Below are positions 1 through 64,000 of a stretch of DNA of 64,000 nt, piece after piece. Made by a program: the position numbers and the translations under genes. The stretch lies in contig NZ_JACLGO010000014.1 in assembly GCF_014219065.1 (NCBI RefSeq), forward strand, positions 1 through 64,000. Reading direction: 5' to 3'. Positions within the stretch are counted from its first letter, which is position 1. Each line of letters opens with the position of its first letter. This DNA comes from Halopseudomonas xiamenensis. GTDB taxonomy: Bacteria > Pseudomonadota > Gammaproteobacteria > Pseudomonadales > Pseudomonadaceae. The notes beneath the pieces were generated by a model, which saw only the letters and a program-made list of their open reading frames with translations, did no database searches and had not been told where the DNA came from.

Positions 1-338
1 TCAGTCTTTTTGCGAATGGTGGAGGCTGGCAGCGCTACTTTTTTATCGGAATCGCGGTAGTGGTCTCGATTTTTCTGATCAAGCTGATCCTTGAAAATCG
101 TCATAAAGGAGAAGCCATCGCTTACAGTCTTATCCTCGGTGGCGCCATGGGCAACCTGATTGACCGGGTCTTTCGCGGCTATATTGTGGATTCCTTTGAT
201 TTCTATTGGCGAGACTGGCATTGGCCGGCCTTCAACCTGGCTGATATTGCAATTGTCCTCGGTGCCTTACTTTTCGTTTCCAGCAGCTTGTTGGGTAAAA
301 AAGCAAACACCAATGCCGAGCCGGATGGATCTGACTGA
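1..338 (+). CDS. lspA: Signal peptidase II (LspA), 5' truncated by window edge; passenger gene of an ISPpu12-like element
   Basis: Reading frame is open from base 3 and ends with a TGA at 336-338. LspA is an inner-membrane aspartyl peptidase that cleaves prolipoprotein signal peptides after lipidation. The visible C-terminal part has two hydrophobic segments and both conserved aspartate motifs, GNLIDR and FNLADIAI, so the catalytic end is intact. It lies 21 nt upstream of an ISL3-family transposase on the same strand. A housekeeping lspA normally sits between ileS and fkpB, whereas ISPpu12-type ISL3 elements are known to carry an lspA gene beside tnpA. I therefore infer that this is the element-borne copy and not the chromosomal one. 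The 5' end and any czcD/merR-like passenger genes would lie outside the window. Confidence 0.85.
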   Translation, partial: SLFANGGGWQRYFFIGIAVVVSIFLIKLILENRHKGEAIAYSLILGGAMGNLIDRVFRGYIVDSFDFYWRDWHWPAFNLADIAIVLGALLFVSSSLLGKKANTNAEPDGSD

Positions 339-359
339 CACCTACGCCTATACAACACC

Positions 360-1649
360 ATGACCGAACTTCCCGACAACATCCTTCACCTGCCGCAATA
401 CCAAGTACTGGGCTGCAAATCAACCGACGACGAAATGCACTTCCAGGTGGACGTGCCCGATCCCATCGCCTGCGAGGAATGCGGCGTGCAGGGTGAGTTC
501 GTACGGTTCGGCAAGCGTGACGTTCCCTATCGTGATCTGCCCATCCACGGCAAGCGGGTCACTCTCTGGGTGGTCCGCCGCCGATACACCTGCCGGGCCT
601 GCAAGACAATATTCAGGCCCCAGCTACCGGAGATGGTGGACGGATTCCGTATGACACTGCGGCTGCATGAGTACGTGGAGAAGGAATCCTTCAACCACCC
701 CTACACCTTTGTGGCGGCACAGACCGGCCTGGACGAGAAGACGGTGCGCGACATCTTCAACGCCCGCGCCGAGTTCCTGGGGCGCTGGCACCGCTTCGAG
801 ACGCCCCGCATCCTGGGCATTGACGAGCTATACCTGAACAAGCGCTACCGCTGCATTCTGACCAACATTGAGGAGCGAACCCTGCTCGACCTGCTGGCCA
901 CCCGCCGCCAGGACGTGGTGACCAACTACCTGATGAAGCTGAAAGACCGGCAGAAGGTCGAGATCGTCAGCATGGACATGTGGAACCCCTACCGGGCAGC
1001 GGTCAAGGCTGTGCTGCCCCAGGCCCGTATCGTGATCGATAAGTTCCATGTGGTGCGCATGGCCAACGATGCCCTAGAGAGAGTGCGCAAGGGCCTCAGA
1101 AAGGAGCTGAAACCGTCCCGGAGCCGGACTCTCAAGGGAGACCGGAAAATCCTGCTGAAACGCGCTCACGAAGTCTCAGACCGGGAGCGCCTCATCATGG
1201 AGACCTGGACAGGCGCGTTCCCGCAACTGCTGGCCGCCTACGAGCACAAGGAGCGCTTCTACGGCATCTGGGACGCCACCACACGGCTCCAGGCAGAAGC
1301 CGCCCTGGACGAGTGGATAGCCACCATCCCGAAGGGCCAAAAGGAAGTCTGGAGCGATCTGGTCAGGGCAGTGGGAAACTGGCGCGAAGGGACCATGACC
1401 TACTTCGAGACGGACATGCCCGTCACCAACGCTTACACGGAGTCCATCAACCGACTGGCCAAGGACAAGAACCGTGAAGGGCGCGGTTACTCCTTCGAGG
1501 TGATGCGGGCACGAATGCTCTACACCACGAAGCACAAGAAGAAGGCACCGACTGCGAAGGTCTCTCCTTTCTACAAGAAAACCATCGGTTACGGACTGCC
1601 GGACTTCGCAGAGGAACTCAACTACGGAGTCGATCTATCAACCATCTGA
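360..1649 (+). CDS. tnpA: ISL3-family transposase (ISPpu12-like)
   Basis: 429 residues, full length for ISL3 transposases. The N-terminus has the zf-ISL3 zinc-binding region (CEECGVQG around residues 35-42 and a second CRAC at about 80). Next come a helix-turn-helix segment and the DDE catalytic domain, beginning with ILGIDELYLNKRYRC and MDMWNPYRAAVKAVLP; the C-terminal region has TESINRLAKDKNREGRGYSFE. No stop or frameshift is visible, so it could be active. It follows the lspA-like gene on the same strand, the tnpA/lspA arrangement of ISPpu12-type elements. The probable right end of the element is about 58 nt downstream. The left end is outside the window, so the terminal repeats and target duplication cannot be paired. 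Confidence 0.93.
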   Translation: MTELPDNILHLPQYQVLGCKSTDDEMHFQVDVPDPIACEECGVQGEFVRFGKRDVPYRDLPIHGKRVTLWVVRRRYTCRACKTIFRPQLPEMVDGFRMTLRLHEYVEKESFNHPYTFVAAQTGLDEKTVRDIFNARAEFLGRWHRFETPRILGIDELYLNKRYRCILTNIEERTLLDLLATRRQDVVTNYLMKLKDRQKVEIVSMDMWNPYRAAVKAVLPQARIVIDKFHVVRMANDALERVRKGLRKELKPSRSRTLKGDRKILLKRAHEVSDRERLIMETWTGAFPQLLAAYEHKERFYGIWDATTRLQAEAALDEWIATIPKGQKEVWSDLVRAVGNWREGTMTYFETDMPVTNAYTESINRLAKDKNREGRGYSFEVMRARMLYTTKHKKKAPTAKVSPFYKKTIGYGLPDFAEELNYGVDLSTI

Positions 1650-1707
1650 GGGTGGTATCAGATTGATGGGGTGAAGGTGCCCCATCAACCATTAAATCCG
1701 TATACCC
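1650..1707 (+). mobile_element. Probable right end of the ISL3 element, with a 9-bp perfect hairpin
   Basis: Just after the transposase stop, TTGATGGGG (1663-1671) pairs perfectly with CCCCATCAA (1680-1688) across an 8-nt loop. Read inward from 1707, the bottom strand gives GGGTATACGGATTTAATGG, a plausible ISL3-type terminal repeat starting with a G-run. A similar GGTATCAGATT-GATGGGG string occurs just inside it. The hairpin may also stop transcription, although it has no long T-run. The exact end is inferred, because the matching left end is not in the window. Confidence 0.5.
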
Positions 1708-1719
1708 AAAAAATGTAAA

Positions 1720-2055
1720 TCACCCTCCCTGCCCTGGGCACTTCGTGCCAGAGGCTCGATACTCAAGTATATTTAGATTCCCGTTGGAATCTTTGTACGT
1801 CATCTGGGCAGGCATTACACCGCAGCCAATGCGTGTTGATGTAATATGTATGACACGCTCAATATCTACATCCATCCCATAGCGGTAATGCACGGTTTCA
1901 GGCGGATTTTTATCAATCGATAGTGCGTACTCTCTCCATCTCTTTTCGTTTTCCTGAATCATAGATCCATAAACTTTATCAGCACTACCCTCTGCCATGG
2001 CAAATGAGGAAATCAGCATAATAGAAACCATTGCAACTCTTGTTTGAATACTCAT
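1720..2055 (-). CDS. Secreted DUF2790-family small protein
   Basis: 111 residues. An N-terminal signal peptide of about 21 residues (MSIQTRVAMVSIMLISSFAMA) predicts export to the periplasm. The mature part carries the DUF2790 signature VHYRYGMDVDIERVIHIT followed by CGVMPAQMTYKDSNG and LEYRASGTKC, with two cysteines that could form a disulfide. DUF2790 proteins are common in Pseudomonas, often near metal-resistance genes, but their function is unknown. The gene is divergent from another small secreted protein at 2270, and the 214-bp gap between them holds a CopR/CusR-like box. Together with the decayed metal ATPase downstream this suggests a remnant of a copper or heavy-metal locus, which is inference. 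Confidence 0.75.
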   Translation of the reverse strand: MSIQTRVAMVSIMLISSFAMAEGSADKVYGSMIQENEKRWREYALSIDKNPPETVHYRYGMDVDIERVIHITSTRIGCGVMPAQMTYKDSNGNLNILEYRASGTKCPGQGG

Positions 2056-2170
2056 TTTTTCCTGCCTTTAGAATTATCCAAAGCACATGATGGCACACCG
2101 TTTCTGTCACCAAAGTGAAACGGACATTACATTGGGGTAATACAAAGTCGGATCGCTGATCTATTTCAGC

Positions 2171-2186
2171 ATGACATCTTTGTAAT
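2171..2186. promoter_or_regulatory. CopR/CusR-like metal-response box
   Basis: The sequence ATGACATCTTTGTAAT resembles the CusR/CopR palindrome ATGACAA-NN-TTGTCAT, with 12 of the 14 defined positions identical. It lies between the divergent genes at 2055 and 2270, 84 nt from the latter. No copRS or cusRS genes are in the window, so a regulator would act in trans. The rest of the gap (2056-2269) holds another dyad-like stretch near 2100-2122 (GTTTC...GAAAC) and no gene. Confidence 0.4.
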
Positions 2187-2269
2187 CGCAGCGTCACCAG
2201 CCGGACAGGTAACGCCATGTACCATACTAACGAGTCTCCAAAAACCCATTTCAGATGAGAGGTATAGCC

Positions 2270-2491
2270 ATGAGAACCCTAGCAACGATTTTCATGTTTT
2301 TATTTGCGCTGAATGTTACTGCGGTAGTCCATGCAGAAGATGGGAGCATGCGTTACCGGCAGATGGTAGAGAACCTGCGTGAACAAAACAAAGAGCGCAG
2401 AGAAGCCCGTGATCAACAAATAAAAAAGGATGAAGTAAAAAACAGTACGAAAAATACTGGAGGTGCTACAACCGCGTCAGACAATCGCTAA
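2270..2491 (+). CDS. Small secreted charged protein, unknown function
   Basis: 73 residues from the ATG at 2270, chosen because an AGAGG ribosome-binding site lies about 8 nt upstream and a clean signal peptide begins there (MRTLATIFMFLFALNVTAVVHA). An in-frame upstream start at 2255 is less likely. The mature part (about 50 residues) is very hydrophilic and lysine/arginine/glutamate rich (YRQMVENLREQNKERREARD), predicted to be helical with a disordered tail. It looks broadly like the small periplasmic proteins found beside Pseudomonas copper genes, but I do not recognise the family with certainty. It is divergent from the DUF2790 gene and close to a CopR-like box. Confidence 0.55.
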   Translation: MRTLATIFMFLFALNVTAVVHAEDGSMRYRQMVENLREQNKERREARDQQIKKDEVKNSTKNTGGATTASDNR

Positions 2492-2703
2492 CAGAAAGGT
2501 GTCTACCTGACTTCTTCTAAGGTTGTATTCCGTTCAGTTGTACTTCTGAAGCTTAACACTACAGATCGCACATAACGACGATGGAGGGGATAGATCTGAG
2601 TGACACCGACAGAGAATTGAATTGGTTCAGATTGCCGGAAAATTCGCTGGCTGACACCCCAATTACGGGGGTGTACTGAATTTTGTGTAACCTGTAGGGT
2701 TGA
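2492..2703. other. Gap without genes; outer end of an IS256-type remnant
   Basis: No plausible coding frame was found in 2492-2640. From about 2650 the bottom strand reads as the non-coding tail and outer end of an IS256-family element (GTTACACAAAATTCAGTACA), immediately downstream of the transposase remnant at 2704. The outer boundary cannot be fixed without the other end. Confidence 0.4.
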
Positions 2704-2781
2704 TTACAAGGGCATCATGCGGTCTTCGAACTGAATCGTAAAGCGATTCAGTTCCGTTTTCCAATCCCGGATGTTCGGCAA
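2704..2781 (-). pseudogene. C-terminal remnant of an IS256-family transposase
   Basis: The bottom strand encodes PNIRDWKTELNRFTIQFE followed by DRMMPL and a stop. This matches the typical C-terminal end of IS256/mutator transposases (W-x-x-x-L-N-x-F-x-I-x-F-E-x-R). Only about 25 codons survive. Upstream of this the sequence switches abruptly to a P-type ATPase fragment on the other strand. A perfect 11-bp inverted repeat (GAACTGAATCG/CGATTCAGTTC, 2729-2755) lies within the remnant and is part of the coding sequence. This is a dead fragment. Confidence 0.65.
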
Positions 2782-3399
2782 CGACGGTCTGCGCCGGTTG
2801 CGGCTACTGTCGAGCGGCTTCGCAACCAAGGGTGAACCATCACGGCGATTCGCCACGCAGGCCGAGACCTCGGCGGCGTCGGTCTCATGGATATACCGCG
2901 CGCATCGGCGCGGCCTGCGCTCGAACGGTTACGCACCATAGGCATCACCCGCATGATCATGCATTTCTGGAGACAACCAACGCGTAGCCGATGCGGTCAC
3001 CAAGCAAGTTTGCTTGGACGAGGCATGGGGTGACCTCATGCCAGAAGACAAGGTTGACGCAGTCAACAAACTACGCAAAACCACCGAGGTCGTAATGGTT
3101 GGCAATAGCGTGAATGATGCGCCCGCCATGGCTCATGCTACTGTTGGTATCGCTACGGGCGCCGCAGGCTCAGATGTGGCTTTGGAAACGGCCAACGTTG
3201 CATTGATGGCAGACGACCTATCGCATCTGCCGTTTGCAGTCGAACTCAGCCGACATACTCGTAGGATTATTCTCCAGAATCTCTTCATCAGCCTTGGCGT
3301 CGTAACATTGTTAGTCCCAGCGACGATCCTTGGACTGGGCATTGATCCAGCAGTCGTTGCGCACGAAGATTCGACTTTGATAGTAGTAATCAACGCTAC
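2782..3399 (+). pseudogene. Decayed P1B-type heavy-metal ATPase (CadA/ZntA type), C-terminal portion
   Basis: Pieces of the ATP-binding and C-terminal membrane domains can be read in succession. They are PVAATVERLRNQG, a TGA stop, VGLMDIPRASARPALERLRT and IGITRMIM, then a one-base frameshift, then ISGDNQRVADAV, EAWGDLMPEDKVDAVNKLR, NDAPAMAHATVGIATGAAG and finally LGVVTLLVPATILGLGI. In the family the hinge motif is GDGVNDAPA. Here it is GNSVNDAPA, so the Mg-coordinating aspartate is lost, a further sign of decay. The N-terminal metal-binding domains, CPC motif and DKTGT phosphorylation site are missing. The C-terminus is cut by the IS3 element at 3400. It was probably a Zn/Cd/Pb exporter and is now non-functional. 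Confidence 0.85.
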
Positions 3400-3438
3400 T
3401 GAATCGTACCGGGTTTTATGGAGGCCATTTCGTTTAAG

Positions 3439-4254
3439 TCAGGCCGCCATGGTCTGACCGGATTGTTGCTGGTAGAAGTTTGCCTCAGCTTCTGCCGGGG
3501 TTATATACCCAATCGAGCTCAGCAACCGCTGGTGGTTGTACCAGTGAACCCATTTCAAAGTGGCGATTTCCACGGCTTCGCGACTACGCCAGGACTGCCG
3601 ATAGATCAGCTCCGCTTTGTATAACCCGTTGATGGTTTCAGCCAAAGCGTTGTCATAGCTATCGCCTTTGCTGCCTACAGAGGGCTCTATGCCGGCCTCA
3701 GCGAGACGCTCGGTGTAGCGGATGGAGACGTATTGGCTACCCCTGTCGCTATGGTGTATCAGGCCGTCCATGCGGCTCGGCTGTCGAGCGTGCAGCGCTT
3801 GCTCCAGGGCATCCAGAACGAAGTCTGTTCGCATGCTGTTGCTCACCCGCCAGCCAACGATACGCCGGGCAAATACATCGACCACGAAGGCGACGTAGAG
3901 CCAGCCTTGCCACGTTGAAACATAAGTAAAGTCGGACACCCATAGCTGATTGGGTCGATCCGCATGGAACTGGCGTTGGACCCTATCCAGCGGACAAATC
4001 GCGTTCTCATTCGGGATGGTGGTGCGGATCACATGACCGCGACGAACGCCCTGCAGGCCCAGTTGACGCATCAGCCGCTGTACCGTGCAGCGAGCAATAT
4101 CAATGCCCTCACGCTTGAGTTGCTTCCAGACTTTCACGACGCCATAGCACTGCATATTGTCATCCCAGACTCGCTGGATTTTATCGCTCAACAGCTCGTC
4201 CTGTTTGGCACGAGCGCTTCGCAGTTCGGGTTGACGGGCTTTGGCTGCATGCAC
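3439..4254 (-). CDS. IS3-family transposase OrfB (DDE integrase domain)
   Basis: 271 residues from a GTG; in reality the frame continues upstream to about 4350 ([20 protein letters not shown]) and is most likely made as an OrfAB fusion by -1 frameshifting near the A/C-rich AACAAACCC at the end of orfA. The rve-type DDE core is complete: WVSDFTYV (first Asp), HHSDRGSQY (second Asp) and the DNALAETINGLYKAELI region (Glu), ending with an integrase_3-type WVHWYNHQRLLSSIGY. The preceding HTH_21 domain contains YGVVKVWKQLKREG. There is no internal stop, so the element may be functional. Confidence 0.92.
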   Translation of the reverse strand: MHAAKARQPELRSARAKQDELLSDKIQRVWDDNMQCYGVVKVWKQLKREGIDIARCTVQRLMRQLGLQGVRRGHVIRTTIPNENAICPLDRVQRQFHADRPNQLWVSDFTYVSTWQGWLYVAFVVDVFARRIVGWRVSNSMRTDFVLDALEQALHARQPSRMDGLIHHSDRGSQYVSIRYTERLAEAGIEPSVGSKGDSYDNALAETINGLYKAELIYRQSWRSREAVEIATLKWVHWYNHQRLLSSIGYITPAEAEANFYQQQSGQTMAA

Positions 4255-4337
4255 GTAATAACCGGACGGAGCGATCTGGATTACCCGACAGATCGACTCG
4301 ACTCCGTAGCGGTCACGGTACTCGTCAACGAAGGCGT

Positions 4338-4676
4338 TCAGGGTTTGTTGCGGCGCCGGGGTGCCGGCCAGACGAGCTCCGCCTGGGCAAAATACGCACT
4401 GGCCAGGCGCAGAATCTCGTTCGCTTTGCGCAGTTCCCGGTTCTCGCGTTCCAGAGCCTTGATGCGTTCTCGTTCCTCGGTCGTCTGGCCGGGGCAGTGG
4501 CCAATATCAGTCTGGTGTTTGCGTATCCAGCCATGCAGCGTCTGGGGGACACAGCCAATCTTGGGCGCAATGGATTCGATGGCTGCCCATTCGGAGGGGT
4601 AGTCCTTCAGGTTCTCCAGAACCATGCGCACAGCACGTTCACGGACTTCAGGGGAATAGCTATTAGATTTCTTCAT
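4338..4676 (-). CDS. IS3-family transposase OrfA (HTH protein)
   Basis: 112 residues. The N-terminal helix-turn-helix of the HTH_Tnp_1 type starts [19 protein letters not shown] and ends near [12 protein letters not shown] leucine-zipper-like coiled coil follows ([20 protein letters not shown]), typical of IS3 OrfA, and the usual [10 protein letters not shown] sits at the end. Its stop lies just inside the start of the orfB frame, giving the overlap needed for frameshift production of OrfAB. OrfA binds the IS ends and regulates transposition. Confidence 0.92.
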
Positions 4677-4785
4677 GCCTCATTCTCTCAAGAGTTGAGG
4701 CCTCCACGAAACCCGGTGCGATTCAGGTGTAGCTATTACAGCAAGCTTGGTACGATGCGCCAAGGAGCGGCGAGGATATTTCCGG

Positions 4786-7700
4786 ATGAGCACAGAGAGA
4801 AAAACGAAGCGTGCGCCCCTTCAAGGCACCCACCTCATGAGCACCGTGGCCACTGGCGGCGGCGGCGGGGTATTCCAAGCGCGAGTTGGAGCCCTCTATC
4901 TCGCAAACATGCTAACAGGGGTGCCGAGTGCCTTTGGTTTGCATGGCTCCCAGGTAGAGACCCTACGCTTTGAGGCACGTTACACGGGCGCTCACACCGA
5001 CGATATCTATTGCCAGGTTAGAAACAGTGGGCAGTCCCGACTTCAGCTCATCCAGTGCAAGCGTGGTCTTAATGCTACAGCTAGCGACGAAGACTTTATT
5101 GATGGTTTGCAGGGGGCTTGGCGCGACTATCTAGGAGTAGAGGGCAGCCCTTTTGATCGGGCATGTGATCTTCTGATCCTTGCTACCGTGGCACCAGCGA
5201 CACCCGCCAACCAAGCAGCCAAACGGCTCTGTGAGTTATCTCGAGCTTCACTGGACCTGGCCGACTTCCTTCAAAAGCTCAATTCCAAGCTCTTTGACGC
5301 ACAGCATAAGCGCACCTGGAACGCCTTCAAGGAGGTCTCAAGGAACACGCTTGCCGACAAGTACTCCGACGAGCTTGTCTTCGACCTATTGCTACGGCTA
5401 CGTGTCGACGTACATGACCTCGGAACCGAGGGCTCACAAGAGCTAAGTCTGGTTCAAGCTCTTTTGGCTTCAAACCGGCCTGGAGATTCCGGCGAGCAGG
5501 TATGGAACGGGCTGTTTTCATATGTCTTAGAGCAAGGCATTAGTGTCGGTACTATTACACCTGAGACTTGGAAAACGACTGCGCAAGTTGGCATCCAAGA
5601 AGCTGTCAGCCGCCTCACTGTTCAAGGTGGCCTTGGCAGCATTGCCGAGCAATTCAGAGATCGGGCTAGACATCAGCTCTCGCTCATCTCAACGAAGCTT
5701 CCCAACGGCACACATATTCCTCGCGGCCAGTGCGTTGCCCAAGTGCTGTCGGGCTTCGATGAGCGACAGCTCGTCATAGTCACAGGCGGCCCGGGTGCGG
5801 GTAAGTCAGCAGTTATTGCAGAACTCGCACCCCTTCTTCATGAGTCTGGCCCGCTGTTCTTCTTTCGAGCCGACGAGCTCAGCCAGCCAAGCCTAGCCAC
5901 AGTTCAGTCACTTAGTAGCATGCCGGATGCTGTGCTCAGCATGGAGAGTCTATTGCGCTGCGGCACACCAACTGTCGTCATCGACTCGCTGGAAAAGGCG
6001 CTCGAAGCCAGGAGCCCGGGTGCGCTTGAAGAGCTGCTGGCGCTTGTTCGCCAGCACAAAGGAGTGAGGTTGTGCGTGACAACCCGCTCCTATGCTCTCA
6101 ACGCTCTCTACTCCATCTTCCTCGCTGATTTCTCGTACCAAGTTGTCGACGTCCCTTTGCTGACAGATGCGGAGATATCTTCGGCAGTGACCGGAACGGC
6201 TCTTGAAGACATTACGGCTAGGGACGGTGGTGTGCGAGAAGTTCTCCGAGCACCTTACTATCTGCGCCTTGCGTTCAACTACACCGCGACTGGGGCAATT
6301 CTTCCCCAGGCTGCTGGCAATGACTTGCGCTTGCGGCTGTGGACAGAGCTGGTCGCTCCCAGTAGGGGCTTGCAAGCAGGGATGGCCGAACGCCGTCGAA
6401 TAGCCTTTAACCAGGTCTGCTACGAGCGTACGGAGCGCTTTGCTCAGTTCGTACAAGCACCAGCGGACGCTGAAGCAGTGACTTTTCTCGTGCAAGACGG
6501 GGTGCTAGCACAAGACGCCGCGCTCCGCGTAGCTCCCACTCATGACGTCTTGGAAGATTGGTCGCTCTTCTTCCGAGTCGACCAGGAAGTACGCGGTGCC
6601 GAGAGGGCATGGGGTGTGCTCTTCGGCAAGCTTGGCTCACACGCGGGCATGCGCCGGGCACTGCGCACTTGGACAGCGCAGCGCTCAGCTGAAGGTGACG
6701 CAGATGCGTATGCGCTGCTCGAAGCCGCTCTCAAACTAGACTCGACCATTCCACAGCTTTGGCGAGACGAGGTGGCTATTGGATTACTGCGCTCCGAGCG
6801 TGTGGAAGACTTAGTCGCAAAGCTGAGCAACAGTGTCTCCTTCAACAGCGCAAACCTCTTACAGCGCTTAAGCCACTTGCTGCGCGTTGCATGCAAAGGA
6901 CCAACCTCTATCGACTACTCCCACCTTGCAGACGATCCTACTAACAGAGAGATCATGCTACGGATCGGTATGGCTGCCCCCGTTGGCAAAGCTTGGGATG
7001 TAGTAATCGGGTTAGTCGCGAAGGCGTTTCCCGACCTGCCGTCGGAAAACTACTCCTGGATTGTCCAGTTGGCAGAAGACGCCACGTCTCACGACGAGAA
7101 CTGGCACAAGCCCACCCAGCGAGTGGTCGACGTGTTCAACATGGCTGAGCACTTCTGCTTGGGCGATGAAGAGGATTGGTACCATGAGCAATCGATTAGC
7201 AAGCGCTTCTATGCGCTTTTGTGTCGCTGCGTAGGTGCAGACGCTTGCCGGTTCACGACATTCACTGAGGCGCTCTTGCGGCGCTTCCTGGCTGGCGCCG
7301 ATATGCGCGACTCCTATGCGGAGGAACGTCTTCAGTTCCTGGTCAATTTCAAGAACTGTCGCGAGGTGAGCTTTTTCGTTCCCGACTTGGTGTGGAAGGT
7401 CTTCTGGAATCTCTACACGAAGTCCGAACCGGAAGTAGAACGAGACTTCGGCATGCTCGGGTGGGAGTCCGCAATGGGACTGAGTCAGTTAGCAGATCAC
7501 GAATTCTTCCCACCGTCGGTCTTACAGGGCCCCTTCCGATCACTGTTGCTCTACGACTGGCCAAAGAGCGTGCGCTTCGTGGTTGATCTGTGCAACCACG
7601 CAGCTAAGGCGTTTGCCACGATGCAACCGAATGAAGTTTCAATTATTCCGCTGGAGCAAAGCCCCAATGATCGACCACACATCCATGACTATCGTCTATG

Positions 7701-9855
7701 GGCAACCTATCGCAGTCTTTCAGTCACCAGCTACCTCCTGAATGCGGCTTTAATGGCGCTGGAAGAACGCCTGCTTATAGAAGCTAAAGGGCAGCCCAGG
7801 GTTATCTCGCAGGTACTCGAGATTATCCTGGAGCTGGGAGAGTCGAGTTTCACTACAGGAATGGTTGCAGGGGTCTTGATGGCTCACCCTCAGCTCGTAA
7901 CCGAGAAGATGCTTTCCATCTTCAAATGCCCGCAATTCTTCTCCGACGACATTGCTCGCAGAGTACGAGAGGCAGGTGCGCTGGCCATCCATGGAGGCCA
8001 CGACGGGCTGGACGATTCTAGGCAGCAGGAGCGCTTAGCAAGCAATCGGCTGCCACATAGACGGTGGCACCTGGAAGATCTAGTTCTTCAGCTGCAGTTC
8101 AACCGTCCAGACCTTCTCGAGGCCATCCACAGGATTCTTGACAGCCACTCGAAGGCGCTGAATGAAACGGAGGAGGTACCAGACGGCTGGCGCATGGCGC
8201 TGAAACGTATGGACATCCGTGGATTAAAGCTCGGAGAAGTTGCCAGCGATGGCAAGGGCGTATCCCTGGAGATTGCCAACCTGGAACCTGAATTGCAGCA
8301 AGCCAGTGACAAAGCTCAGGCCGGTATGCAGAGGATGAACCGCATTGGTGCCGTGAGTGCTTGGGCTGCAGCCGTCACGGGAAGATTTTCAACAGCAGAG
8401 CCGGGAACGACAGACCAATTCTCGTCGCCGTCTGAGCCCTATGTAGAACTCCTTCGCCTCTGTGATGAGATTGAAGAAGAGGAAGTCAGTTTGCTCGCCG
8501 GCCTCGAGGATGAGCTTGCCTGCGCTCTGGTACACAAGTGGCCCGCCGATACTTCACAGGCGCTACAGTGGGCCCGGGCTCTTGTTCTCGAACGCACTGC
8601 CGTTATCGAAGATAAGGATGCATGGATGCGCCGAGACCACCTGAGGGGGGAAGTGCGGGCGCGAGCGGTTGTCTCACTTGCTGCAGTCGCCCCATCTCTA
8701 CCCATGATGGTTGAAGCATTAATCAACATCGTGACTGAGCCGGTGTGGAAAATACGCCGGGCTGCAGCCAAAGCAATCTCAGACGAGTTGAGGCCCAAGC
8801 AGCCTATGCTGGCCGAAGTGCTGACTAACAGTCTTGCTCAGTACGCCGAGGCACTGGACGTAACTATCCAACACCCGCGTAGAAGGACTCATGATTTGGT
8901 CAGTGAAGCCCGCGCAGCTACGGCCGAGTCACTTAACACCGCCCTGCGAAAGCTGGCGCCTGCCCAGCGTCCTTCACCAAAGAGTTTGGCGGCCCTCAAG
9001 GAGTGGGCAATAGCTCTTGATGCTGCGTGTGGCGAGATTCCCGATACCTGGCGAATACAAACGCTCATGACGCTTACCAAGCTGATGGTGGAACATGAAA
9101 AAGGGCCAAGGGTTCAGCGGCATGACCCCGACTATGTTGACTTCGAGGCGCGGTGGCAGTTTGGAGACTTGATCGCAGTCGAGCTCATGGCGCAATCAAG
9201 TGAAAACTCACCGCTATTCGATATGTTTGACTACTGTATCGAGAGTGCGCCTGAACTCAGTGAAAGGGTTCTGGAATCTGTACTTAGCGAGTGCATGAAG
9301 CAGGAGTTCGCAAACGCCGCAAGCTTCTGGCGTGTATGGGATTGCGCGACAGCTAGGGTCCTCGGGGATGATTCGCTGAGAACCAAGAGTCGGAGACTCT
9401 ATAGCCGATTCGACAAAGTACTAAGGACGCTTTTACTGTGCTCAACGCCCTGGCCCAAGGCTTGGCATGACTTAGCGCTCTTCAGGTCCCGCCCACATTT
9501 CATCTCAAGCTGTTTAACTGCTGTGGGCGATAGCCGGAAAGGCTTAGAGTACCTGCTACAACTGATCGCGGGTGTCGGTCGTAAATCCGCGATTCCTTCT
9601 GCACTGCCCCAACTGCGAGACGCCTTGGACAGAGCTCCCGCCGATTTACTCGACGACGGAAACAACTTGTGGCACGCGGAGACTATCTGCCGAATAGCGG
9701 TGCATGATCATCGAGAGATCCTGATTCGAGACGTCAACCTGCGTAGGGCGACACTCGACATACTCGATCGGCTTGTCGACGCCGGGTCGTCGCTCGGATT
9801 CCAGCTTCGGGACTACTTGGCGACTTCGCCTATAGCGGTTAGCAAAGTTCATTAG
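4786..9855 (+). CDS. Giant STAND-type NTPase with N-terminal PD-(D/E)xK nuclease-like domain; putative anti-phage sensor (Avs-like)
   Basis: 1689 residues from the ATG at 4786, preferred over 4747 because an AGGA sits 9 nt upstream. Residues 19-94 resemble the DUF4297/Cap4-type nuclease domain: a glycine run then VFQARVGALYLANML, an acidic pair at D72/D73, and LQLIQCK with Q90 and K92 as the putative Q-x-K active-site strand. A P-loop NTPase follows with Walker A GGPGAGKS at 334-341 and Walker B-like VVIDSLEKA (D400, E403). An all-helical C-terminal half of about 1000 residues includes HEAT-like stretches (VWKIRRAAAKAISDEL). Nuclease-STAND-repeat proteins include the Avs pattern-recognition defence proteins, which cleave DNA after sensing a phage protein; the repeat region would be the sensor. 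The gene stands alone, with no partner, 60 bp downstream of an IS3 end. The family assignment is inferred from layout, and the exact Avs class is not determined. Confidence 0.7.
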   Translation: MSTERKTKRAPLQGTHLMSTVATGGGGGVFQARVGALYLANMLTGVPSAFGLHGSQVETLRFEARYTGAHTDDIYCQVRNSGQSRLQLIQCKRGLNATASDEDFIDGLQGAWRDYLGVEGSPFDRACDLLILATVAPATPANQAAKRLCELSRASLDLADFLQKLNSKLFDAQHKRTWNAFKEVSRNTLADKYSDELVFDLLLRLRVDVHDLGTEGSQELSLVQALLASNRPGDSGEQVWNGLFSYVLEQGISVGTITPETWKTTAQVGIQEAVSRLTVQGGLGSIAEQFRDRARHQLSLISTKLPNGTHIPRGQCVAQVLSGFDERQLVIVTGGPGAGKSAVIAELAPLLHESGPLFFFRADELSQPSLATVQSLSSMPDAVLSMESLLRCGTPTVVIDSLEKALEARSPGALEELLALVRQHKGVRLCVTTRSYALNALYSIFLADFSYQVVDVPLLTDAEISSAVTGTALEDITARDGGVREVLRAPYYLRLAFNYTATGAILPQAAGNDLRLRLWTELVAPSRGLQAGMAERRRIAFNQVCYERTERFAQFVQAPADAEAVTFLVQDGVLAQDAALRVAPTHDVLEDWSLFFRVDQEVRGAERAWGVLFGKLGSHAGMRRALRTWTAQRSAEGDADAYALLEAALKLDSTIPQLWRDEVAIGLLRSERVEDLVAKLSNSVSFNSANLLQRLSHLLRVACKGPTSIDYSHLADDPTNREIMLRIGMAAPVGKAWDVVIGLVAKAFPDLPSENYSWIVQLAEDATSHDENWHKPTQRVVDVFNMAEHFCLGDEEDWYHEQSISKRFYALLCRCVGADACRFTTFTEALLRRFLAGADMRDSYAEERLQFLVNFKNCREVSFFVPDLVWKVFWNLYTKSEPEVERDFGMLGWESAMGLSQLADHEFFPPSVLQGPFRSLLLYDWPKSVRFVVDLCNHAAKAFATMQPNEVSIIPLEQSPNDRPHIHDYRLWATYRSLSVTSYLLNAALMALEERLLIEAKGQPRVISQVLEIILELGESSFTTGMVAGVLMAHPQLVTEKMLSIFKCPQFFSDDIARRVREAGALAIHGGHDGLDDSRQQERLASNRLPHRRWHLEDLVLQLQFNRPDLLEAIHRILDSHSKALNETEEVPDGWRMALKRMDIRGLKLGEVASDGKGVSLEIANLEPELQQASDKAQAGMQRMNRIGAVSAWAAAVTGRFSTAEPGTTDQFSSPSEPYVELLRLCDEIEEEEVSLLAGLEDELACALVHKWPADTSQALQWARALVLERTAVIEDKDAWMRRDHLRGEVRARAVVSLAAVAPSLPMMVEALINIVTEPVWKIRRAAAKAISDELRPKQPMLAEVLTNSLAQYAEALDVTIQHPRRRTHDLVSEARAATAESLNTALRKLAPAQRPSPKSLAALKEWAIALDAACGEIPDTWRIQTLMTLTKLMVEHEKGPRVQRHDPDYVDFEARWQFGDLIAVELMAQSSENSPLFDMFDYCIESAPELSERVLESVLSECMKQEFANAASFWRVWDCATARVLGDDSLRTKSRRLYSRFDKVLRTLLLCSTPWPKAWHDLALFRSRPHFISSCLTAVGDSRKGLEYLLQLIAGVGRKSAIPSALPQLRDALDRAPADLLDDGNNLWHAETICRIAVHDHREILIRDVNLRRATLDILDRLVDAGSSLGFQLRDYLATSPIAVSKVH

Positions 9856-9926
9856 TCCAAATACTTGATTCTGCCAGTGCGTATGCGGGTCGCCCTATAG
9901 CCCCACTGAGCCAGATAATCGATTGG

Positions 9927-10076
9927 TTATGGGGCTTTAAAATCAGATGGCTGCGATCGCTGCAAGCGGGCTGTCCCCTCGATCATAGAAATAGTCCATA
10001 TCGTCCACCGCTTAGAGCCCGCAACCTGCAGCAACTCATCTATCGTCAGCTCCACATTCATACCCCCCAAAGTCAT
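9927..10076 (-). CDS. Mini-ORF, 49 residues, start overlaps the stop of the upstream small membrane ORF
   Basis: Begins at the ATG of an ATGA overlap with the preceding mini-ORF, which suggests translational coupling. The product (MTLGGMNVELTIDELLQVAG and onward) has no signal peptide or membrane helix and matches no family I know. It may be chance, or an alternative frame joined to the upstream ORF by a frameshift. Coding potential is weak. Confidence 0.25.
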   Translation of the reverse strand: MTLGGMNVELTIDELLQVAGSKRWTIWTISMIEGTARLQRSQPSDFKAP

Positions 10077-10177
10077 GTAACCATCCCTGAAGCCAGTGTC
10101 ACCAGCAGGCACAAACCGGCAAAGCCATAAAGCGCCCTAGCGGCACCACCGATCAGCGTGAACCTCAAATACTTCAT
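10073..10177 (-). CDS. Mini-ORF, 34-residue hydrophobic peptide with one membrane helix
   Basis: The peptide MKYLRFTLIGGAARALYGFA continues into a hydrophobic run (GLCLLVTLASG) and would form a single transmembrane helix. A strong Shine-Dalgarno sequence (GGAGG) lies 7 nt before the ATG, the main support for translation. It ends in an ATGA overlap with the next mini-ORF. Such peptides can be type I toxin-like, small membrane regulators or chance frames. There is no homology call. Confidence 0.3.
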   Translation of the reverse strand: MKYLRFTLIGGAARALYGFAGLCLLVTLASGMVT

Positions 10178-10872
10178 CCCATGCCCTCCACGGTAAAACC
10201 CGCAGTCCAAGGTTCGTTTCATATGTGTCACGCCGGTCCCTAACCCACCGCTCAAAGTTTTTGCGGGATATGTGGGTACTACCTTGGTGGAATACGAAGC
10301 TTTTGGGGGATACGCAGTGCTAAACCGGGGGAAGTGGAGTGGTAACGCGGTGATTTTTTGTTGACAGTCTGCTGCACAACTGGGATTTAGTGGGATTTAC
10401 GGTGCAGAATAGGTGCCAGTGTAGGGGTATGGCAAAGCAATGCTAAGCAAGCCTGGTGGAAACCAAGTGTATTCCGAAGCCAACCGCTGCAAGATGCCAT
10501 CGTGATCGACATCAGGTTGGTTAGGCAATGCCTGCGGAAAGTAATGCAGTTGCTACCTGTCCGACAGGTGCGGACGTATAATTGCAGCCTCTCTGAGTGG
10601 ACCATAATGATTTCAAAGACTATTGGCGCACTCGCCAGGATACTAGCCACATCAAAGGAAAGTCTGTTAGTCTGATTCTGATTCGGCAAACGCGGCTAGA
10701 GGTCAAAACGCGATGTGCCAAAACTCGTTTTTTGTGCCCAATCCATTTGGGTATATGCGATATGAGGCGATGTTAATCGGGTAGTAGCCTTTTTCCTCTA
10801 GGCCAGATACCATGCACCTTAGAGCCAATTTACGCCTAGCAAAGCATACTCGCCTCGCTGTACCAGATTGCA

Positions 10873-10917
10873 CTCCGAAGGCAGGGGTCACAGGTTCGAA
10901 TCCTGTCGGGTGCGCCA
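10873..10917 (+). repeat. 3' fragment of tRNA-Arg(CCG): attachment-site scar of a genomic island
   Basis: Exactly 45 nt can be read as the 3' part of a tRNA. These are the anticodon loop CTCCGAA (anticodon CCG), 3' anticodon stem GGCAG, variable loop GGGTC, T-arm ACAGG-TTCGAAT-CCTGT, 3' acceptor strand CGGGTGC, discriminator G and CCA. The 5' half is absent: the bases before it (CCAGATTGCA) are not a matching stem or D-arm. Tyrosine-recombinase islands that integrate into a tRNA leave just such a displaced 3' end at their distal border. By the usual geometry the island lies to the left, with an intact tRNA-Arg and integrase beyond the window start. A degenerate copy lies at 26964. Confidence 0.8.
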
Positions 10918-10949
10918 TTTCCCTTTAGATCAAGAGCTTTTTCAAGATT

Positions 10950-11861
10950 TCAGTCTTCGTTGAAATAGTCAGTGTCCAGCTGCTTGACCTCATAAAGCTG
11001 TTTGACGCTGCAGCCTAGGTTGTTCTCCACCATCAGCCGGGCCAGCTCGGTACCGTCGATTAACACTACCTTGATATCGAGGCTCAACGCGGCCTCCCGG
11101 GCCCCGACAGAGAAATCAGAGGTAGTAATAAATACACCCTTGCGAGCCCGCTGGCGGGTCAACGCCCCGATAAACTTATCAATTTCGGGACGATGAACCG
11201 TGTTACTCCAGCGCTTGGCTTGCAGGTAGATCACATCCAGACCCAGCTTATCTTCCTTGATGATGCCGTCTATCCCATCATCCCCGGTGGCCTGTGTAGC
11301 ACTGCCAGCTTCCTTGCGTGACCCGCCATAGCCCATGGCAATCATCAGATCCACCACCAGTTGCTCAAAGAAGGAAGGCGATGCAGCGCGGACCTGCGCC
11401 AGCAGTTCATCCGCCAAGGATTGCATCAGCTCCTGATGGGCATTGGTCAACCTCTCATCCGGGGTGGCCTCTTCCTGCAAGTCTTGTGGCACTGTGGTGA
11501 TACTGCTCGCGGACGGGCGAGCAGTATGAAAACTGGCAAACTCAGGGTAACGCTTGAGCCAGCTGACAGTAATGCGCTCCGGGCCGGAGCGAAGTGCTTC
11601 CAGTCCAAGCTCCGTAATCTGCACCATGCCCTTGGCTGGGATATGCAGCAACCCCGCCTTGTTGAGATAGGTACGCGCCCAGCCGATACGGTTGTTGATA
11701 ACGGTCTGCTTGCCAGAGGGCAGCCGCTCATGCAGCTCGGTTTCGGTCAACTGCAAGCTACTTGCGATGTGCTCCCGCAACACGCTCAAGGCTATCGGCA
11801 TGCCATCGGCCACCGCTGCAAGCACCGGGCGCATTACGCTTTGAAAATCTGGAATTGCCAT
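10950..11861 (-). CDS. mrr: Mrr-type restriction endonuclease
   Basis: 303 residues, the usual length for E. coli-type Mrr. The N-terminal winged-helix (Mrr_N) domain spans about residues 5-90 (VRAVLSVL-type helices, VINNRIGWARTYLNKAGLL). The C-terminal Mrr catalytic domain has the PD-(D/E)xK signature in FEQLVVDLMIAMGYGG, TGDDGIDGIIKEDKLGLD and IYLQAKRW, with the Asp and Q-x-K present. Mrr cleaves methylated DNA. The start has a good GAGAGGAAG site upstream. The gene follows the Hhe-like gene on the same strand after 57 nt and is probably co-transcribed as a helicase-plus-nuclease defence module. The stop lies 33 nt from the tRNA-Arg fragment, so mrr is the outermost gene of this island. Confidence 0.92.
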   Translation of the reverse strand: MAIPDFQSVMRPVLAAVADGMPIALSVLREHIASSLQLTETELHERLPSGKQTVINNRIGWARTYLNKAGLLHIPAKGMVQITELGLEALRSGPERITVSWLKRYPEFASFHTARPSASSITTVPQDLQEEATPDERLTNAHQELMQSLADELLAQVRAASPSFFEQLVVDLMIAMGYGGSRKEAGSATQATGDDGIDGIIKEDKLGLDVIYLQAKRWSNTVHRPEIDKFIGALTRQRARKGVFITTSDFSVGAREAALSLDIKVVLIDGTELARLMVENNLGCSVKQLYEVKQLDTDYFNED

Positions 11862-11918
11862 ATTGATCGCTGCTTCCTCTCATTTGCGCCAATAGCATCC
11901 GCCGGATTCGAGTCCCTG

Positions 11919-14900
11919 CTACTCCAACACACTTCCATTAGATTCGGATACGACTCTTTCCAATCTGCTCTTCATCTGTTGGGTCAGACGCCCAATACCA
12001 AGCGCTTGGCAGAACGTCACAAAGTCCCCCTTGTCACCGCATACTGCCAATATCTCAGCCAACTCCTGAGAACAAATGTAATCCAGCTTCTTTGCTTCCT
12101 CGTCTCTACACTGGATGCGGGCAGGCTGCCGTGCCTCCACATCTATTTTCTCGGGCCAATAGAACGTACCTATATCCTCTCGGGTACACGCTCCGTAGTC
12201 TGCTGCAAATTGCACGACCCGCTCCCTGATCTGCCTCCCGGCACGCTGAAATCCATGCCGCCTCGCCACGCGCCGCACCATTACATCCTCGTGAATGGGG
12301 CCTTCCTGATCAATGATGTGCAACACCATTTCTTTGAGCACCGGGTCATAGTCAGCGCTATAGAACAACTCTGGATCTGCCGGGAAGGCCTCCAAACTGG
12401 CTTTCACATAGCTGTTCTCGACAACCGCCCCGCCAACCCGAGCAATTGTTTGATCAGCATGCTTGTATTGGGTCACAATATCTCGATCGGGCTGCTCGGA
12501 CCCTGCTACTGAGCGATCGACTTCCTGTTCCCGCAGTGTTTCCAGATGCCGGCTCAGCTGTTGATCCAGTTCCTCCAGTGCCTTGGCCCGATTGATCCAC
12601 CAATCCGTTGACCAAACCCGGAACAACGTCCAACCCAGGCCCTCCAGTACACTCTGGCGAATCTTGTCCCGCTCACGCGCATAGGCGGAGCTGTGGTACA
12701 TGGCTCCGTCGCATTCGATCCCAGCCAAGTACAGTCCAGGTTTGTCGGGGTGCACCACACCCATGTCGATCCGGTAGGCGGACACACCAATCTGTGGATG
12801 CACAATCCAGCCTCTATCCTGCAGCCCTCTGGCCACAGCGACCTCAAATGGAGATTCGTAGTCCCCCCTGGAGCCATGCACCGCCGCCGCCAGCGCAGGA
12901 GCACCCCGCTCGGCGTACTCGAGAAAATGTTTGAGGTCGGCGACTGCCCGGGCCTGAGTTCTGCTCAGATCGATGCGGTCGGGAGGCATGGTGGAGAACA
13001 CCACCATTTCCGAGCGGGCTCGGGTCATGGCTACGTTCAGGCGGCGCTCACCACCGGTACGGTTGAGCGGTCCGAAGTTCATGGTGACGTGTCCGGTTTC
13101 ATCGGGGCCGTAGGTGATGCTGAACAGGATCACGTCCCGCTCATCGCCCTGCACCGTCTCCAGGTTTTTCACAAACACCGGCTCAAGCGTAACGTCCTCG
13201 GAGAACGCCCATTCGATGGAAGGATCTTCCGCGCGCGCCTTATCCAACAGATCCTCAATCAGACTCTGCTGCTCGGTATTGAACGTCACCACACCGATCG
13301 ACTGCTGACGCACCGCGGGATCGTCGGAGGTAAGTCGCCGGACAATTTCCGCCACGATGGCCTTGGCTTCCTCCTGGTTATGCCGGGCCTTGCCACGGGC
13401 ATAGAAGCCTTCCGGGCGTACCAGGGACACACCCTTGTCCGGATGGACAGGCGCAGGGAAGGTAACGAGCGAGCTGTCGTAGTAGCGACTGTTGGAAAAC
13501 GCAATCAGACTCTCGCGCCGCGAACGATAGTGCAGGTTGAGGACGCGCTGCGGGATACTGGCCCCAAGCAGCTCATCCAGAATACTTTCCAGATCACCCT
13601 CTTCATCAATATCCCCATCCGGGTCATTGTCAGCGCGGGCAAAGAAGTTGGTGGGCGGCATCTGTTTCGGGTCCCCAACGACGATGACCTGCTTGCCCCG
13701 CGCCAGAGAGCCGACGGCATCCCAGACGGTGATCTGCGATGCTTCGTCGAAGATCACTACGTCAAACAATGCCTGGCCCGCTGGCAGGAACTGAGCGATG
13801 GACAAGGGAGACATCATCAGACAGGGCGCCAGCGATGTGATCACGTCCGGCATCTCTTCCATCATTTCCCGCACCGGCTTGTGGCGCGATTTTTTCTGCA
13901 GTTCACGGCGCAGCACACCCCAGGACGAGCTGCGCTTGACCTCTTCTTCGTTCGGAATCTGCCCCGCCAGACTGGCAGCGATGTATTTCGCAGTCAGGTC
14001 GGTGAACTGACCATCCATCTCCCTGAAGCGATGAATAGCGTCTTCATGCTCTGGGGACGAGAAAGTCCGCAGCACCTCGTCCTCGTCAATGACCGCCGAG
14101 GACCACCAGGCACAATAGGCCGCCTCGAATACCTCGACCACCTCATCCGGCTGAACAACTCCACTTTCGATTGCCTGCACCAACGGGCCCAACTGCAGGT
14201 CCATTGCTTCGGAGCGTCGACGCACCCAGGCGCACCAGTCACGCAGAGCAACATGATGTTCAATGATGCGCTGACAGAGCGCGGCAGTTGAGCCCAGCGC
14301 ATCCGCACCACCGGGCAGCAGGCTATCGAGGGTAGACCCAGTGAGACTTTCGAATCGGGCTTGCTCCGCCTTCAATTCGGCGAAAGCGTCCTGGAACTGG
14401 ATAATGGCCCGGCCTATCGGTGCTTCGAGCGCCAACATATCGTTGGCGTCGTACAGCAGCGTCCGAATCTTCTCTCTCAGCGCCGCCAGGGACGCCGCAT
14501 CCTCCGCCAGCTTGCTTACCGCCGCGCGGGCGCGATTGCCTAATGCCTGCAACGTGGCCATCGCCTGCGGATCAGAATCGTAGGACTTCCAATCTCTCAG
14601 CCCCTGCAGGACCCCGTCCAGGCGATCAATATGGCTGCCAGTCTCCCGCAGCTCACGCAGTACGGAAATATCGTTATCCGGATCCGGCTCACCCTGAGCA
14701 CCACCCGCCCGCATCTGTTTCAACACCTTGCGCTTGGCAAAAAAGGATTTTGGCCACCAGCTGTCGTTGGCTTCGGCCCAGGCCGCAGCCAGCTGATCTG
14801 CATCCAGCGTCTTCCAGGCCAGAGGAGCGTACTGACAGCTCAACTTCGCCTGGGTTGCGATGTAATGCTTCAGCTTGGTAACCGCTTCCTCCAACGCCTC

Positions 14901-17741
14901 CAGCCGATCTGTTGCGTCATGCTCCAGAGCGAATGACGCCTGAGTACGGTAGGAGTCCAGCATTACCTGCCCGAACTCAACTGCCGCAACCAGTTTAGGA
15001 AAGGACATAACGCCGAGTTCAGCGCCCAGCGATTTCTCCAGAGTAGCCAGACCAGCGCCCACCCGCTCCGCAGCCGCCTGCAAGCTTCCGGCAGAACGCA
15101 CCAGGTCACCCTGCCACTGGGAACTCCATTCGTACTGGCCGATGGCCTGCAACGGGTGATCTGTCAGCGTACCCAGCGCTCTGGCCTGCACACCCAGCAG
15201 CCCGGCCATATCCCGCAATTGTTGCAGCTGCTGCTCGTCATGCTGGTCCGCACGGGCCCAGCTCAGACGGACTTTTGCCGCCATAGCCTCATCGCGAATC
15301 TTGATTCCTATGGCGTAGTGCGCGGTGAGACCGTTTCGGCGCGGCTGATGCAGAGCATTGACCACCTGATTGAGTCGGTCACGCAAGGCTTTCAGACGGT
15401 CCGCCTCAGCCTGCCACTGGCTGACAGGTGCCTGTCCGGCACTGGTCCAGGAGGTCCGCAGCTGATCCAGCACCTCAACCTTCTTCGCCTTGTTCGAATG
15501 CAATTGCAGACAGAACTGACCCAGCCCGATATCCCGCAGCCGCCGATAGACCACTTCAAGTGCAGCCGTCTTTTCCGAGACGAACAGCACTTTCTTGCCC
15601 TTGCCCAACATGTGGGCAATGAGGTTGCTGATCGTCTGGCTTTTACCCGTTCCCGGCGGGCCGATAATGACAAAATCCTTGCCCCGATCCGCGGTAGCAA
15701 TAGCCGCCATCTGCGCGGAATCCGCAGGCAGCGGTGCCAGCAAATCCGCTGGCGTGTAGTCCCTGTCGATGTCCCCTGCTTCGACAAAACGGATATCGCT
15801 GTCGTAGGGTTCTCTGGGCGTGTCCAGCAGATGTTTTACGACGGGACTCTGCTTGAGCTCCGCCGAGCGATCTACCAGATCCTTCCACATCAGGTACTTG
15901 GCGAAGGAGAAATGCCCCAGCACCACGTCCTCTACCACCTCGAAACCGGGCACGTCCTTGATCGCATGCCGTACTCGGGTCCAGACACCAGCGACATCCA
16001 CCCCGCTCTCATCTTCAGGTAGCGCCCCACCGAGACCAGGAATCTCGATACCGAAATCCTTCTTCAGCAGCTCCAACAAGGTGGTGTTGAAACGTGGCTC
16101 GTCATCATTGGCGACCATTCTGACGCCGCTGCGCACGGACTTACGCTCGAGCGTCACCGGCAACAGGATCAACGGGGCGCGATAACGCCGATCATCCTTG
16201 TCCTTCTGCTTCCAGAGCAGAAAACCCACGGCCAGAAACAGGGTGTTGGACCCGCCTTCCTTCAGTGAGGTTTGCGCCCGGCGGTATATCTCTACGGCCC
16301 GCTTATCGAGCTCCTCCTGGCTCAGCTCAACCAGCACCTGCTTCTTGGTCAGGGCGTCGCGGGCGTACTCCTCTTTCAGATCACCACCCGTGCGTTGCCG
16401 ATATATAGCCTCGTCCTGGTCCTGGCCTGGCAAGCGCGGGAACGGCGCTATGGAGATACGCGCGCCACTGGCCAGCGCGTCTTCCAATGCACCGGGATCG
16501 CCACACACTATGGTCAGGCTACTCTTGCCTGATTTATGGTTGAGCAAGGGGTTGCGGGCGGATAGATCGAGCAACTTACGCTGCCAACGCTCCAGCCGCC
16601 CCATTGGAGTCTCTTCTTCCGGGTCCGATTCAACCACGATTGTGCTGCCAGGCAAGCTCGGCGCCTCTTCCAGCCCCGGCTCGACCAGCTCGCTCACATC
16701 GCCCATGGAAACCGGGCTGTCGGCCTTCATCCCAAGGCTGAGAGGATTGATCCTGTGCCCGCGGGCGCGGCGGATATCAACGGCGGCAATAAACTCATGA
16801 TCTTTCTCCAAGGTCAGCTGCCTGGCCCCCTCCTGCACTGCCCGGGAGAAGGGCACCGCAGGATGTTGAGTCATCAGCGTTGTTTCGATCAGGATCAGTT
16901 CCTTGAGCGGAATGCGCTGGCGGAGAATTTCAGCGTCCTCCACCACCACACTGGCCAGATCTTCCTTTTCCAGCCACAGGCCCACCAGCGCATGGCCTTC
17001 CGTCAGCACAACCAGAGGGTTCAACCGCGCCTGTTCAAGGGCCGCTGCAAACAGCAAGGTGGTATCGAGACAGGTCGCTACCCTTGCACTCTCAATCTGG
17101 CTGGGCAGGCGGATCTTCTGACCATCACGCTCGAAGCTGGCGGGAGGCAGCGCATAGCCTAGCTGCATCTTGACCACCGCCGAATAAATGGCAGAGGCGA
17201 GCAACCAGACCCGCTCGCGACTGTTGGCGCTGTAGCCATCAATGCCGTCTGGCTTGCCAGCCTTGCGCAGAATCTGACTGGCCTGCCCCAACAACCGATC
17301 CACCGCCGGGTCGTTCGGTGTGCAGAAAGCCGCCAAGAGCTCAGGCATATAACCCGCCCCGCCCCACTCGTTGCGCGCCAGCAGCTCCACGGGGATGATC
17401 TGCTCCTCCAGCGTCTCCCCACCCTGACAAACGCGTATCGTCACCGCGCTGCGCATCGACTCCGTCAGACCGTGCAAAAAGCCGCCATCAAGCTCCAGAT
17501 CCCGGTCCTTCATGCTGAGCAAACCGCCCGCCGCCAGGCGATCCACCACCCAGGTCTTCTGCTTCAGAAACGCAGGCGACGCTTCCAGTACCACCGACAG
17601 ATCAGTCAGGTCCTGCTCATCGTCCAGGTTCTCTACCTGCAGTTCGCGCAGCACTGCAAAGGCGCTTTGATGGCAGGCGAAGTTGATCTTGCCCACCAGG
17701 GTGGCGTGGATTTTTATTTTTGGTGATTCCTGGTCGGACAT
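11919..17741 (-). CDS. DUF4011-helicase-Vsr-type defence protein (Hhe-like), 1940 residues
   Basis: Single giant protein. Domain order: an N-terminal DUF4011 region (about 380-600, with RLERWQRKLLDLSARNPLLN marking its start); a UvrD/Upf1-like superfamily 1 helicase with Walker A GPPGTGKS at 694-701 and DEAS at about 1331 (VIFDEASQITVWDAVGSLAR); helicase motifs to about 1590 (GERRLNVAMTRAR); a Vsr/DUF559-like nuclease at about 1630-1715 (IECDGAMYHSSAYARERDK, FRVWSTDWW); and a DUF3320 domain at about 1770-1850. This is the architecture of the DUF4011-helicase-Vsr anti-phage system (Hhe). A GGGAAGGATC ribosome-binding site precedes the ATG. It lies downstream of a truncated ATPase in the hsd operon direction and upstream of mrr. 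The frame is intact, so activity is plausible. Confidence 0.85.
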   Translation of the reverse strand: MSDQESPKIKIHATLVGKINFACHQSAFAVLRELQVENLDDEQDLTDLSVVLEASPAFLKQKTWVVDRLAAGGLLSMKDRDLELDGGFLHGLTESMRSAVTIRVCQGGETLEEQIIPVELLARNEWGGAGYMPELLAAFCTPNDPAVDRLLGQASQILRKAGKPDGIDGYSANSRERVWLLASAIYSAVVKMQLGYALPPASFERDGQKIRLPSQIESARVATCLDTTLLFAAALEQARLNPLVVLTEGHALVGLWLEKEDLASVVVEDAEILRQRIPLKELILIETTLMTQHPAVPFSRAVQEGARQLTLEKDHEFIAAVDIRRARGHRINPLSLGMKADSPVSMGDVSELVEPGLEEAPSLPGSTIVVESDPEEETPMGRLERWQRKLLDLSARNPLLNHKSGKSSLTIVCGDPGALEDALASGARISIAPFPRLPGQDQDEAIYRQRTGGDLKEEYARDALTKKQVLVELSQEELDKRAVEIYRRAQTSLKEGGSNTLFLAVGFLLWKQKDKDDRRYRAPLILLPVTLERKSVRSGVRMVANDDEPRFNTTLLELLKKDFGIEIPGLGGALPEDESGVDVAGVWTRVRHAIKDVPGFEVVEDVVLGHFSFAKYLMWKDLVDRSAELKQSPVVKHLLDTPREPYDSDIRFVEAGDIDRDYTPADLLAPLPADSAQMAAIATADRGKDFVIIGPPGTGKSQTISNLIAHMLGKGKKVLFVSEKTAALEVVYRRLRDIGLGQFCLQLHSNKAKKVEVLDQLRTSWTSAGQAPVSQWQAEADRLKALRDRLNQVVNALHQPRRNGLTAHYAIGIKIRDEAMAAKVRLSWARADQHDEQQLQQLRDMAGLLGVQARALGTLTDHPLQAIGQYEWSSQWQGDLVRSAGSLQAAAERVGAGLATLEKSLGAELGVMSFPKLVAAVEFGQVMLDSYRTQASFALEHDATDRLEALEEAVTKLKHYIATQAKLSCQYAPLAWKTLDADQLAAAWAEANDSWWPKSFFAKRKVLKQMRAGGAQGEPDPDNDISVLRELRETGSHIDRLDGVLQGLRDWKSYDSDPQAMATLQALGNRARAAVSKLAEDAASLAALREKIRTLLYDANDMLALEAPIGRAIIQFQDAFAELKAEQARFESLTGSTLDSLLPGGADALGSTAALCQRIIEHHVALRDWCAWVRRRSEAMDLQLGPLVQAIESGVVQPDEVVEVFEAAYCAWWSSAVIDEDEVLRTFSSPEHEDAIHRFREMDGQFTDLTAKYIAASLAGQIPNEEEVKRSSSWGVLRRELQKKSRHKPVREMMEEMPDVITSLAPCLMMSPLSIAQFLPAGQALFDVVIFDEASQITVWDAVGSLARGKQVIVVGDPKQMPPTNFFARADNDPDGDIDEEGDLESILDELLGASIPQRVLNLHYRSRRESLIAFSNSRYYDSSLVTFPAPVHPDKGVSLVRPEGFYARGKARHNQEEAKAIVAEIVRRLTSDDPAVRQQSIGVVTFNTEQQSLIEDLLDKARAEDPSIEWAFSEDVTLEPVFVKNLETVQGDERDVILFSITYGPDETGHVTMNFGPLNRTGGERRLNVAMTRARSEMVVFSTMPPDRIDLSRTQARAVADLKHFLEYAERGAPALAAAVHGSRGDYESPFEVAVARGLQDRGWIVHPQIGVSAYRIDMGVVHPDKPGLYLAGIECDGAMYHSSAYARERDKIRQSVLEGLGWTLFRVWSTDWWINRAKALEELDQQLSRHLETLREQEVDRSVAGSEQPDRDIVTQYKHADQTIARVGGAVVENSYVKASLEAFPADPELFYSADYDPVLKEMVLHIIDQEGPIHEDVMVRRVARRHGFQRAGRQIRERVVQFAADYGACTREDIGTFYWPEKIDVEARQPARIQCRDEEAKKLDYICSQELAEILAVCGDKGDFVTFCQALGIGRLTQQMKSRLERVVSESNGSVLE

Positions 17742-17789
17742 GATCCTTCCCTCGATTTTTTCTTCCGCGTCGTGCTTGATGGAGAATAT

Positions 17790-17975
17790 TCACATTAGTT
17801 GTTGAACATCGACCTTAACATCGCCATCCTCGAAGAGGCTGGCCAGTACTTCGAGGATGGTCGATTTACCATAGTGCTGGCGGCCGACGATGCCGGTCAT
17901 GGCTTCGTCGATGGGAATGACGATGGTATCGCGATAACCGCGAAAATGAGTGAGTTTGACGGACTTGAGGCGCAT
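17790..17975 (-). pseudogene. N-terminal remnant of an OLD-like AAA ATPase/nuclease
   Basis: 61 residues beginning MRLKSVKLTHFRGYRD, the typical first strand and helix of SMC/RecF/OLD-type ABC ATPases, followed by a Walker A (GRQHYGKSTILEVLASLFE). The family consensus is G-x-N-x-x-G-K-S-T, so the N-to-Q change in the loop hints at decay. The protein stops at about residue 61, whereas relatives have several hundred residues, with a Walker B and often a TOPRIM nuclease. It starts 15 nt downstream of hsdS on the same strand and was presumably the fifth gene of the restriction operon. The rest was lost where the Hhe-mrr segment begins. Confidence 0.75.
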
Positions 17976-17989
17976 GGAGATTTCCCTAT

Positions 17990-19153
17990 CTACATCTGAC
18001 CAGCAAAGGCTTTTTGGCTCAAACCACTGGCTAACTCATCATGCCCCCCAAGCGCCAAAAAAAGGTGCTGCTTATACGCCTGAATAGTTTTATAGCGTTC
18101 AAGAAAAGCTATTTGCAGGTCATGGGGTGGCAAAGCCACTGGAGTTTTCGCAATCAACCCAACATTCAACGTAGGCTGGGCTACGGCGCGAGTTTCCCGC
18201 TCGAAATAGCCTTGAACCACCGGATTCTGGAGGTAACGATAAACATACTCGCGGTTTACTCCTTCACGAATAGGTATACGCGTGACTGCTCGCGCAATAT
18301 TCCATCCAATCATTTCATCGCTGACCCAGCCGACACGACCAATAGTGCCTACGCACGCGATCAGAATTTCATTTCCTTTTAGCTTTGACTTTCTATGCTT
18401 CCTATCAATGCTTGCCGATACTCTCCTAAGCTGCCGGACGTCAGGAGTAACATCAGAAAGGTCTCCAGACCTTACCAATGGCACACCGTCACCTTCGTTA
18501 TCACCCGGTTGAACAACGCCGTAGTTCAATTTGTCATCGGGATCAACAAGCGTAGAAAGCTCAACAACATTCCACCCCTTCGGATTGGTCACCGGGTCGC
18601 CGAACATGTCCAGAAACACGGCGCGGAGGAAGTCGTCGGCGAGCTGGATGGCTTGCTGGCGTTTGCGGCGGATGGCATCGGCCTTGTCGAGGATGGCGGC
18701 GATGCGCTTTTGTTCGGGCAGGGGTGGGAGGGGGATTTCATGCTGCCAAAATAACTGCATGGACACTCGCGGCATTTTTGCGCCAGCCACCTGAGAGCTA
18801 ACCCAGTCAACAAAGCTTTGTGAACGCAAGTAGTAGGCTAGATATTTACGGTCTATTCGCAACGGATCGGGCAGCATCGGTACTAATTCAGTAGTCGCCA
18901 AACCTCTCCCATCAGGAAGGACCACTTTATTTAGATAGGGACGAAGCTTGGAATAAAGAACATGCCGCGCATCAAAACCATGTGTTGACGTACCGACCTC
19001 TGAAACAGGCGCCATAACTTTCCCTAGCACCTTGCCTGTATCAGGCTCTACCTGATCCAGATTCAGTGTCCACACTTCGTCGCTCGCGGAAAAGGCGTGT
19101 TTGCTAGGCTTAGCTGGCGCAACATCGCCCAGTTTAACCAACGGCCAACTCAC
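17990..19153 (-). CDS. hsdS: Type I restriction-modification specificity subunit HsdS
   Basis: 387 residues from a GTG start that overlaps the hsdM stop (GTGA), so translation is coupled. The protein has two target-recognition domains: TRD1 in about residues 1-150, beginning WPLVKLGDVAPAKPSKHAF, and TRD2 from about 190, beginning PKGWNVVELSTLVD. They are joined by a conserved helical spacer (LPEQKRIAAILDKADAIRRK) with a second conserved helix near the C-terminus. HsdS sets the bipartite DNA target for both methylation and cleavage. The target sequence cannot be predicted here. Base composition is lower in GC than hsdM, common for TRD-swapped hsdS genes. Confidence 0.95.
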   Translation of the reverse strand: MSWPLVKLGDVAPAKPSKHAFSASDEVWTLNLDQVEPDTGKVLGKVMAPVSEVGTSTHGFDARHVLYSKLRPYLNKVVLPDGRGLATTELVPMLPDPLRIDRKYLAYYLRSQSFVDWVSSQVAGAKMPRVSMQLFWQHEIPLPPLPEQKRIAAILDKADAIRRKRQQAIQLADDFLRAVFLDMFGDPVTNPKGWNVVELSTLVDPDDKLNYGVVQPGDNEGDGVPLVRSGDLSDVTPDVRQLRRVSASIDRKHRKSKLKGNEILIACVGTIGRVGWVSDEMIGWNIARAVTRIPIREGVNREYVYRYLQNPVVQGYFERETRAVAQPTLNVGLIAKTPVALPPHDLQIAFLERYKTIQAYKQHLFLALGGHDELASGLSQKAFAGQM

Positions 19154-20754
19154 AGCATCCCCTCCAGCTCTTCCAGGTCCGCCATAATCTCCCGCTCCAG
19201 CCCTTTGAGCCGCTGCAGTATCACCTTCGGGTCTTCGTACTCTTCCTGCTGATACACCACGTCCTTGTAGCGATTGATGGAGAGGTCGAATTTGTTGGCA
19301 GCGATATCGGCTGCCGATACCACAAAGGCCTTTTGGGTCTTGTCGCCAAAGGCCGCGTTAATGGCATTGGCACTGCTGTTGCCTTCGACCAGACGGCGGT
19401 AGGTGTGCCACTGGGCGATGGCGTCGGGCAGGTCGTTGCCGTCTTCACCCTTGAGCGGGGTGCGCTTGTCGTCCAGGGAGTAGCCGTCGGCCTGCAGGTC
19501 GTAGAACCAGACCCGCTCGGTGCTGCCGCCTTTGGTGAAGATCAGGATGGCGGTGCTGACGCCGGCGTAGGGTTTGAATACGCCACTGGGCAGGCTGACG
19601 ACGCCTTCCAGCTGGTTGTTTTCCAGCAACTCCTGGCGCAGTTGCTGGTGCGCCTTGGATGAGCCAAACAGTACCCCGTCCGGCACGATGACGGCGGCGC
19701 GGCCGCCGAGCTTGAGCGAACGCAGGATGTGGGCGACGAACAGCAGTTCGGTTTTCTTGGTCTTGACCAGCGCCAGCACGTCGGGGTTGGTGTTGGTTTC
19801 GTCCAGGCTGCCCTTGAATGGCGGGTTGGCCAGCACCACGTCGAAGAAATCCTGCTCCTGCTGCGGGTAGTTTTCCTTGATGGATTTGCTCAGGCAGTCT
19901 TGGTACAGGATGTTCGCCCCGTTCACCCCGTGCAGCATCATGTTCATGCTGGACACGCGCAGCATGGTGGTGTCGAAGTCAAAACCCCAGAACATGTGCT
20001 TGTTGATATGTTCGCGGTAGGGTTCGAGCAGGTCGCCAGTGTAGTGCGGGTTGCCGTCTTCGTCATGGAAAATCCCCGCCTCGCTGGAGTGGCTGCGGTT
20101 GAGGTACTCCATGGTGCGAGCGAGAAAGCCGGCGGTGCCGCAGGCCGGGTCGCAGATGACGTCGGCGGGTTGCGGGTCGATCAGCTCGACCATGGCGTCG
20201 ATGATATGGCGCGGGGTGCGGAACTGGCCGTTGATGCCGGCGGTGGTCAGCTTGCTCAACAGGTATTCGTAGATATCGCCTTTTACATCGCTCTGGGTCA
20301 GCGGCAGGGCATCCACCATCTCCACTGCGGACACCAGTACCGATTCGTTCTTGATCTCCAGATCGGCGTCCTGCATGTATTCGCCGATGTGGCCCAGCGC
20401 TGCCAGCGCACTGCCCTCGCCGCCCAGCCCGTCTTCTGTTTCCGATACCTGACCGATGCGGGCAAACCAGGGGTAGACCTCCTGCTTGAGGTGTTTGTGC
20501 AGCTCCTTGCCGCTCATGTTGCGGAAGTTCTTCCAGCGCAGCAGCTGGCCCTCCGGGGTGTCTGGGAACAGGCGGTCGAAAGCTTTGCCGGTGCGCTTGG
20601 CCTTGCGCTCAGCGACGTCTTCCTGCATGTCGAGCATGCGGGCGAACATCAGGTAGCTGATCTGTTCGATCACGGTCAGCGGGTTGGTAATGCCGCCGGT
20701 CCAGAATTTTTCCCAGAGTTTGTCGATGTCGTTACGGAGTTTGCCAGTTAGCAT
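19150..20754 (-). CDS. hsdM: Type I restriction-modification DNA methyltransferase subunit HsdM
   Basis: 534 residues, full length. The N-terminal HsdM_N helical domain (about 1-135, starting [20 protein letters not shown]) is followed by the N6-adenine methyltransferase domain with SAM motif [18 protein letters not shown], the catalytic NPPF ([13 protein letters not shown]) and a conserved [20 protein letters not shown]. It forms the M2S methylase with HsdS and protects host DNA. The start follows the DUF1016 gene by 15 nt, and the stop overlaps hsdS. Order in the operon is hsdR-DUF1016-hsdM-hsdS. Confidence 0.97.
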
Positions 20755-20769
20755 TGGGTGTCTGTTTCT

Positions 20770-21825
20770 CTATTTCGTTAAGTCTGATTGGTAATGGGCT
20801 GCGGCTTCCTGAATGCGCAGCACTCTGTCGCGCTCGCGTTCCAGTTCGCGGCGCAGCTCTTCTTCGCTGGGTAGTTCGGTCAGGTATTTGGAGGCGAACA
20901 GCTGTTTATTTTCACTGAGTACCGAGTACCTGGCGACGGTGTGGTTGTGCTCGCTGCACAGGATAAGCCCTATGGTCGGGTTATCGTCGGGGCGACGTTT
21001 TTGCTCTTCATACATGCGCACGTACATGTCCATCTGGCCCACGTCCTGATGGGTGAGCTTGTGCATTTTCAGGTCGATCAGCAGAAAGCATTTGAGGTGA
21101 AAATTGTAAAACACCAGATCAATGAAGTAATCGCCATCGTCGGTGCGGATGCGTTGCTGGCGCTCGACGAAGGCAAAGCCCTTGCCCAGCTCCAGCAGGA
21201 ACTGTTGCAGGTTGCTGATGATGGCCTGCTCCAGGTCGTTTTCCTGGTATGTCTTGTCCTGCAGGTTGAGAAAGTCGAGGATGTACGGGTCGCGGAGAAA
21301 CTCCCTGGGGTCGTCCGGCAGGGCGGCGGTTTTTTGCTGGGCTTCCTGCTCAACTACTGACTTGTCTTTGCTGGCAAGCAAGCGCTCGTAGTAGAGCACG
21401 CCTATCTGACGCTCCAGGGCGCGAACACTCCAGTTCTGCTGGGCTGCTTCATCTGCGTACCATTGCCGAGCAGAGGGGTTTTCCAGCCTCATAAGTATCC
21501 GGTAATGGCTCCAACTCAAAACACTACACAGTGTGTAGTGTTTTGGAATGGTGAGATAAAACTGCCGCATATTGCGCAGGTTACCGACGTCAAAGCCTTT
21601 GCCAAACTCATTCTGCAAACGCTGCGACAGTTGCTCTAACTGCTGTTTTCCATACTCAGCGCGCTCCTGCCCCTGCTGCTCCTCTTCAACAATCAAGCGG
21701 CCTATATGCCAATAGGCTTGCACCATCTGCTGGTTGACCGCCTGTTTTACCTGCTGGCGAGCCTGCTGGATAACCTCCGCAATCGCGGTGTACAGGGTTG
21801 CTTCGGGTAGCTTCTGATTGCTCAT
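20770..21825 (-). CDS. DUF1016 / YhcG-type PD-(D/E)xK nuclease-domain protein in the hsd operon
   Basis: 351 residues. The N-terminal DUF1016_N helical domain (about 10-150) contains [20 protein letters not shown] and [12 protein letters not shown]. The C-terminal YhcG-like nuclease domain has [20 protein letters not shown] and [17 protein letters not shown], where the D...DLK pattern fits a PD-(D/E)xK active site. The ATG overlaps the hsdR stop in ATGA, so it is translationally coupled. DUF1016 proteins are frequent extra genes in type I restriction operons. Their function is not established; a nuclease or accessory role is inferred. A diverged fragment of a second copy lies at 28200. Confidence 0.88.
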
Positions 21826-24800
21826 GAGGTGACGTCCTGTCTTATGAAGGGTTTGAGTACCGCCACCAGCTCCCCCACATCATCCGGGCTGAATACGCCA
21901 TCGATGCCTTCGTGGGAGATGCTGTCGAAGGGCGGCTCGTACAGTTTGTCCACAACGATGCTGCCGTGTTGGGCGATATAGGTCTTCAGCAGGTTCATGA
22001 AGCGCACCTGCTGGGCGGTGAGGTTCGGATGACTGTGCAGAAACGCCTTGAAATGCTCCTCGATGGCCTGCGGGTCGAGGCCGATGATCTCCCGCACGGT
22101 AAGGTGCAGCTCGTCGGCGGTGCGACCGTAGAACTCGTTGAGCACGTCCAGGCTGACGCCCGGATGGCTGGTGAGGATGGTCGAGGTCAGGGTTTTCAGC
22201 TCGGGCTCGGCGATCGGCTCGCCCCGGTAGATCTTTTGCAGGATGGGGTTGGCCTGAAGCATGTCATCCAGAATGTCCTTGAGACGCCGGCGGTAGATCA
22301 GCGCTTCGTTGGCGCCGGCAATGGTGACCTTGCGCTCTTGCACGCTGATGCCGCCGTCCGCGGTGCGCGTACCGGGAGTGCCATATAGCGGCCCCTGCCC
22401 GGCGGCGCGGTATTTCATGATGCCGCGCAGCTCCCTGCGGGCGTGCTCCAGCCGCTCGATGCTGGGCGACTGCCAGAAATCCGCGCTGCGCACTTCGGCA
22501 ATCACCGCGTCCTTCTGGCGTACGGCCTGAATGTTCACCGCCAGCTTGTCCAGTTCGGCCAGCAGCGTGTTCTTGCCATCGTCGAAACAGCTGGCCTGCT
22601 CCACCAGGCAGGTCTGAATTTCAGACATCAGCTTATCCAGTGCGGTGGCGTGCTTGTCGCGCAGCACCCTTGCGCTCATCAGCGGCGCGATGGTCTCGAC
22701 CAGCAGATGCTGGGTTCTGGCATCCAGTGTCCTGAGCTGGTCGCTCTGTTGCAGCTGATGCACCGCACGCAACTCCCGCCGCACGGCAACGCTGGTGTCC
22801 GGCAGGTCGTTGACATCGGCGCGCAGCAGCTCGATCGCGGTATCGAAAGCCGCCGCATGGTTGCGCTTGAGTGCTGACTGAGCCAGCGCCAGCCGGGACT
22901 CGAAGGTGGTCTGCAGCAGCGATTTGCCGCCGGTGTCTTCCGGTTCCTGATACTCCTGCTCGAAGTAGTCGAAGTTGCCGTAGTGATCAAAGATCAGGAA
23001 CTCGGTCTTGTGCCTGCCGGGGCCGAACAGGTTGGGCCGCAGGCGGGTGCCACGGCCGATCATCTGCCAGAACTTGACCCAGGATTTGACCGGCTTGGCA
23101 AACACCAGGTTGACCACTTCCGGCACATCAATACCTGTGTCCAGCATGTCCACCGAGATGGCAATACGGAAGTCGTTGTCCGGCTGCTTGAACTCCTTGA
23201 TCAGGCTGTCAACGTGCGGCACCTTGTTGTGGATGACCTTGCAGACCTTGCTGCCGTATTGCGGGTAGAGCTTGCAGAATACCTTTTCCAGATGCTCTGC
23301 ATGATCCTGACGCTGGGCAAAGATAATGGTCTTGCCGACCAATGAGCCGGTTTCATCCCTGATACCGTTGTTGATCAGGTTCTCGAGAATGATGCGGTCG
23401 GTATCCTCGCTAAAGATCTTGCGGCCGATGTACTTGCCGGCGATGGTGGTGCGCTGCGCCTCTTCTTCCCCCAGGTCTTCTTCGAGCTGACGCTTCTGCT
23501 CATCGCTGAGGTCGTTGTAGTGAATACCGTCACGCAGGAAGTCGGTGGTCAGATCCTTGACCCGGAAGGGCACCAGATAGGGTGGTTCGTTGTTGATCGC
23601 CGCGTCCAGACCGAATTCGAAGGTGGGGTCGGTGGTTTCACAGTCGAACATGTCGAAGGTGTTGCGGCTGATGAATTTGACCGGCGTGGCAGTCAGGCCG
23701 ACCTGCAGGGCGTCAAAGTAGTCGAACAGATCGCGGTACTTGTTGTAGATACTGCGATGGCTTTCGTCGGCGACGATTAAATCGAAAAAGCCCACATCCA
23801 GCTGAGTAAAGCGGTTCATCATGCCCGGATAGGTGGCGATGTAGATACGCGCGCTCTGATCGACCTGGTTGGTTTCACCAATCACGCAGCGCGGCTCACT
23901 CGGCAGGTTCTGCTTGAAAGCATCATCGGCCTGTACGCGCAGCTCCTTGCGGTCACACAGGAACAGCACGCGTTTGGCCCAACCGGTACGCAGCAGCAGC
24001 TCGGCCAGGGCGATGGCCACCCGCGTCTTGCCGGTGCCGGTGGCCTGGATGATCAGTGCCTTGCGACGCTGCTTCTGGAAGTGCGCGGCCACCGTCTTGA
24101 TCGCTTCGATCTGGTAGGGCCGGTCGGCGATGCTTAGCTCGGGGTTGTGCTGTTCCAACGCCGCGACACGGTAGCTGCGCTGGTAGATCAGATACTCGAG
24201 GCTGTCCTTGCTGTAGAAACCGTACACCGGGCGATAGCTGTTGTACTGCTTGTCATCCCAGATGAAGGTTTCGTAGCCATTGCTATAGAAGATGACCGGG
24301 CGCTGATAGCCCATGCGCTCCAGCGAGTCGGCATACAGGCGCGCCTGCTCGCGGCCAGCCTGCAGGCTGGTGTTACCGGATTTCTTGGCTTCCACCACGG
24401 CTAAGGGCTGGCCGTTATTCCCCCAGAGCACGTAGTCGACATAGCCCTTGCCAGAAGGATTGTTCGGAAAGTCGACTTGAACCTCTAACCCAACCTGCTC
24501 GGTATTGCCCACATCCCAGCCGGCTTGCAGCAGCATGGCATTGATCATCAGGGCACGGGTTTTCGCTTCGCTCCATTGCAGGCTATCGGCAACCTGCTGG
24601 CTGTTCTGTTGGCGCTTTTGCTGGTCGGGAATGGCTGGAGGGTCCAGATTTTCCAGCTTGCGGACGCGCTGCTGCTCCAGCTGATCCATGACCCGCTGCA
24701 ACTCGTCCTGCTGCTTCTGCAACTCTTTTTCATAGCTGGCGACAGATTGTTGGAGCTGGCCCATAGCGACGGTCGGATCCGGCACCTCGCTGAACTCGGG

Positions 24801-25193
24801 AATACTGTCCTGAGCCACGCCGTAGTATTTGATGGCCATGTACATGGCCAGTTGGTGAGCAGTCTTCAGCGCCTGTTTGGCATCGCGCAGGTGGCCTTCC
24901 GCACCATGTGCGGTGTCATTGCCCAGGACTCGCAGGAAGTTGATCTGATGAATCAGCGACTTGCTGACACAGTCACCAAATACCGGGTTTTTTACCAACT
25001 CGTAGAAGCTGGACTGAGGCAACCGGGGCAACAGCTCCAGCTGATAGATCGCCTTGGTCAATTCCTCGGCAAAGCTGCGCAGGCGTGTCAGCGCGCTGCC
25101 GGGATCGATATACAGCACAGCTTCGGCAAGGCCGCCCAGGCTGGCCAGAGTGTCGTTACCTGCTCGCAGGAACTCGAAGTTGACTGATGTCAT
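21822..25193 (-). CDS. hsdR: Type I restriction endonuclease subunit HsdR
   Basis: 1123 residues from the ATG at 25193. An in-frame ATG at 25211 exists, but it would coincide with the predicted transcription start of the sigma-54 promoter at 25223-25238, so the downstream start (TSVNFEFLRAGND) is preferred. Domains: N-terminal DUF4145 (about 15-130), a coiled coil (SVASYEKELQKQQDELQR), the HsdR nuclease with DYVLWGN and AVVEAKKSG (D...E-x-K), a superfamily 2 motor with Walker A ATGTGKT and VADESHRSIYNKYR, and the EcoEI-type C-terminal domain. It translocates DNA and cleaves unmethylated DNA far from the site. It is first in the hsdR-DUF1016-hsdM-hsdS operon. Confidence 0.95.
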   Translation of the reverse strand: MTSVNFEFLRAGNDTLASLGGLAEAVLYIDPGSALTRLRSFAEELTKAIYQLELLPRLPQSSFYELVKNPVFGDCVSKSLIHQINFLRVLGNDTAHGAEGHLRDAKQALKTAHQLAMYMAIKYYGVAQDSIPEFSEVPDPTVAMGQLQQSVASYEKELQKQQDELQRVMDQLEQQRVRKLENLDPPAIPDQQKRQQNSQQVADSLQWSEAKTRALMINAMLLQAGWDVGNTEQVGLEVQVDFPNNPSGKGYVDYVLWGNNGQPLAVVEAKKSGNTSLQAGREQARLYADSLERMGYQRPVIFYSNGYETFIWDDKQYNSYRPVYGFYSKDSLEYLIYQRSYRVAALEQHNPELSIADRPYQIEAIKTVAAHFQKQRRKALIIQATGTGKTRVAIALAELLLRTGWAKRVLFLCDRKELRVQADDAFKQNLPSEPRCVIGETNQVDQSARIYIATYPGMMNRFTQLDVGFFDLIVADESHRSIYNKYRDLFDYFDALQVGLTATPVKFISRNTFDMFDCETTDPTFEFGLDAAINNEPPYLVPFRVKDLTTDFLRDGIHYNDLSDEQKRQLEEDLGEEEAQRTTIAGKYIGRKIFSEDTDRIILENLINNGIRDETGSLVGKTIIFAQRQDHAEHLEKVFCKLYPQYGSKVCKVIHNKVPHVDSLIKEFKQPDNDFRIAISVDMLDTGIDVPEVVNLVFAKPVKSWVKFWQMIGRGTRLRPNLFGPGRHKTEFLIFDHYGNFDYFEQEYQEPEDTGGKSLLQTTFESRLALAQSALKRNHAAAFDTAIELLRADVNDLPDTSVAVRRELRAVHQLQQSDQLRTLDARTQHLLVETIAPLMSARVLRDKHATALDKLMSEIQTCLVEQASCFDDGKNTLLAELDKLAVNIQAVRQKDAVIAEVRSADFWQSPSIERLEHARRELRGIMKYRAAGQGPLYGTPGTRTADGGISVQERKVTIAGANEALIYRRRLKDILDDMLQANPILQKIYRGEPIAEPELKTLTSTILTSHPGVSLDVLNEFYGRTADELHLTVREIIGLDPQAIEEHFKAFLHSHPNLTAQQVRFMNLLKTYIAQHGSIVVDKLYEPPFDSISHEGIDGVFSPDDVGELVAVLKPFIRQDVTS

Positions 25194-25222
25194 ATACGTA
25201 ATTCTATCCATGCTGATCGAGT

Positions 25223-25238
25223 AGCAAGGAGCAGGCCA
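25223..25238 (-). promoter_or_regulatory. Sigma-54 (RpoN) -24/-12 promoter for the hsd operon
   Basis: The bottom strand from 25238 to 25223 reads TGGCCTG-CTCC-TTGCT, against the consensus TGGCACG-N4-TTGCW. The invariant GG and GC are present with the correct 10-nt spacing, and all but two defined positions match. The -12 element places transcription start near 25212, leaving a leader of about 19 nt before the hsdR start at 25193. It sits in the short gap between hsdR and the sigma-54 activator gene, whose stop is at 25243. No clear activator dyad is visible upstream; such sites would lie inside the activator's 3' coding region. Confidence 0.75.
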
Positions 25239-25242
25239 GCTG

Positions 25243-26724
25243 CTACTCCATGTCGTATTTATCCATCCAGTTACTCAGCGTCTGCTGACTCTTCAGGCCA
25301 AGCAAAGCCGCTGCGCGGGTTTTGTTGCGCCCGGTGATATCCAGCGCCTGGGCTATGTAATGTCGCACCAACCCCCCTACCAACACTTGTATATCAATGC
25401 CTTGGCTCACATCACGAGCAAGAATGTCGGTATCTTTATTCGGCACGGAGAAGAGTGCCCGCTGCAACTCCATCGCCTCGATGGTATCACCATGACACCA
25501 GAGCGCAGCCCTGAGCAAGGTTGCCTGCATCTCCCGCACATTTCCCCGCCACGGCTGATGGATAATAAGATTCTTTGCACCAACCGAAAGTACCTTACTT
25601 TGCAGTGACGGATCTTCCTGGCCGATAGTGGCAAGCAGGGCATCCGCCAGCAACAGCAGGTCCCCAGCCCTTTCCCGCAGCGGCGGCAGATGCAACCCCC
25701 CCACCGCCACCCGGTAGAACAGGTCTTCCCGGAAACGGCCTTCTGCAACGTCGAGCATAAGGTCTCGGTGGGTGGCGGCTATTATTCTTACGTCTACTCG
25801 CTGCTCCACACTGGAGCCGACCGGCATGCATGTTCCTTCCTGCAGCACCCGCAACAATCGCACCTGAACATCCGGACTCAGCTCGCCGAACTCATCCAGA
25901 AACAGGGTGCCGCCGTTGGCCTGCTGAAATACACCGGGGCGATCGGACACAGCGCCGGTAAAGGCACCCTTACGGTGTCCAAAAAGGATGGAGTCAATCA
26001 GTTCGGCGGGTATCGCACCGCAATTGATCGGTACAAAGGGAGCGTCTGCGCGCGGCCCGGCGTTGTGGATGGCTCTGGCAAACAACTCCTTGCCTGTGCC
26101 CGTTTCACCATAAATGAGTACCGGCACTGTCTTCTGCGCGAGGATCTGGGCCTGCTCCTTGAGCCGCTGCATGGTGCTGTTCTGGGTGAGGATGCTGTCG
26201 AACGCCGCATCCACCGGTACCGAACGCGTCGCCAGACGGGCAATTTCATCACTGCTGATGATATTGGCTGCCGGAACATATTCCGCCGCTATCTCGAAGG
26301 GGATATCTATCTGCTGCGCACCCTGCTCCCGCGACGACTGGTAAAAGATGGCCGGATATCGTGTCTTGCCCAGCAGAATCCAGACAGCCTGCATGGCTGC
26401 AGTGCCGGGGCTGAGCAGAATGGCAAGCTTCTCACCCTGCTGCTGCAAACGCTCCAGATGGCGACTGGCGGCGTTATGTATCTCGCCGAAATGGACAGGC
26501 GAACTCAGATCTTCGCAGTGCAGAGCAACCGGCACGCCGGTCTGCTGGATAAGCCAGTCGCGGTACGCTTCCGCCTGCGCAGCAGGATAGGACGACAGCA
26601 GCTCCAGACGCCGGAAAGGGAATGCCTGCAGTGTCGACAGAACCGGCCCGGAAGGACCATCGCTCAAGGCATTGAGGTCATTACCACCCAGCCAGCAAAC
26701 CAGTACCACCCCAGCTTCTGTCAT
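25243..26724 (-). CDS. Sigma-54-dependent activator with N-terminal CARF-like sensor domain (RtcR-like)
   Basis: 493 residues. Residues 1-165 form a Rossmann-like sensor, starting EAGVVLVCWLGGNDLNAL, with LLSPGTAAMQAVWILLG at about 105-121 matching the CARF motif (S/N-x-T/G-G-T-x-x-M). CARF domains in RtcR and CRISPR effectors bind oligonucleotide or cyclic nucleotide ligands. The AAA+ domain has Walker A GETGTGKE at about 205, the sigma-54 contact loop GAFTGA at 253-258 and LFLDEFGELS as Walker B. A Fis-type HTH (ALDITGRNKTRAAALLGLKS) ends the protein. A GGGAG site precedes the ATG. No rtcBA genes are nearby. Instead it sits directly upstream of the type I restriction operon and its sigma-54 promoter, so it probably activates that operon. 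The ligand is unknown. Confidence 0.88.
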   Translation of the reverse strand: MTEAGVVLVCWLGGNDLNALSDGPSGPVLSTLQAFPFRRLELLSSYPAAQAEAYRDWLIQQTGVPVALHCEDLSSPVHFGEIHNAASRHLERLQQQGEKLAILLSPGTAAMQAVWILLGKTRYPAIFYQSSREQGAQQIDIPFEIAAEYVPAANIISSDEIARLATRSVPVDAAFDSILTQNSTMQRLKEQAQILAQKTVPVLIYGETGTGKELFARAIHNAGPRADAPFVPINCGAIPAELIDSILFGHRKGAFTGAVSDRPGVFQQANGGTLFLDEFGELSPDVQVRLLRVLQEGTCMPVGSSVEQRVDVRIIAATHRDLMLDVAEGRFREDLFYRVAVGGLHLPPLRERAGDLLLLADALLATIGQEDPSLQSKVLSVGAKNLIIHQPWRGNVREMQATLLRAALWCHGDTIEAMELQRALFSVPNKDTDILARDVSQGIDIQVLVGGLVRHYIAQALDITGRNKTRAAALLGLKSQQTLSNWMDKYDME

Positions 26725-26737
26725 GACTCTCCCTTTC

Positions 26738-26959
26738 AGTCGCCAGCTGAACTTTCCGGTGCATTGAGCTGCTCATCCGGCACGTACTCAACCAAGTCCT
26801 CAACCTTACAGTTGAAGTAACGGCATAGTCCATCAAGATGATCGGTGCTGAGTGCTGAAGTCCCGTCGGTTGATCATTTTCGACAACGCCACACGGTGAG
26901 CCCCCGCGCCCTCCGCAACCTCAGCAATAGTGATGCGCCTCCCTTCCTCAAATGCCCTG
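26738..26959 (-). pseudogene. XRE/Cro-type HTH regulator, 5' truncated and frameshifted
   Basis: The bottom strand encodes FEEGRRITIAEVAEGAGAHR and VALSKMINRRDFSTQH, a Cro/CI-type helix-turn-helix. After STQH a one-base insertion shifts the frame. The continuation in the next frame is DHLDGLCRYFNCKVEDLVEY and VPDEQLNAPESSAGD, followed by TGA. That C-terminal pattern (LDxLCxYFxCxVxDLxEYVPD) is typical of small XRE regulators. The first 8-10 residues are missing: the sequence upstream is the degenerate tRNA-end repeat. The stop lies 13 nt before the sigma-54 activator start, so it was once the first gene of that transcript. It is unlikely to be functional unless the frameshift is a sequencing error. 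Confidence 0.75.
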
Positions 26960-26963
26960 CGAG

Positions 26964-26998
26964 CAGGGTCACAGGTTCGAATTCTGTCGGGGCGACAT
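26964..26998 (+). repeat. Degenerate copy of the tRNA-Arg 3'-end repeat (island border)
   Basis: Bases 26966-26991 match 10885-10910 at 25 of 26 positions, including GGGTCACAGGTTCGAAT and CTGTCGGG, in the same orientation. The flanks also resemble each other with small gaps (CATTTTTCCTT against CATTTCCCTTT). Unlike the left copy it lacks the anticodon loop and has a damaged CCA. The two copies enclose the 16-kb defence segment, so this is the likely second border. It abuts the truncated XRE gene. The sequence from 27000 to 27188 holds no supported gene. Confidence 0.65.
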
Positions 26999-27188
26999 TT
27001 TTCCTTCCAGCCTGTCTTAAGTGGATAACCCACAAATTTAGATATTTATAAACAGCGGCAGCAATTTTGGTTCGCATGATTCACCGCCTCGACCGAAGAG
27101 CTGTACGCAAGTCCCACAAACTGGCGAAGGCGGCGCAAGGTCCCTGCCAATGAAGGCCTCCCACAGATCGCAGGCCGCCTCCGAAGGA

Positions 27189-28086
27189 TCAACCAAGCAG
27201 ATCCCTCAGCGCCGCCTCCAGCTCGGCATGGCGAAACTCGAAACCCAGCGCCTGCAGACGTTCCGGCTGCAGATGCTGGCCGCCCAGCAACATACCGGAC
27301 AGCTCGCCCAACATGGCCTGTAACGCAAAGGCCGGCAGCGGCAGCAATGCCGGCCGGTGCACAACCCCGGCCAGGCAGCGGGTAAACTCGATGTTGCGCA
27401 CCGCTCCGGGCGCACAGGCGTTATAGGCACCGCTGGCATCGGGGTGGCGCAGCAGGAAAGTCAATTGCCGCCACCTCATCCTGCAGATGAATCCAGGGCA
27501 TCCATTGCTGCCCGCTGCCGATGCGCCCGCCCAAGCCCAGGCGGAACAGTGGCAGCAGCCGGGCCAGGAACCCTTTGCCGTCCGCCAGCACCGGTGCCGT
27601 GCGCACCAGCACCACGCGCAGACCCAGCGCCTCGGCGCGCAATGCGCTTTGCTCCCAGTCCATGCACAGCTGACTGGCAAAGTCCTTGCTGGCCGGCGGA
27701 CCGTCCTCATGCAACAGCTGTTCGCCGCCATCGCCGTACCAACCGGTGGCGGAGCCGGAAACCAGTGTGGCTGGCGGTTGTGACAGCGTGCCCAGCCAGC
27801 GGACCAGTCGGTCGGTCAGCTGGATGCGGCTATCCCGCAGTTCAGCCTTGCGTTTGCTGGTCCAACGCCGGTCGGCAATGGGCGCACCGGCCAGATTGAT
27901 GATGGCGTCCAGCCGGATATCACCCAGTTCCTCCAGCGTAGCCACACCACGTACGCCGCTGCCGCACAGCCGGGCCACCTGTTGCGGGCGGCGACTGTAG
28001 ACGATCAGTTCATGGCCCTGCTTCAGCCAGAGCTGGCACAGCGCCTGGCCAATCAGCCCGGTGCCGCCGGTCAACAAGATACGCAT
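27189..28086 (-). pseudogene. yfcH: TIGR01777/YfcH-family SDR epimerase, frameshifted
   Basis: Start at the ATG at 28086 with GGAGGAAG upstream. The first frame gives MRILLTGGTGLIGQALCQLW (NAD(P)-binding GxxGxxG), LVSGSATGWYGDGGE and MPWIHLQDEVAAIDF, then runs out of frame and stops near 27421. In the next frame the protein continues as FLLRHPDASGAYNACAPGAV to LGFEFRHAELEAALRDLLG with the normal DUF1731 C-terminal domain. One extra base near 27463-27470 explains the break. The full product would be about 298 residues, the usual family size. The family is an extended SDR of unclear physiological role. It is either a recent inactivation or a sequencing error, as everything else is well conserved. 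Confidence 0.8.
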
Positions 28087-28199
28087 ATCGCTTCCTCCGG
28101 TTGTGGTCAGTGGCAAGATACGGGGCAGCCTTCGCTGCTCGGCCATCGCCAGCAACGGCGGCTTACTGTGATGCTAGTATTGCGCTGGCTGCGGCATTT

Positions 28200-28382
28200 T
28201 CAATAATCAGACGGCCAATATGCCAATAGGCTTGCACCATTTGCTGATTAACCACCTGGCGCAGCTGATGTCGTGCCTGCTGGATAACACCGGCAATGGC
28301 GATGTACAGGGTTTCTGCCGTTAGATTCTGATTATTCATGGGTGACTTCCTGTCTTATGAAAGGTTTGAGCACCGCCAACAC
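28200..28382 (-). pseudogene. Scar of a second hsdR/DUF1016 junction
   Basis: The bottom strand first encodes the last residues of an HsdR (AVLKPFIRQEVTHE, stop at 28332-28334; the intact gene ends [12 protein letters not shown]). In an overlapping frame starting at the ATG at 28339 comes the first 46 or so residues of a DUF1016 protein, ending [19 protein letters not shown] (the intact copy has [19 protein letters not shown]). It shares strings such as CCAATAGGCTTGCACCAT with 21705-21735 but is clearly diverged elsewhere, so it is not a recent duplication. It stops where homology to DUF1016 ends and abuts the HDOD gene. This is the remnant of an older type I restriction operon. Confidence 0.8.
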
Positions 28383-29234
28383 TCAGCCGCTGACCAATGC
28401 CTGCATCAACTCGACTCGCAACTGTGCACCATTCTGGTCATTGACGCGGTGCCCAGCATTGGCGACTTTGCCCACCGCCGGGATATCGATGCCAGCATAA
28501 CGAGCATAGCGCCCTTTCTGCGTACCGTAATGCAGCAGGTTGGCGGCGATGACCAGGTCCACATAGTCGGGCTGGGGATTACCGGTCTCGCGCAGAATGG
28601 ATTCGTGCCAGCGAGCCATCTGCACCAGTTCGTCAGGCATCTGCCAATGGCGCAGCAGCATGGCCCCGACATGGGGATGCAGCATCAGTTCGAATTGCAG
28701 CCGCTCCAGTGGACTCAACTCCGGCTGGCGTTGCAGAAACTCACGCAAAGGCAACTTGCCGATATCGTGCAGCAGTCCACCCAGGGCAGCCAGCTCAGCA
28801 TCAAGATGAGGAAAGGGCTCTGCCAGGCAATGACACAAGGCACTGATATGCACGCCCCCGGCAACGAAACCGCGCAGCCGCTCCCTGTTGCCACCCCCGC
28901 TCTGCATGGTCTGCAGTACCGCCAACTGCGTGACCAGCGAGCGCACCAGGTTCATCCCCAGACAGGCGACCGCCTGTTTCAGGGAGGTAATGGGCACTCC
29001 CCGCCGCAGCAATGAGCTGTTGGCCACCTTCATCACCCGGGCAGCAATACCCGCATCCCGCGCGATCTCCCGTTCCAGCTCGGCGAAGGTGGTACTGTCC
29101 ATGGTAGTGAGCGTGCGCACCCGCAATGCCACCTCCGGCAGGGAGGGCAGGATCAGCCGGTTGGCCGCGACCTCTGCCTCCAGGAGCCTGAAGATGTGCC
29201 TGGCCCGCTCTTTCACCTCGGTTGTCCTTTTCAT
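28383..29234 (-). CDS. HDOD-domain signalling protein
   Basis: 283 residues from the ATG at 29234; longer in-frame starts to 29324 exist but would overlap pruR. The HDOD domain spans about residues 20-215: LPSLPEVALRVRTLTTMDST, MKVANSSLLRRGVPITSLKQ and the HD-like LGGLLHDIGKLPLREFL. HDOD proteins are HD-GYP relatives that usually lack the catalytic metal site and act as signalling scaffolds; the function here is unknown. The stop lies at the edge of the hsdR/DUF1016 scar, so the insertion happened immediately downstream. No strong ribosome-binding site is visible. Confidence 0.88.
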   Translation of the reverse strand: MKRTTEVKERARHIFRLLEAEVAANRLILPSLPEVALRVRTLTTMDSTTFAELEREIARDAGIAARVMKVANSSLLRRGVPITSLKQAVACLGMNLVRSLVTQLAVLQTMQSGGGNRERLRGFVAGGVHISALCHCLAEPFPHLDAELAALGGLLHDIGKLPLREFLQRQPELSPLERLQFELMLHPHVGAMLLRHWQMPDELVQMARWHESILRETGNPQPDYVDLVIAANLLHYGTQKGRYARYAGIDIPAVGKVANAGHRVNDQNGAQLRVELMQALVSG

Positions 29235-29253
29235 TGATAGGCTTTGCGGCTGC

Positions 29254-30015
29254 TCACCGAGCAGCCGCGCTACCGTGACGTCTGAGCAACCCCGGCGTGC
29301 TGCCCCAGTGACGACGGAAGGCATGGGTCAGTGCGCTCTGGCTTGAGAAGCCGACCTGTTCCGCTATGCAGCCCAGCCCCAGGCGGGTATGCAGTATCAG
29401 TTCACGAGCACGTTCCAGGCGGGCCTGCAATACATAGTGCGCGGGTGTCCTGCCCGTCGCCTGGCGGAATATCTGATGAAAGTGACCGGTACTGACACAG
29501 GCCACCTGTGCCAGCTCCGCTACCGTCAAGGGCGCAGCCAGGTGCTGCTGGATATAGGTTTCCAGCTGAACCAGGTCCAGACGCTGCCTTGGCGGGGGAA
29601 GACGCGGTGCGGGCTCAAACAGGCGTTGATGCAGACTGGAAACGATAACCTGGGCCATGCCCTCTGCCGCCAGTGCGGACTCCTGCCACAGGCTTTCTTC
29701 CTGATCGACAAAGCTCAGCAGCAGGCGCAGGCTGGCATCGGCGGTAAAGTAGCGCGGCCGATCAAACAACCGCTCCAGCTCCGGCATGGAAGGATTGTAA
29801 TGGTCAAGCACCACATGGCGATTGTCCCCCTTGCCCTGGTAGAAGTGCACTTCGCCCGCCGGCACCAGGCAGCCGTGCATGGCATCCACCCGGCCACCGT
29901 GGCCGGCAATCTCGAACTCGGCCTGGCCGGACAGGGCAATCACCATCTGATGCCAGGGGTGGTCATGGTGCATACCGCTGGTCGGTAGCGTGCACTGACG
30001 GATTCTGGCCTGCAT
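29254..30015 (-). CDS. pruR: AraC/XylS-family regulator of proline utilisation (PruR-like)
   Basis: 253 residues from the ATG at 30015 (AAGGAAC upstream; the TTG at 30051 is an alternative). An N-terminal cupin sensor (HHDHPWHQMVIALSGQAEFE, about 15-90) is followed by a C-terminal double helix-turn-helix (TVAELAQVACVSTGHFHQIF and LGCIAEQVGFSSQSALTHAF). It is divergent from putA. In Pseudomonas PruR is the AraC-type activator of putA and putP in response to proline, and location and domain order fit. The 193-bp divergent gap (30016-30208) presumably contains its target, but I could not identify a site. Close relatives regulate other genes, so the name rests on context. Confidence 0.82.
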   Translation of the reverse strand: MQARIRQCTLPTSGMHHDHPWHQMVIALSGQAEFEIAGHGGRVDAMHGCLVPAGEVHFYQGKGDNRHVVLDHYNPSMPELERLFDRPRYFTADASLRLLLSFVDQEESLWQESALAAEGMAQVIVSSLHQRLFEPAPRLPPPRQRLDLVQLETYIQQHLAAPLTVAELAQVACVSTGHFHQIFRQATGRTPAHYVLQARLERARELILHTRLGLGCIAEQVGFSSQSALTHAFRRHWGSTPGLLRRHGSAAAR

Positions 30016-30208
30016 ATCCAGTTCCTTTTCCCCCAAGTCTGTAACGGTCAACTATAGTGAGATCTGACACATTTTGACACCATCAACCCCAGTGAGGCGC
30101 CCTGAGGTTTCCGAGCCTCGAGCAAAAACAACCGAGTTCTGATCAAGACAGCGTCCGCCCCGTCCCGCCACACTGCTGATCAAAACCAAAAATACCAAGG
30201 TACACACC

Positions 30209-33200
30209 ATGCCTTTACCTCATCCGCTGCATGATCAGAACAGACAACGACACGGTACCGCTGACGAACTGCTGCATCCCGATCTGGATCAGCAGAGCCT
30301 GCAGCAACTGGCCCGACAGATCAGCCAGCATTACATGGTGGATGAAAATACCCTGATGCCGGAGCTGATCCAGCTGCTCGATCATCAGCCAGCCCACATT
30401 CAGCAGCTTCACCAACGCACCGCCGAGCTGGTCGAGCGGGTACGCAACCAGGGTGATGCCATAGACAGCCTGGATCAGCTGCTGCAGCAATACAGCCTCG
30501 ACACCCAGGAAGGCGTGCTGCTGATGTGCCTGGCCGAAGCGCTGCTGCGCATCCCCGACTCACGCACCGCAGAAGCGCTGATTCGCGACAAACTGTCGGT
30601 GGCTGACTGGAAAAGCCATCTGGGACAGAGCGATTCGCTGCTGGTCAATGCCTCTACCTGGGGGCTGATCCTGACCAAGGGCGTGGTGAAGATGGACCCG
30701 CGCGACGACCAGCCGGTGCCGGTGCTCAATCGCCTGGTCAGCCGCATGGGTGAACCGGTTGTGCGTCAGGTCATGTCCCATGCTATGAAACTGATGGGGC
30801 ACCAGTTCGTGCTGGGCCGCACCCTGCCTGAGGCCCTGGCCAATGGCAAACCGCTGTTCAAGCAGGGCTACACCTACTCCTTCGATATGCTCGGCGAAGC
30901 GGCACGCACCCGTGAGGATGCCCAGCGTTACTTCGCTGCCTACCTGGATGCCATCGAGCGCGTCGGCCAGGCCGGCGCCAAGGTCACCGCCGCGGCCCCC
31001 GCACCCTCCATTTCGATCAAGCTGTCCGCCCTGCACCCGCGCTACGAGCGCAGCCAGCGTGACAGGGTACTGAAGGAACTCGGCGATACCCTGGCCCAAC
31101 TCGTGGCCCGTGCCCGTGAGCTGGATGTCGCCATCACCCTGGATGCCGAAGAGGCGGACCGCCTGGAGCTGTCACTGGAGGTGCTGGAGCAGGTCTATCG
31201 TCAGCATGCCAAGGGCTGGGGCAAGCTGGGCCTGGTGGTCCAGGCCTACTCCAAGCGAGCGTTGCCGGTACTGCACTGGCTGACCCGCCTGGCTGCGGAG
31301 CAGGGCGACGAGATTCCCGTGCGCCTGGTCAAGGGCGCCTACTGGGATACTGAAATCAAGCTGGCACAGATCGAAGGGCTCGCCGACTATCCGGTGTATA
31401 CCCGCAAGGCCAATACCGATATCGCCTACCTGGCGTGCGCCCGCTACCTGCTCTCGGATATCACCCGTGGCCGCCTGTTTCCCCAGTTCGCCACCCACAA
31501 CGCCCATACCATCATCTGCCTGCTCGACATGGCCGGCAACCGGCCCCTCGAGTTCCAGCGCCTGCATGGCATGGGTGAGGCGTTGTACAAGCAGGCCCTG
31601 AAGCTGGCGCCAGCGGGCAGCTACTGTCGCATCTACGCCCCGGTGGGGGCGCACAAGGACCTGCTGCCCTATCTGGTACGCCGCTTGCTGGAAAACGGCG
31701 CCAACTCGTCCTTTGTGCATCAGTTGGTCGATGAGGATGTGCCAGTGGCGCAACTGGCCCGCCATCCGCTGGAGGCGCTGGCCGGCAAGGCAGCCTATCG
31801 CAACACCAGCATTCCCCTGCCCCATGACCTCTATGGCCCACGCCGCCCGAATGCCAAGGGCCTGAACCTGATGATCAATAGTCAGCTCGACCCTCTGCTG
31901 CAGGCCATGCAGACCTGGGATCGGCATCAGTGGCAGGGCGGCCCCCTGCTGGCCCAGTCTGTCACAGCCAAACCGGGGCCAACCCAGGCCGTGGCCAGTC
32001 CCTTCGACCGCCAACAGCAGGTCGGGCAGATCCAATGGACCAGCCCTGACCAGGTGCGGCAGGCACTGGATGCCGCCGCACTGGCCTTTGCGCGCTGGAA
32101 CGCCGTTGCGGTGGCGGAACGCGCCGCCGGCCTGCGCCGTCTGGCCGATCTGCTGGAGATGCACTTTGCCGAGCTGATGGCACTCTGCGCCCGTGAGGCC
32201 GGCAAGCAGCTCAAGGACGGTGTTGCCGAGATCCGCGAGGCAGTGGACTTCTGCCGCTACTATGCCGATCAGGCCGAGCAGAAGATGGGCCAGCCAACCC
32301 GGCTGCCGGGTCCGACCGGCGAGTCCAATGAACTCTATCTCTCAGGCAAGGGCGTGTTTGTCGCCATCAGTCCGTGGAACTTCCCGGTGGCCATCTTCCT
32401 TGGCCAGGTGGCGGCGGCCGTTGTCACCGGCAATACGGTACTGGCAAAACCCGCCGAGCAGACCTCGCTGGTGGCCCACCGCTGTATCGAGCTGCTGCAT
32501 GAGGCCGGCATTCCGCGGGATGTAGTGCAGCTGGTGCCCGGCTCCGGCAAGGAACTCGGCCCCCTGCTCACCAGTGATCCGCGCGTGGTCGGTGTGGTGT
32601 TTACCGGTTCGACCGCGACGGCGCAACAGATCAACCTCGGCCTGGCCCAGCGCCAGCATGGCCCGCTGGCGACCCTGGTGGCTGAAACCGGTGGTCAGAA
32701 CGCCATGCTGGTCGACTCCACCGCCCTGCCGGAACAGGTGGTCGCGGATGTGCTGGAGTCATCTTTTGCCAGCGCCGGACAACGCTGTTCCGCCTTGCGG
32801 GTACTGTTCCTGCAGGAGGATATCGCTGACAAGGTGGAAGAGTTGCTGGCCGGGGCCATGCAGGAACTGCAGCTGGGTGACCCGCGTGACCTGGCCACCG
32901 ATGTCGGCCCGGTGATCGACAGCCAGGCCAGGCAGAAACTGCAGGCGCATATCGAGCATTACCGCCAGCAAGGCCGGGTACTGGCGGCCACCTCGGTGCC
33001 TGATGCATGGCGGGCGCAGGGCGAGTTCGTGGCTCCAGTTGCGCTCAGGCTGAACAGCATCGATGAGCTGACCGCGGAACATTTCGGTCCCGTGTTGCAC
33101 ATCGTTCGCTACCGGGCGACAGATATCGGCCAGGTTATCGACAGCATCAACCGTTGCGGCTATGGCCTGACCTTTGGCATTCAGAGCCGCAATGAAGGTC

Positions 33201-33430
33201 TCGCCGCCGACATCGAACGTCGAATTCGCGTGGGCAATGTGTATATCAATCGCAATATGATTGGTGCTGTCGTGGGCGTTCAACCCTTTGGTGGCATGGG
33301 GCTTTCCGGTACGGGCCCCAAGGCGGGCGGGCCGCATTACCTGCTGCGCTTTGTCACCGAGAAAACCCGTACCATCAATACTGCGGCCATCGGTGGCAAT
33401 GCCAGCCTGCTGGCGCAAGGCGATGACTGA
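30209..33430 (+). CDS. putA: Bifunctional proline dehydrogenase / L-glutamate gamma-semialdehyde dehydrogenase PutA
   Basis: 1073 residues, the short PutA without the ribbon-helix-helix repressor domain. The N-terminal arm domain is followed by the FAD-dependent proline dehydrogenase barrel (about 180-480; SIKLSALHPRYE, VRLVKGAYWDTEIK, RLLENGANSSFVHQL). The aldehyde dehydrogenase domain (about 560-1045) has E826 in VAETGGQNAM and the catalytic cysteine C860 in SFASAGQRCSALRVLF. It oxidises proline to glutamate through an internal channel. It is divergent from pruR and upstream of putP with 106 nt between. Because the DNA-binding domain is missing, control must come from PruR or another factor. 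Frame intact. Confidence 0.97.
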   Translation: MPLPHPLHDQNRQRHGTADELLHPDLDQQSLQQLARQISQHYMVDENTLMPELIQLLDHQPAHIQQLHQRTAELVERVRNQGDAIDSLDQLLQQYSLDTQEGVLLMCLAEALLRIPDSRTAEALIRDKLSVADWKSHLGQSDSLLVNASTWGLILTKGVVKMDPRDDQPVPVLNRLVSRMGEPVVRQVMSHAMKLMGHQFVLGRTLPEALANGKPLFKQGYTYSFDMLGEAARTREDAQRYFAAYLDAIERVGQAGAKVTAAAPAPSISIKLSALHPRYERSQRDRVLKELGDTLAQLVARARELDVAITLDAEEADRLELSLEVLEQVYRQHAKGWGKLGLVVQAYSKRALPVLHWLTRLAAEQGDEIPVRLVKGAYWDTEIKLAQIEGLADYPVYTRKANTDIAYLACARYLLSDITRGRLFPQFATHNAHTIICLLDMAGNRPLEFQRLHGMGEALYKQALKLAPAGSYCRIYAPVGAHKDLLPYLVRRLLENGANSSFVHQLVDEDVPVAQLARHPLEALAGKAAYRNTSIPLPHDLYGPRRPNAKGLNLMINSQLDPLLQAMQTWDRHQWQGGPLLAQSVTAKPGPTQAVASPFDRQQQVGQIQWTSPDQVRQALDAAALAFARWNAVAVAERAAGLRRLADLLEMHFAELMALCAREAGKQLKDGVAEIREAVDFCRYYADQAEQKMGQPTRLPGPTGESNELYLSGKGVFVAISPWNFPVAIFLGQVAAAVVTGNTVLAKPAEQTSLVAHRCIELLHEAGIPRDVVQLVPGSGKELGPLLTSDPRVVGVVFTGSTATAQQINLGLAQRQHGPLATLVAETGGQNAMLVDSTALPEQVVADVLESSFASAGQRCSALRVLFLQEDIADKVEELLAGAMQELQLGDPRDLATDVGPVIDSQARQKLQAHIEHYRQQGRVLAATSVPDAWRAQGEFVAPVALRLNSIDELTAEHFGPVLHIVRYRATDIGQVIDSINRCGYGLTFGIQSRNEGLAADIERRIRVGNVYINRNMIGAVVGVQPFGGMGLSGTGPKAGGPHYLLRFVTEKTRTINTAAIGGNASLLAQGDD

Positions 33431-33536
33431 ACCTGTGCCCATCGTCTCCCCTTCTACAAGGAGCTGTTGCAATGCTGGATAACAACAATAATCCCTGCCC
33501 CACCCGCGGGGCCTCCCCACAGCAGAGGGCATTCCC

Positions 33537-35039
33537 ATGACCGACCAGACTTATCAGTTGATCGCCATCGGCCTGTACTTCGTGACCATGCTGGGCATCG
33601 GTTACTACGCCTATTTCAAGACCACCGACCTGGACGACTACATGCTCGCCGGGCGCAAGCTCTCGCCGGGGGTCGCCGCGCTGTCCGCCGGGGCGTCGGA
33701 CATGTCCGGCTGGCTGCTGATGGGGCTACCCGGGGCTATCTACGCATCGGGCCTGGTGGAAGCCTGGATCGCCATTGGGCTGACCGTTGGCGCCTATCTC
33801 AACTGGCGTTTCGTGGCACCACGGCTGCGCTCCTACACGGAAGTATCCAACAACTCGATCACCCTGCCGAGCTTCATGGAGAACCGTTTCAAGGACAAGA
33901 CCCGCCTGCTGCGCATCACCTCCGGCATCATCATCCTGGTGTTCTTCACCTTCTACGTGTCCTCCGGCATGGTCGCTGGCGGGGTGTTCTTCGAGGCGTC
34001 GTTCAATACCCACTACCTGTTCGGCATGCTGCTGGTGGCCGGCATCACCCTGACCTATACCCTGTTCGGTGGTTTTCTCGGCGCCTCCCTGACCGACGTG
34101 GTCCAGGGCCTGCTGATGCTGGCCGCGCTGATTGTCGTCCCGATCATCACCGTCTTCAGCATGGGCGGTCTGGGCGAGACCATCGATGCCATCAATGCCG
34201 CTGATGCCGCGCACAACCTGGCCAACCCGGGTGCCGAACTGCACCGTACTTCCCTGCTGTTCGGTGGCAGCCTGCTGGCAATCATCTCGGCCGCGTCCTG
34301 GGGCCTGGGGTACTTCGGCCAGCCGCACATCATCGTGCGCTTCATGGCGCTGCGTTCATCCGCTGACGCCAAGGCCGGTCGCCGGATCGGCATCGGCTGG
34401 ATGATTCTGGTCGCCAGTGGTGCGGTGTTCACCGGCCTGATCGGCGTTGGCTATTTCCATGCCAGCGAGCGCACCCTGAACAATCCGGAAACCGTATTCC
34501 TGCTGCTATCGCAGATCCTGTTCCACCCACTCATCGCCGGGATGGTGCTGGCAGCGGTGCTGGCCGCCATCATGTCCACCGTTTCCTCGCAACTGATCGT
34601 CTGCTCCTCGGCACTGGTCGAAGACCTGTACAAGATCATTGGCAAGGAGCTGACGGCCCAGCAGCAGGTTCGTCTCGGACGCCTGGGTGTACTGGCAGTC
34701 GCCGTGGTAGCCGCGCTGCTGGCCATCGACCCGCGCTCCAACATTCTCGGGCTGGTCGCCTTCGCCTGGGCAGGCTTCGGTGGCGCCTTCGGCCCGATCA
34801 TCCTGCTGTCGCTGTTCTGGCGCCGGCTCACCGCCATGGGCGCTCTGGCCGGGATGATCACCGGCGCCGTGGTAGTGGGCATCTGGGGCTATATTCCCAG
34901 CCTGCAGGCGCTGATGTACGAGATCGTACCCGGCTTCCTGGCCTGTACCCTGGCCGCCGTGGTGGTTTCACTGCTGATGCAGCCCCGCCACAATGAAGAA
35001 ATCCAGGCCGAATTCAACACCATGGAGTCGCATCACTGA
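33537..35039 (+). CDS. putP: Sodium/proline symporter PutP
   Basis: 500 residues with the 13-helix profile of the solute:sodium symporter family. Characteristic segments are DDYMLAGRKLSPGVAALSAG and ASDMSGWLLMGLPGAIYASG near the Na+ and proline sites, and STVSSQLIVCSSALVEDLYK. It imports proline for PutA and is probably co-transcribed with it. The stop codon overlaps by 7 bp the end of the convergent eamA-like gene, so transcription of the two must meet. Confidence 0.97.
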   Translation: MTDQTYQLIAIGLYFVTMLGIGYYAYFKTTDLDDYMLAGRKLSPGVAALSAGASDMSGWLLMGLPGAIYASGLVEAWIAIGLTVGAYLNWRFVAPRLRSYTEVSNNSITLPSFMENRFKDKTRLLRITSGIIILVFFTFYVSSGMVAGGVFFEASFNTHYLFGMLLVAGITLTYTLFGGFLGASLTDVVQGLLMLAALIVVPIITVFSMGGLGETIDAINAADAAHNLANPGAELHRTSLLFGGSLLAIISAASWGLGYFGQPHIIVRFMALRSSADAKAGRRIGIGWMILVASGAVFTGLIGVGYFHASERTLNNPETVFLLLSQILFHPLIAGMVLAAVLAAIMSTVSSQLIVCSSALVEDLYKIIGKELTAQQQVRLGRLGVLAVAVVAALLAIDPRSNILGLVAFAWAGFGGAFGPIILLSLFWRRLTAMGALAGMITGAVVVGIWGYIPSLQALMYEIVPGFLACTLAAVVVSLLMQPRHNEEIQAEFNTMESHH

Positions 35040-35959
35040 ACCAGGCCATGCCCGCGCCTGCCCAGCGGCAGGCGCAGGGTCTGCAACAGCAGGCTGAGCA
35101 TGATCAGCGGTATTCCGATCCAGCCCACCGGTGAGAGCCATTCACCCACGATCAACACCGCCAGCAGCACGGCAACCACAGGCTCAAGCAGCGTGATCAG
35201 GGTTGCGGTGCTGGCGGCGATGTATCTCAAGCCATAGCTGAAGCACAGGTAGCCGCCGAACATCGGCACCAACGCCATGTACAGCGCCACGCCCGCATTG
35301 CTCGCCGTGGCGAACAGGTTCTGCCCGGTGACCAGCAGCGTTGGCAGCAAAAGCATGGCGGCCAGCCCGAACATGCTGGCCATGGCCGCCTTCGAGTCCA
35401 CGCCCTGCTCGATCATATGCCTGGCCACCCAGGAATAGACTGCATAGCTCAACCCGGCCAGCAACCCCAGCCCCACCCCCAGGTAGGACATGAGCGAAGT
35501 GCTCTCGGTAGCGGATACCGGCTGTTGCCCCAGCGCCAGCAACACGATTCCCGCCGCCCCGATCACAAAACTGAGGCCCCAGCGCAGGGATATCCGTTTC
35601 CGGCTGAAAAGACACTCCAGCATCACGGTGAACAGGGGAGCACTGGCAATGGAGATCACCGTGCCGATGGCGACACCGGACAGTCGCATGGAGCTGTAGA
35701 AGGCCAGCGGATAGACAGCGACGGACAACCCGCCGAGCAGCAGGCTGAGGCGATGGCGACGCAACAGCGCCCTGTCGCGCAGCAGTTCGCTCAGCGCATT
35801 CATGACCAGCAGGATACCGCCGGCGCCCATGGCGAACGCGCCTATGGCCAGGGCGCTGACATCCGGGGCAAAGGTGGCTGCGGTGCCCGTGGTGCCCCAG
35901 ATGACACTGGCCGCGATGATGGCGACAACGCCACGGGAATACTGCTCTTGTCGACTCAT
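35033..35959 (-). CDS. EamA/DMT-superfamily metabolite exporter
   Basis: 308 residues from the ATG at 35959 (AGGTG upstream; earlier in-frame starts would enter the AraC promoter). Ten hydrophobic segments with two EamA repeats: SRGVVAIIAASVIWGTTGTA begins the first, and SYLGVGLGLLAGLSYAVYSW the second. These are inner-membrane drug/metabolite transporters, often amino-acid or purine exporters; the substrate cannot be read. It lies convergent to putP and downstream of the AraC-family gene on the same strand, 101 nt apart, so that regulator may control it. Confidence 0.88.
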   Translation of the reverse strand: MSRQEQYSRGVVAIIAASVIWGTTGTAATFAPDVSALAIGAFAMGAGGILLVMNALSELLRDRALLRRHRLSLLLGGLSVAVYPLAFYSSMRLSGVAIGTVISIASAPLFTVMLECLFSRKRISLRWGLSFVIGAAGIVLLALGQQPVSATESTSLMSYLGVGLGLLAGLSYAVYSWVARHMIEQGVDSKAAMASMFGLAAMLLLPTLLVTGQNLFATASNAGVALYMALVPMFGGYLCFSYGLRYIAASTATLITLLEPVVAVLLAVLIVGEWLSPVGWIGIPLIMLSLLLQTLRLPLGRRGHGLVQ

Positions 35960-36060
35960 GATGCACCTGGCAAAGCACTGGTTTGCGATACCGGCATTGT
36001 ATGGGTCGAGAGACCCCGGCTTTGTGCTGAAAGGACGCTCTTTGCTGCTGATCAGACGGA

Positions 36061-36777
36061 TCAGGGGGCGAACCGGGTCGGTGACATGCCGAAACAGGCG
36101 GAGAAACGCCGGCTGAATGCCGACACATCGGTATAGCCGACCTGCTCGGCAATCCGCTGAATCGAGTAGTCGGTGTGCTGCAACAACGCCCTGGCCCTGT
36201 CCATGCGCATCTGGGTCAGATACTGCATCACCGTCATGCCAACCTGCTCGCGGAACAGCTTCTTGCACTGCGTTTCACTGAGGCAGGCAACCCGGGCCAG
36301 CTCGTGAATCGCCAGTCTCTGCTCCAGCCGTTCAGCCATGTAGCGCAGCACCCGGCGAATCCTCTGGTCGACCTGGGGCATCAGGCGCTGCTCGGCCAGC
36401 AGTTGGGCAAAGACCTGGGATATCGACTGCTCCAGCTCCGGGTTGAGCTGGTGCTGCAACTGCGCTTCGATGAAGTCCAGATAGCGTATCAGCGGTGGAC
36501 TGATCGAGAACACCGCCGGGCTGCTGCCCGCCAGGTTGCCCGGCAGGCTATCCATGTCGGCAACAACGAACCGGGCCTCGGTATCCGCCGTGAAGTGATG
36601 CTGCTGCCCGCGCCGGATCAGTACACTCTCGCCAGGAGCGACATTCCCGCTATAGGCCTCGAACTCGATCTCGATGACCCCGCGCAGCGGCAGCACCAAC
36701 TGGTGGAAGTCATGGGCATGCCCATGGCGCTGGCGGCTGTAGGATCGTATGGAAAGGTGGGTGGCCACAGGCTGCAT
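36061..36777 (-). CDS. AraC-family transcriptional regulator, divergent from liuA
   Basis: 238 residues. The cupin-like N-terminus (RQRHGHAHDFHQLVLPLRG, about 15-80) is followed by an AraC DNA-binding domain with two HTHs (LAIHELARVACLSETQCKKL and IQRIAEQVGYTDVSAFSRRF). It faces liuA across a 132-bp gap and is followed on its own strand by an EamA exporter. Either could be its target. In most Pseudomonas the liu operon starts with the MerR-type liuR, which is absent here, so a swap of regulator is possible but unproven. Confidence 0.85.
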   Translation of the reverse strand: MQPVATHLSIRSYSRQRHGHAHDFHQLVLPLRGVIEIEFEAYSGNVAPGESVLIRRGQQHHFTADTEARFVVADMDSLPGNLAGSSPAVFSISPPLIRYLDFIEAQLQHQLNPELEQSISQVFAQLLAEQRLMPQVDQRIRRVLRYMAERLEQRLAIHELARVACLSETQCKKLFREQVGMTVMQYLTQMRMDRARALLQHTDYSIQRIAEQVGYTDVSAFSRRFSACFGMSPTRFAP

Positions 36778-36909
36778 CTCTTGAACATGGCACCGGCAAA
36801 CTCAGCAACCGGATCATCTCGATGAAAAACAAATTTAACAAATTGCCGCCCAGTGCATAAGCTGCCTTCACTGGCCCACAAAATCAATGATAACCAGAGG
36901 CACCAGAGC

Positions 36910-38073
36910 ATGAGCTATCACTCTCTCGACTTCGACCTCGGCGAGACCATCGACCTGCTGCGCGACTCGGTCCAGCAGTTCGCCCAGGCCGAGCTGGCCC
37001 CCCGCGCAGCGCAGATCGACCGCGACAACGCCTTCCCCATGGACATGTGGCGCAAGTTCGGTGACATGGGCCTGCTGGGCATGACCGTGGACGAGGAATA
37101 TGGTGGCACCAACCTGGGCTACCTGGCCCATGCCGTCGCCATGGAGGAGATCAGCCGTGCCTCCGCCTCGGTCGGCCTGTCCTACGGTGCGCACTCCAAC
37201 CTGTGCGTGAACCAGATCCACAAGAACGGCACCCGTGAGCAGAAGCTCAAGTACCTGCCCAGGCTGTGCAGCGGCGAACACGTCGGCGCCCTGGCCATGA
37301 GCGAGCCCAATGCCGGCTCCGACGTGGTGTCGATGAAGCTGCGCGCCGACAAACGCGGTGACCGTTACATTCTCAACGGCAACAAGATGTGGATCACCAA
37401 CGGGCCGGACGCCGACACCTACGTGATCTATGCCAAGACCGACCTCAACGCCGGTTCCAGGGGCATCACCGCCTTTATCGTCGAGCGCGATTTCAGGGGC
37501 TTCTCGCGCCAGCAGAAGCTGGACAAGCTCGGCATGCGCGGCTCCAACACCTGCGAGCTGGTGTTCGAGGATGTGGAAGTACCGGAGGAAAACATTCTCG
37601 GCCAGGAAGGCCAGGGCGTGGCGGTGCTGATGAGCGGCCTGGACTACGAGCGCACCGTGCTCTCCGGTGGCCCGGTCGGCATCATGCGTGCCTGCCTGGA
37701 CGTGGTGGTGCCCTATGTGCACGAGCGGCGCCAGTTCGACCAGGCGATCGGCGAGTTCCAGCTGATCCAGGGCAAGCTGGCCGACATGTATACCGGCATG
37801 AGCGCCTCCAGGGCCTATCTCTACAGTGTCGCCCGGGCCTGCGACCGCGGCCGGGAGTCGCGCAAGGATGCCGCGGCGGTGATCCTCTATACCGCTGAAA
37901 TGGCTACCAAGATGGCACTGGACACCATCCAGATCCTCGGCGGCAACGGCTACACCAACGACTACCCGGCTGGTCGCCTGCTGCGCGATGCCAAGCTCTA
38001 CGAGATCGGCGCCGGCACCAGCGAGATTCGCCGCATGCTGATCGGTCGCGAACTGTTCAACGAAACGAAATAA
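36910..38073 (+). CDS. liuA: Isovaleryl-CoA dehydrogenase (LiuA)
   Basis: 387 residues from the ATG at 36910; upstream ATG at 36853 is less likely. Acyl-CoA dehydrogenase family with [20 protein letters not shown], the FAD signature [20 protein letters not shown] and the C-terminal [20 protein letters not shown]. The acid [17 protein letters not shown] contains the position of the catalytic glutamate used by isovaleryl-CoA dehydrogenases. It converts isovaleryl-CoA to 3-methylcrotonyl-CoA in leucine catabolism, and it heads the liuABCDE cluster. Confidence 0.95.
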
Positions 38074-38075
38074 CG

Positions 38076-38158
38076 GCAGCTGCAAGCCGCAAGCGACAAG
38101 CTGCAAGCAAGAGCCCCGCTGCTCTCTTGCTGCTTGGGGCTGGTAGCTTGCAGCTCAT
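38076..38158. repeat. Palindromic intergenic repeat of the GCAAGCTGCAAG type
   Basis: The gap between liuA and liuB is filled by a large imperfect palindrome. The left arm opens AGCTGCAAGC and contains GCTGCAAGCAAGAG; the right arm, read on the bottom strand, opens with the same AGCTGCAAGC and contains AAGCAGCAAGAG. Such elements are scattered between Pseudomonas genes. It could form a long hairpin in the liu mRNA and alter relative expression of liuA versus liuB, which is inference. Confidence 0.7.
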
Positions 38159-38167
38159 GGAGAAGAC

Positions 38168-39772
38168 ATGATCCTGCCTACCCAGATCAACACCCGCTCG
38201 CCTGAGTACACCGCCAACCAGGCAGCGATGCTCAGCCAGGTCAACGAATTGCGCTGCCTGCTCGCCCACATCCATGAAGGCGGCGGCACCAAGGCCCAGG
38301 AACGCCACAGGTCGCGTGGCAAGCTGCTGCCGCGCGAGCGTATCAATCGCCTGCTGGATGTCGGCGCGCCCTTCCTCGAGATCGGCCAGCTGGCCGCCCA
38401 CGAGGTCTATGGTGAGGACGTGCCAGCCGCCGGCGTGGTCGCCGGCATCGGCCGGGTCGAGGGCGTCGAATGCATGATCGTGGCCAACGACGCCACGGTC
38501 AAAGGCGGCAGCTACTACCCGCTGACCGTCAAGAAGCACCTGCGTGCCCAGGCCATCGCCCAGCAGAACCGCCTGCCCTGCCTCTACCTGGTGGACTCGG
38601 GCGGGGCCAACCTGCCGCGCCAGGACGAGGTGTTTCCCGACCGCGAGCATTTCGGGCGCATCTTCTTCAACCAGGCCAATATGAGCGCCATGGGGATTCC
38701 GCAGATTGCCGTGGTCATGGGCTCCTGCACCGCCGGCGGGGCCTATGTACCGGCGATGAGCGACGAGACCATCATGGTGCGCAATCAGGCCACCATCTTC
38801 CTTGCCGGCCCGCCGCTGGTGAAAGCCGCCACCGGCGAGGAGGTCAGCGCCGAGGAGCTGGGCGGTGCGGATGTGCACTGCAGGATCAGTGGTGTGGCCG
38901 ACCATTACGCGGAAGACGACGAGCATGCGCTGGCCCTGGCCCGCCGCTGCATCGCCAACCTGAACTGGCGCAAGCAGGGCCAATTGCGCAGTCGCGCTCC
39001 GCTGCCCCCGCGCTACGCTGTCGAGGAGCTGTACGGCATAGTGCCGGCTGACAGCAAGCAGCCGTTCGATGTGCGCGAGGTGATCGCCCGGCTGGTCGAT
39101 GACAGCGAGTTCGATGAGTTCAAGGCACTGTTCGGCGCTACCCTGATCTGCGGCTTCGCCCACCTGCACGGCTATCCGGTCGCCATTCTGGCCAACAACG
39201 GCATCCTGTTCGCCGAGTCGGCGCAGAAAGGTGCGCACTTTATCGAGCTGGCCTGCCAACGCGGTATCCCGCTACTGTTCCTGCAGAACATCACCGGCTT
39301 TATGGTCGGCAAGAAGTATGAAGAGGGCGGCATCGCCAAGCATGGCGCCAAACTGGTCACCGCGGTGGCCTGCGCCCAGGTGCCGAAGTTCACGGTGATC
39401 ATCGGTGGCAGTTTCGGTGCCGGCAACTATGGCATGTGCGGCCGCGCCTACGACCCGCGCTTTCTGTGGATGTGGCCAAATGCGCGCATCGGCGTGATGG
39501 GCGCCGAGCAGGCAGCCGGGGTGCTGGTGCAGGTCAAACGCGAGCAGGCAGCCCGTTCTGGCGAATCTTTCTCCGCCGAGGAGGAAACGCGCATCAAGCA
39601 GCCGATCGTTGCCCAGTACGAGCAGCAGGCGCATGCCTTCTATTCCAGTGCGCGGCTGTGGGATGACGGGGTGATCGATCCCGCCCAGACCCGTGACGTT
39701 CTCGGCCTGGCGCTGTCCGCCAGCCTCAATGCCCCGATCGAACCGACCCGGTTCGGCGTGTTCCGGATGTGA
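38168..39772 (+). CDS. liuB: Methylcrotonyl-CoA carboxylase, carboxyltransferase (beta) subunit LiuB
   Basis: 534 residues. Carboxyltransferase domain of the acetyl/propionyl/methylcrotonyl type: [40 protein letters not shown] and the second half with [19 protein letters not shown] and [19 protein letters not shown]. With the biotinylated alpha subunit LiuD it makes 3-methylglutaconyl-CoA from 3-methylcrotonyl-CoA. An AGAAGAC-type site precedes the start. It follows the palindromic repeat and lies 3 nt upstream of liuC. Confidence 0.96.
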
Positions 39773-39775
39773 GCC

Positions 39776-40576
39776 ATGACCGATTTCAATACCCTGCAGC
39801 TGGAACATGATCCGCGTGGCTTCGCCACCCTGTGGTTGAACCGCCCGCAGAAGAACAATGCCCTCGACGCCGAGATGATCGGCGAGGCGATCCGTGCCGT
39901 GCATTTGGTCAATGCCGATCCGCAGTTGCGCTTCCTGCTGTTGCGCGGGCGTGGCAAACACTTCTCCGCCGGTGCCGACCTGGCCTGGATGCAGGCCTCG
40001 GCCAGGCTGGATTACCAGGCCAACCTCAATGATGCCCATCAGCTGGCAGAATTGATGTACACCCTGCAGGCACTGAGCATACCGACCCTGGCGGTGGTCC
40101 AGGGTGCGGCCTTCGGTGGTGCGCTGGGATTGATCAGTTGCTGCGACATGGCGATCGGCGCCACCGATGCGCTGTTCTCACTGTCCGAGGTGCGCATCGG
40201 GCTGACACCCGCGGTGATCAGCCCCTTCGTGGTCCAGGCCATCGGCCAGCGCGCCGCACGCCGCTACGCGCTGACCGCCGAGCGTTTCGATGGCCAGCGT
40301 GCCCGCGAACTGGGCCTGCTGGCGGAGGTCTTCCCCAGCGCCGAGCTGGATGTGCAGGTCGAAGCCTGGGTCGCCAATCTGCTGCTCAACAGCCCGCAGG
40401 CCATCCAGGTGACCAAAGAGCTGTTGCGGGAAGTCGGCAATGGCACGCCCAGCCCGGCCCTGCGCAGCTATACCGAACAGGCCATCGCCCGCATTCGCGT
40501 CAGCCAGGAGGGCCAGGAAGGGTTGAATGCCTTTCTAGAGAAGCGCACCCCATCCTGGCAGGAGAAAACACCATGA
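39776..40576 (+). CDS. liuC: Methylglutaconyl-CoA hydratase LiuC (enoyl-CoA hydratase family)
   Basis: 266 residues, crotonase fold. Key segments are LRGRGKHFSAGADLAWMQAS and VVQGAAFGGALGLISCCDMA, which form the oxyanion hole and CoA pocket, and LSEVRIGLTPAVISPFVVQA. It hydrates 3-methylglutaconyl-CoA to HMG-CoA, the fourth step of the pathway. The stop overlaps the liuD start (ATGA), so translation is coupled. Confidence 0.94.
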   Translation: MTDFNTLQLEHDPRGFATLWLNRPQKNNALDAEMIGEAIRAVHLVNADPQLRFLLLRGRGKHFSAGADLAWMQASARLDYQANLNDAHQLAELMYTLQALSIPTLAVVQGAAFGGALGLISCCDMAIGATDALFSLSEVRIGLTPAVISPFVVQAIGQRAARRYALTAERFDGQRARELGLLAEVFPSAELDVQVEAWVANLLLNSPQAIQVTKELLREVGNGTPSPALRSYTEQAIARIRVSQEGQEGLNAFLEKRTPSWQEKTP

Positions 40577-42693
40577 ACATCCGGCATATCGATACCCTGC
40601 TGGTGGCCAACCGTGGCGAGATCGCCTGCCGGGTCATGCGCACCGCCAGGGCGCTGGGCCTGAAAACCGTGGCGGTACACAGCGCCACCGACGCCCAGGC
40701 CCGGCACGTGCGTGAAGCCGACCTGGCGGTGAACCTGGGCGGCGCCAAGCCGGCTGACAGCTATCTGCAGATCGACCGCATCATCGATGCGGCCAGGGCC
40801 AGTGACGCCCAGGCCATCCACCCCGGCTACGGTTTCCTGTCCGAGAACGCCACTTTTGCCCGGGCCATCGAGGCCGCCGGCCTGATCTTCCTCGGCCCGC
40901 CCGCCGCTGCCATCGACGCCATGGGCAGCAAGTCCGCTGCCAAGGAGCTGATGGAGAAAGCCGGCGTGCCCCTGGTGCCCGGCTACCACGGCGAAGTCCA
41001 GGACCTGGAGACCTTCCGCACCGCGTCAGAGCAGATCGGCTATCCGGTGTTGCTCAAGGCTGCCGCCGGCGGTGGTGGCAAGGGCATGAAGGTGGTCGAG
41101 GCCCCGCAGCATCTGGCTGACGCCCTGGCTTCGGCCCAGCGTGAAGCGCTGGCAGCCTTCGGTGATAGCCGCATGCTGGTGGAAAAGTATGTCTTGCAGC
41201 CGCGCCATGTGGAAATACAGATATTTGCCGATAGTCATGGCAACTGTCTGTATCTCAATGAACGCGACTGCTCGATCCAGCGCCGCCACCAGAAAGTGGT
41301 GGAAGAAGCCCCCGCCCCCGGTTTGAGCGATGAACTGCGCCAGGCCATGGGCGAGGCGGCGGTCAAGGCCGCCCAGGCTATCGGCTATGTCGGTGCCGGC
41401 ACCGTGGAGTTTCTGCTGGACGCCCGTGGCCAGTTCTTCTTCATGGAGATGAACACCCGGCTGCAGGTCGAGCACCCGGTCACCGAGGCCATCACCGGCC
41501 TCGATCTGGTCGACTGGCAGATTCGTGTGGCGCGCGGCGAAGCCCTGCCCATGACTCAACAGCAGGTACCGCTCCACGGCCATGCCATCGAAGTGCGCCT
41601 GTATGCCGAGGATACCGAGCAGGACTTCCTGCCCGCCTCCGGCACCCTGGAGCTATACCGCGAACCTGCTGCCGGCCCGGGACGCCGGGTCGACAGCGGC
41701 GTGGTCGAGGGCGACAGCATCTCGCCGTTCTACGACCCCATGCTGGCCAAGCTGATCGCCTGGGGCGAGACCCGGGAACAGGCGCGTCAGCGCCTGCTGG
41801 CCATGCTCGAGGATACCGCCGTCGGCGGTTTCGCCAGCAACCTGGCATTCCTGCGCCGGGTCATTGCCCACCCGGCGTTTGCTGCTGCCGAGCTGGATAC
41901 CGGCTTCATTGACCGGCACCAGCCGCAGTTGCTGCCCGCCATCGGAGAGCTGTCGGACAGCTTCTGGCAACTCGCCGCCGAAGCCTGGCGTCAGAGTGAA
42001 ACAGCGCCAGGCTGCCCGGAGGATAGCCATTCCCCCTGGCAGGCCAGCACCGGCTGGCGCGCCGGCCTGCCCAGCGAGACCGACCTGCATCTGGCCTGTG
42101 GCGACCAACGCCGCAAGGTGCAATTGCGCGGGCCGGCACAGGCGCAGCTGCGCGGCGAACGGCTGTGGTTTGCGCGCCTGGCCCCGACCTTTGACGATGC
42201 GCCGGCGCACAGCGCACAACGTCATTGCGAGCCCGCAGGGCGCGGCAATCCAGCACTCGCCGGCGACTCCGCAGCCTTGGATTGCCACGTCGCTGCGCGA
42301 CTCGCAATGACGGGCGCGGCGGATGCGGGCAAGTCCGGGGGGATGCGTCAGTCAGTCCAGGCTATCCGCCGCGGCGCGGCACTCTACCTGGAATGGCAAG
42401 GCGTCCTGCGCGAGGTGCGCCGCGTCGACCCGATCGCCGAGGTACAAGGCAACCATGCCCACCCGGGCGGACTGGCTGCACCAATGAACGGCAGCATCGT
42501 GCGCGTACTGGTCGAGCCCGGCCAGGCCGTAGAGGCCGGTACCACCCTGGTGGTGCTGGAAGCCATGAAGATGGAGCATGCCATCCGGGCGCCCCGCACG
42601 GGTGTGGTCAGCGCCCTGTATGGCAGTGAAGGCGAGCTGGTGGCCGAGGGTACCCTGCTGGTCGAACTGGAAGAACTGGAAGAGGAGCAGTGA
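40573..42693 (+). CDS. liuD: Methylcrotonyl-CoA carboxylase, biotin-containing (alpha) subunit LiuD
   Basis: 706 residues. Biotin carboxylase domain about 1-450 (LVANRGEIACRVMRTARALG; ATP-grasp loop KAAAGGGGKGMKVV; EMNTRLQVEHPVTEAITGLD). A variable middle domain is followed by a C-terminal biotinyl domain with the lysine K666 in VLEAMKMEHAI. It carboxylates biotin and passes it to LiuB. Residues 550-580 (RHCEPAGRGNPALAG and onward to LAMT) are not part of the family: they are encoded by an in-frame 93-bp palindromic element in the linker before the biotinyl domain. The reading frame is intact on both sides, so the enzyme may still work with a 31-residue insert. Confidence 0.95.
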   Translation: MNIRHIDTLLVANRGEIACRVMRTARALGLKTVAVHSATDAQARHVREADLAVNLGGAKPADSYLQIDRIIDAARASDAQAIHPGYGFLSENATFARAIEAAGLIFLGPPAAAIDAMGSKSAAKELMEKAGVPLVPGYHGEVQDLETFRTASEQIGYPVLLKAAAGGGGKGMKVVEAPQHLADALASAQREALAAFGDSRMLVEKYVLQPRHVEIQIFADSHGNCLYLNERDCSIQRRHQKVVEEAPAPGLSDELRQAMGEAAVKAAQAIGYVGAGTVEFLLDARGQFFFMEMNTRLQVEHPVTEAITGLDLVDWQIRVARGEALPMTQQQVPLHGHAIEVRLYAEDTEQDFLPASGTLELYREPAAGPGRRVDSGVVEGDSISPFYDPMLAKLIAWGETREQARQRLLAMLEDTAVGGFASNLAFLRRVIAHPAFAAAELDTGFIDRHQPQLLPAIGELSDSFWQLAAEAWRQSETAPGCPEDSHSPWQASTGWRAGLPSETDLHLACGDQRRKVQLRGPAQAQLRGERLWFARLAPTFDDAPAHSAQRHCEPAGRGNPALAGDSAALDCHVAARLAMTGAADAGKSGGMRQSVQAIRRGAALYLEWQGVLREVRRVDPIAEVQGNHAHPGGLAAPMNGSIVRVLVEPGQAVEAGTTLVVLEAMKMEHAIRAPRTGVVSALYGSEGELVAEGTLLVELEELEEEQ
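42220..42312 (+). repeat. 93-bp palindromic repeat element inserted in frame within liuD
   Basis: The left end CGTCATTGCGAG (42220-42231) pairs with CTCGCAATGACG (42301-42312). Farther in, GGCAATCCA pairs with TGGATTGCC (42244-42252 and 42277-42286 or so). The arms are about 35 nt and imperfect, around a short spacer. The GTCATTGCGAG...CTCGCAATGAC type is a widespread bacterial intergenic palindrome. Its length is exactly 31 codons and it contains no stop in this frame, so it does not break liuD. It lies in the linker region between carboxylase and biotinyl domains. Confidence 0.85.
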
Positions 42694-42695
42694 CG

Positions 42696-43607
42696 ATGAA
42701 CGCGCCCCTCCCACAACGGGTACGCCTGGTCGAGGTCGGCCCGCGCGATGGCCTGCAGAATGAACAGCAACCGATCAGCGTGGCCGACAAGGTACGCCTG
42801 GTCGATGACCTGAGCGCCGCCGGCCTGGAGCATATCGAGGTGGGCAGCTTCGTCTCACCCAAGTGGGTACCGCAGATGGCCGGCAGCCATGAGGTGTTCG
42901 CCGGCATCGCCCGCCGGCCGGGAGTTACCTACGCCGCACTGACACCCAACCTCAAGGGTCTGGAAGCCGCACTGCAGAGCGGCGCCGATGAAGTCGCGGT
43001 ATTCGCCTCGGCGTCGGAAGCATTCTCGCAAAAGAACATCAACTGCTCGATCGCCGAGAGCCTGCAGCGCTTCGTTCCGGTGCTGGAGACCGCCCAGCGG
43101 CATGGTGTACGGGTACGCGGCTACGTTTCCTGCGTGCTGGGCTGCCCCTATGAAGGCGAGGTGGCGCCACAGGCGGTGGCCAGCGTGGCCCGCGAGCTGC
43201 ATGCCATGGGCTGCCACGAGATATCGCTGGGCGACACCATCGGCGTCGGCACCGCCGGCGCCACCCGGCACCTGTTCGAAGTAGTCGGCCGCGACCTGCC
43301 CCGCGACCAACTCGCCGGCCACTTCCACGACACCTACGGCCAGGCTCTGGCCAATATCTATGCCAGCCTGCTGGAAGGCATCGCGGTATTCGACGCCTCG
43401 GTCGCCGGCCTCGGTGGCTGTCCCTATGCCGCCGGCGCCAGCGGCAATGTCGCCAGCGAGGACGTGCTGTACCTGCTCAATGGCCTGGGCATCCATACCG
43501 GTGTCGACCTCGACCGGCTGCTGACCGCCGGGCAGCGGATCTGCCAGGTGCTGGGACGGGAGAACGGCTCGCGGGTAGCCAGGGCACGGTTTGCTGGCCC
43601 ACGGTGA
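42696..43607 (+). CDS. liuE: Hydroxymethylglutaryl-CoA lyase LiuE
   Basis: 303 residues from the ATG at 42696, with GAGGAG 8 nt upstream; a GTG at 42690 is an alternative. HMGL-like TIM barrel: VRLVEVGPRDGLQNEQQPIS, VRGYVSCVLGCPYEGEVAPQ, ISLGDTIGVGTAGATRHLFE and FHDTYGQALANIYASLLEGI, with GGCPYAAGASGNVASEDVLY carrying the catalytic cysteine loop. It cleaves HMG-CoA to acetyl-CoA and acetoacetate, completing leucine breakdown. It starts 3 nt after the liuD stop. The 124 nt to cstA contain no visible terminator. Confidence 0.96.
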   Translation: MNAPLPQRVRLVEVGPRDGLQNEQQPISVADKVRLVDDLSAAGLEHIEVGSFVSPKWVPQMAGSHEVFAGIARRPGVTYAALTPNLKGLEAALQSGADEVAVFASASEAFSQKNINCSIAESLQRFVPVLETAQRHGVRVRGYVSCVLGCPYEGEVAPQAVASVARELHAMGCHEISLGDTIGVGTAGATRHLFEVVGRDLPRDQLAGHFHDTYGQALANIYASLLEGIAVFDASVAGLGGCPYAAGASGNVASEDVLYLLNGLGIHTGVDLDRLLTAGQRICQVLGRENGSRVARARFAGPR

Positions 43608-43731
43608 GGTAGCCAACCGCGAACTCTGCGACCATGGGCTAATATCTGATGGGCACGTCCCGTGTTAGCCTGAGGAGTCCTGCAGTAGAGCGACTGACAG
43701 AGCGTCACCCCACATACAACGAGGTCAATAA

Positions 43732-45210
43732 ATGCTCATTTTCTTTGCCAGCCTTGCCATACTCATTCTCGGCTACAAGTTCTACAGCCCCTTCGTCGAA
43801 AAACAAGCGGGCATCGATCCTGCAGCGATGACGCCCCAGCAGCGTCTGCACGATGGCGTGGACTACGTTGCCATCAGCCCGGCGCGGGCATTCCTGATCC
43901 AGTTCCTGAACATCGCAGGCATCGGCCCCATTTTCGGCCCTATCCTCGGTGCCCTGTACGGCCCGATCGCGCTGGTCTGGATCGTCATCGGCAACGTGGT
44001 CGGCGGCGCGGTGCATGACTACTTCTCCGGGGTCATGAGTCTGAAGGAGGATGGCAAGAGCCTGCCCGAGATTGCCGGTCACTACTACAACGTGATCTTC
44101 AAGGGCTTCATGCTGGTCTTCACCTGCATGCTGCTGTTCTTCGTGGGTGTGGTTTTCATCATGAGCCCGGCCGGCCTGCTGAGTAACCTGTCCTATTTCG
44201 AAGGCACCTTCCTGGCGGGCAATACCTTCTGGGTGCTGGTGATCCTCGCCTACTACTTCTTCGCCACCCTGCTGCCCATCGACAAGATCATCACCAAGCT
44301 GTACCCGCTGTTTGGCCTGCTGATGATAGTGATGACCACCCTGGTGGCGCTGGCGCTGCTGTTCGAGGCGCCCCACCTGCCGCAGGTGGGCGATATCTTC
44401 GATTACTTCCACGGCCACCATGAGCACGACTTCCTGGCCCCCAACCCCGATGGCCTGCCGATCTGGCCATTGTTGTTCCTGACCATCACCTGTGGTGCCA
44501 TCAGCGGCTTCCACTCTACCCAGTCACCCATGATCGCCCGCTGCCTGACCAACGAGAAATACGCACGGCCAGTATTCTATGGCGCGATGATGTGTGAAGG
44601 CATCGTCGCCTGTGTCTGGGCGACCGCAGGTATCGCGGCGTTCCCCGGTGGCTATCCCGAGCTGAAGGCCATGCTGGACCAGGGTGGTCCGGGCCTGGTG
44701 GTGAATCATATCGCCACCGGCTATCTGGGTGTCTTCGGTGGTGTCATGGCCATCCTGGCGGTGGCCATCTTCCCGATCACCTCCGGTGATACGGCGTTCC
44801 GCTCATTGCGCCTGACCATTACCGATGCGTTCAACATTCCCCAATCGGCCATGCGCCGACTGGCGCTGGCCGCCCCCTTGCTGGGCGTGGCCTATCTGAT
44901 GACGCTGCTGGACTTCTCGTTGATCTGGCGCTACTTCGCCTTCTCCAACATGCTGCTGTCGACCAGCGTGTTGTGGCTGGCCACCAAGTACCTGCTGGAC
45001 AGGGGCACCTTCCACTGGATCGTCAGTATCCCGGCCGTGATCGGCACCGCCATTACCGTTTCCTATATCGCCACCGCCGGTATCGGCCTCAACCTGCCGA
45101 TGGAATACAGCAAGCCGATCGGTATCCTGATCGCCGCAGCCTGCTTTATCGGCCTGGTGATTCAACACAATAAGCGCGGCTCCAGTGCCTATGCAGGGCC
45201 GGGCGCATGA
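43732..45210 (+). CDS. CstA-family carbon-starvation/peptide or pyruvate transporter
   Basis: 492 residues with about 12-14 hydrophobic helices, starting LIFFASLAILILGYKFYSPF. The CstA family signature is visible in GPIFGPILGALYGPIALVWI and VIGNVVGGAVHDYFSGVMSL, followed by a glycine- and serine-rich core (GFHSTQSPMIARCLTNEKYA). It is shorter than E. coli CstA (about 700 residues) and resembles the shorter Pseudomonas CstA-like proteins. Substrate is uncertain: pyruvate or peptides for relatives. A GAGGT site precedes the ATG. It is separate from liuE by 124 nt and ends 47 nt before a convergent gene. Confidence 0.88.
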   Translation: MLIFFASLAILILGYKFYSPFVEKQAGIDPAAMTPQQRLHDGVDYVAISPARAFLIQFLNIAGIGPIFGPILGALYGPIALVWIVIGNVVGGAVHDYFSGVMSLKEDGKSLPEIAGHYYNVIFKGFMLVFTCMLLFFVGVVFIMSPAGLLSNLSYFEGTFLAGNTFWVLVILAYYFFATLLPIDKIITKLYPLFGLLMIVMTTLVALALLFEAPHLPQVGDIFDYFHGHHEHDFLAPNPDGLPIWPLLFLTITCGAISGFHSTQSPMIARCLTNEKYARPVFYGAMMCEGIVACVWATAGIAAFPGGYPELKAMLDQGGPGLVVNHIATGYLGVFGGVMAILAVAIFPITSGDTAFRSLRLTITDAFNIPQSAMRRLALAAPLLGVAYLMTLLDFSLIWRYFAFSNMLLSTSVLWLATKYLLDRGTFHWIVSIPAVIGTAITVSYIATAGIGLNLPMEYSKPIGILIAAACFIGLVIQHNKRGSSAYAGPGA

Positions 45211-45257
45211 AAGCAGGCGTAACCCACAGGTACAAATAGCCAGGTGCGCGGAGCCAC

Positions 45258-46190
45258 TCAGCCAGAGTCAGGCTCCGCCAACACCCGCCTCTTCGCGCCC
45301 TGAGCCACCTGCCCCTGCCTCAACAACCAGTCCAGCGCCTCATCCCAGAAGGGTTGTGCCTCGCTGCGGAAATAACCCATATGCCCGATCGCCGGCTGGC
45401 CCGCCGCCGGCTCGATGTCGTAAACGGTCTGCGGCGCGTTGCGATAGCCCTTGGCGAAGGCATCCCGCGACCGGGGCGGCGCCCAGGGGTCGTCGCGGGA
45501 GGTGACGAAGGCGCAGGGAGTGCGTACGGCGGCGTAGCGCTCATGCACCTCGGGCATGTCCGGGTCATCGAAATAATAGTGGGGGAACCGGCACCAGCGC
45601 TTCCAGTCGCGATAGACACCGCGAGGCAGGTCATCGCCCATACCCAGCAGGCTCCAGGCCATGTAGCCTTTCCAGGCGACGATGGCCGGCATGATGAGGT
45701 TCCAGAACAGGCGGATCTTCAGCGCTTCGCCCCGGGGCATCCAGCCGGCCCAGCCGGCACCGGTGCCAAAGGTGTAGCAGGCGGTGAGCCGGTCATGGTT
45801 GGGCAGCATGCCGATGGCGTGGCCGCCGAAGGAATGACCGACCCAGTACAGCGGCAAGTCGTCCTGGCTGAGCAGGTCCACCGCGGCCGGCAGATCCTTC
45901 TGCGGCCAGTCCAGGTAGTCCATCTCGAATCCTTTCAGCGAGGCGGGGCGCGATTCACCGGTGCCGCGATAATCGATGGTCAGCACATTGAAGCCCCGCT
46001 GGGCGGCGTACTCGGCGAACCGGCGGTAGAAGCGCTGCGGCACGCCAGTGCCGCCGGCGACCAGCAGGTTGCCCCTGGCCTGCCCCTGGGCCTGGAAGCG
46101 CGTAGCGCCCAAGCGGTAGCCGTCACGGGCCTCGATGCTGATCTTCTCGCAGCGGATATCCGCCTGGGCGATGCTGGAAGCGCTACTCAT
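45258..46190 (-). CDS. Alpha/beta-hydrolase (serine aminopeptidase/lipase-like, cytoplasmic)
   Basis: 310 residues, no signal peptide. The fold begins RDGYRLGATRFQAQGQARGN with an HG-like loop (LLVAGGTGVPQRFYRRFAEY). The nucleophile elbow is WVGHSFGGHAIG (GxSxG), and the C-terminal acid and histidine are in VTSRDDPWAPP and GQPAIGHMGYFR. The substrate is unknown; the lipid-like regulator site upstream suggests a lipid or acyl ester. It is transcribed leftward, convergent to cstA. A PsrA-like operator lies 60 nt upstream. Confidence 0.85.
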   Translation of the reverse strand: MSSASSIAQADIRCEKISIEARDGYRLGATRFQAQGQARGNLLVAGGTGVPQRFYRRFAEYAAQRGFNVLTIDYRGTGESRPASLKGFEMDYLDWPQKDLPAAVDLLSQDDLPLYWVGHSFGGHAIGMLPNHDRLTACYTFGTGAGWAGWMPRGEALKIRLFWNLIMPAIVAWKGYMAWSLLGMGDDLPRGVYRDWKRWCRFPHYYFDDPDMPEVHERYAAVRTPCAFVTSRDDPWAPPRSRDAFAKGYRNAPQTVYDIEPAAGQPAIGHMGYFRSEAQPFWDEALDWLLRQGQVAQGAKRRVLAEPDSG

Positions 46191-46249
46191 GGCCTGGTCC
46201 CATTGTCTGCTGTTGTTATCGGCGCATTCGATCTACCTGCGGAGCGGAG

Positions 46250-46267
46250 ATCAAACGACCGTTTGAT
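46250..46267. promoter_or_regulatory. PsrA-like operator upstream of the hydrolase gene
   Basis: ATCAAACGACCGTTTGAT is an 8-bp perfect inverted repeat with a 2-nt spacer. It contains CAAAC-GACC-GTTTG, matching the PsrA box (C/G)AAAC-N2-4-GTTT(G/C) described in Pseudomonas. PsrA is a fatty-acid-responsive TetR-type regulator. The site lies 60 nt upstream of the hydrolase start (46190) and 32 nt beyond the end of the sensor kinase gene, so the hydrolase is the likely target. Confidence 0.6.
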
Positions 46268-46298
46268 TCCACTAAGCTAGAGTATCCCTGCCGCGCAG

Positions 46299-47669
46299 TC
46301 AAACCGCAGGAGCCGGGCCTGCTTCCTTGAACACGACCCATAGCGCGTTGGTTCGCCCGCTGACGAAGCCGGCCTGGCCACCGGCGTTCTCCACGATACG
46401 ACGCACGATGGCCAGCCCGAGACCGGTACCGGCGCTACCCTGGCGCCCCTTGCGAAAGCGCTGGAACATCGCCTCCTGTTCCGCCGCCGGCACACCCGGC
46501 CCCTGGTCGGCCACTTCCAGGGCAATACCATCGGCGCGGCGATACAGGCTGAGCTGGACGCTGCCGGCGCCATGTTCCAGGGCATTGTCCAGCAGGTTGA
46601 CCAGGACTTCGCGCAGCTCATCGGCATTGCCCCGGCACAGCAGTCCATCTTCGATACGGACCTCGATGGCCCGCCCCTGCGCTTCGAACAGCGGTAGCAG
46701 CGAGGCCGCGACTTCCCGGCTCAGGCGCGACAGGTTGGTCTGCTGCGGCGGGCCACCGCGCTCGGCTGCACCCTCCTGGCGCGCCAGCTCCAGCAGCTGG
46801 CCGACCAGCCGACGCATCTGGCGCATCTCGGTTTCCAGGGTCGGCCAGTCCAGCTCGCCACTGCGGCGCGCGTCCTGCAGCCGCAGGTCGAGTACCGTCA
46901 GCGGCGTGCGCAATTCATGCGCAGCATCGGCGATGAAGCGGCGCTCGGCCTGGTAGGCGTGCGCCAGGCGATCCAGCGCGCAATTGGCCGCGGCGGCCAG
47001 CGGGTGGAACTCGCCGGGCAGGCCCTGCAGCGGTATGCGCCGTGCTGGTGTGTCCGGGCCGATGCCCTGCGCCAGGCGCGCCGCCCGGCGTACCGGGCGC
47101 AGGGTCCAGTTGAGCAGCAGCAGGATCAGCAGGATGCACAGCAGCCCCAGCGGCAGCATCAGCACCAGGCTGTGGCGCAGGCGATCGAGCAGCAGTTCGT
47201 CGAGCATGGCGCGCTCGGCCTGGTCATTGCGCGAGACCATCAGGATCGCCCCGTCCGGCAATCTTACCGGCGCATTGATACTCTCGCCGCCGTAGGCGCT
47301 CCAGCGCCACCAGGATGACTCACGCGACAGCAGCTTGGTACGCAGGCGGCGCGGCCGTTCCATGTAGTCGGCATAGCCGAGCAGCTCTCCGTCCGCCGCA
47401 TACAGGGTGTATTCCATCTCGCCGCCGGCATGCTGGCGCGGCAGCACATCCAGTGGCTGATCGCTGGTGAAGCCCTCGCTGACCGCCCCGGCCTGGATCA
47501 GCAATACCGCACGGCGCAACTCATCCCGGGTGCCATAGATGTGCATGGCGGAGACCCCGAAGCCCAGCACGAATACCAGCGACAGGGCGATCAGGGTGCG
47601 GCTGCGCAGGCTGCGTCCAGGCAGGGCAATCGCCACCCTCGTCAGGTTGGTGTCAGCTGATGATGGCAT
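46299..47669 (-). CDS. Sensor histidine kinase (QseC/PmrB-like), partner of the regulator at 49717
   Basis: 456 residues. First membrane segment SRTLIALSLVFVLGFGVSAM near residue 22 and a second near 175 (LVLMLPLGLLCILLILLLLN), with a periplasmic sensor of about 130 residues between. Then come HAMP, the H-box DAAHELRTPLTVLD (His about 265), the N-box LVNLLDNALEHGAG, DQGPGVPA (G1) and GTGLGLAIVRRIV (G2). It autophosphorylates and signals to the response regulator encoded at 49717-50421, on the far side of the TonB receptor. It is divergent from the receptor across 66 bp that contain a Fur-like box. It probably senses the siderophore or iron status. Confidence 0.9.
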   Translation of the reverse strand: MPSSADTNLTRVAIALPGRSLRSRTLIALSLVFVLGFGVSAMHIYGTRDELRRAVLLIQAGAVSEGFTSDQPLDVLPRQHAGGEMEYTLYAADGELLGYADYMERPRRLRTKLLSRESSWWRWSAYGGESINAPVRLPDGAILMVSRNDQAERAMLDELLLDRLRHSLVLMLPLGLLCILLILLLLNWTLRPVRRAARLAQGIGPDTPARRIPLQGLPGEFHPLAAAANCALDRLAHAYQAERRFIADAAHELRTPLTVLDLRLQDARRSGELDWPTLETEMRQMRRLVGQLLELARQEGAAERGGPPQQTNLSRLSREVAASLLPLFEAQGRAIEVRIEDGLLCRGNADELREVLVNLLDNALEHGAGSVQLSLYRRADGIALEVADQGPGVPAAEQEAMFQRFRKGRQGSAGTGLGLAIVRRIVENAGGQAGFVSGRTNALWVVFKEAGPAPAV

Positions 47670-47688
47670 ATTCGCCGCCGACCAAAGT

Positions 47689-47707
47689 GAGAATACCTAT
47701 CATTTGT
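47689..47707. promoter_or_regulatory. Fur-like box between the kinase and TonB-receptor genes
   Basis: GAGAATACCTATCATTTGT compares to the 19-bp Fur consensus GATAATGATAATCATTATC at 11 of 19 positions, with the strongest match in the TATCATT half. It is 29 nt upstream of the receptor ATG and 20 nt from the kinase start, a position expected for iron repression of both genes. Confidence 0.55.
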
Positions 47708-47735
47708 ATTACTTCTTACAGGGAATGACCTGCGC

Positions 47736-49727
47736 ATGCCAGCACAAACCAACCACAGCTACAAGATATTTCCGCCCGCCGCCCTTGCTCTGGCGATTGC
47801 CGCGGCGCCGGCACAGGGTGCCGAACCGGGCACAACCGAGACCGTCCAGCTCAGCAATATGGTGGTGACCGCCGCCGGCTATGAGCAGCAACTGATCGAC
47901 GCACCGGCTTCCATCACGGTGATCGGCAAGGAAGACCTGGAAGGCAAGTATTACCGCGACGTCACCGATGCACTGCAGGACATTCCCGGGGTGTCCATCG
48001 AGGGTGGTGCCGGCGGCAAGCTGGAAAGCACCAGCATCAACATTCGCGGGTTGGGCGAGTCCTATACCCTGTTCCTGATCAACGGCAAGCCGCTGGGTGC
48101 CTCCACCGAGGCCTATTACAACGGCTTTGGTTCAGCCACCCAGGTCGGCTGGCTACCGCCACTGTCCGCCATCGAGCGCATCGAAGTGATTCGCGGGCCG
48201 ATGTCCTCCCTGTATGGCTCCAGCGCGCTGGCCGGGGTGATCAACATCATCACCAAGGAAGTCGGTGACCAGTGGAGCGGGCGCCTCAGCCATGACCGGC
48301 TGTTTCATGAGGACAGCGATGCCGGCGGCTCGCAGCAGACCAACTTCTACCTCAGCGGCCCGCTGGTTGCCGAGCGCCTGGGGCTGACGCTGTTCGGTTC
48401 CCAGTACCAGCGCGACGAGGACAGGATCCAGGGCGGCTATACCGACAAGGAGCGCATCGACGGTACCGCCAAGCTCAACCTGGTGCTCAATGAGGCCAAC
48501 AGCATCGAGCTGGAGGCCGGCCGCGCCGAGCACGACAACGAGCGTACTGCCAAATCCGGCGCGCCGGGCGAGATGAACAATATCCGCACCCACTACGGGC
48601 TGACCCACAAGCTGGACTGGGGCAACGACTTCGAGACCCGCAGCTTCGTCATCAACGAAGAGGTCGAGATCGAGAACGGCAGCGTCGAGTCGCAGTACAG
48701 CAGCACCCTGGTCAATACCAAGACCGTGCTGCCGCTGAGCAACCAGACCCTGACCCTCGGCGGTGAATACAAGTGGGAGACCACCGACCATGACGCCAGC
48801 CGCTTCTACGGCCGCGCCGACAATCTGGAACTGGAGCGCTGGCAACGCGCGCTGTTCATCGAGGACGAGTTCCATGTCACCGATGACCTGTCGATCACCG
48901 GCGGGCTGCGCTATGACGAGAACGAACATTACGGCGAAGAACTGATCCCGCGCCTGTATGCGGTGTACCGGCTGACCGACGAGTGGGTGGTCAAGGGCGG
49001 CGTGAGCGGTGGCTACAAGTCGCCGACGCTGAAGCAGTCCGACCCCAATATCGTCGAGAATGCCGCGCGCAGCCGCGCCTTCGACATGGGCAACGCCGAC
49101 CTCAAGCCCGAGAGCAGCATCAACTATGAAGCCGGGCTGATGTGGGATGCCGCCAACGGTATCAACTCCGGTGTCACCGTCTACTACACCGAGTTCGAGG
49201 ACCAGATCGGCAAACGCATCATCTGCGATACCCGCGACGGATCCGATCCGGTGTGCGACGTTAATGGTGTCACCCGCGAATACATCAATCAGTACATCAA
49301 CCATGACTCGGCTGAGCTGCGCGGCGTGGAGCTGTTCTTCAACGTGCCACTGGGCCCGGTACAGCTGAAGACCAACTACACCTATTCGGACAGCGAGGTC
49401 ACCGACTCCAAGGACTCGCCGGAAAGCGTCGGCCAGCCGTTCAACAACCTGCCCAGGCACATGTTCAATGTCGGCCTGGACTGGGCCGCCACCGATGCAC
49501 TGGGGCTCTGGGCCAAAGCCCGCTACAAGAGCAAGACCGTGGAAGACAGCGACAGCCGCATCCCCTCCTACACCCTGGTGGATGTCGGTGGGCTGTACCG
49601 GCTCAGCGACAGCTTCGACGTCTATGCCGGGCTGTACAACCTGTTCGACAAGGAGGTCACCGCCGAGGATTACGGCAAGACCCTGGATGGGCGCCGGCTG
49701 AACGTCGGTGTGGCGTTCAATTTCTGA
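47736..49727 (+). CDS. TonB-dependent outer-membrane receptor (FepA/CirA-type siderophore receptor)
   Basis: 663 residues. A signal peptide with hydrophobic core (PPAALALAIAAAPAQGAEPG) is followed by a TonB box-like segment (ETVQLSNMVVTAAG) and the plug domain (DAPASITVIGKEDLEGKYYR, VIRGPMSSLYGSSALAGVIN). The 22-strand beta barrel covers about 230-663, ending in the typical aromatic residue (GVAFNF). It resembles the enterobactin/colicin-type family. Its cognate two-component genes flank it: the kinase on the left, the response regulator on the right. The stop overlaps the end of the convergent regulator gene by 11 bp. A Fur-like box lies upstream. Confidence 0.93.
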   Translation: MPAQTNHSYKIFPPAALALAIAAAPAQGAEPGTTETVQLSNMVVTAAGYEQQLIDAPASITVIGKEDLEGKYYRDVTDALQDIPGVSIEGGAGGKLESTSINIRGLGESYTLFLINGKPLGASTEAYYNGFGSATQVGWLPPLSAIERIEVIRGPMSSLYGSSALAGVINIITKEVGDQWSGRLSHDRLFHEDSDAGGSQQTNFYLSGPLVAERLGLTLFGSQYQRDEDRIQGGYTDKERIDGTAKLNLVLNEANSIELEAGRAEHDNERTAKSGAPGEMNNIRTHYGLTHKLDWGNDFETRSFVINEEVEIENGSVESQYSSTLVNTKTVLPLSNQTLTLGGEYKWETTDHDASRFYGRADNLELERWQRALFIEDEFHVTDDLSITGGLRYDENEHYGEELIPRLYAVYRLTDEWVVKGGVSGGYKSPTLKQSDPNIVENAARSRAFDMGNADLKPESSINYEAGLMWDAANGINSGVTVYYTEFEDQIGKRIICDTRDGSDPVCDVNGVTREYINQYINHDSAELRGVELFFNVPLGPVQLKTNYTYSDSEVTDSKDSPESVGQPFNNLPRHMFNVGLDWAATDALGLWAKARYKSKTVEDSDSRIPSYTLVDVGGLYRLSDSFDVYAGLYNLFDKEVTAEDYGKTLDGRRLNVGVAFNF

Positions 49728-50421
49728 GTGCCTGGGCCGGGGCCGGCGCCAGCCGGTAACCCAGCCCGCGCAGGGTCTCGATGCCGCTGTCGGCGCCAGC
49801 TGCCACCAGCTTGCGCCGCAGCCGCGAGACCAGCGCTTCGATAGCATTCGGCGTCACCGCCTCGCTCAACGAATACAGGCGATCCTCCAGATGATCCTTG
49901 ACCACCACCCGCGGCGCGTTGCGCAGCAGCTCCTCGAGCAGTGCCAGCTCGCGCTTGGACAGCAGCATCGGCCGCGTGCCGACCAGCACGTCGCGGCTGT
50001 CGCGGAAGAACGACAGGTTGCCCAGCTGCAGGCAGCTCTCGTTGCGCGGCCCGGCGCGACGCAACACCGCACGCAGGCGCGCCTCCAGCTCCGGCATGGC
50101 GAAGGGTTTGAGCAGGTAGTCGTCGGCCCCGGCATCCAGGCCGGCAACCCGGCGCTCCAGCGAATCGTAGGCGGTGAGGATGATGCAGGGCAGGTCGCCG
50201 TTGCGGGTCGAGTCACGCGCCGCCAGCAGCGACAGGCCATCCATGTCCGGCAGGCCGAGATCGAGCAGCATGGCGTCGTAGCGGCACAGCCGCAGCATCG
50301 CCAGGGCCTGCTGTCCATGCTCGGCCACATCCACCACAAAGCCACTGCGCTGCAGGTGTTTCAACAGCAGATCACGCAGCGCCGGATGATCTTCAACGAC
50401 AAGCAGTTTCATGCATTTCAC
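49717..50421 (-). CDS. OmpR-family response regulator
   Basis: 234 residues. Receiver domain 1-120 with MKLLVVEDHPALRDLLLKHL, phospho-acceptor Asp in DAMLLDLGLPDMDGL and the conserved Lys in DDYLLKPFAMPELEARL. The C-terminal winged helix (about 130-225) has SKRELALLEELLRNAP and SLSEAVTPNAIEALVSRLRR. It is likely phosphorylated by the kinase at 46299 and activates the TonB receptor between them. The arrangement splits regulator and kinase around the target gene, while they usually lie side by side. Confidence 0.92.
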   Translation of the reverse strand: MKCMKLLVVEDHPALRDLLLKHLQRSGFVVDVAEHGQQALAMLRLCRYDAMLLDLGLPDMDGLSLLAARDSTRNGDLPCIILTAYDSLERRVAGLDAGADDYLLKPFAMPELEARLRAVLRRAGPRNESCLQLGNLSFFRDSRDVLVGTRPMLLSKRELALLEELLRNAPRVVVKDHLEDRLYSLSEAVTPNAIEALVSRLRRKLVAAGADSGIETLRGLGYRLAPAPAQALRN

Positions 50422-50484
50422 GCGGCAGGGAGCCTTGTCAGGCTCCGGTCAGTTGGAAAGGGGATAGTCATGTGTAAAGAATGT

Positions 50485-50515
50485 AACAAAATGCTTATGA
50501 TTAGTATTCTTATTT
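50485..50515. promoter_or_regulatory. AT-rich promoter region with possible Fur hexamers, before the DUF3649-PepSY-DUF3325 operon
   Basis: Within the 156-bp gap after the response regulator, TTATGATTAGTATTCTTATTT contains three near-copies of the NATA/TAT Fur hexamer in an otherwise GC-rich region. The following operon belongs to an iron-uptake family, so iron control is expected. The match is weaker than at the other sites. Confidence 0.35.
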
Positions 50516-50577
50516 GTATAGTAAGCCGCTTTTTCCCAACTGCTGCCCGTTTCGCCGCCAGCCCGGCCCATTGAGTG

Positions 50578-50901
50578 ATGCCCACCATGCTCATGTCGTA
50601 CCGCTTTTTCACTGACCTGTCGGCGACCGCGCGTTACCGGCTGGTCATACTGTCGCGCAGCCTGCTCGCCATCGGCGGGGGCTATCTGTTCGCCGCGCTG
50701 AGTACCGCCAGCCTGGCCCTTGCCCTGCCGCTGCCACGGCCGCAGGCGGTGCTGGCCGCTACCCAGCTGTCCTTTGCCCTGTATTGCGCAGTGATCATCT
50801 GGGCCTTTGCCGCCGCCAGTGCCCGCCGCGCCTGGCTGGTCACCGCCGGGCTCTGCGCGGTACCGGCCATCCATCTGCTGTTCAAGGGAGCCCTGTCATG
50901 A
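50578..50901 (+). CDS. DUF3649 small membrane protein (iron-uptake accessory)
   Basis: About 107 residues with three or so hydrophobic helices (VILSRSLLAIGGGYLFAALS, LSFALYCAVIIWAFAAASAR). DUF3649 proteins form a conserved trio with PepSY and DUF3325 proteins beside TonB siderophore receptors, and this is the first gene. The start is the ATG at 50578 or the GTG at 50575; both are in frame. The stop overlaps the PepSY gene start (ATGA). Confidence 0.82.
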   Translation: MPTMLMSYRFFTDLSATARYRLVILSRSLLAIGGGYLFAALSTASLALALPLPRPQAVLAATQLSFALYCAVIIWAFAAASARRAWLVTAGLCAVPAIHLLFKGALS

Positions 50902-52514
50902 AACAGCTCGGCTTTCGCCAGACCAATGCCTGGCTGCATACCTGGACCGGCCTGCTGCTCGGCTGGCTGTTGTATGCGGTATTCCTCACCGGCACGCTGA
51001 GCTTCTTTCATCAGGAAATCAGCTTCTGGATGAAGCCCGAATTGCACGGATCGGTGGCCGATGGCAGCAGTGCCGAGCGCGCCATCGAGCGACTGCAGCA
51101 ACTGGCACCCGATGCAGCGCAGTGGAGCATCAGCCTGCCTACCGAGCGTAATCCGGCCCTGGACGTGCAATGGTTCGCCCAGGGTGAGCGCGTCGGTCGC
51201 GGTGGCGGCCAGCGCCTGACCCTGAATGCCGCAACGGGCGAGCCGCTGGAAGTGCGCGAGACCCGCGGGGGCGGTTTTCTCTATCGCTTCCACTTCGAAC
51301 TCTATGGCATGCCCCGGGTCACCGCGCGCTGGATCGTCGCCATCGCCACCATGGTCATGCTGGTCGCCATCGTCAGCGGCGTGGTCACCCACAAGAAGAT
51401 CTTCAAGGATTTCTTCACCTTCCGTCCGCGCAAGGGCCAGCGGTCCTGGCTGGATGCGCACAACGCCACCGCCGTGCTGGCGCTGCCCTTCCACTTCATG
51501 ATCACCTACAGCGGCCTGCTGCTGTTCATGTACATGCTCATGCCCTGGGGCGTGAGCAGTGCCTACCAGGGTGACATGCAGGCGTATTTCAGCGAAGCCG
51601 GCAATCGCCGGGGCGCACCCGAGCGCGGGGCTGAACGGTCGGCCGGGGTGCCAGTGGCGGCGGAGCTGACCGCCATCGCACCGCTGCTGGCCCAGGCGCA
51701 GCAGCAATGGCCACGCGGCGCGGCCAGCATCCAGGTCAGTAACCCGAACACCCAGCGGGCACAGATCGAATTGCGTGAGCATGGTGGCGACAGCCTGATC
51801 GAACGCGGCCGCGGCCAGCAGATGCGCTTCGACGGCGTCACCGGCGCGCCCCTGGCAATGCCAGCCACGCCGCCGACCTCGGTCACCAATGCGGTGTACA
51901 ACGTGTTCAGCAGCCTGCACCTGATCCGCTTCGCCGGACCGCCGCTGCGCTGGCTGTTCTTCATCAGCGGCCTGCTGGGCACGGCGATGATCGCCACCGG
52001 CCTGGTGCTATGGGTGGTCAAGCGCCTGCCCGAGCGGCGCAAGCTCGGCCGCACGCCCTTCGGCCACCGGCTGGTCGAGGTACTCAATGTCGGTACCGTC
52101 GCCGGCCTGCCGCTGGCCATCGCCGCCTACTTCTGGGCCAATCGCCTGCTGCCGGCCGGTCTGGCCCAGCGCAGCGACTGGGAAATCCGCAGCTTCCTGA
52201 TTATCTGGCTATTGTGCCTGCTGCATCCGCTGCTGCGCTCGCACAAACGCGCCTGGCAGGAGCAATTGGTCGCCGGCGCCGTGCTGTTTGCCGGCCTGCC
52301 GCTGTTCAGCCTGGCGCTGCCGCACAGCGGCCTGCCCGCCAGCCTGGCCAGCGGCAACTGGTTGCTGGCGAGCATGGACCTGACCCTGCTGGCCAGCGCC
52401 GCGTTGCTGGCCTGGGCCGCCTACAAACTGGGCTGTCATCAGCCCGCCGCCACCCGCAGCCCACAGCGGCCACCGCGCAAGGCATTGGCCAGTGCAGAGG
52501 AGGTATCGGCATGA
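50898..52514 (+). CDS. PepSY-associated TM protein (siderophore-iron reductase type)
   Basis: 538 residues from an ATG that overlaps the previous stop. Four or more membrane helices: WLHTWTGLLLGWLLYAVFLT, RWIVAIATMVMLVAIVSGVV, FHFMITYSGLLLFMYMLMPW and IRFAGPPLRWLFFISGLLGT, with periplasmic PepSY-like domains between. His residues in the helices (HTW, FHFMI, HLIRF) could hold haem. Relatives such as FpvG-type proteins reduce siderophore-bound ferric iron in the periplasm, which is the inferred role here. The stop overlaps the DUF3325 gene start. Confidence 0.88.
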   Translation: MKQLGFRQTNAWLHTWTGLLLGWLLYAVFLTGTLSFFHQEISFWMKPELHGSVADGSSAERAIERLQQLAPDAAQWSISLPTERNPALDVQWFAQGERVGRGGGQRLTLNAATGEPLEVRETRGGGFLYRFHFELYGMPRVTARWIVAIATMVMLVAIVSGVVTHKKIFKDFFTFRPRKGQRSWLDAHNATAVLALPFHFMITYSGLLLFMYMLMPWGVSSAYQGDMQAYFSEAGNRRGAPERGAERSAGVPVAAELTAIAPLLAQAQQQWPRGAASIQVSNPNTQRAQIELREHGGDSLIERGRGQQMRFDGVTGAPLAMPATPPTSVTNAVYNVFSSLHLIRFAGPPLRWLFFISGLLGTAMIATGLVLWVVKRLPERRKLGRTPFGHRLVEVLNVGTVAGLPLAIAAYFWANRLLPAGLAQRSDWEIRSFLIIWLLCLLHPLLRSHKRAWQEQLVAGAVLFAGLPLFSLALPHSGLPASLASGNWLLASMDLTLLASAALLAWAAYKLGCHQPAATRSPQRPPRKALASAEEVSA

Positions 52515-52834
52515 TCAGCCTGAGTCTGGCGCTGTGCATCAGCGCCTTCGGCAGCCTGTGCCTGGGTATGCCGCGGCATTTCGAGCAGGTATTCAAGCGC
52601 AAGCCCCACCCCTGGCAGCAACGCACGCTGCGCCTGCTCGGCTGGGGGTTACTGGGGTTGGCGATCGTGCCGGCAATCCACGCGCTCGGGCCCTCGGTGG
52701 GGCTGGCATTGTGGGCTTCAGCGCTGACGATTGGCGCGCTGCTGCAGGGGTTGCTGTTGACCTACCGGCCAGGTCTGGTGGTGCCACTGAGCCTGCTGGC
52801 GCCCCTGTTGGCGCTCCCCCTCCTCGCAACATGA
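52511..52834 (+). CDS. DUF3325 small membrane protein (iron-uptake accessory)
   Basis: 107 residues with three hydrophobic helices (MISLSLALCISAFGSLCLGM; LLGWGLLGLAIVPAIHALG; LAPLLALPLLAT). It completes the DUF3649-PepSY-DUF3325 operon with ATGA overlaps at both joints, so the three are translated together. Its role alone is unknown. The 133 nt that follow contain the leader of the protease gene and no obvious terminator. Confidence 0.82.
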   Translation: MISLSLALCISAFGSLCLGMPRHFEQVFKRKPHPWQQRTLRLLGWGLLGLAIVPAIHALGPSVGLALWASALTIGALLQGLLLTYRPGLVVPLSLLAPLLALPLLAT

Positions 52835-52967
52835 CGATCCGCCATCTGCCTCGACGCAGACCGCCGCAGGGCCTTTCTCACTGAAACAATGACCGATTTG
52901 CGGGTCATACTCAGTGGGCCCAGGCGGCAGCGTACCGGGCTGCCGCAGATGACCGTCAGAGGTAGTG

Positions 52968-54731
52968 ATGAAGAGGATGTACGTGCTGGCTTGCCGTCTG
53001 GCAATGCTGCTGGCGCTGGCCGGCGCCAGCGTCGCCAGCGCAGCCGAACCGTTACGCATCACCCAGCTGCAGCGCTGCGGCGACCTGCTGGAGCGCCAGC
53101 AACCGACTTTCTGCCTGCGGACCACCGGCCTGCAACCGGGCCAGTGGCAGCTTCGGCTCAATGGCCAGACACTCGACACCGGGCAGCTCAGCCAGGAGCA
53201 GGATCAGTTGCGCCTGCGCATCGACGCTGCCCAGGCCGACAGCGGCCCCCTGTGGCTGGAGCAGCAGGGGCAGGCCAGCAATGCCGTGTGGTTGAGCCTG
53301 GGTAGCAGCCATGTACTGGCCGCAGACAAGCAGGCGGTGACCAGGAACCGGGATGGCCTCGATACCTATGTCGACCTGGTCAGCCTGATCATCGAAGAAA
53401 GCCATGATGGTGCCGAGCAGGCCCGGCAGTTGGCCGAGAAATACGATGCCGAGGTGGTGGGGGCGATACCGCCGCTCAACACCTACCAGTTGCGCCTGCC
53501 CGCCCGCAACCTGGACCAGCGCGACGCCACTGTGCTGCGCCTGGGCGCCGAGGTCAGCGTGGATGCGGTGGTGATCGAGGAGTCCGGCGCCGAGCAGGCC
53601 ATCGAACGCGATACCGAGAACCCACCAGCGCAGGAAAGTCAGGAATGGGCGGCCAACCGGTTTCTGGATGCGGTGAATTTCTACCAGCGCCGTCTGCAGA
53701 AACAGCAGGATATTGAAGCCCGGCCAGTACGTATCGGCGTGATCGAGCGGGATGTGGACTTCGACAGCCCGGACTTCGCCGACTATGGCGGTGACTGCCG
53801 CAGTGACCCGGGCCGGGTCTGTGTCTATGCCCGGGATGCGGCCAGGGCCAGCGGGCACGGCACCACCGTCGCCGGCATTCTCGCCGCCGCCTGGGACAAT
53901 GGCGGCAACAGCGGCTTTTTGCGCGCGCTGGACAAGGTCGGGCCGGGCTTCGATGTGATCGTCGACCGCGGCTCTGATGCAGGCATCACCGCCAATGTCG
54001 CCGCCTCGGTCAACCTGGTCGAGGATGGCGCCAGGGTGCTGAACTGGAGCTGGGGCATCCACCGCACCGGAGCCACCGATGTCGAAGGCGATGAGGTCGA
54101 CTCGCTGGTGCGCTCCGGGATCGCCATGAGTGGTTATGAGGAGCTGCTGGAGGAGTTCTTCCTATGGCTGCGCCGGGAGCACCCGGAGGTGGTGGTGGTG
54201 AACTCGGCCGGCAATGGCTCGTCGTTCTCCGGGCGCGACGAGTATCGCCTGCCCTCCTCGTTCATCACCGAACAGTTGTTCGTGGTCGGAGGTCACCAGC
54301 GCAGCGACAAGCAGGTCGATGTGGATGACCCCGGCTATGCCACCCGGCGCAAGGCCTCCAATGTCGATATGCGCGTCGATATCACCGCCACCGCCTGCGT
54401 CCGCGGTTCGATGAAGGCAGCCAACGCCACCGGCGCCGTGCATTGCGGTACCTCCTATGCCACTCCGCTGGTCGCCGGACTGCTGGCGGCGATGCTGTCC
54501 ATCAACCCCGAACTGCAACCGGAGCAACTGCGCATGCTGCTGCGCCGCAGCGCCATGACCATAGGTGAGGAGAACGACTTCGAGCCCATGGAAGCAGACG
54601 ACCTGACCGCACCCATCCTGCCCTCGGAACGGGGCAACGACCTCAATCACCCCGACGTCGGCCATTCGGCCCGGCTGGATATGTACCGGGCGCTGGAACT
54701 GGCGGTGCAGAGCCTGGACAGCGTGCGTTGA
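52968..54731 (+). CDS. Exported subtilisin-like (S8) serine peptidase with an unusual active-site acid
   Basis: 587 residues from the ATG at 52968 with AGAGG upstream. A signal peptide (MYVLACRLAMLLALAGASVA) predicts export. The peptidase domain is about 255-585: H297 in SGHGTTVAGILAA, the oxyanion Asn in VVNSAGNGSSFSG, and S496 in CGTSYATPLVAGLLAAML. In the canonical motif (V-x-D-x-G) the catalytic Asp should stand where this protein has IGVIERDVD, that is Glu260 with Asp262 in place of the Gly. D264 is another candidate. The N-terminal 200 residues may be a propeptide or binding domain. It lies after the iron-uptake trio; a link to iron is not shown. Confidence 0.85.
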   Translation: MKRMYVLACRLAMLLALAGASVASAAEPLRITQLQRCGDLLERQQPTFCLRTTGLQPGQWQLRLNGQTLDTGQLSQEQDQLRLRIDAAQADSGPLWLEQQGQASNAVWLSLGSSHVLAADKQAVTRNRDGLDTYVDLVSLIIEESHDGAEQARQLAEKYDAEVVGAIPPLNTYQLRLPARNLDQRDATVLRLGAEVSVDAVVIEESGAEQAIERDTENPPAQESQEWAANRFLDAVNFYQRRLQKQQDIEARPVRIGVIERDVDFDSPDFADYGGDCRSDPGRVCVYARDAARASGHGTTVAGILAAAWDNGGNSGFLRALDKVGPGFDVIVDRGSDAGITANVAASVNLVEDGARVLNWSWGIHRTGATDVEGDEVDSLVRSGIAMSGYEELLEEFFLWLRREHPEVVVVNSAGNGSSFSGRDEYRLPSSFITEQLFVVGGHQRSDKQVDVDDPGYATRRKASNVDMRVDITATACVRGSMKAANATGAVHCGTSYATPLVAGLLAAMLSINPELQPEQLRMLLRRSAMTIGEENDFEPMEADDLTAPILPSERGNDLNHPDVGHSARLDMYRALELAVQSLDSVR

Positions 54732-54904
54732 AATGGGAGGAGTAGCGGGTGTGCCGGAGTGTAGCCCTCCGGTCCTCCGGTCCGCGTTCGGATGCTACGC
54801 CTGCAAAGGCAGAGCCCGTGCCAACCCGTCGTCGAGCCCGATCGCGGCCCGAGGCGCTCGACAACCTCGGAGGGGCGGGAGCGCCCCTGCGCTATACCCT
54901 GCAG

Positions 54905-55831
54905 TTAATGCGCCGGCTCGGTAGCCCAGCGCAACGCCGGCAGAATGGAGGCCTCCAGCATCGGGCCATGGCCCAGGCCGTCCAGTTCGCGGTATTCGAC
55001 GTGCAGGCCCGGATGCGAAGCCAGCCGGGCCGCCATCTGCGACGCCGCATCGGCGGGCACCACGGCCATGGCACGACGCCGCTCGCCCGGCTGCTCAACG
55101 GCGCGCGGGCCGGCTTCGTCGCTGCCGCGCAGGATCAGCAATTGCGCCCGGGCCGAGGCCGGCAGGTTTTGCTCGGTACGCAGCAACAGGCCGGACTTCC
55201 ACCACAGCGACGGGCTGGCGGCGATATAACGCTGGAATGCCTGCGGCTGGGTGAACAGGGTATTGAGCACGAAAGCGCCGCCATAGGAGTGCCCCCACAA
55301 CGCCTGGCGCTGGGGATCGACCGCATGCCGCTGCGCCACCCGCGGCTTGATACGTGTCTCGATCAGTTCGAGAAACGGTGCCGCGCCGCCGGCCGGACGC
55401 CGCCTGACCTCATCCTCCAGCAGCGGCTGCCCCGGCTGCAGCGCCGGTGTGTAGTCATATACCCGCGAGTCGACATCCAGCCGCCGGTCGGTGGCATAGC
55501 CGATCATCACCAGCAGCGCCGGGCCGCGTTGATCCAGCTCGGCCAGCCACTCCTCACGCAGGGCACCCAGCGCGGCGTTACCATCCAGCAGGTAGAGCAC
55601 CGGATAACCGGCGGGTGGCGCAGCGCGCCGGGGAATGGCCAGATGCACACGATAGCGGCGCTGGCCATCGGCCGAGTCCAGCTCGAACCGTTCGAAGCGG
55701 TAGTACTCGGACCCGCTGTCGGCCAGGGTCGGGCCGAGCTTCTGCCCGAAGTCGGGCCGGGCCGCCGCCTGCAGCGACAGCAGGCTCAGACCCAGCAGCA
55801 ATGCCATGGTGAGCAGACGAAGAAAAGGCAT
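54905..55831 (-). CDS. Secreted alpha/beta esterase, possibly a siderophore esterase (IroE-like)
   Basis: 308 residues. A signal peptide (LTMALLLGLSLLSLQAAARP) directs it to the periplasm. The esterase D-type fold has YPVLYLLDGNAALGALREEW, the nucleophile motif LWGHSYGGAFVLNTLF (GxSxG), and a C-terminal His in LDGLGHGPMLEAS. Periplasmic members near TonB receptors (IroE, PfeE) hydrolyse enterobactin-type siderophores to release iron. Its setting between two receptor loci supports that role, which is inferred. The 174 bp before it (54732-54904) hold a short GGGGCG/CGCCCC hairpin and no gene. Confidence 0.8.
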   Translation of the reverse strand: MPFLRLLTMALLLGLSLLSLQAAARPDFGQKLGPTLADSGSEYYRFERFELDSADGQRRYRVHLAIPRRAAPPAGYPVLYLLDGNAALGALREEWLAELDQRGPALLVMIGYATDRRLDVDSRVYDYTPALQPGQPLLEDEVRRRPAGGAAPFLELIETRIKPRVAQRHAVDPQRQALWGHSYGGAFVLNTLFTQPQAFQRYIAASPSLWWKSGLLLRTEQNLPASARAQLLILRGSDEAGPRAVEQPGERRRAMAVVPADAASQMAARLASHPGLHVEYRELDGLGHGPMLEASILPALRWATEPAH

Positions 55832-55891
55832 GGTGGTCTCCTGGTTCAGTTGCAGTGTTGTTCTCTTGACTCCGTCATTCTTCCCCGGGGG

Positions 55892-55978
55892 CCGTCATCC
55901 TTCGCGAAGGCGAAGGATCCATGGTGCCGGCTGACTCGGTGTAATCTGTGGATCCTTCGCCTTCGCGAAGGATGACGG
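55892..55978. repeat. Perfect 30-bp inverted repeat in the gap before the methyltransferase gene
   Basis: CCGTCATCCTTCGCGAAGG (left arm 55892-55921) continues to GGATCCA; its exact reverse complement is at 55949-55978, separated by 27 bp. Each arm itself contains a smaller palindrome (CCTTCGCGAAGG). Degenerate repeats of the arm (GAAGGATGAC, GAAGGATGCC) trail on to about 56070. The 310-bp gap 55832-56141 contains no gene. It is a mobile REP-like palindrome, not a simple terminator. Confidence 0.8.
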
Positions 55979-56141
55979 GAGCGTGCGAAGGATGACAAGG
56001 GGAAGCAAAGAAAACGGGGGCGAGGCGAAGGATGCCGGGAGCAGCAAAGAGTAACGGAGGCGAAGCAAAGGATAAGCGGCTCCAGTAAACAGCATCGCGT
56101 ATTCCGTCGGGATAGCCGGACCGGCCTCACCGGGCTGATGC

Positions 56142-57440
56142 TCACGCCGGGTCGAGCGGGTGATGGATCGCTGTTCCACAGTCCTCGACCACCTGCAGCC
56201 TCAGCTGCTGCCGGATGATCCATTCATTCAGCCGGCCCAGCCACTGCGCATTGGCCGCCGGCCCCGGGCGCAGCGGATGGACATGGCCGCGCCACATCAG
56301 CATCTGCAGGGACTGCGAGAGCAGGCCGACATTGCCGGCAAAGACCGGCAGCTGGCGCAGCTCGCCGAAACTGGCCGGGCGCGCCGCCAGTGCCTGCAGC
56401 AGCGGCGAGAATATCTCCTCCGGCCCGTTGATCGGCCCTATCGGTGTGGCGAAGTGCACAGCACCCGAGCCGGGAGCGCCCGGCAGCAGGCGAAAGCGTA
56501 GCGCATCCAGCTGCTGCAGATGCTGCTCGGCGGTCAGCCGTTGCGGGTCACGCTGGAACAGGTCCCGGCGCTGGTGCTGGTTGCGTGCCAGATCCTTTAC
56601 CGTCTCCCGCACCGCCGGGGCGCTGATGCTGGTCAGAATCGGCTGCAGGTTGCCGGGAATGGACAGCCGTTCCAGGTTATCGAAGGGATCGGCACTGCCC
56701 AGGAAGCTGACCCCGGCCTGGGCCGCCAGGCGGTGCATATCCGCCGAATGCTGCGGTCGCCAGTAGTCGGTGAGAAAGTCATGGGCCAGATAGGCCGCGC
56801 CCTTTTCCGGCAGGGCCTGCAGCCTGGCACTGAGCCCAGGCTGGTCGACGAAGGCGCCGCCAGCGTCCAGCCGGCCGAGCAGATCGAGCCCGGCCTGGAT
56901 ATTCTGCTCGGCACTCCCGGCCCGCTGGTGTGCCAGTTCATTGAGCAGCTTCTGCACCGGTATCATCGGCGTCGCGCCGGGATGACACATGTAGTGCAGG
57001 TACAGCAACCCCCTGGGTTTCAGCGAGCGTTGCAGCAGCTGCAGAATGCTCTGCTGCTGGCCCGGGGCGATCCAGGACCAGACACCATGGCTGACGATGA
57101 AGTCGAAGAACAGGTTGTTGTCCCGGGCGAAGTGGGCAAAGTCGGCCTGGATGAAGCGGATATTATCCAGCCCGATAGAACGCGCCGCATCCCGGGCGAT
57201 GGCCAGGTGCCGTTCATTGAAATCCACCCCGACGAACTGCCCCTGGGGGTTGGTCGCCGCGGCCACCAGCAGGTTGATGCCGACGCCGCAGCCCAGCTCG
57301 CAATAGGAGTAAGGTGCGGTGATATCCGGCGGTGCCGAGCCCAGGAACTGCGCCAGCGCGGTCAGCCAGACCGGCTGGATCTCCCGGTGGAAATGCGCCG
57401 GGTAGGCCACATCCAGAACATAACCCGCTTCCTTCTTCAT
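56142..57440 (-). CDS. Class I SAM-dependent methyltransferase with methyltransferase regulatory domain
   Basis: 432 residues from the ATG at 57440 (GAGGGTG upstream; earlier start 57467 possible). SAM-binding motif I is CELGCGVGINLLVAAATNPQ followed by VGVDFNERHLAIARDAARSI, and IVSHGVWSWIAPGQQQSILQ is motif post-II. The C-terminal half matches the MethyTransf_Reg (PF10119) region, variable and proposed to bind substrate. Small-molecule or protein methylation is possible; no substrate can be named. It lies between the esterase and the second TonB receptor, divided from the latter by a terminator. Confidence 0.85.
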   Translation of the reverse strand: MKKEAGYVLDVAYPAHFHREIQPVWLTALAQFLGSAPPDITAPYSYCELGCGVGINLLVAAATNPQGQFVGVDFNERHLAIARDAARSIGLDNIRFIQADFAHFARDNNLFFDFIVSHGVWSWIAPGQQQSILQLLQRSLKPRGLLYLHYMCHPGATPMIPVQKLLNELAHQRAGSAEQNIQAGLDLLGRLDAGGAFVDQPGLSARLQALPEKGAAYLAHDFLTDYWRPQHSADMHRLAAQAGVSFLGSADPFDNLERLSIPGNLQPILTSISAPAVRETVKDLARNQHQRRDLFQRDPQRLTAEQHLQQLDALRFRLLPGAPGSGAVHFATPIGPINGPEEIFSPLLQALAARPASFGELRQLPVFAGNVGLLSQSLQMLMWRGHVHPLRPGPAANAQWLGRLNEWIIRQQLRLQVVEDCGTAIHHPLDPA

Positions 57441-57482
57441 GTGCTTGCACCCTCGAATCGTCTGCACTGTGCAACGTGAAAA

Positions 57483-57509
57483 GCCCCTCTGGATATTAAC
57501 CAGAGGGGC
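57483..57509 (-). terminator. Intrinsic terminator of the second TonB-receptor gene
   Basis: GCCCCTCTGG (57483-57492) and CCAGAGGGGC (57500-57509) form a perfect 10-bp stem with a 7-nt loop. On the bottom strand the stem is followed by TTTT, as needed to end transcription coming from the receptor gene that stops at 57531. Confidence 0.88.
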
Positions 57510-57530
57510 CGGGGCTTTCAGGCGCGAGGA

Positions 57531-59612
57531 TCAGAAGCTCTTGGTCAGAGCGAAGATCAGCTTGCGGCCATCCAGGTTGTATTGGTAATCGCCATCGGTC
57601 GTCACGTCCTTGTTGAAGACGTTGTAGATACCGGCTTTCAAACTCAGGTCATCCTGCGGCTTGAATACCACACCCATGTCGGCAAAGGTGTAGGATGGAT
57701 ACTTGATACCGTTGCTCTGCGAGCCACTGGTACCGGTCTGCCAGCGACCGGAGGTCTTGCCACGGTAGTTACCCTGGACCCACAGATTGACCCGCTCGGT
57801 AGCCTGCCAGTCCAGCGACGCGTTGAACATGTGCTTGGCCACGTTGTTCAGCGGCTCGCCCTTGTACTCACCAGACTTCTGCTCGGTATCGGTGTAGGTG
57901 TAGCTGTGGCGATAAGTCAGGTTATCCAGGATGCGGTAATCCATGGTGAATTCCACGCCCCGCAGTTCGGCCTTGTCGACGTTCTCGTAGGAGGTGTAGC
58001 CGAACTGGTGAGCCGGATACTCCTTGCCCTTGTAGAAGCAGGGTTCGTTTTGCAGACAAACACGCCCGGTGCGGTTGATCTTGTCTTCATAATCCGTCAC
58101 ATAGGCGGTCAACGAACCAGCCAGACCCAGCTCGAAATTCTCGTAGTGGATACCGATCTCACGGTTCAGGCTGGTTTCCGGGACCAGCTCCGGGTTACCG
58201 ATGATCACCCCACCCATGGAGGTGGAGCCGAAGTCGGTGGCGCTGGAACGCAGGTCAGGTGCCTTGTAGCCGGAAGTGACACCGCCCTTGAGGGTGAAGT
58301 TGTCGTTCATGTGCCAGACGGCATAGACCTTGGGGCTGAACTCGCTGCCGAAGACCTGGTTGTCGTCCAGACGGCCACTCAGGGTCAGGATCAGGTCGTC
58401 GGTCAGGCTCCAGTTATCCTCCAGGAAGACGGAGTTCTGGTAGCGGTTCATCTTGACTACGGCATCCGCATCGGGCACTACCGGCTCACGCAGGCCGTTA
58501 CTGCCGTGCTCCAGGTTTTCATACTTGTGGGTCAGGCCACCGGTCAGGGTATGCGCACCGAGGAACCAGCTGGCCTGGGTGTTGGCGGTGATCACCTCGA
58601 ACTCGATACCATTCCCGGTATTGGCGTTGAGGGTGGTCTTGTTCTCCGACTGGTCATAGTTGATATAGGAGTTGGTAAAGATGTTGCCGTACTTGCCCTC
58701 GTGGGACAGGAAGTAGTTCTTCTTGACCGAGTCGGTGTAAGTCGGGTCAGCATCGTCGGCAAGACTGCGTCCCGGGTTCTTCCAGCGCTCCTGCTGGGTA
58801 TAGCTGTGCCCCAGGGTCAGCAGGTTCTGCTCATTGAGACTCCACGACAGCTTGCCGCCGGCGTTTCTTCTCTTGTACTCGGGGTCGGTGGCGGCGCTGT
58901 CGCTGCCGCCGACGAAGTTGCTCTCATCCTGGTTGAGGTAGGAACCGGTCAGTTGCAGCCCCAGTACATCCTCGATCAGCGGCATGTTCAGGAAAGCGCT
59001 GGTCTGGAAGCCGTCTTCGTTGATGTCGTTACCGCTGCCAGCCATGGCATATTCAGCGGTGACACTACCGGCCAACTCCTTGCCGACCTTCTTGGTGATG
59101 ATATTGATCACCCCGCCCATGGCATCGGAGCCGTACAGTGCCGAGGCCGGGCCACGGATGACCTCGATGCGCTCGATGGCCTCCAGCGGCGGCAGGAAGT
59201 TGATCGGAGTGCCGGCCTGGGAACCGCGTTCGCTGAAGGCATCGTTGCCCTGCGCCGGGCGACCATCGATCAGGAACAGGGTGTAGTCAGCGGTCATACC
59301 GCGCAGCATGATCGACTGCTCGACACCACCGCCATTGATCTGCACACCGGCGACGTTCTTCAGCGCATCGGTGATATCGGTATAGGATTTCTTCTTCAGC
59401 TCTTCCTGGGAAATGACCGTGATGGCGGCCGGAGCGTCCCGCAGGTTCTGCTCGAAACCGGAGGCAGTCACCACCGTCTGACCCAGGTCCAGCGCTTCCT
59501 GCGCCTGTTGCGCAGCAGCCGAACAGGCTACCGAGGCCATGGTTACCGCCAACAGCGTTTTCTTGAACTGTGGTTTTGAACTCCCGGCAAAGGGACGCTT
59601 ACTGCGTGACAT
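57531..59612 (-). CDS. TonB-dependent siderophore receptor (PfeA/PirA-like)
   Basis: 693 residues. A signal peptide (KKTLLAVTMASVACSAAAQQ) precedes the TonB box region (LDLGQTVVTASGFEQNLRDA), the plug (AITVISQEELKKKSYTDITD and VIRGPASALYGSDAMGGVIN) and a 22-strand barrel ending in KLIFALTKSF. A two-cysteine loop (RVCLQNEPCF) sits in an extracellular loop, as in FepA-type receptors. It is the third gene after a Fur-box-controlled response regulator and kinase, the order of pfeR-pfeS-pfeA. It probably takes up a catecholate siderophore. The 148-bp gap before it has its own promoter-like region. Confidence 0.93.
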   Translation of the reverse strand: MSRSKRPFAGSSKPQFKKTLLAVTMASVACSAAAQQAQEALDLGQTVVTASGFEQNLRDAPAAITVISQEELKKKSYTDITDALKNVAGVQINGGGVEQSIMLRGMTADYTLFLIDGRPAQGNDAFSERGSQAGTPINFLPPLEAIERIEVIRGPASALYGSDAMGGVINIITKKVGKELAGSVTAEYAMAGSGNDINEDGFQTSAFLNMPLIEDVLGLQLTGSYLNQDESNFVGGSDSAATDPEYKRRNAGGKLSWSLNEQNLLTLGHSYTQQERWKNPGRSLADDADPTYTDSVKKNYFLSHEGKYGNIFTNSYINYDQSENKTTLNANTGNGIEFEVITANTQASWFLGAHTLTGGLTHKYENLEHGSNGLREPVVPDADAVVKMNRYQNSVFLEDNWSLTDDLILTLSGRLDDNQVFGSEFSPKVYAVWHMNDNFTLKGGVTSGYKAPDLRSSATDFGSTSMGGVIIGNPELVPETSLNREIGIHYENFELGLAGSLTAYVTDYEDKINRTGRVCLQNEPCFYKGKEYPAHQFGYTSYENVDKAELRGVEFTMDYRILDNLTYRHSYTYTDTEQKSGEYKGEPLNNVAKHMFNASLDWQATERVNLWVQGNYRGKTSGRWQTGTSGSQSNGIKYPSYTFADMGVVFKPQDDLSLKAGIYNVFNKDVTTDGDYQYNLDGRKLIFALTKSF

Positions 59613-59715
59613 GCTTGTCTCTCCAATAAGAATGATGTGAGCTGTTGGCTGTATTTTTATGCTGTAACTGCGCCGCAGGACCGGAGACGGCGCTCCACGG
59701 CCTGCGCAGATCGAC

Positions 59716-59740
59716 GCAAATGATATACATTGCTATTTGC
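59716..59740. promoter_or_regulatory. Possible Fur-type dyad upstream of the second receptor
   Basis: GCAAATGATATACATTGCTATTTGC has perfect 6-nt inverted ends and a TGATAT/ATTGCTA core resembling a weak Fur site. It is 104 nt upstream of the receptor start, in the gap after the kinase gene. It could alternatively be the binding site of the adjacent response regulator. Confidence 0.4.
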
Positions 59741-59760
59741 GGGTAAATGCAATTTACAAC

Positions 59761-61098
59761 TTATACACTTTGCAAACGCAGGTTCAGGCGCAGACCCAGG
59801 GCACGATTCTCAGCCCACAGCTCTCCCCCTTGCAGGCGCAGCGTGCTGCGCGCGATGGCCAGTCCCAGGCCGAAGCCATCACCGCCCGGGCGGGCGGCGT
59901 TGAGCCGGGTGAAAGGTTGGAAGATGGTTTCCAGCTCGCCCGCCTCGACGCCGGGCCCCTGGTCCTCGATCCACAGGTGCCAGCAGGCACCCTCGCGCCG
60001 GCCACCCAGACGCACCATTCCATCGGCCGATGAATGGCGGATAGCATTGCGCAGGATATTCTCCATGGCCTGGGCCAGGCCGTTGAGGTTGCCCAGCACG
60101 CAGCAGTCGGCTGGCAGCTCGCAGGGCAACTGCTCGGTGCTCCAGCCGCTTTCAAAGCAGGCATTTTCCCGCAACACATCCCACAGATGTCCCACATCCA
60201 CCGGCTCCAGCGGCAGGCTTGGGCGCTCGGTGTCCAGCCAGACCAGTTCCAGGCTATCGGCGATCAGCCGTTCCATAGTCGCCACTTCCCGCTCCAGGCG
60301 CTGGCCGAGTACCTGCACCTCCTCGGCTTGCTCACCGGCTACCCGCAGGCGACTGAGCGGGGTGCGCAGTTCATGGGACAGATCGCGCAGCAGCTGGCGC
60401 TGGAAGGTCAGGGTATCTTCCAGGCGCCCGGCCATATGGTTGAACGCCCCGGCCAGATCGCCCAGCTCATCCCGGCGCTGGGCCACCTGCGGCCCGACCC
60501 GCGCCGCCAGGTCACCAGCACTCAGGGCCACGGCCTGGTGCCGCAGGATCGCCAGCGGGGCGATCAGCAGGCGGTACAGCAGGATGCCGAGCAATACCGC
60601 CAACAGTGCCGGCAATACCCGGTATAGCAACGCTTCCCATAGTTCGCGGTACTTGCGCGGGCTCAGGCGTTCGGGCAGGGTCATTACCAGGCGGTTCTCA
60701 CCATCGCTGAATGGCAGCTCGAAGGTCGGTGTGCCGTCGGGCCGCCCCATCTGCCCATCCAGCTGGCGCAGAAAGCGCAGCCGTTGCCGTTCGCTCTCCT
60801 CCAGCGGCCGGGATGACAGTGATTGCCGCTGGCCATCCACCACCACCGCCCAGATCTGTTCGCGGGCGCGCAGACGCAGCAGAAAGCCGTCCACACCCCG
60901 TGCACCCTCTGTCTGCCAGGCGGCTTCGGCCTCCCGGGCATAGTCGGTCAGGATGGTCTTGGTCGAGGCCGGCAGGTAGGAAGTTGCGCGTATCAGCAAA
61001 CGGCCGAGGTCGACGTGCAGGCTGACCAGCAACAGGCAGAACAGCGCCAGCATTCCGGTCAACCGCCACAACAGCGAGTATCGGCTGGGCAGTCTCAT
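59761..61098 (-). CDS. Sensor histidine kinase (PfeS/PirS-like)
   Basis: 445 residues from the ATG at 61098, which overlaps the response regulator stop (ATGA). An N-terminal helix (YSLLWRLTGMLALFCLLLVS) and a second helix (VLPALLAVLLGILLYRLLIA) enclose a periplasmic domain of about 135 residues. HAMP follows, then the H-box DLSHELRTPLSRLR, the N-box MENILRNAIRHSS, EDQGPGVEAGELETIFQPFT and GFGLGLAIARSTLRLQGGEL. It is a transmembrane kinase that senses a periplasmic signal, probably the ferri-siderophore, and phosphorylates the regulator upstream. Confidence 0.92.
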   Translation of the reverse strand: MRLPSRYSLLWRLTGMLALFCLLLVSLHVDLGRLLIRATSYLPASTKTILTDYAREAEAAWQTEGARGVDGFLLRLRAREQIWAVVVDGQRQSLSSRPLEESERQRLRFLRQLDGQMGRPDGTPTFELPFSDGENRLVMTLPERLSPRKYRELWEALLYRVLPALLAVLLGILLYRLLIAPLAILRHQAVALSAGDLAARVGPQVAQRRDELGDLAGAFNHMAGRLEDTLTFQRQLLRDLSHELRTPLSRLRVAGEQAEEVQVLGQRLEREVATMERLIADSLELVWLDTERPSLPLEPVDVGHLWDVLRENACFESGWSTEQLPCELPADCCVLGNLNGLAQAMENILRNAIRHSSADGMVRLGGRREGACWHLWIEDQGPGVEAGELETIFQPFTRLNAARPGGDGFGLGLAIARSTLRLQGGELWAENRALGLRLNLRLQSV

Positions 61099-61802
61099 CC
61101 CAGGCGGGCCAGCATGTAGCCCTTGCCCCACACCGTCTCCACCCGTGCGCCCTGGTAGCCGATACCTTGCAGCTTGCGGCGAATCTGGCTGATATGCATG
61201 TCCAGGCTGCGGTCATGCTGGGCATAGCCGCGACGCAGGGCCTGCTGGTACAGGAAGGGCTTGCTCAATGCCTCGTCCATATGCCGCCAGAGCAGTTCCA
61301 GCACGCGATACTCGCTGGGCGTGAGCCCCGCCGACGTGCCGGCCAACGCCACATCACAGCCCATTTCATCGAAATGCAGATCATCGGTGGACTCGCGGGG
61401 CGCCTGCTCGCGCCGCTCGTAGGCCACCCGGCGCAGGATGGCCTCGATGCGTACGCTCAGCTCCCCGAGGCTGAAGGGCTTGGGCAGGTAGTCGTCGGCT
61501 CCCTGGCTGAAGCCGGCGATACGATTCTGCTCGCCGCCCAGCGCCGACATCAATACCACCGGCACGCCATGCTTGCTGCGCAGCTGCTGCAATACCTCCA
61601 GGCCGTTGCGCCCGGGCAGCAGGATGTCCATCAGAATCAGATCGAACTGCTCGCTGGTAGCCAGGCGCAGCCCTTCATCGCCGTCGTGGCTGAGCGTGAC
61701 ATCGTAACCACTGCCCTGCAGATGGGTCTGCAGATGGCTGGCGAGCAACGGGTCGTCTTCAACGGCAAGAATACGGGTAATGGGCTGGGTAGCGTGCAAC
61801 AT
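61095..61802 (-). CDS. OmpR-family response regulator (PfeR/PirR-like)
   Basis: 235 residues. Receiver domain: ILAVEDDPLLASHLQTHLQG, Asp in DLILMDILLPGRNGLEVLQQ, Lys in ADDYLPKPFSLGELSVRIEA. The C-terminal DNA-binding domain has GLTPSEYRVLELLWRHMDEA and DMHISQIRRKLQGIGYQGAR. First gene of the regulator-kinase-receptor run; its start is about 20 nt from a strong Fur box. In Pseudomonas such systems raise the cognate receptor when the siderophore is present. Confidence 0.93.
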   Translation of the reverse strand: MLHATQPITRILAVEDDPLLASHLQTHLQGSGYDVTLSHDGDEGLRLATSEQFDLILMDILLPGRNGLEVLQQLRSKHGVPVVLMSALGGEQNRIAGFSQGADDYLPKPFSLGELSVRIEAILRRVAYERREQAPRESTDDLHFDEMGCDVALAGTSAGLTPSEYRVLELLWRHMDEALSKPFLYQQALRRGYAQHDRSLDMHISQIRRKLQGIGYQGARVETVWGKGYMLARLG

Positions 61803-61817
61803 GACACATGACCGGCA

Positions 61818-61838
61818 AATGAATGCGAATCATTCTAC
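61818..61838. promoter_or_regulatory. Fur box upstream of the second response regulator
   Basis: AATGCGAATCATTCT (61822-61836) matches 12 of 15 positions of the AATGATAATCATTAT core of the Fur consensus. It lies about 20 nt upstream of the response regulator start, where it could block RNA polymerase. The YigZ gene is divergent, 76 nt away. Confidence 0.7.
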
Positions 61839-61913
61839 ACCTTAATTGCATGCGACTGGCAACCAGCAACCCCGGGCTGTCCATGCACATTGCTCGCCGG
61901 TATGCTGGCACCC

Positions 61914-62504
61914 ATGTACAGTCTCGCCCACCCCGTCACCAGTCTCCTGGAAATCCGCAAGAGCCGCTTTCTCGGCTGTGTTGAACCTGTCGCCGACCGG
62001 GCCAGCGCCCAGGCGCGGGTGGCGGCGCTGCGCGCCGAGCATCCGGATGCGACGCATGTATGCTGGGCGCTGCTGGCCGGCGGGCACAGCGCGGCGGTGG
62101 ACGATGGCGAGCCATCCGGTACCGCCGGACGACCGATGCTCGATGTGCTGCGCCATCAACAGCTCGATGGCGTACTGGCCACCGTGGTGCGTTACTACGG
62201 GGGTATCAAGCTGGGTGCCGGTGGTCTGGTGCGCGCCTACACCGATGCGGTGGCCCAGGCGCTGCTGCAGGCGGAAAAGATCACCCATGTGCCCACGCTG
62301 GTGATCGATTGTGAATTGCCCTACGCGCATGAGGGGATTGCCCGCCATCTGCTGGGCCTGGCCGGTGGTGAGCTGCTGGAAGTCCGGCATGCAGCCACGG
62401 TGCAGTTGCGCTTGCGCCTGCCTGCCACAGCCGCCGAGCAACTGCATGAGCAATTGCTGACCGCGACGCGCGGCGAACTACACTGGCGCCTACTCGATCA
62501 ATAG
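61914..62504 (+). CDS. yigZ: YigZ/IMPACT-family protein
   Basis: 196 residues from the ATG at 61914; ATG at 61902 is also possible. The N-terminal IMPACT/UPF0029 domain has DDGEPSGTAGRPMLDVL and VRYYGGIKLGAGGLVRAYTD, the family signature. A C-terminal DUF1949 domain (about 135-196) follows. Biochemical role is unclear; in eukaryotes IMPACT regulates translation. It is divergent from the response regulator. Confidence 0.9.
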   Translation: MYSLAHPVTSLLEIRKSRFLGCVEPVADRASAQARVAALRAEHPDATHVCWALLAGGHSAAVDDGEPSGTAGRPMLDVLRHQQLDGVLATVVRYYGGIKLGAGGLVRAYTDAVAQALLQAEKITHVPTLVIDCELPYAHEGIARHLLGLAGGELLEVRHAATVQLRLRLPATAAEQLHEQLLTATRGELHWRLLDQ

Positions 62505-62637
62505 TGGCAATAACACATCATTGTCGTCATTTGGACTCGCCGCATCCCGCCGATCCCCCTACACTATCGGGCCACAGCACTCGGTAACATCGATATAATT
62601 CCGCCCCCGGGCGTGCCGCACCTGTCAGGAAACATAC

Positions 62638-64000
62638 ATGCAGCAGAATCTGAAGTCCGTAGCATCGATGCTGCTGGTCACTGTGGTGGCCCTGAACCTG
62701 TTCATGATCGCGCTGCTGGCGTATACCCTGCACGCCTCGTACAAACGCCAGATCGAGGAAGTACGCACCAATGTGACCAACCTGGCGCTGCTCCTGGACC
62801 ATAGTGTAAGCGGCGCAGCCACCGAGATCGGCCTGGTGGTGCAGGAGATCCAGTCCTACCTGGAGACCGAGCTGCGCAACGGTGAGCTACGGGAAGAGGC
62901 CGTCAATAATCTGATCACCTCTCGCCAGAAGTGGATCAGCGATATTGCCACCATCCGCGTGGCCGATGCCCGGGGCCAGGTCAGGTTCGGCTCCGACACA
63001 GATGCCCCCACCCAATATATCGATGACGATTTCTTCATCGCCCACAGGGATAATGCCAACGCCGGTCTGCTGGTCAGCAGGCTTATCCAAAGCCGCTTCA
63101 CGCAGGACTGGGTGCATGTATTCTCCCGGCGCTACGATGATGCTGATGGCCACTTTGCCGGTGTCATCACCGCGGCGGTGCCGGCCAGTCATTTCGTCCG
63201 GCTGATCTCCGGCCTCGACCTGGGACCACACGGCATCGCCCTGCTGCGCGACCTGGACAAGAAACTGGTGGCCCGCCACCCGCCGCTGGATGCGCCACCC
63301 GGCCATACCGGCTCGGTGGGCGGCTCGCTGGAGTTGACCGAACTGCTGGAGTCCGGCCTCCCGGCCGGTATCTTCTACAGCGACGGCACCGCCGATGGCA
63401 TAGCACGTACCGATGCCTTCCGCCGACTGGAGACGATGCCGGTGTTCGTGGTCGCCGGGCTCGGCGAGGATGATTACCTGGTCACCTGGCGGCGGGATCG
63501 GACCAAGGCCCTGGTGCTGGGTCTGCTGTTCCTGTTGGTCACCTGCATCGGCGCCCGGCTGCTGTGGCGCCAGATCAAGGCCAGTAACCGGGCCAACCGC
63601 CGCAGCCGTATGTTGTTGCAACACGCCAGCGATGGCATTCACATTCTCGACAGCCAGGGCCGGTTGCTGGAGGCCAGCGACTCCTTCTACCAGATGCTCG
63701 GCTATCCGCTCGGCGATCCCGCCGATCACTCGCCCTACAACTGGGATGCGCTGCACACCCCCAGGGAACTGGAGCAATTGATCAGCAGCCTGCTGCAGTA
63801 CAACCGCCTGATCACCTTCGAGACCCTGTTCCGCCACCGCGACGGTCACGAGTTCCCGGTCGAGGTCACCAGTGTGCCACTGGAGATCGATGGCCAGCCG
63901 CTGCTGTTCAACGCAGCCCGGGATATCCGTGGCCGCAAGCAGGTCGAGGAGGACCTGCGTATCGCCGCCCGCGCCTTCGAGTCGCAGGTCGGCATGCTGA
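62638..64000 (+). CDS. Membrane sensor protein with extracellular Cache-like domain and PAS domain; 3' truncated by window edge
   Basis: At least 454 residues from the ATG at 62638 (CAGGA 7-8 nt upstream); the frame is open to the window end. TM1 is MLLVTVVALNLFMIALLAYT, then a periplasmic dCache-like sensor of about 250 residues (WISDIATIRVADARGQVRFG, FIAHRDNANAGLLVSRLIQS) ending at TM2 (TKALVLGLLFLLVTCIGARL). A PAS domain with PAC follows (LLQHASDGIHILDSQGRLLE; FRHRDGHEFPVEVTSVPLEI), and a second PAS seems to begin at IAARAFESQVGML. Relatives end in GGDEF/EAL or kinase domains, but the output domain is outside the window. A role in cyclic-di-GMP signalling is likely, not shown. Confidence 0.85.
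   Translation, partial: MQQNLKSVASMLLVTVVALNLFMIALLAYTLHASYKRQIEEVRTNVTNLALLLDHSVSGAATEIGLVVQEIQSYLETELRNGELREEAVNNLITSRQKWISDIATIRVADARGQVRFGSDTDAPTQYIDDDFFIAHRDNANAGLLVSRLIQSRFTQDWVHVFSRRYDDADGHFAGVITAAVPASHFVRLISGLDLGPHGIALLRDLDKKLVARHPPLDAPPGHTGSVGGSLELTELLESGLPAGIFYSDGTADGIARTDAFRRLETMPVFVVAGLGEDDYLVTWRRDRTKALVLGLLFLLVTCIGARLLWRQIKASNRANRRSRMLLQHASDGIHILDSQGRLLEASDSFYQMLGYPLGDPADHSPYNWDALHTPRELEQLISSLLQYNRLITFETLFRHRDGHEFPVEVTSVPLEIDGQPLLFNAARDIRGRKQVEEDLRIAARAFESQVGML

Follow-up and report, generated by a model that had tools for sequence, protein, structure and literature searches.

How is a type I restriction operon controlled when it lies directly behind the gene for a sensor-type sigma-54 activator? 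We addressed this question in a 64,000-nucleotide stretch of Halopseudomonas xiamenensis contig NZ_JACLGO010000014.1 (positions 1 to 64,000; here called the window). The gene for the activator (bEBP; 493 aa) occupies 25243..26724 on the minus strand and is directly upstream of hsdR, with which it is codirectional. The hsdR gene (21822..25211; PADLOC REase_I) has an ATG at 25211 and a second, in-frame ATG at 25193. It is followed on the minus strand by a YhcG/DUF1016 PDDEXK nuclease gene (20770..21825; PF06250, E = 6.2e-58), which sits between hsdR and hsdM in only some relatives, and then by hsdM for the type I methyltransferase (19150..20754; PDLC03021, E = 4e-181) and hsdS for the specificity subunit (17990..19153; PDLC03107, E = 9.7e-70). 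Next on the same strand are a gene for a ProA-type anti-phage protein with DUF4011, AAA, and REase parts (11919..17741; NF058533, 2206 bits against a cutoff of 1500) and mrr. All of these genes point the same way, and neighbors either overlap or are separated by short gaps. HsdR, HsdM, and HsdS are all encoded, as expected of a type I restriction-modification (R-M) system, and the profile matches confirm the operon that the original prediction had placed behind the activator and its promoter. Two tRNA-Arg fragments flank the island; both these fragments and the operon lie outside the 25193-26724 interval of that prediction.

The activator belongs to a known family. The PADLOC profile RtcR_PspF2--CARF_AAA_HTH (PDLC01995) spans its residues 7 to 493 (E = 3.2e-205, 680.8 bits), and among the 17 matches to this profile in the genome, the activator alone covers the N-terminal domain. 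The AAA+ sigma-54 interaction domain (residues 179 to 342; 25699..26190, minus strand) matches Sigma54_activat (PF00158, E = 1.5e-66), and its GAFTGA motif can be read directly in the sequence. The putative C-terminal, Fis-like HTH (residues 454 to 489; 25258..25365, minus strand) scored under the Pfam cutoff (PF02954 [HTH_8], 15.4 versus 22 bits); the RtcR_PspF2 profile covers the whole protein. The genome also contains rpoN. The shared domain layout and a weak match to the RtcR model could mean that the protein is RtcR, answering RNA damage via RtcAB. The RtcR equivalog model gave 312.8 bits against a cutoff of 650, however, and a search for RtcB found no such gene in the genome, so we rejected RtcR proper and regard this reading as very improbable. 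Given the genome without RtcB, RtcR-style signaling via RtcB is not expected here.

To examine the sensor domain, we modeled residues 1 to 168 with AlphaFold2 from an alignment of the window protein and six relatives (mean pLDDT, 85.7; pTM, 0.80). With Foldseek at an E value of ≤0.001, 45 of 50 PDB matches were CARF proteins (Csm6, Cam1, Sis0811, SSO1393, Card1, Can2, VC1899, Cad1, and others, some of which we presume to be CARF proteins) and 5 were dehydrogenases. Csm6 was the best match (E = 4.3e-6). The 10 best chains were all CARF, with TMq values of 0.55 to 0.68 and rmsd values of 4.1 to 14 Å, which makes them loose superpositions. A C-terminal strand pair in the model (residues 125 to 131 and 135 to 139) fits the strand-5/strand-6 hairpin with which CARF domains have been described (Makarova et al. 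2014, PMC4012209). Residues 104 to 111, which we read as the stretch after CARF strand 4, are LSPGTPAM in five of the seven aligned sequences, VSPGTPAM in one, and LSPGTAAM in the window, and they include no lysine or arginine. According to the CARF passages of the same study, RtcR-type CARFs mostly have no charged residue after strand 4 (PMC4012209). The model and its matches support a CARF fold for about residues 1 to 150 (26275..26724, minus strand), as had been expected from the letters alone. Together with the PDLC01995 match, the GAFTGA motif, the PF00158 match, and the gene order, the predicted fold bears out the claim that a CARF-type sigma-54 activator adjoins hsdR; the CARF-bEBP at this locus is real.

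We then compared the locus with its relatives. Other bEBPs dominated a full-length family search of the class (306 of 369 genomes), and the single-protein contig scan yielded only two loci; the survey therefore used an N-terminal profile, which gave a full-span match in 26 of 390 genomes of the order, the window's own included. The final sample consisted of 44 loci with a full-length activator, taken from 24 genomes of the order, 6 genomes of the class, 7 plasmids, 1 MAG, and 6 viral contigs. Loci with a partial or broken activator (L088 and L091, two of the 26), weak, RtcR-like matches (L109 to L112), and a seventh viral contig that is a duplicate (L119) were left out, while the near copies L115 and L116 were both counted. 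Related rows inflate the counts across the 44 loci, and the activator tree used below is a quick tree.

The gap between the activator gene and hsdR was predicted to hold a -24/-12 promoter with the right GG/GC spacing. This is indeed the case: TGGCCTGCTCCTTGCT reads from 25238 to 25223 on the hsdR strand (25223..25238, minus strand), starts 4 nt past the activator stop, has its GG and GC canonically spaced, and is two positions off the sigma-54 consensus TGGCACGNNNNTTGCW. For this single element, a chance origin is moderately unlikely (500 dinucleotide shuffles; P = 0.016). In all loci, we searched the last 30 nt ahead of the activator stop and the 230 nt past it, using a threshold score of at least 9 of 12. 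The operon strand carried such an element in 40 of the 44 loci and the reverse strand in 1 of 44, so the motif was kept in the homologous loci, as the original prediction required; in 27 of 44, it reached a P value of ≤0.01 (500 dinucleotide shuffles of each locus). TGGC-N9-GCW was found in 36 of 44 loci, compared to 0 to 7 of 44 for the same half-sites at 10 shifted spacings. L097 and L099 carry TGGCACGATACTTGGA, with GG for GC, which is one base off at -12, and L098 and L118 have neither a convincing -24/-12 element nor the dyad described below.

As controls, we used hsdR homologues without the activator. Only 1 of 17 had an element scoring at least 9 within 300 nt upstream, these controls being distant (32 to 42% identical to the window's HsdR). 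Homologues with too little upstream sequence (L145 and L151), with an activator in genomes already among the 44 (L121 and L124 to L126), with a sequence that begins inside hsdR (L123), or with a match to only part of HsdR (L130) were not included. Where activator sequence was present upstream of the hsdR homologue, the element was found in four of four cases, three of them already among the 44. The fourth, L122, is a relic that retains the promoter and, of the activator, only the last 31 codons. Its hsdR looks intact (84% identical to the window's), which suggests that the operon may also persist without the activator. A chance match was rejected on the basis of the strand difference and the activator-less controls, and the conservation of the putative promoter across relatives is far beyond chance. 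In many loci, an inverted repeat lies across the -12 element, the window and L009 using other arms. Pairing of the native arms averaged 5.17, compared to 3.75 for arms swapped between loci (permutation P = 0.0002; 18 related loci), and RNA folding of the junction was only slightly below that of shuffles (mean z = -0.75). We consider this repeat a weak signal and did not build upon it.

The position of the promoter also bears on the start of hsdR. The distance from the 16-nt element to the first ATG (ATG 1; 25211 in the window) is exactly 11 nt in 17 of the 40 loci scoring at least 9, and it is 12 nt in L104. These 18 loci belong to the 22 element-bearing loci with a window-type HsdR first; the other four are L044, L046, L084, and L093. 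The second ATG (ATG 2; 25193 in the window) is in frame and 18 nt after ATG 1 in most loci. If the C of the GC lies at -12, which is the numbering that we assume, then the A of ATG 25211 is at +2 and the leader is about one base long from the predicted transcription start. The original prediction had concluded from this transcription start that hsdR begins at 25193 and not at 25211. Against this, ATG 25211 is the conserved start codon, which 17 loci keep at a fixed distance of 11 nt past the promoter. We read ATG 25211 as the start, and the hsdR mRNA is probably leaderless. Leaderless transcripts have been observed in Escherichia coli and Pseudomonas putida (PMC3616915). Translation could instead begin at 25193, with the fixed spacing of ATG 25211 reflecting a promoter-proximal element. 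The retention of ATG 2 in most loci would fit, as would L127, an hsdR homologue without the activator whose apparent start corresponds to 25193. However, L084 and L093 keep ATG 1 at a greater distance from the promoter, behind its own purine-rich Shine-Dalgarno-like sequence, and ATG 2 is missing from L100. We thus rejected 25193 as the main start and consider this alternative unlikely.

An upstream sigma-70 transcript may read through into the operon. The sigma-54 promoter could then be real but minor, with a constitutive promoter upstream of the activator normally driving the operon and sigma-54 only boosting it. The codirectional genes with their short gaps or overlaps are compatible with such a scenario, and in L122 the orphan promoter persists without its activator. 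Moreover, in R-M systems restriction is safe only after prior modification. On the other hand, the 11-nt spacing in 17 loci leaves almost no room for a ribosome-binding site outside the promoter (some spacers have short stretches of purines), and translation of hsdR from a read-through transcript may therefore be poor. We find it rather unlikely that sigma-54 plays the minor part, and prefer the sigma-54 promoter as the main switch of the operon.

The activator gene itself contains a candidate enhancer. Synonymous identity across 31 aligned activator genes was 2.18 times the expectation at residues 378 to 389, compared to a null maximum of 1.28 in 60 within-gene codon shuffles, and the codon at residue 383 was GCA in 25 of the 31 genes. 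By our reading of the aligned columns, the constraint falls on a 32-bp imperfect dyad with the pattern TAAnAnnnTTT-N10-AAAnnnTnTTA. The window's copy, TAAGGTACTTTCGGTTGGTGCAAAGAATCTTA (25566..25597, minus strand, read from 25597 to 25566), is located about 340 bp before the promoter. With a symmetrized profile, in which each locus was left out in turn and its relatives were kept, the intragenic dyad scored at least 10 in 33 of 44 activator genes and in 1 of 418 control blocks.

That the dyad acts as a cis site for the promoter is best supported by loci in which a copy in the gap replaces the coding copy. The promoter is at least 60 nt past the stop in nine loci (L043, L106, L114, L115, L116, L087, L117, L107, and L108). 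In the first five of these, the coding dyad has decayed (best score, ≤7.6) and a copy is present within the gap or at its beginning (shuffle P = 0.0005 to 0.008), centered 81, 71, 81, 81, and 81 bp from the promoter, respectively; the copies in L106, L115, and L116 overlap the activator stop codon. L087 has the dyad both in the coding sequence and in the gap, the dyad of L117 is borderline (P = 0.0135), and the profile scan did not find a dyad in L107 and L108, in which the promoter is present. In 8 of 44 loci (0.9 expected), a dyad with a P value of <0.02 also lies in the 250 bp upstream of the activator gene, which possibly reflects autoregulation; at this threshold, none was found upstream of the gene in the window. 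The 32-bp dyad looks like the activator's enhancer, and we infer that the activator itself binds it.

Synonymous constraint alone does not name the binder, and it could serve RNA structure, an internal promoter, or the site of another protein. A second constrained stretch, at residues 434 to 451 (25372..25425, minus strand; observed/expected up to 1.43 in 31 genes), is unexplained, although it may be an accessory site, and the dyad score was below 10 in 11 of 44 genes. These other functions are nevertheless improbable given the gap dyads 71 to 81 bp before the promoter in the five loci that lack a coding copy and the excess of dyads upstream of the activator gene.

We typed the cargo by tblastn with the genes of the window and L043, and by eye. 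The first cargo gene was hsdR-like and accompanied by type I R-M genes behind 27 of the 44 activators; among these, L041 and L082 are partial matches and L096 ends before hsdM. The HsdR match in L090, L103, and L108 is partial, with 32 to 33% identity, and L094 has an M-S-R operon with hsdM first behind the promoter. TerY-P-like VWA/PP2C/kinase cassettes followed five activators (in L107, only after another large gene), MoxR-VWA-like genes followed two (L047 and L083; labeled by eye from translations), and nine had other or unseen cargo genes. On the quick activator tree, cargo labels were barely clustered, with a total of 14 changes against a mean of 15.9 after shuffling, and the five TerY-P rows corresponded to five changes. 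The close sisters L046 (hsdR) and L047 (MoxR-VWA) are joined with a support of 100. Their DNA is 73 to 83% identical up to 16 nt before the promoter and 38% identical in those 16 nt, with two differences in the element, 60% identity in the next 30 nt, and 43 to 54% beyond. The changes on the tree and this drop in identity imply that control unit and cargo have been exchanged repeatedly. Comparison of the loci shows that the activator gene, the predicted promoter near its stop, and the candidate enhancer dyad (in the gene or, in a few relatives, in the gap) stay together in front of defense genes that differ.

Taken together, these comparisons make it likely that the type I restriction operon of the window is preceded by a self-contained sigma-54 switch. 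The defense is therefore probably signal-induced and not constitutive. The CARF domain would hold the AAA+ domain off until infection or damage gave rise to a nucleotide- or RNA-type signal that released it. The activator hexamer would then bind the dyad in its own gene and loop about 340 bp to the sigma-54 polymerase, and the transcript would start at or next to the hsdR AUG and be translated without a leader. Kinship with RtcR suggests that the ligand may be RNA ends, yet this genome is without RtcB. If hsdR, yhcG, hsdM, and hsdS are made as one unit, restriction and modification would both be inducible, which raises the question of what lets a cell survive the induction of an endonuclease when the cognate methyltransferase may share the switch. 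More speculatively, the activator gene, intragenic enhancer, abutting promoter, and leaderless start might form one mobile control cartridge placed before unrelated defense operons, the type I version keeping restriction and modification off until the CARF domain senses an infection signal. We hold this extension to be possible but doubtful. If it is true, the host genome would carry no modification, and the cell would respond with an induced restriction that is possibly harmful to the cell itself, with a leaderless hsdR message that is translated even when normal initiation is impaired. The dyad and promoter also provide a sequence signature for other defense operons under RtcR_PspF2 sensors, including unrecognized cargo.

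How does this arrangement relate to known systems? The original prediction regarded it as undescribed, which does not apply to the association with restriction, published in 2014 (PMC4012209) and again in 2024 (PMC11090510). RtcR-like CARF-bEBPs not linked to Rtc were reported to be often associated with R-M systems, with sigma-54-dependent regulation of DNA restriction as a suggested role (Makarova et al. 2014, PMC4012209); by our own reading, that family is the RtcR_PspF2 family of PADLOC (PDLC01995). The window shares with it the domain layout, the R-M neighborhood, and the proposed CARF-signaled sigma-54 activation of restriction, whereas the promoter, enhancer, and start-codon architecture are additions to the passages of that study on these proteins. 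Similarly, CoCoNuT superoperons have an RtcR homologue followed directly by type I RM genes on one strand, with infection-induced transcription proposed (Bell et al. 2024, PMC11090510), all of which resembles the window. The main text of that paper uses the word "promoter" once, and not for a -24/-12 element. Neither of the two operon-strand genes tested after hsdS in the window (ProA and Mrr) is a McrB-like CoCoNuT gene.

In the RtcR-rtcBA RNA repair system, the CARF domain represses the AAA+ domain, a sigma-54 promoter and a UAS are present, and oligoadenylates are reported not to be the signal of RtcR (PMC9650030). The window would be alike in the repressing CARF domain, the sigma-54 promoter, and the UAS, but it differs in its downstream genes, in the genome without RtcB, and in the predicted location of the enhancer inside the activator gene. 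The paper on BrxR of BREX proposes cis elements in the coding sequence of the regulator and a possible promoter inside the gene (PMC9122589). BrxR is thus likewise a defense regulator with proposed cis elements in its coding sequence, but in the account given there it is a WYL-domain protein with no sigma-54 (PMC9122589). Intragenic binding of sigma-54 is widespread in E. coli (PMC4591121). In the literature searched, which covers few subscription journals and supplements, we found no description of a conserved -24/-12 promoter, an intragenic enhancer, or a leaderless start for the RtcR_PspF2 family. The association is therefore known, and among the papers searched we found none that describes the cis-architecture. 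Since 2014, a neighborhood prediction has linked CARF-bEBPs to restriction, and the conserved promoter and the candidate enhancer turn this prediction into a precise circuit with base-level tests.

The restriction operon is part of a 16-kb stretch, running from mrr to the gene for the CARF-AAA+-HTH sigma-54 activator, that is flanked on either side by 3'-end fragments of a tRNA-Arg(CCG) gene. The two fragments (10885-10920 and 26966-27000) lie on the same strand and are 92% alike over the ~35 bp compared; an intact copy of this tRNA gene is found on a separate contig (L134). The restriction island probably represents an integrated element. Within the operon, a gene for a YhcG/DUF1016 PDDEXK nuclease (20770-21825) sits between hsdR and hsdM. 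This gene is present at the junction in the window and in loci L009 and L081 and was not found there in most of the other relatives compared, and it therefore looks like an optional insert in the operon.

The region immediately 5' of the activator gene (26745-26960, minus strand) resembles, by eye, a broken XRE-type HTH gene. In seven of the compared loci (L090, L094, L104, L092, L045, L047, and L103), a copy of the dyad, the 32-bp predicted enhancer, is located 37 to 115 bp 5' of where the activator gene starts in the alignment; this position suggests autoregulation in some lineages.

In L122, a locus in a genome of the same taxonomic family, only the last 31 codons of the activator gene remain, and the promoter and an intact-looking hsdR are retained; this locus is a natural loss of the activator. 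The same activator is also present in contigs filed as viral (L113 to L119, with L119 being a duplicate), six of seven of which have a promoter match (score of at least 9 out of 12) after the activator gene. The cargo of these contigs includes, by eye, a YprA-like helicase and a protein kinase.
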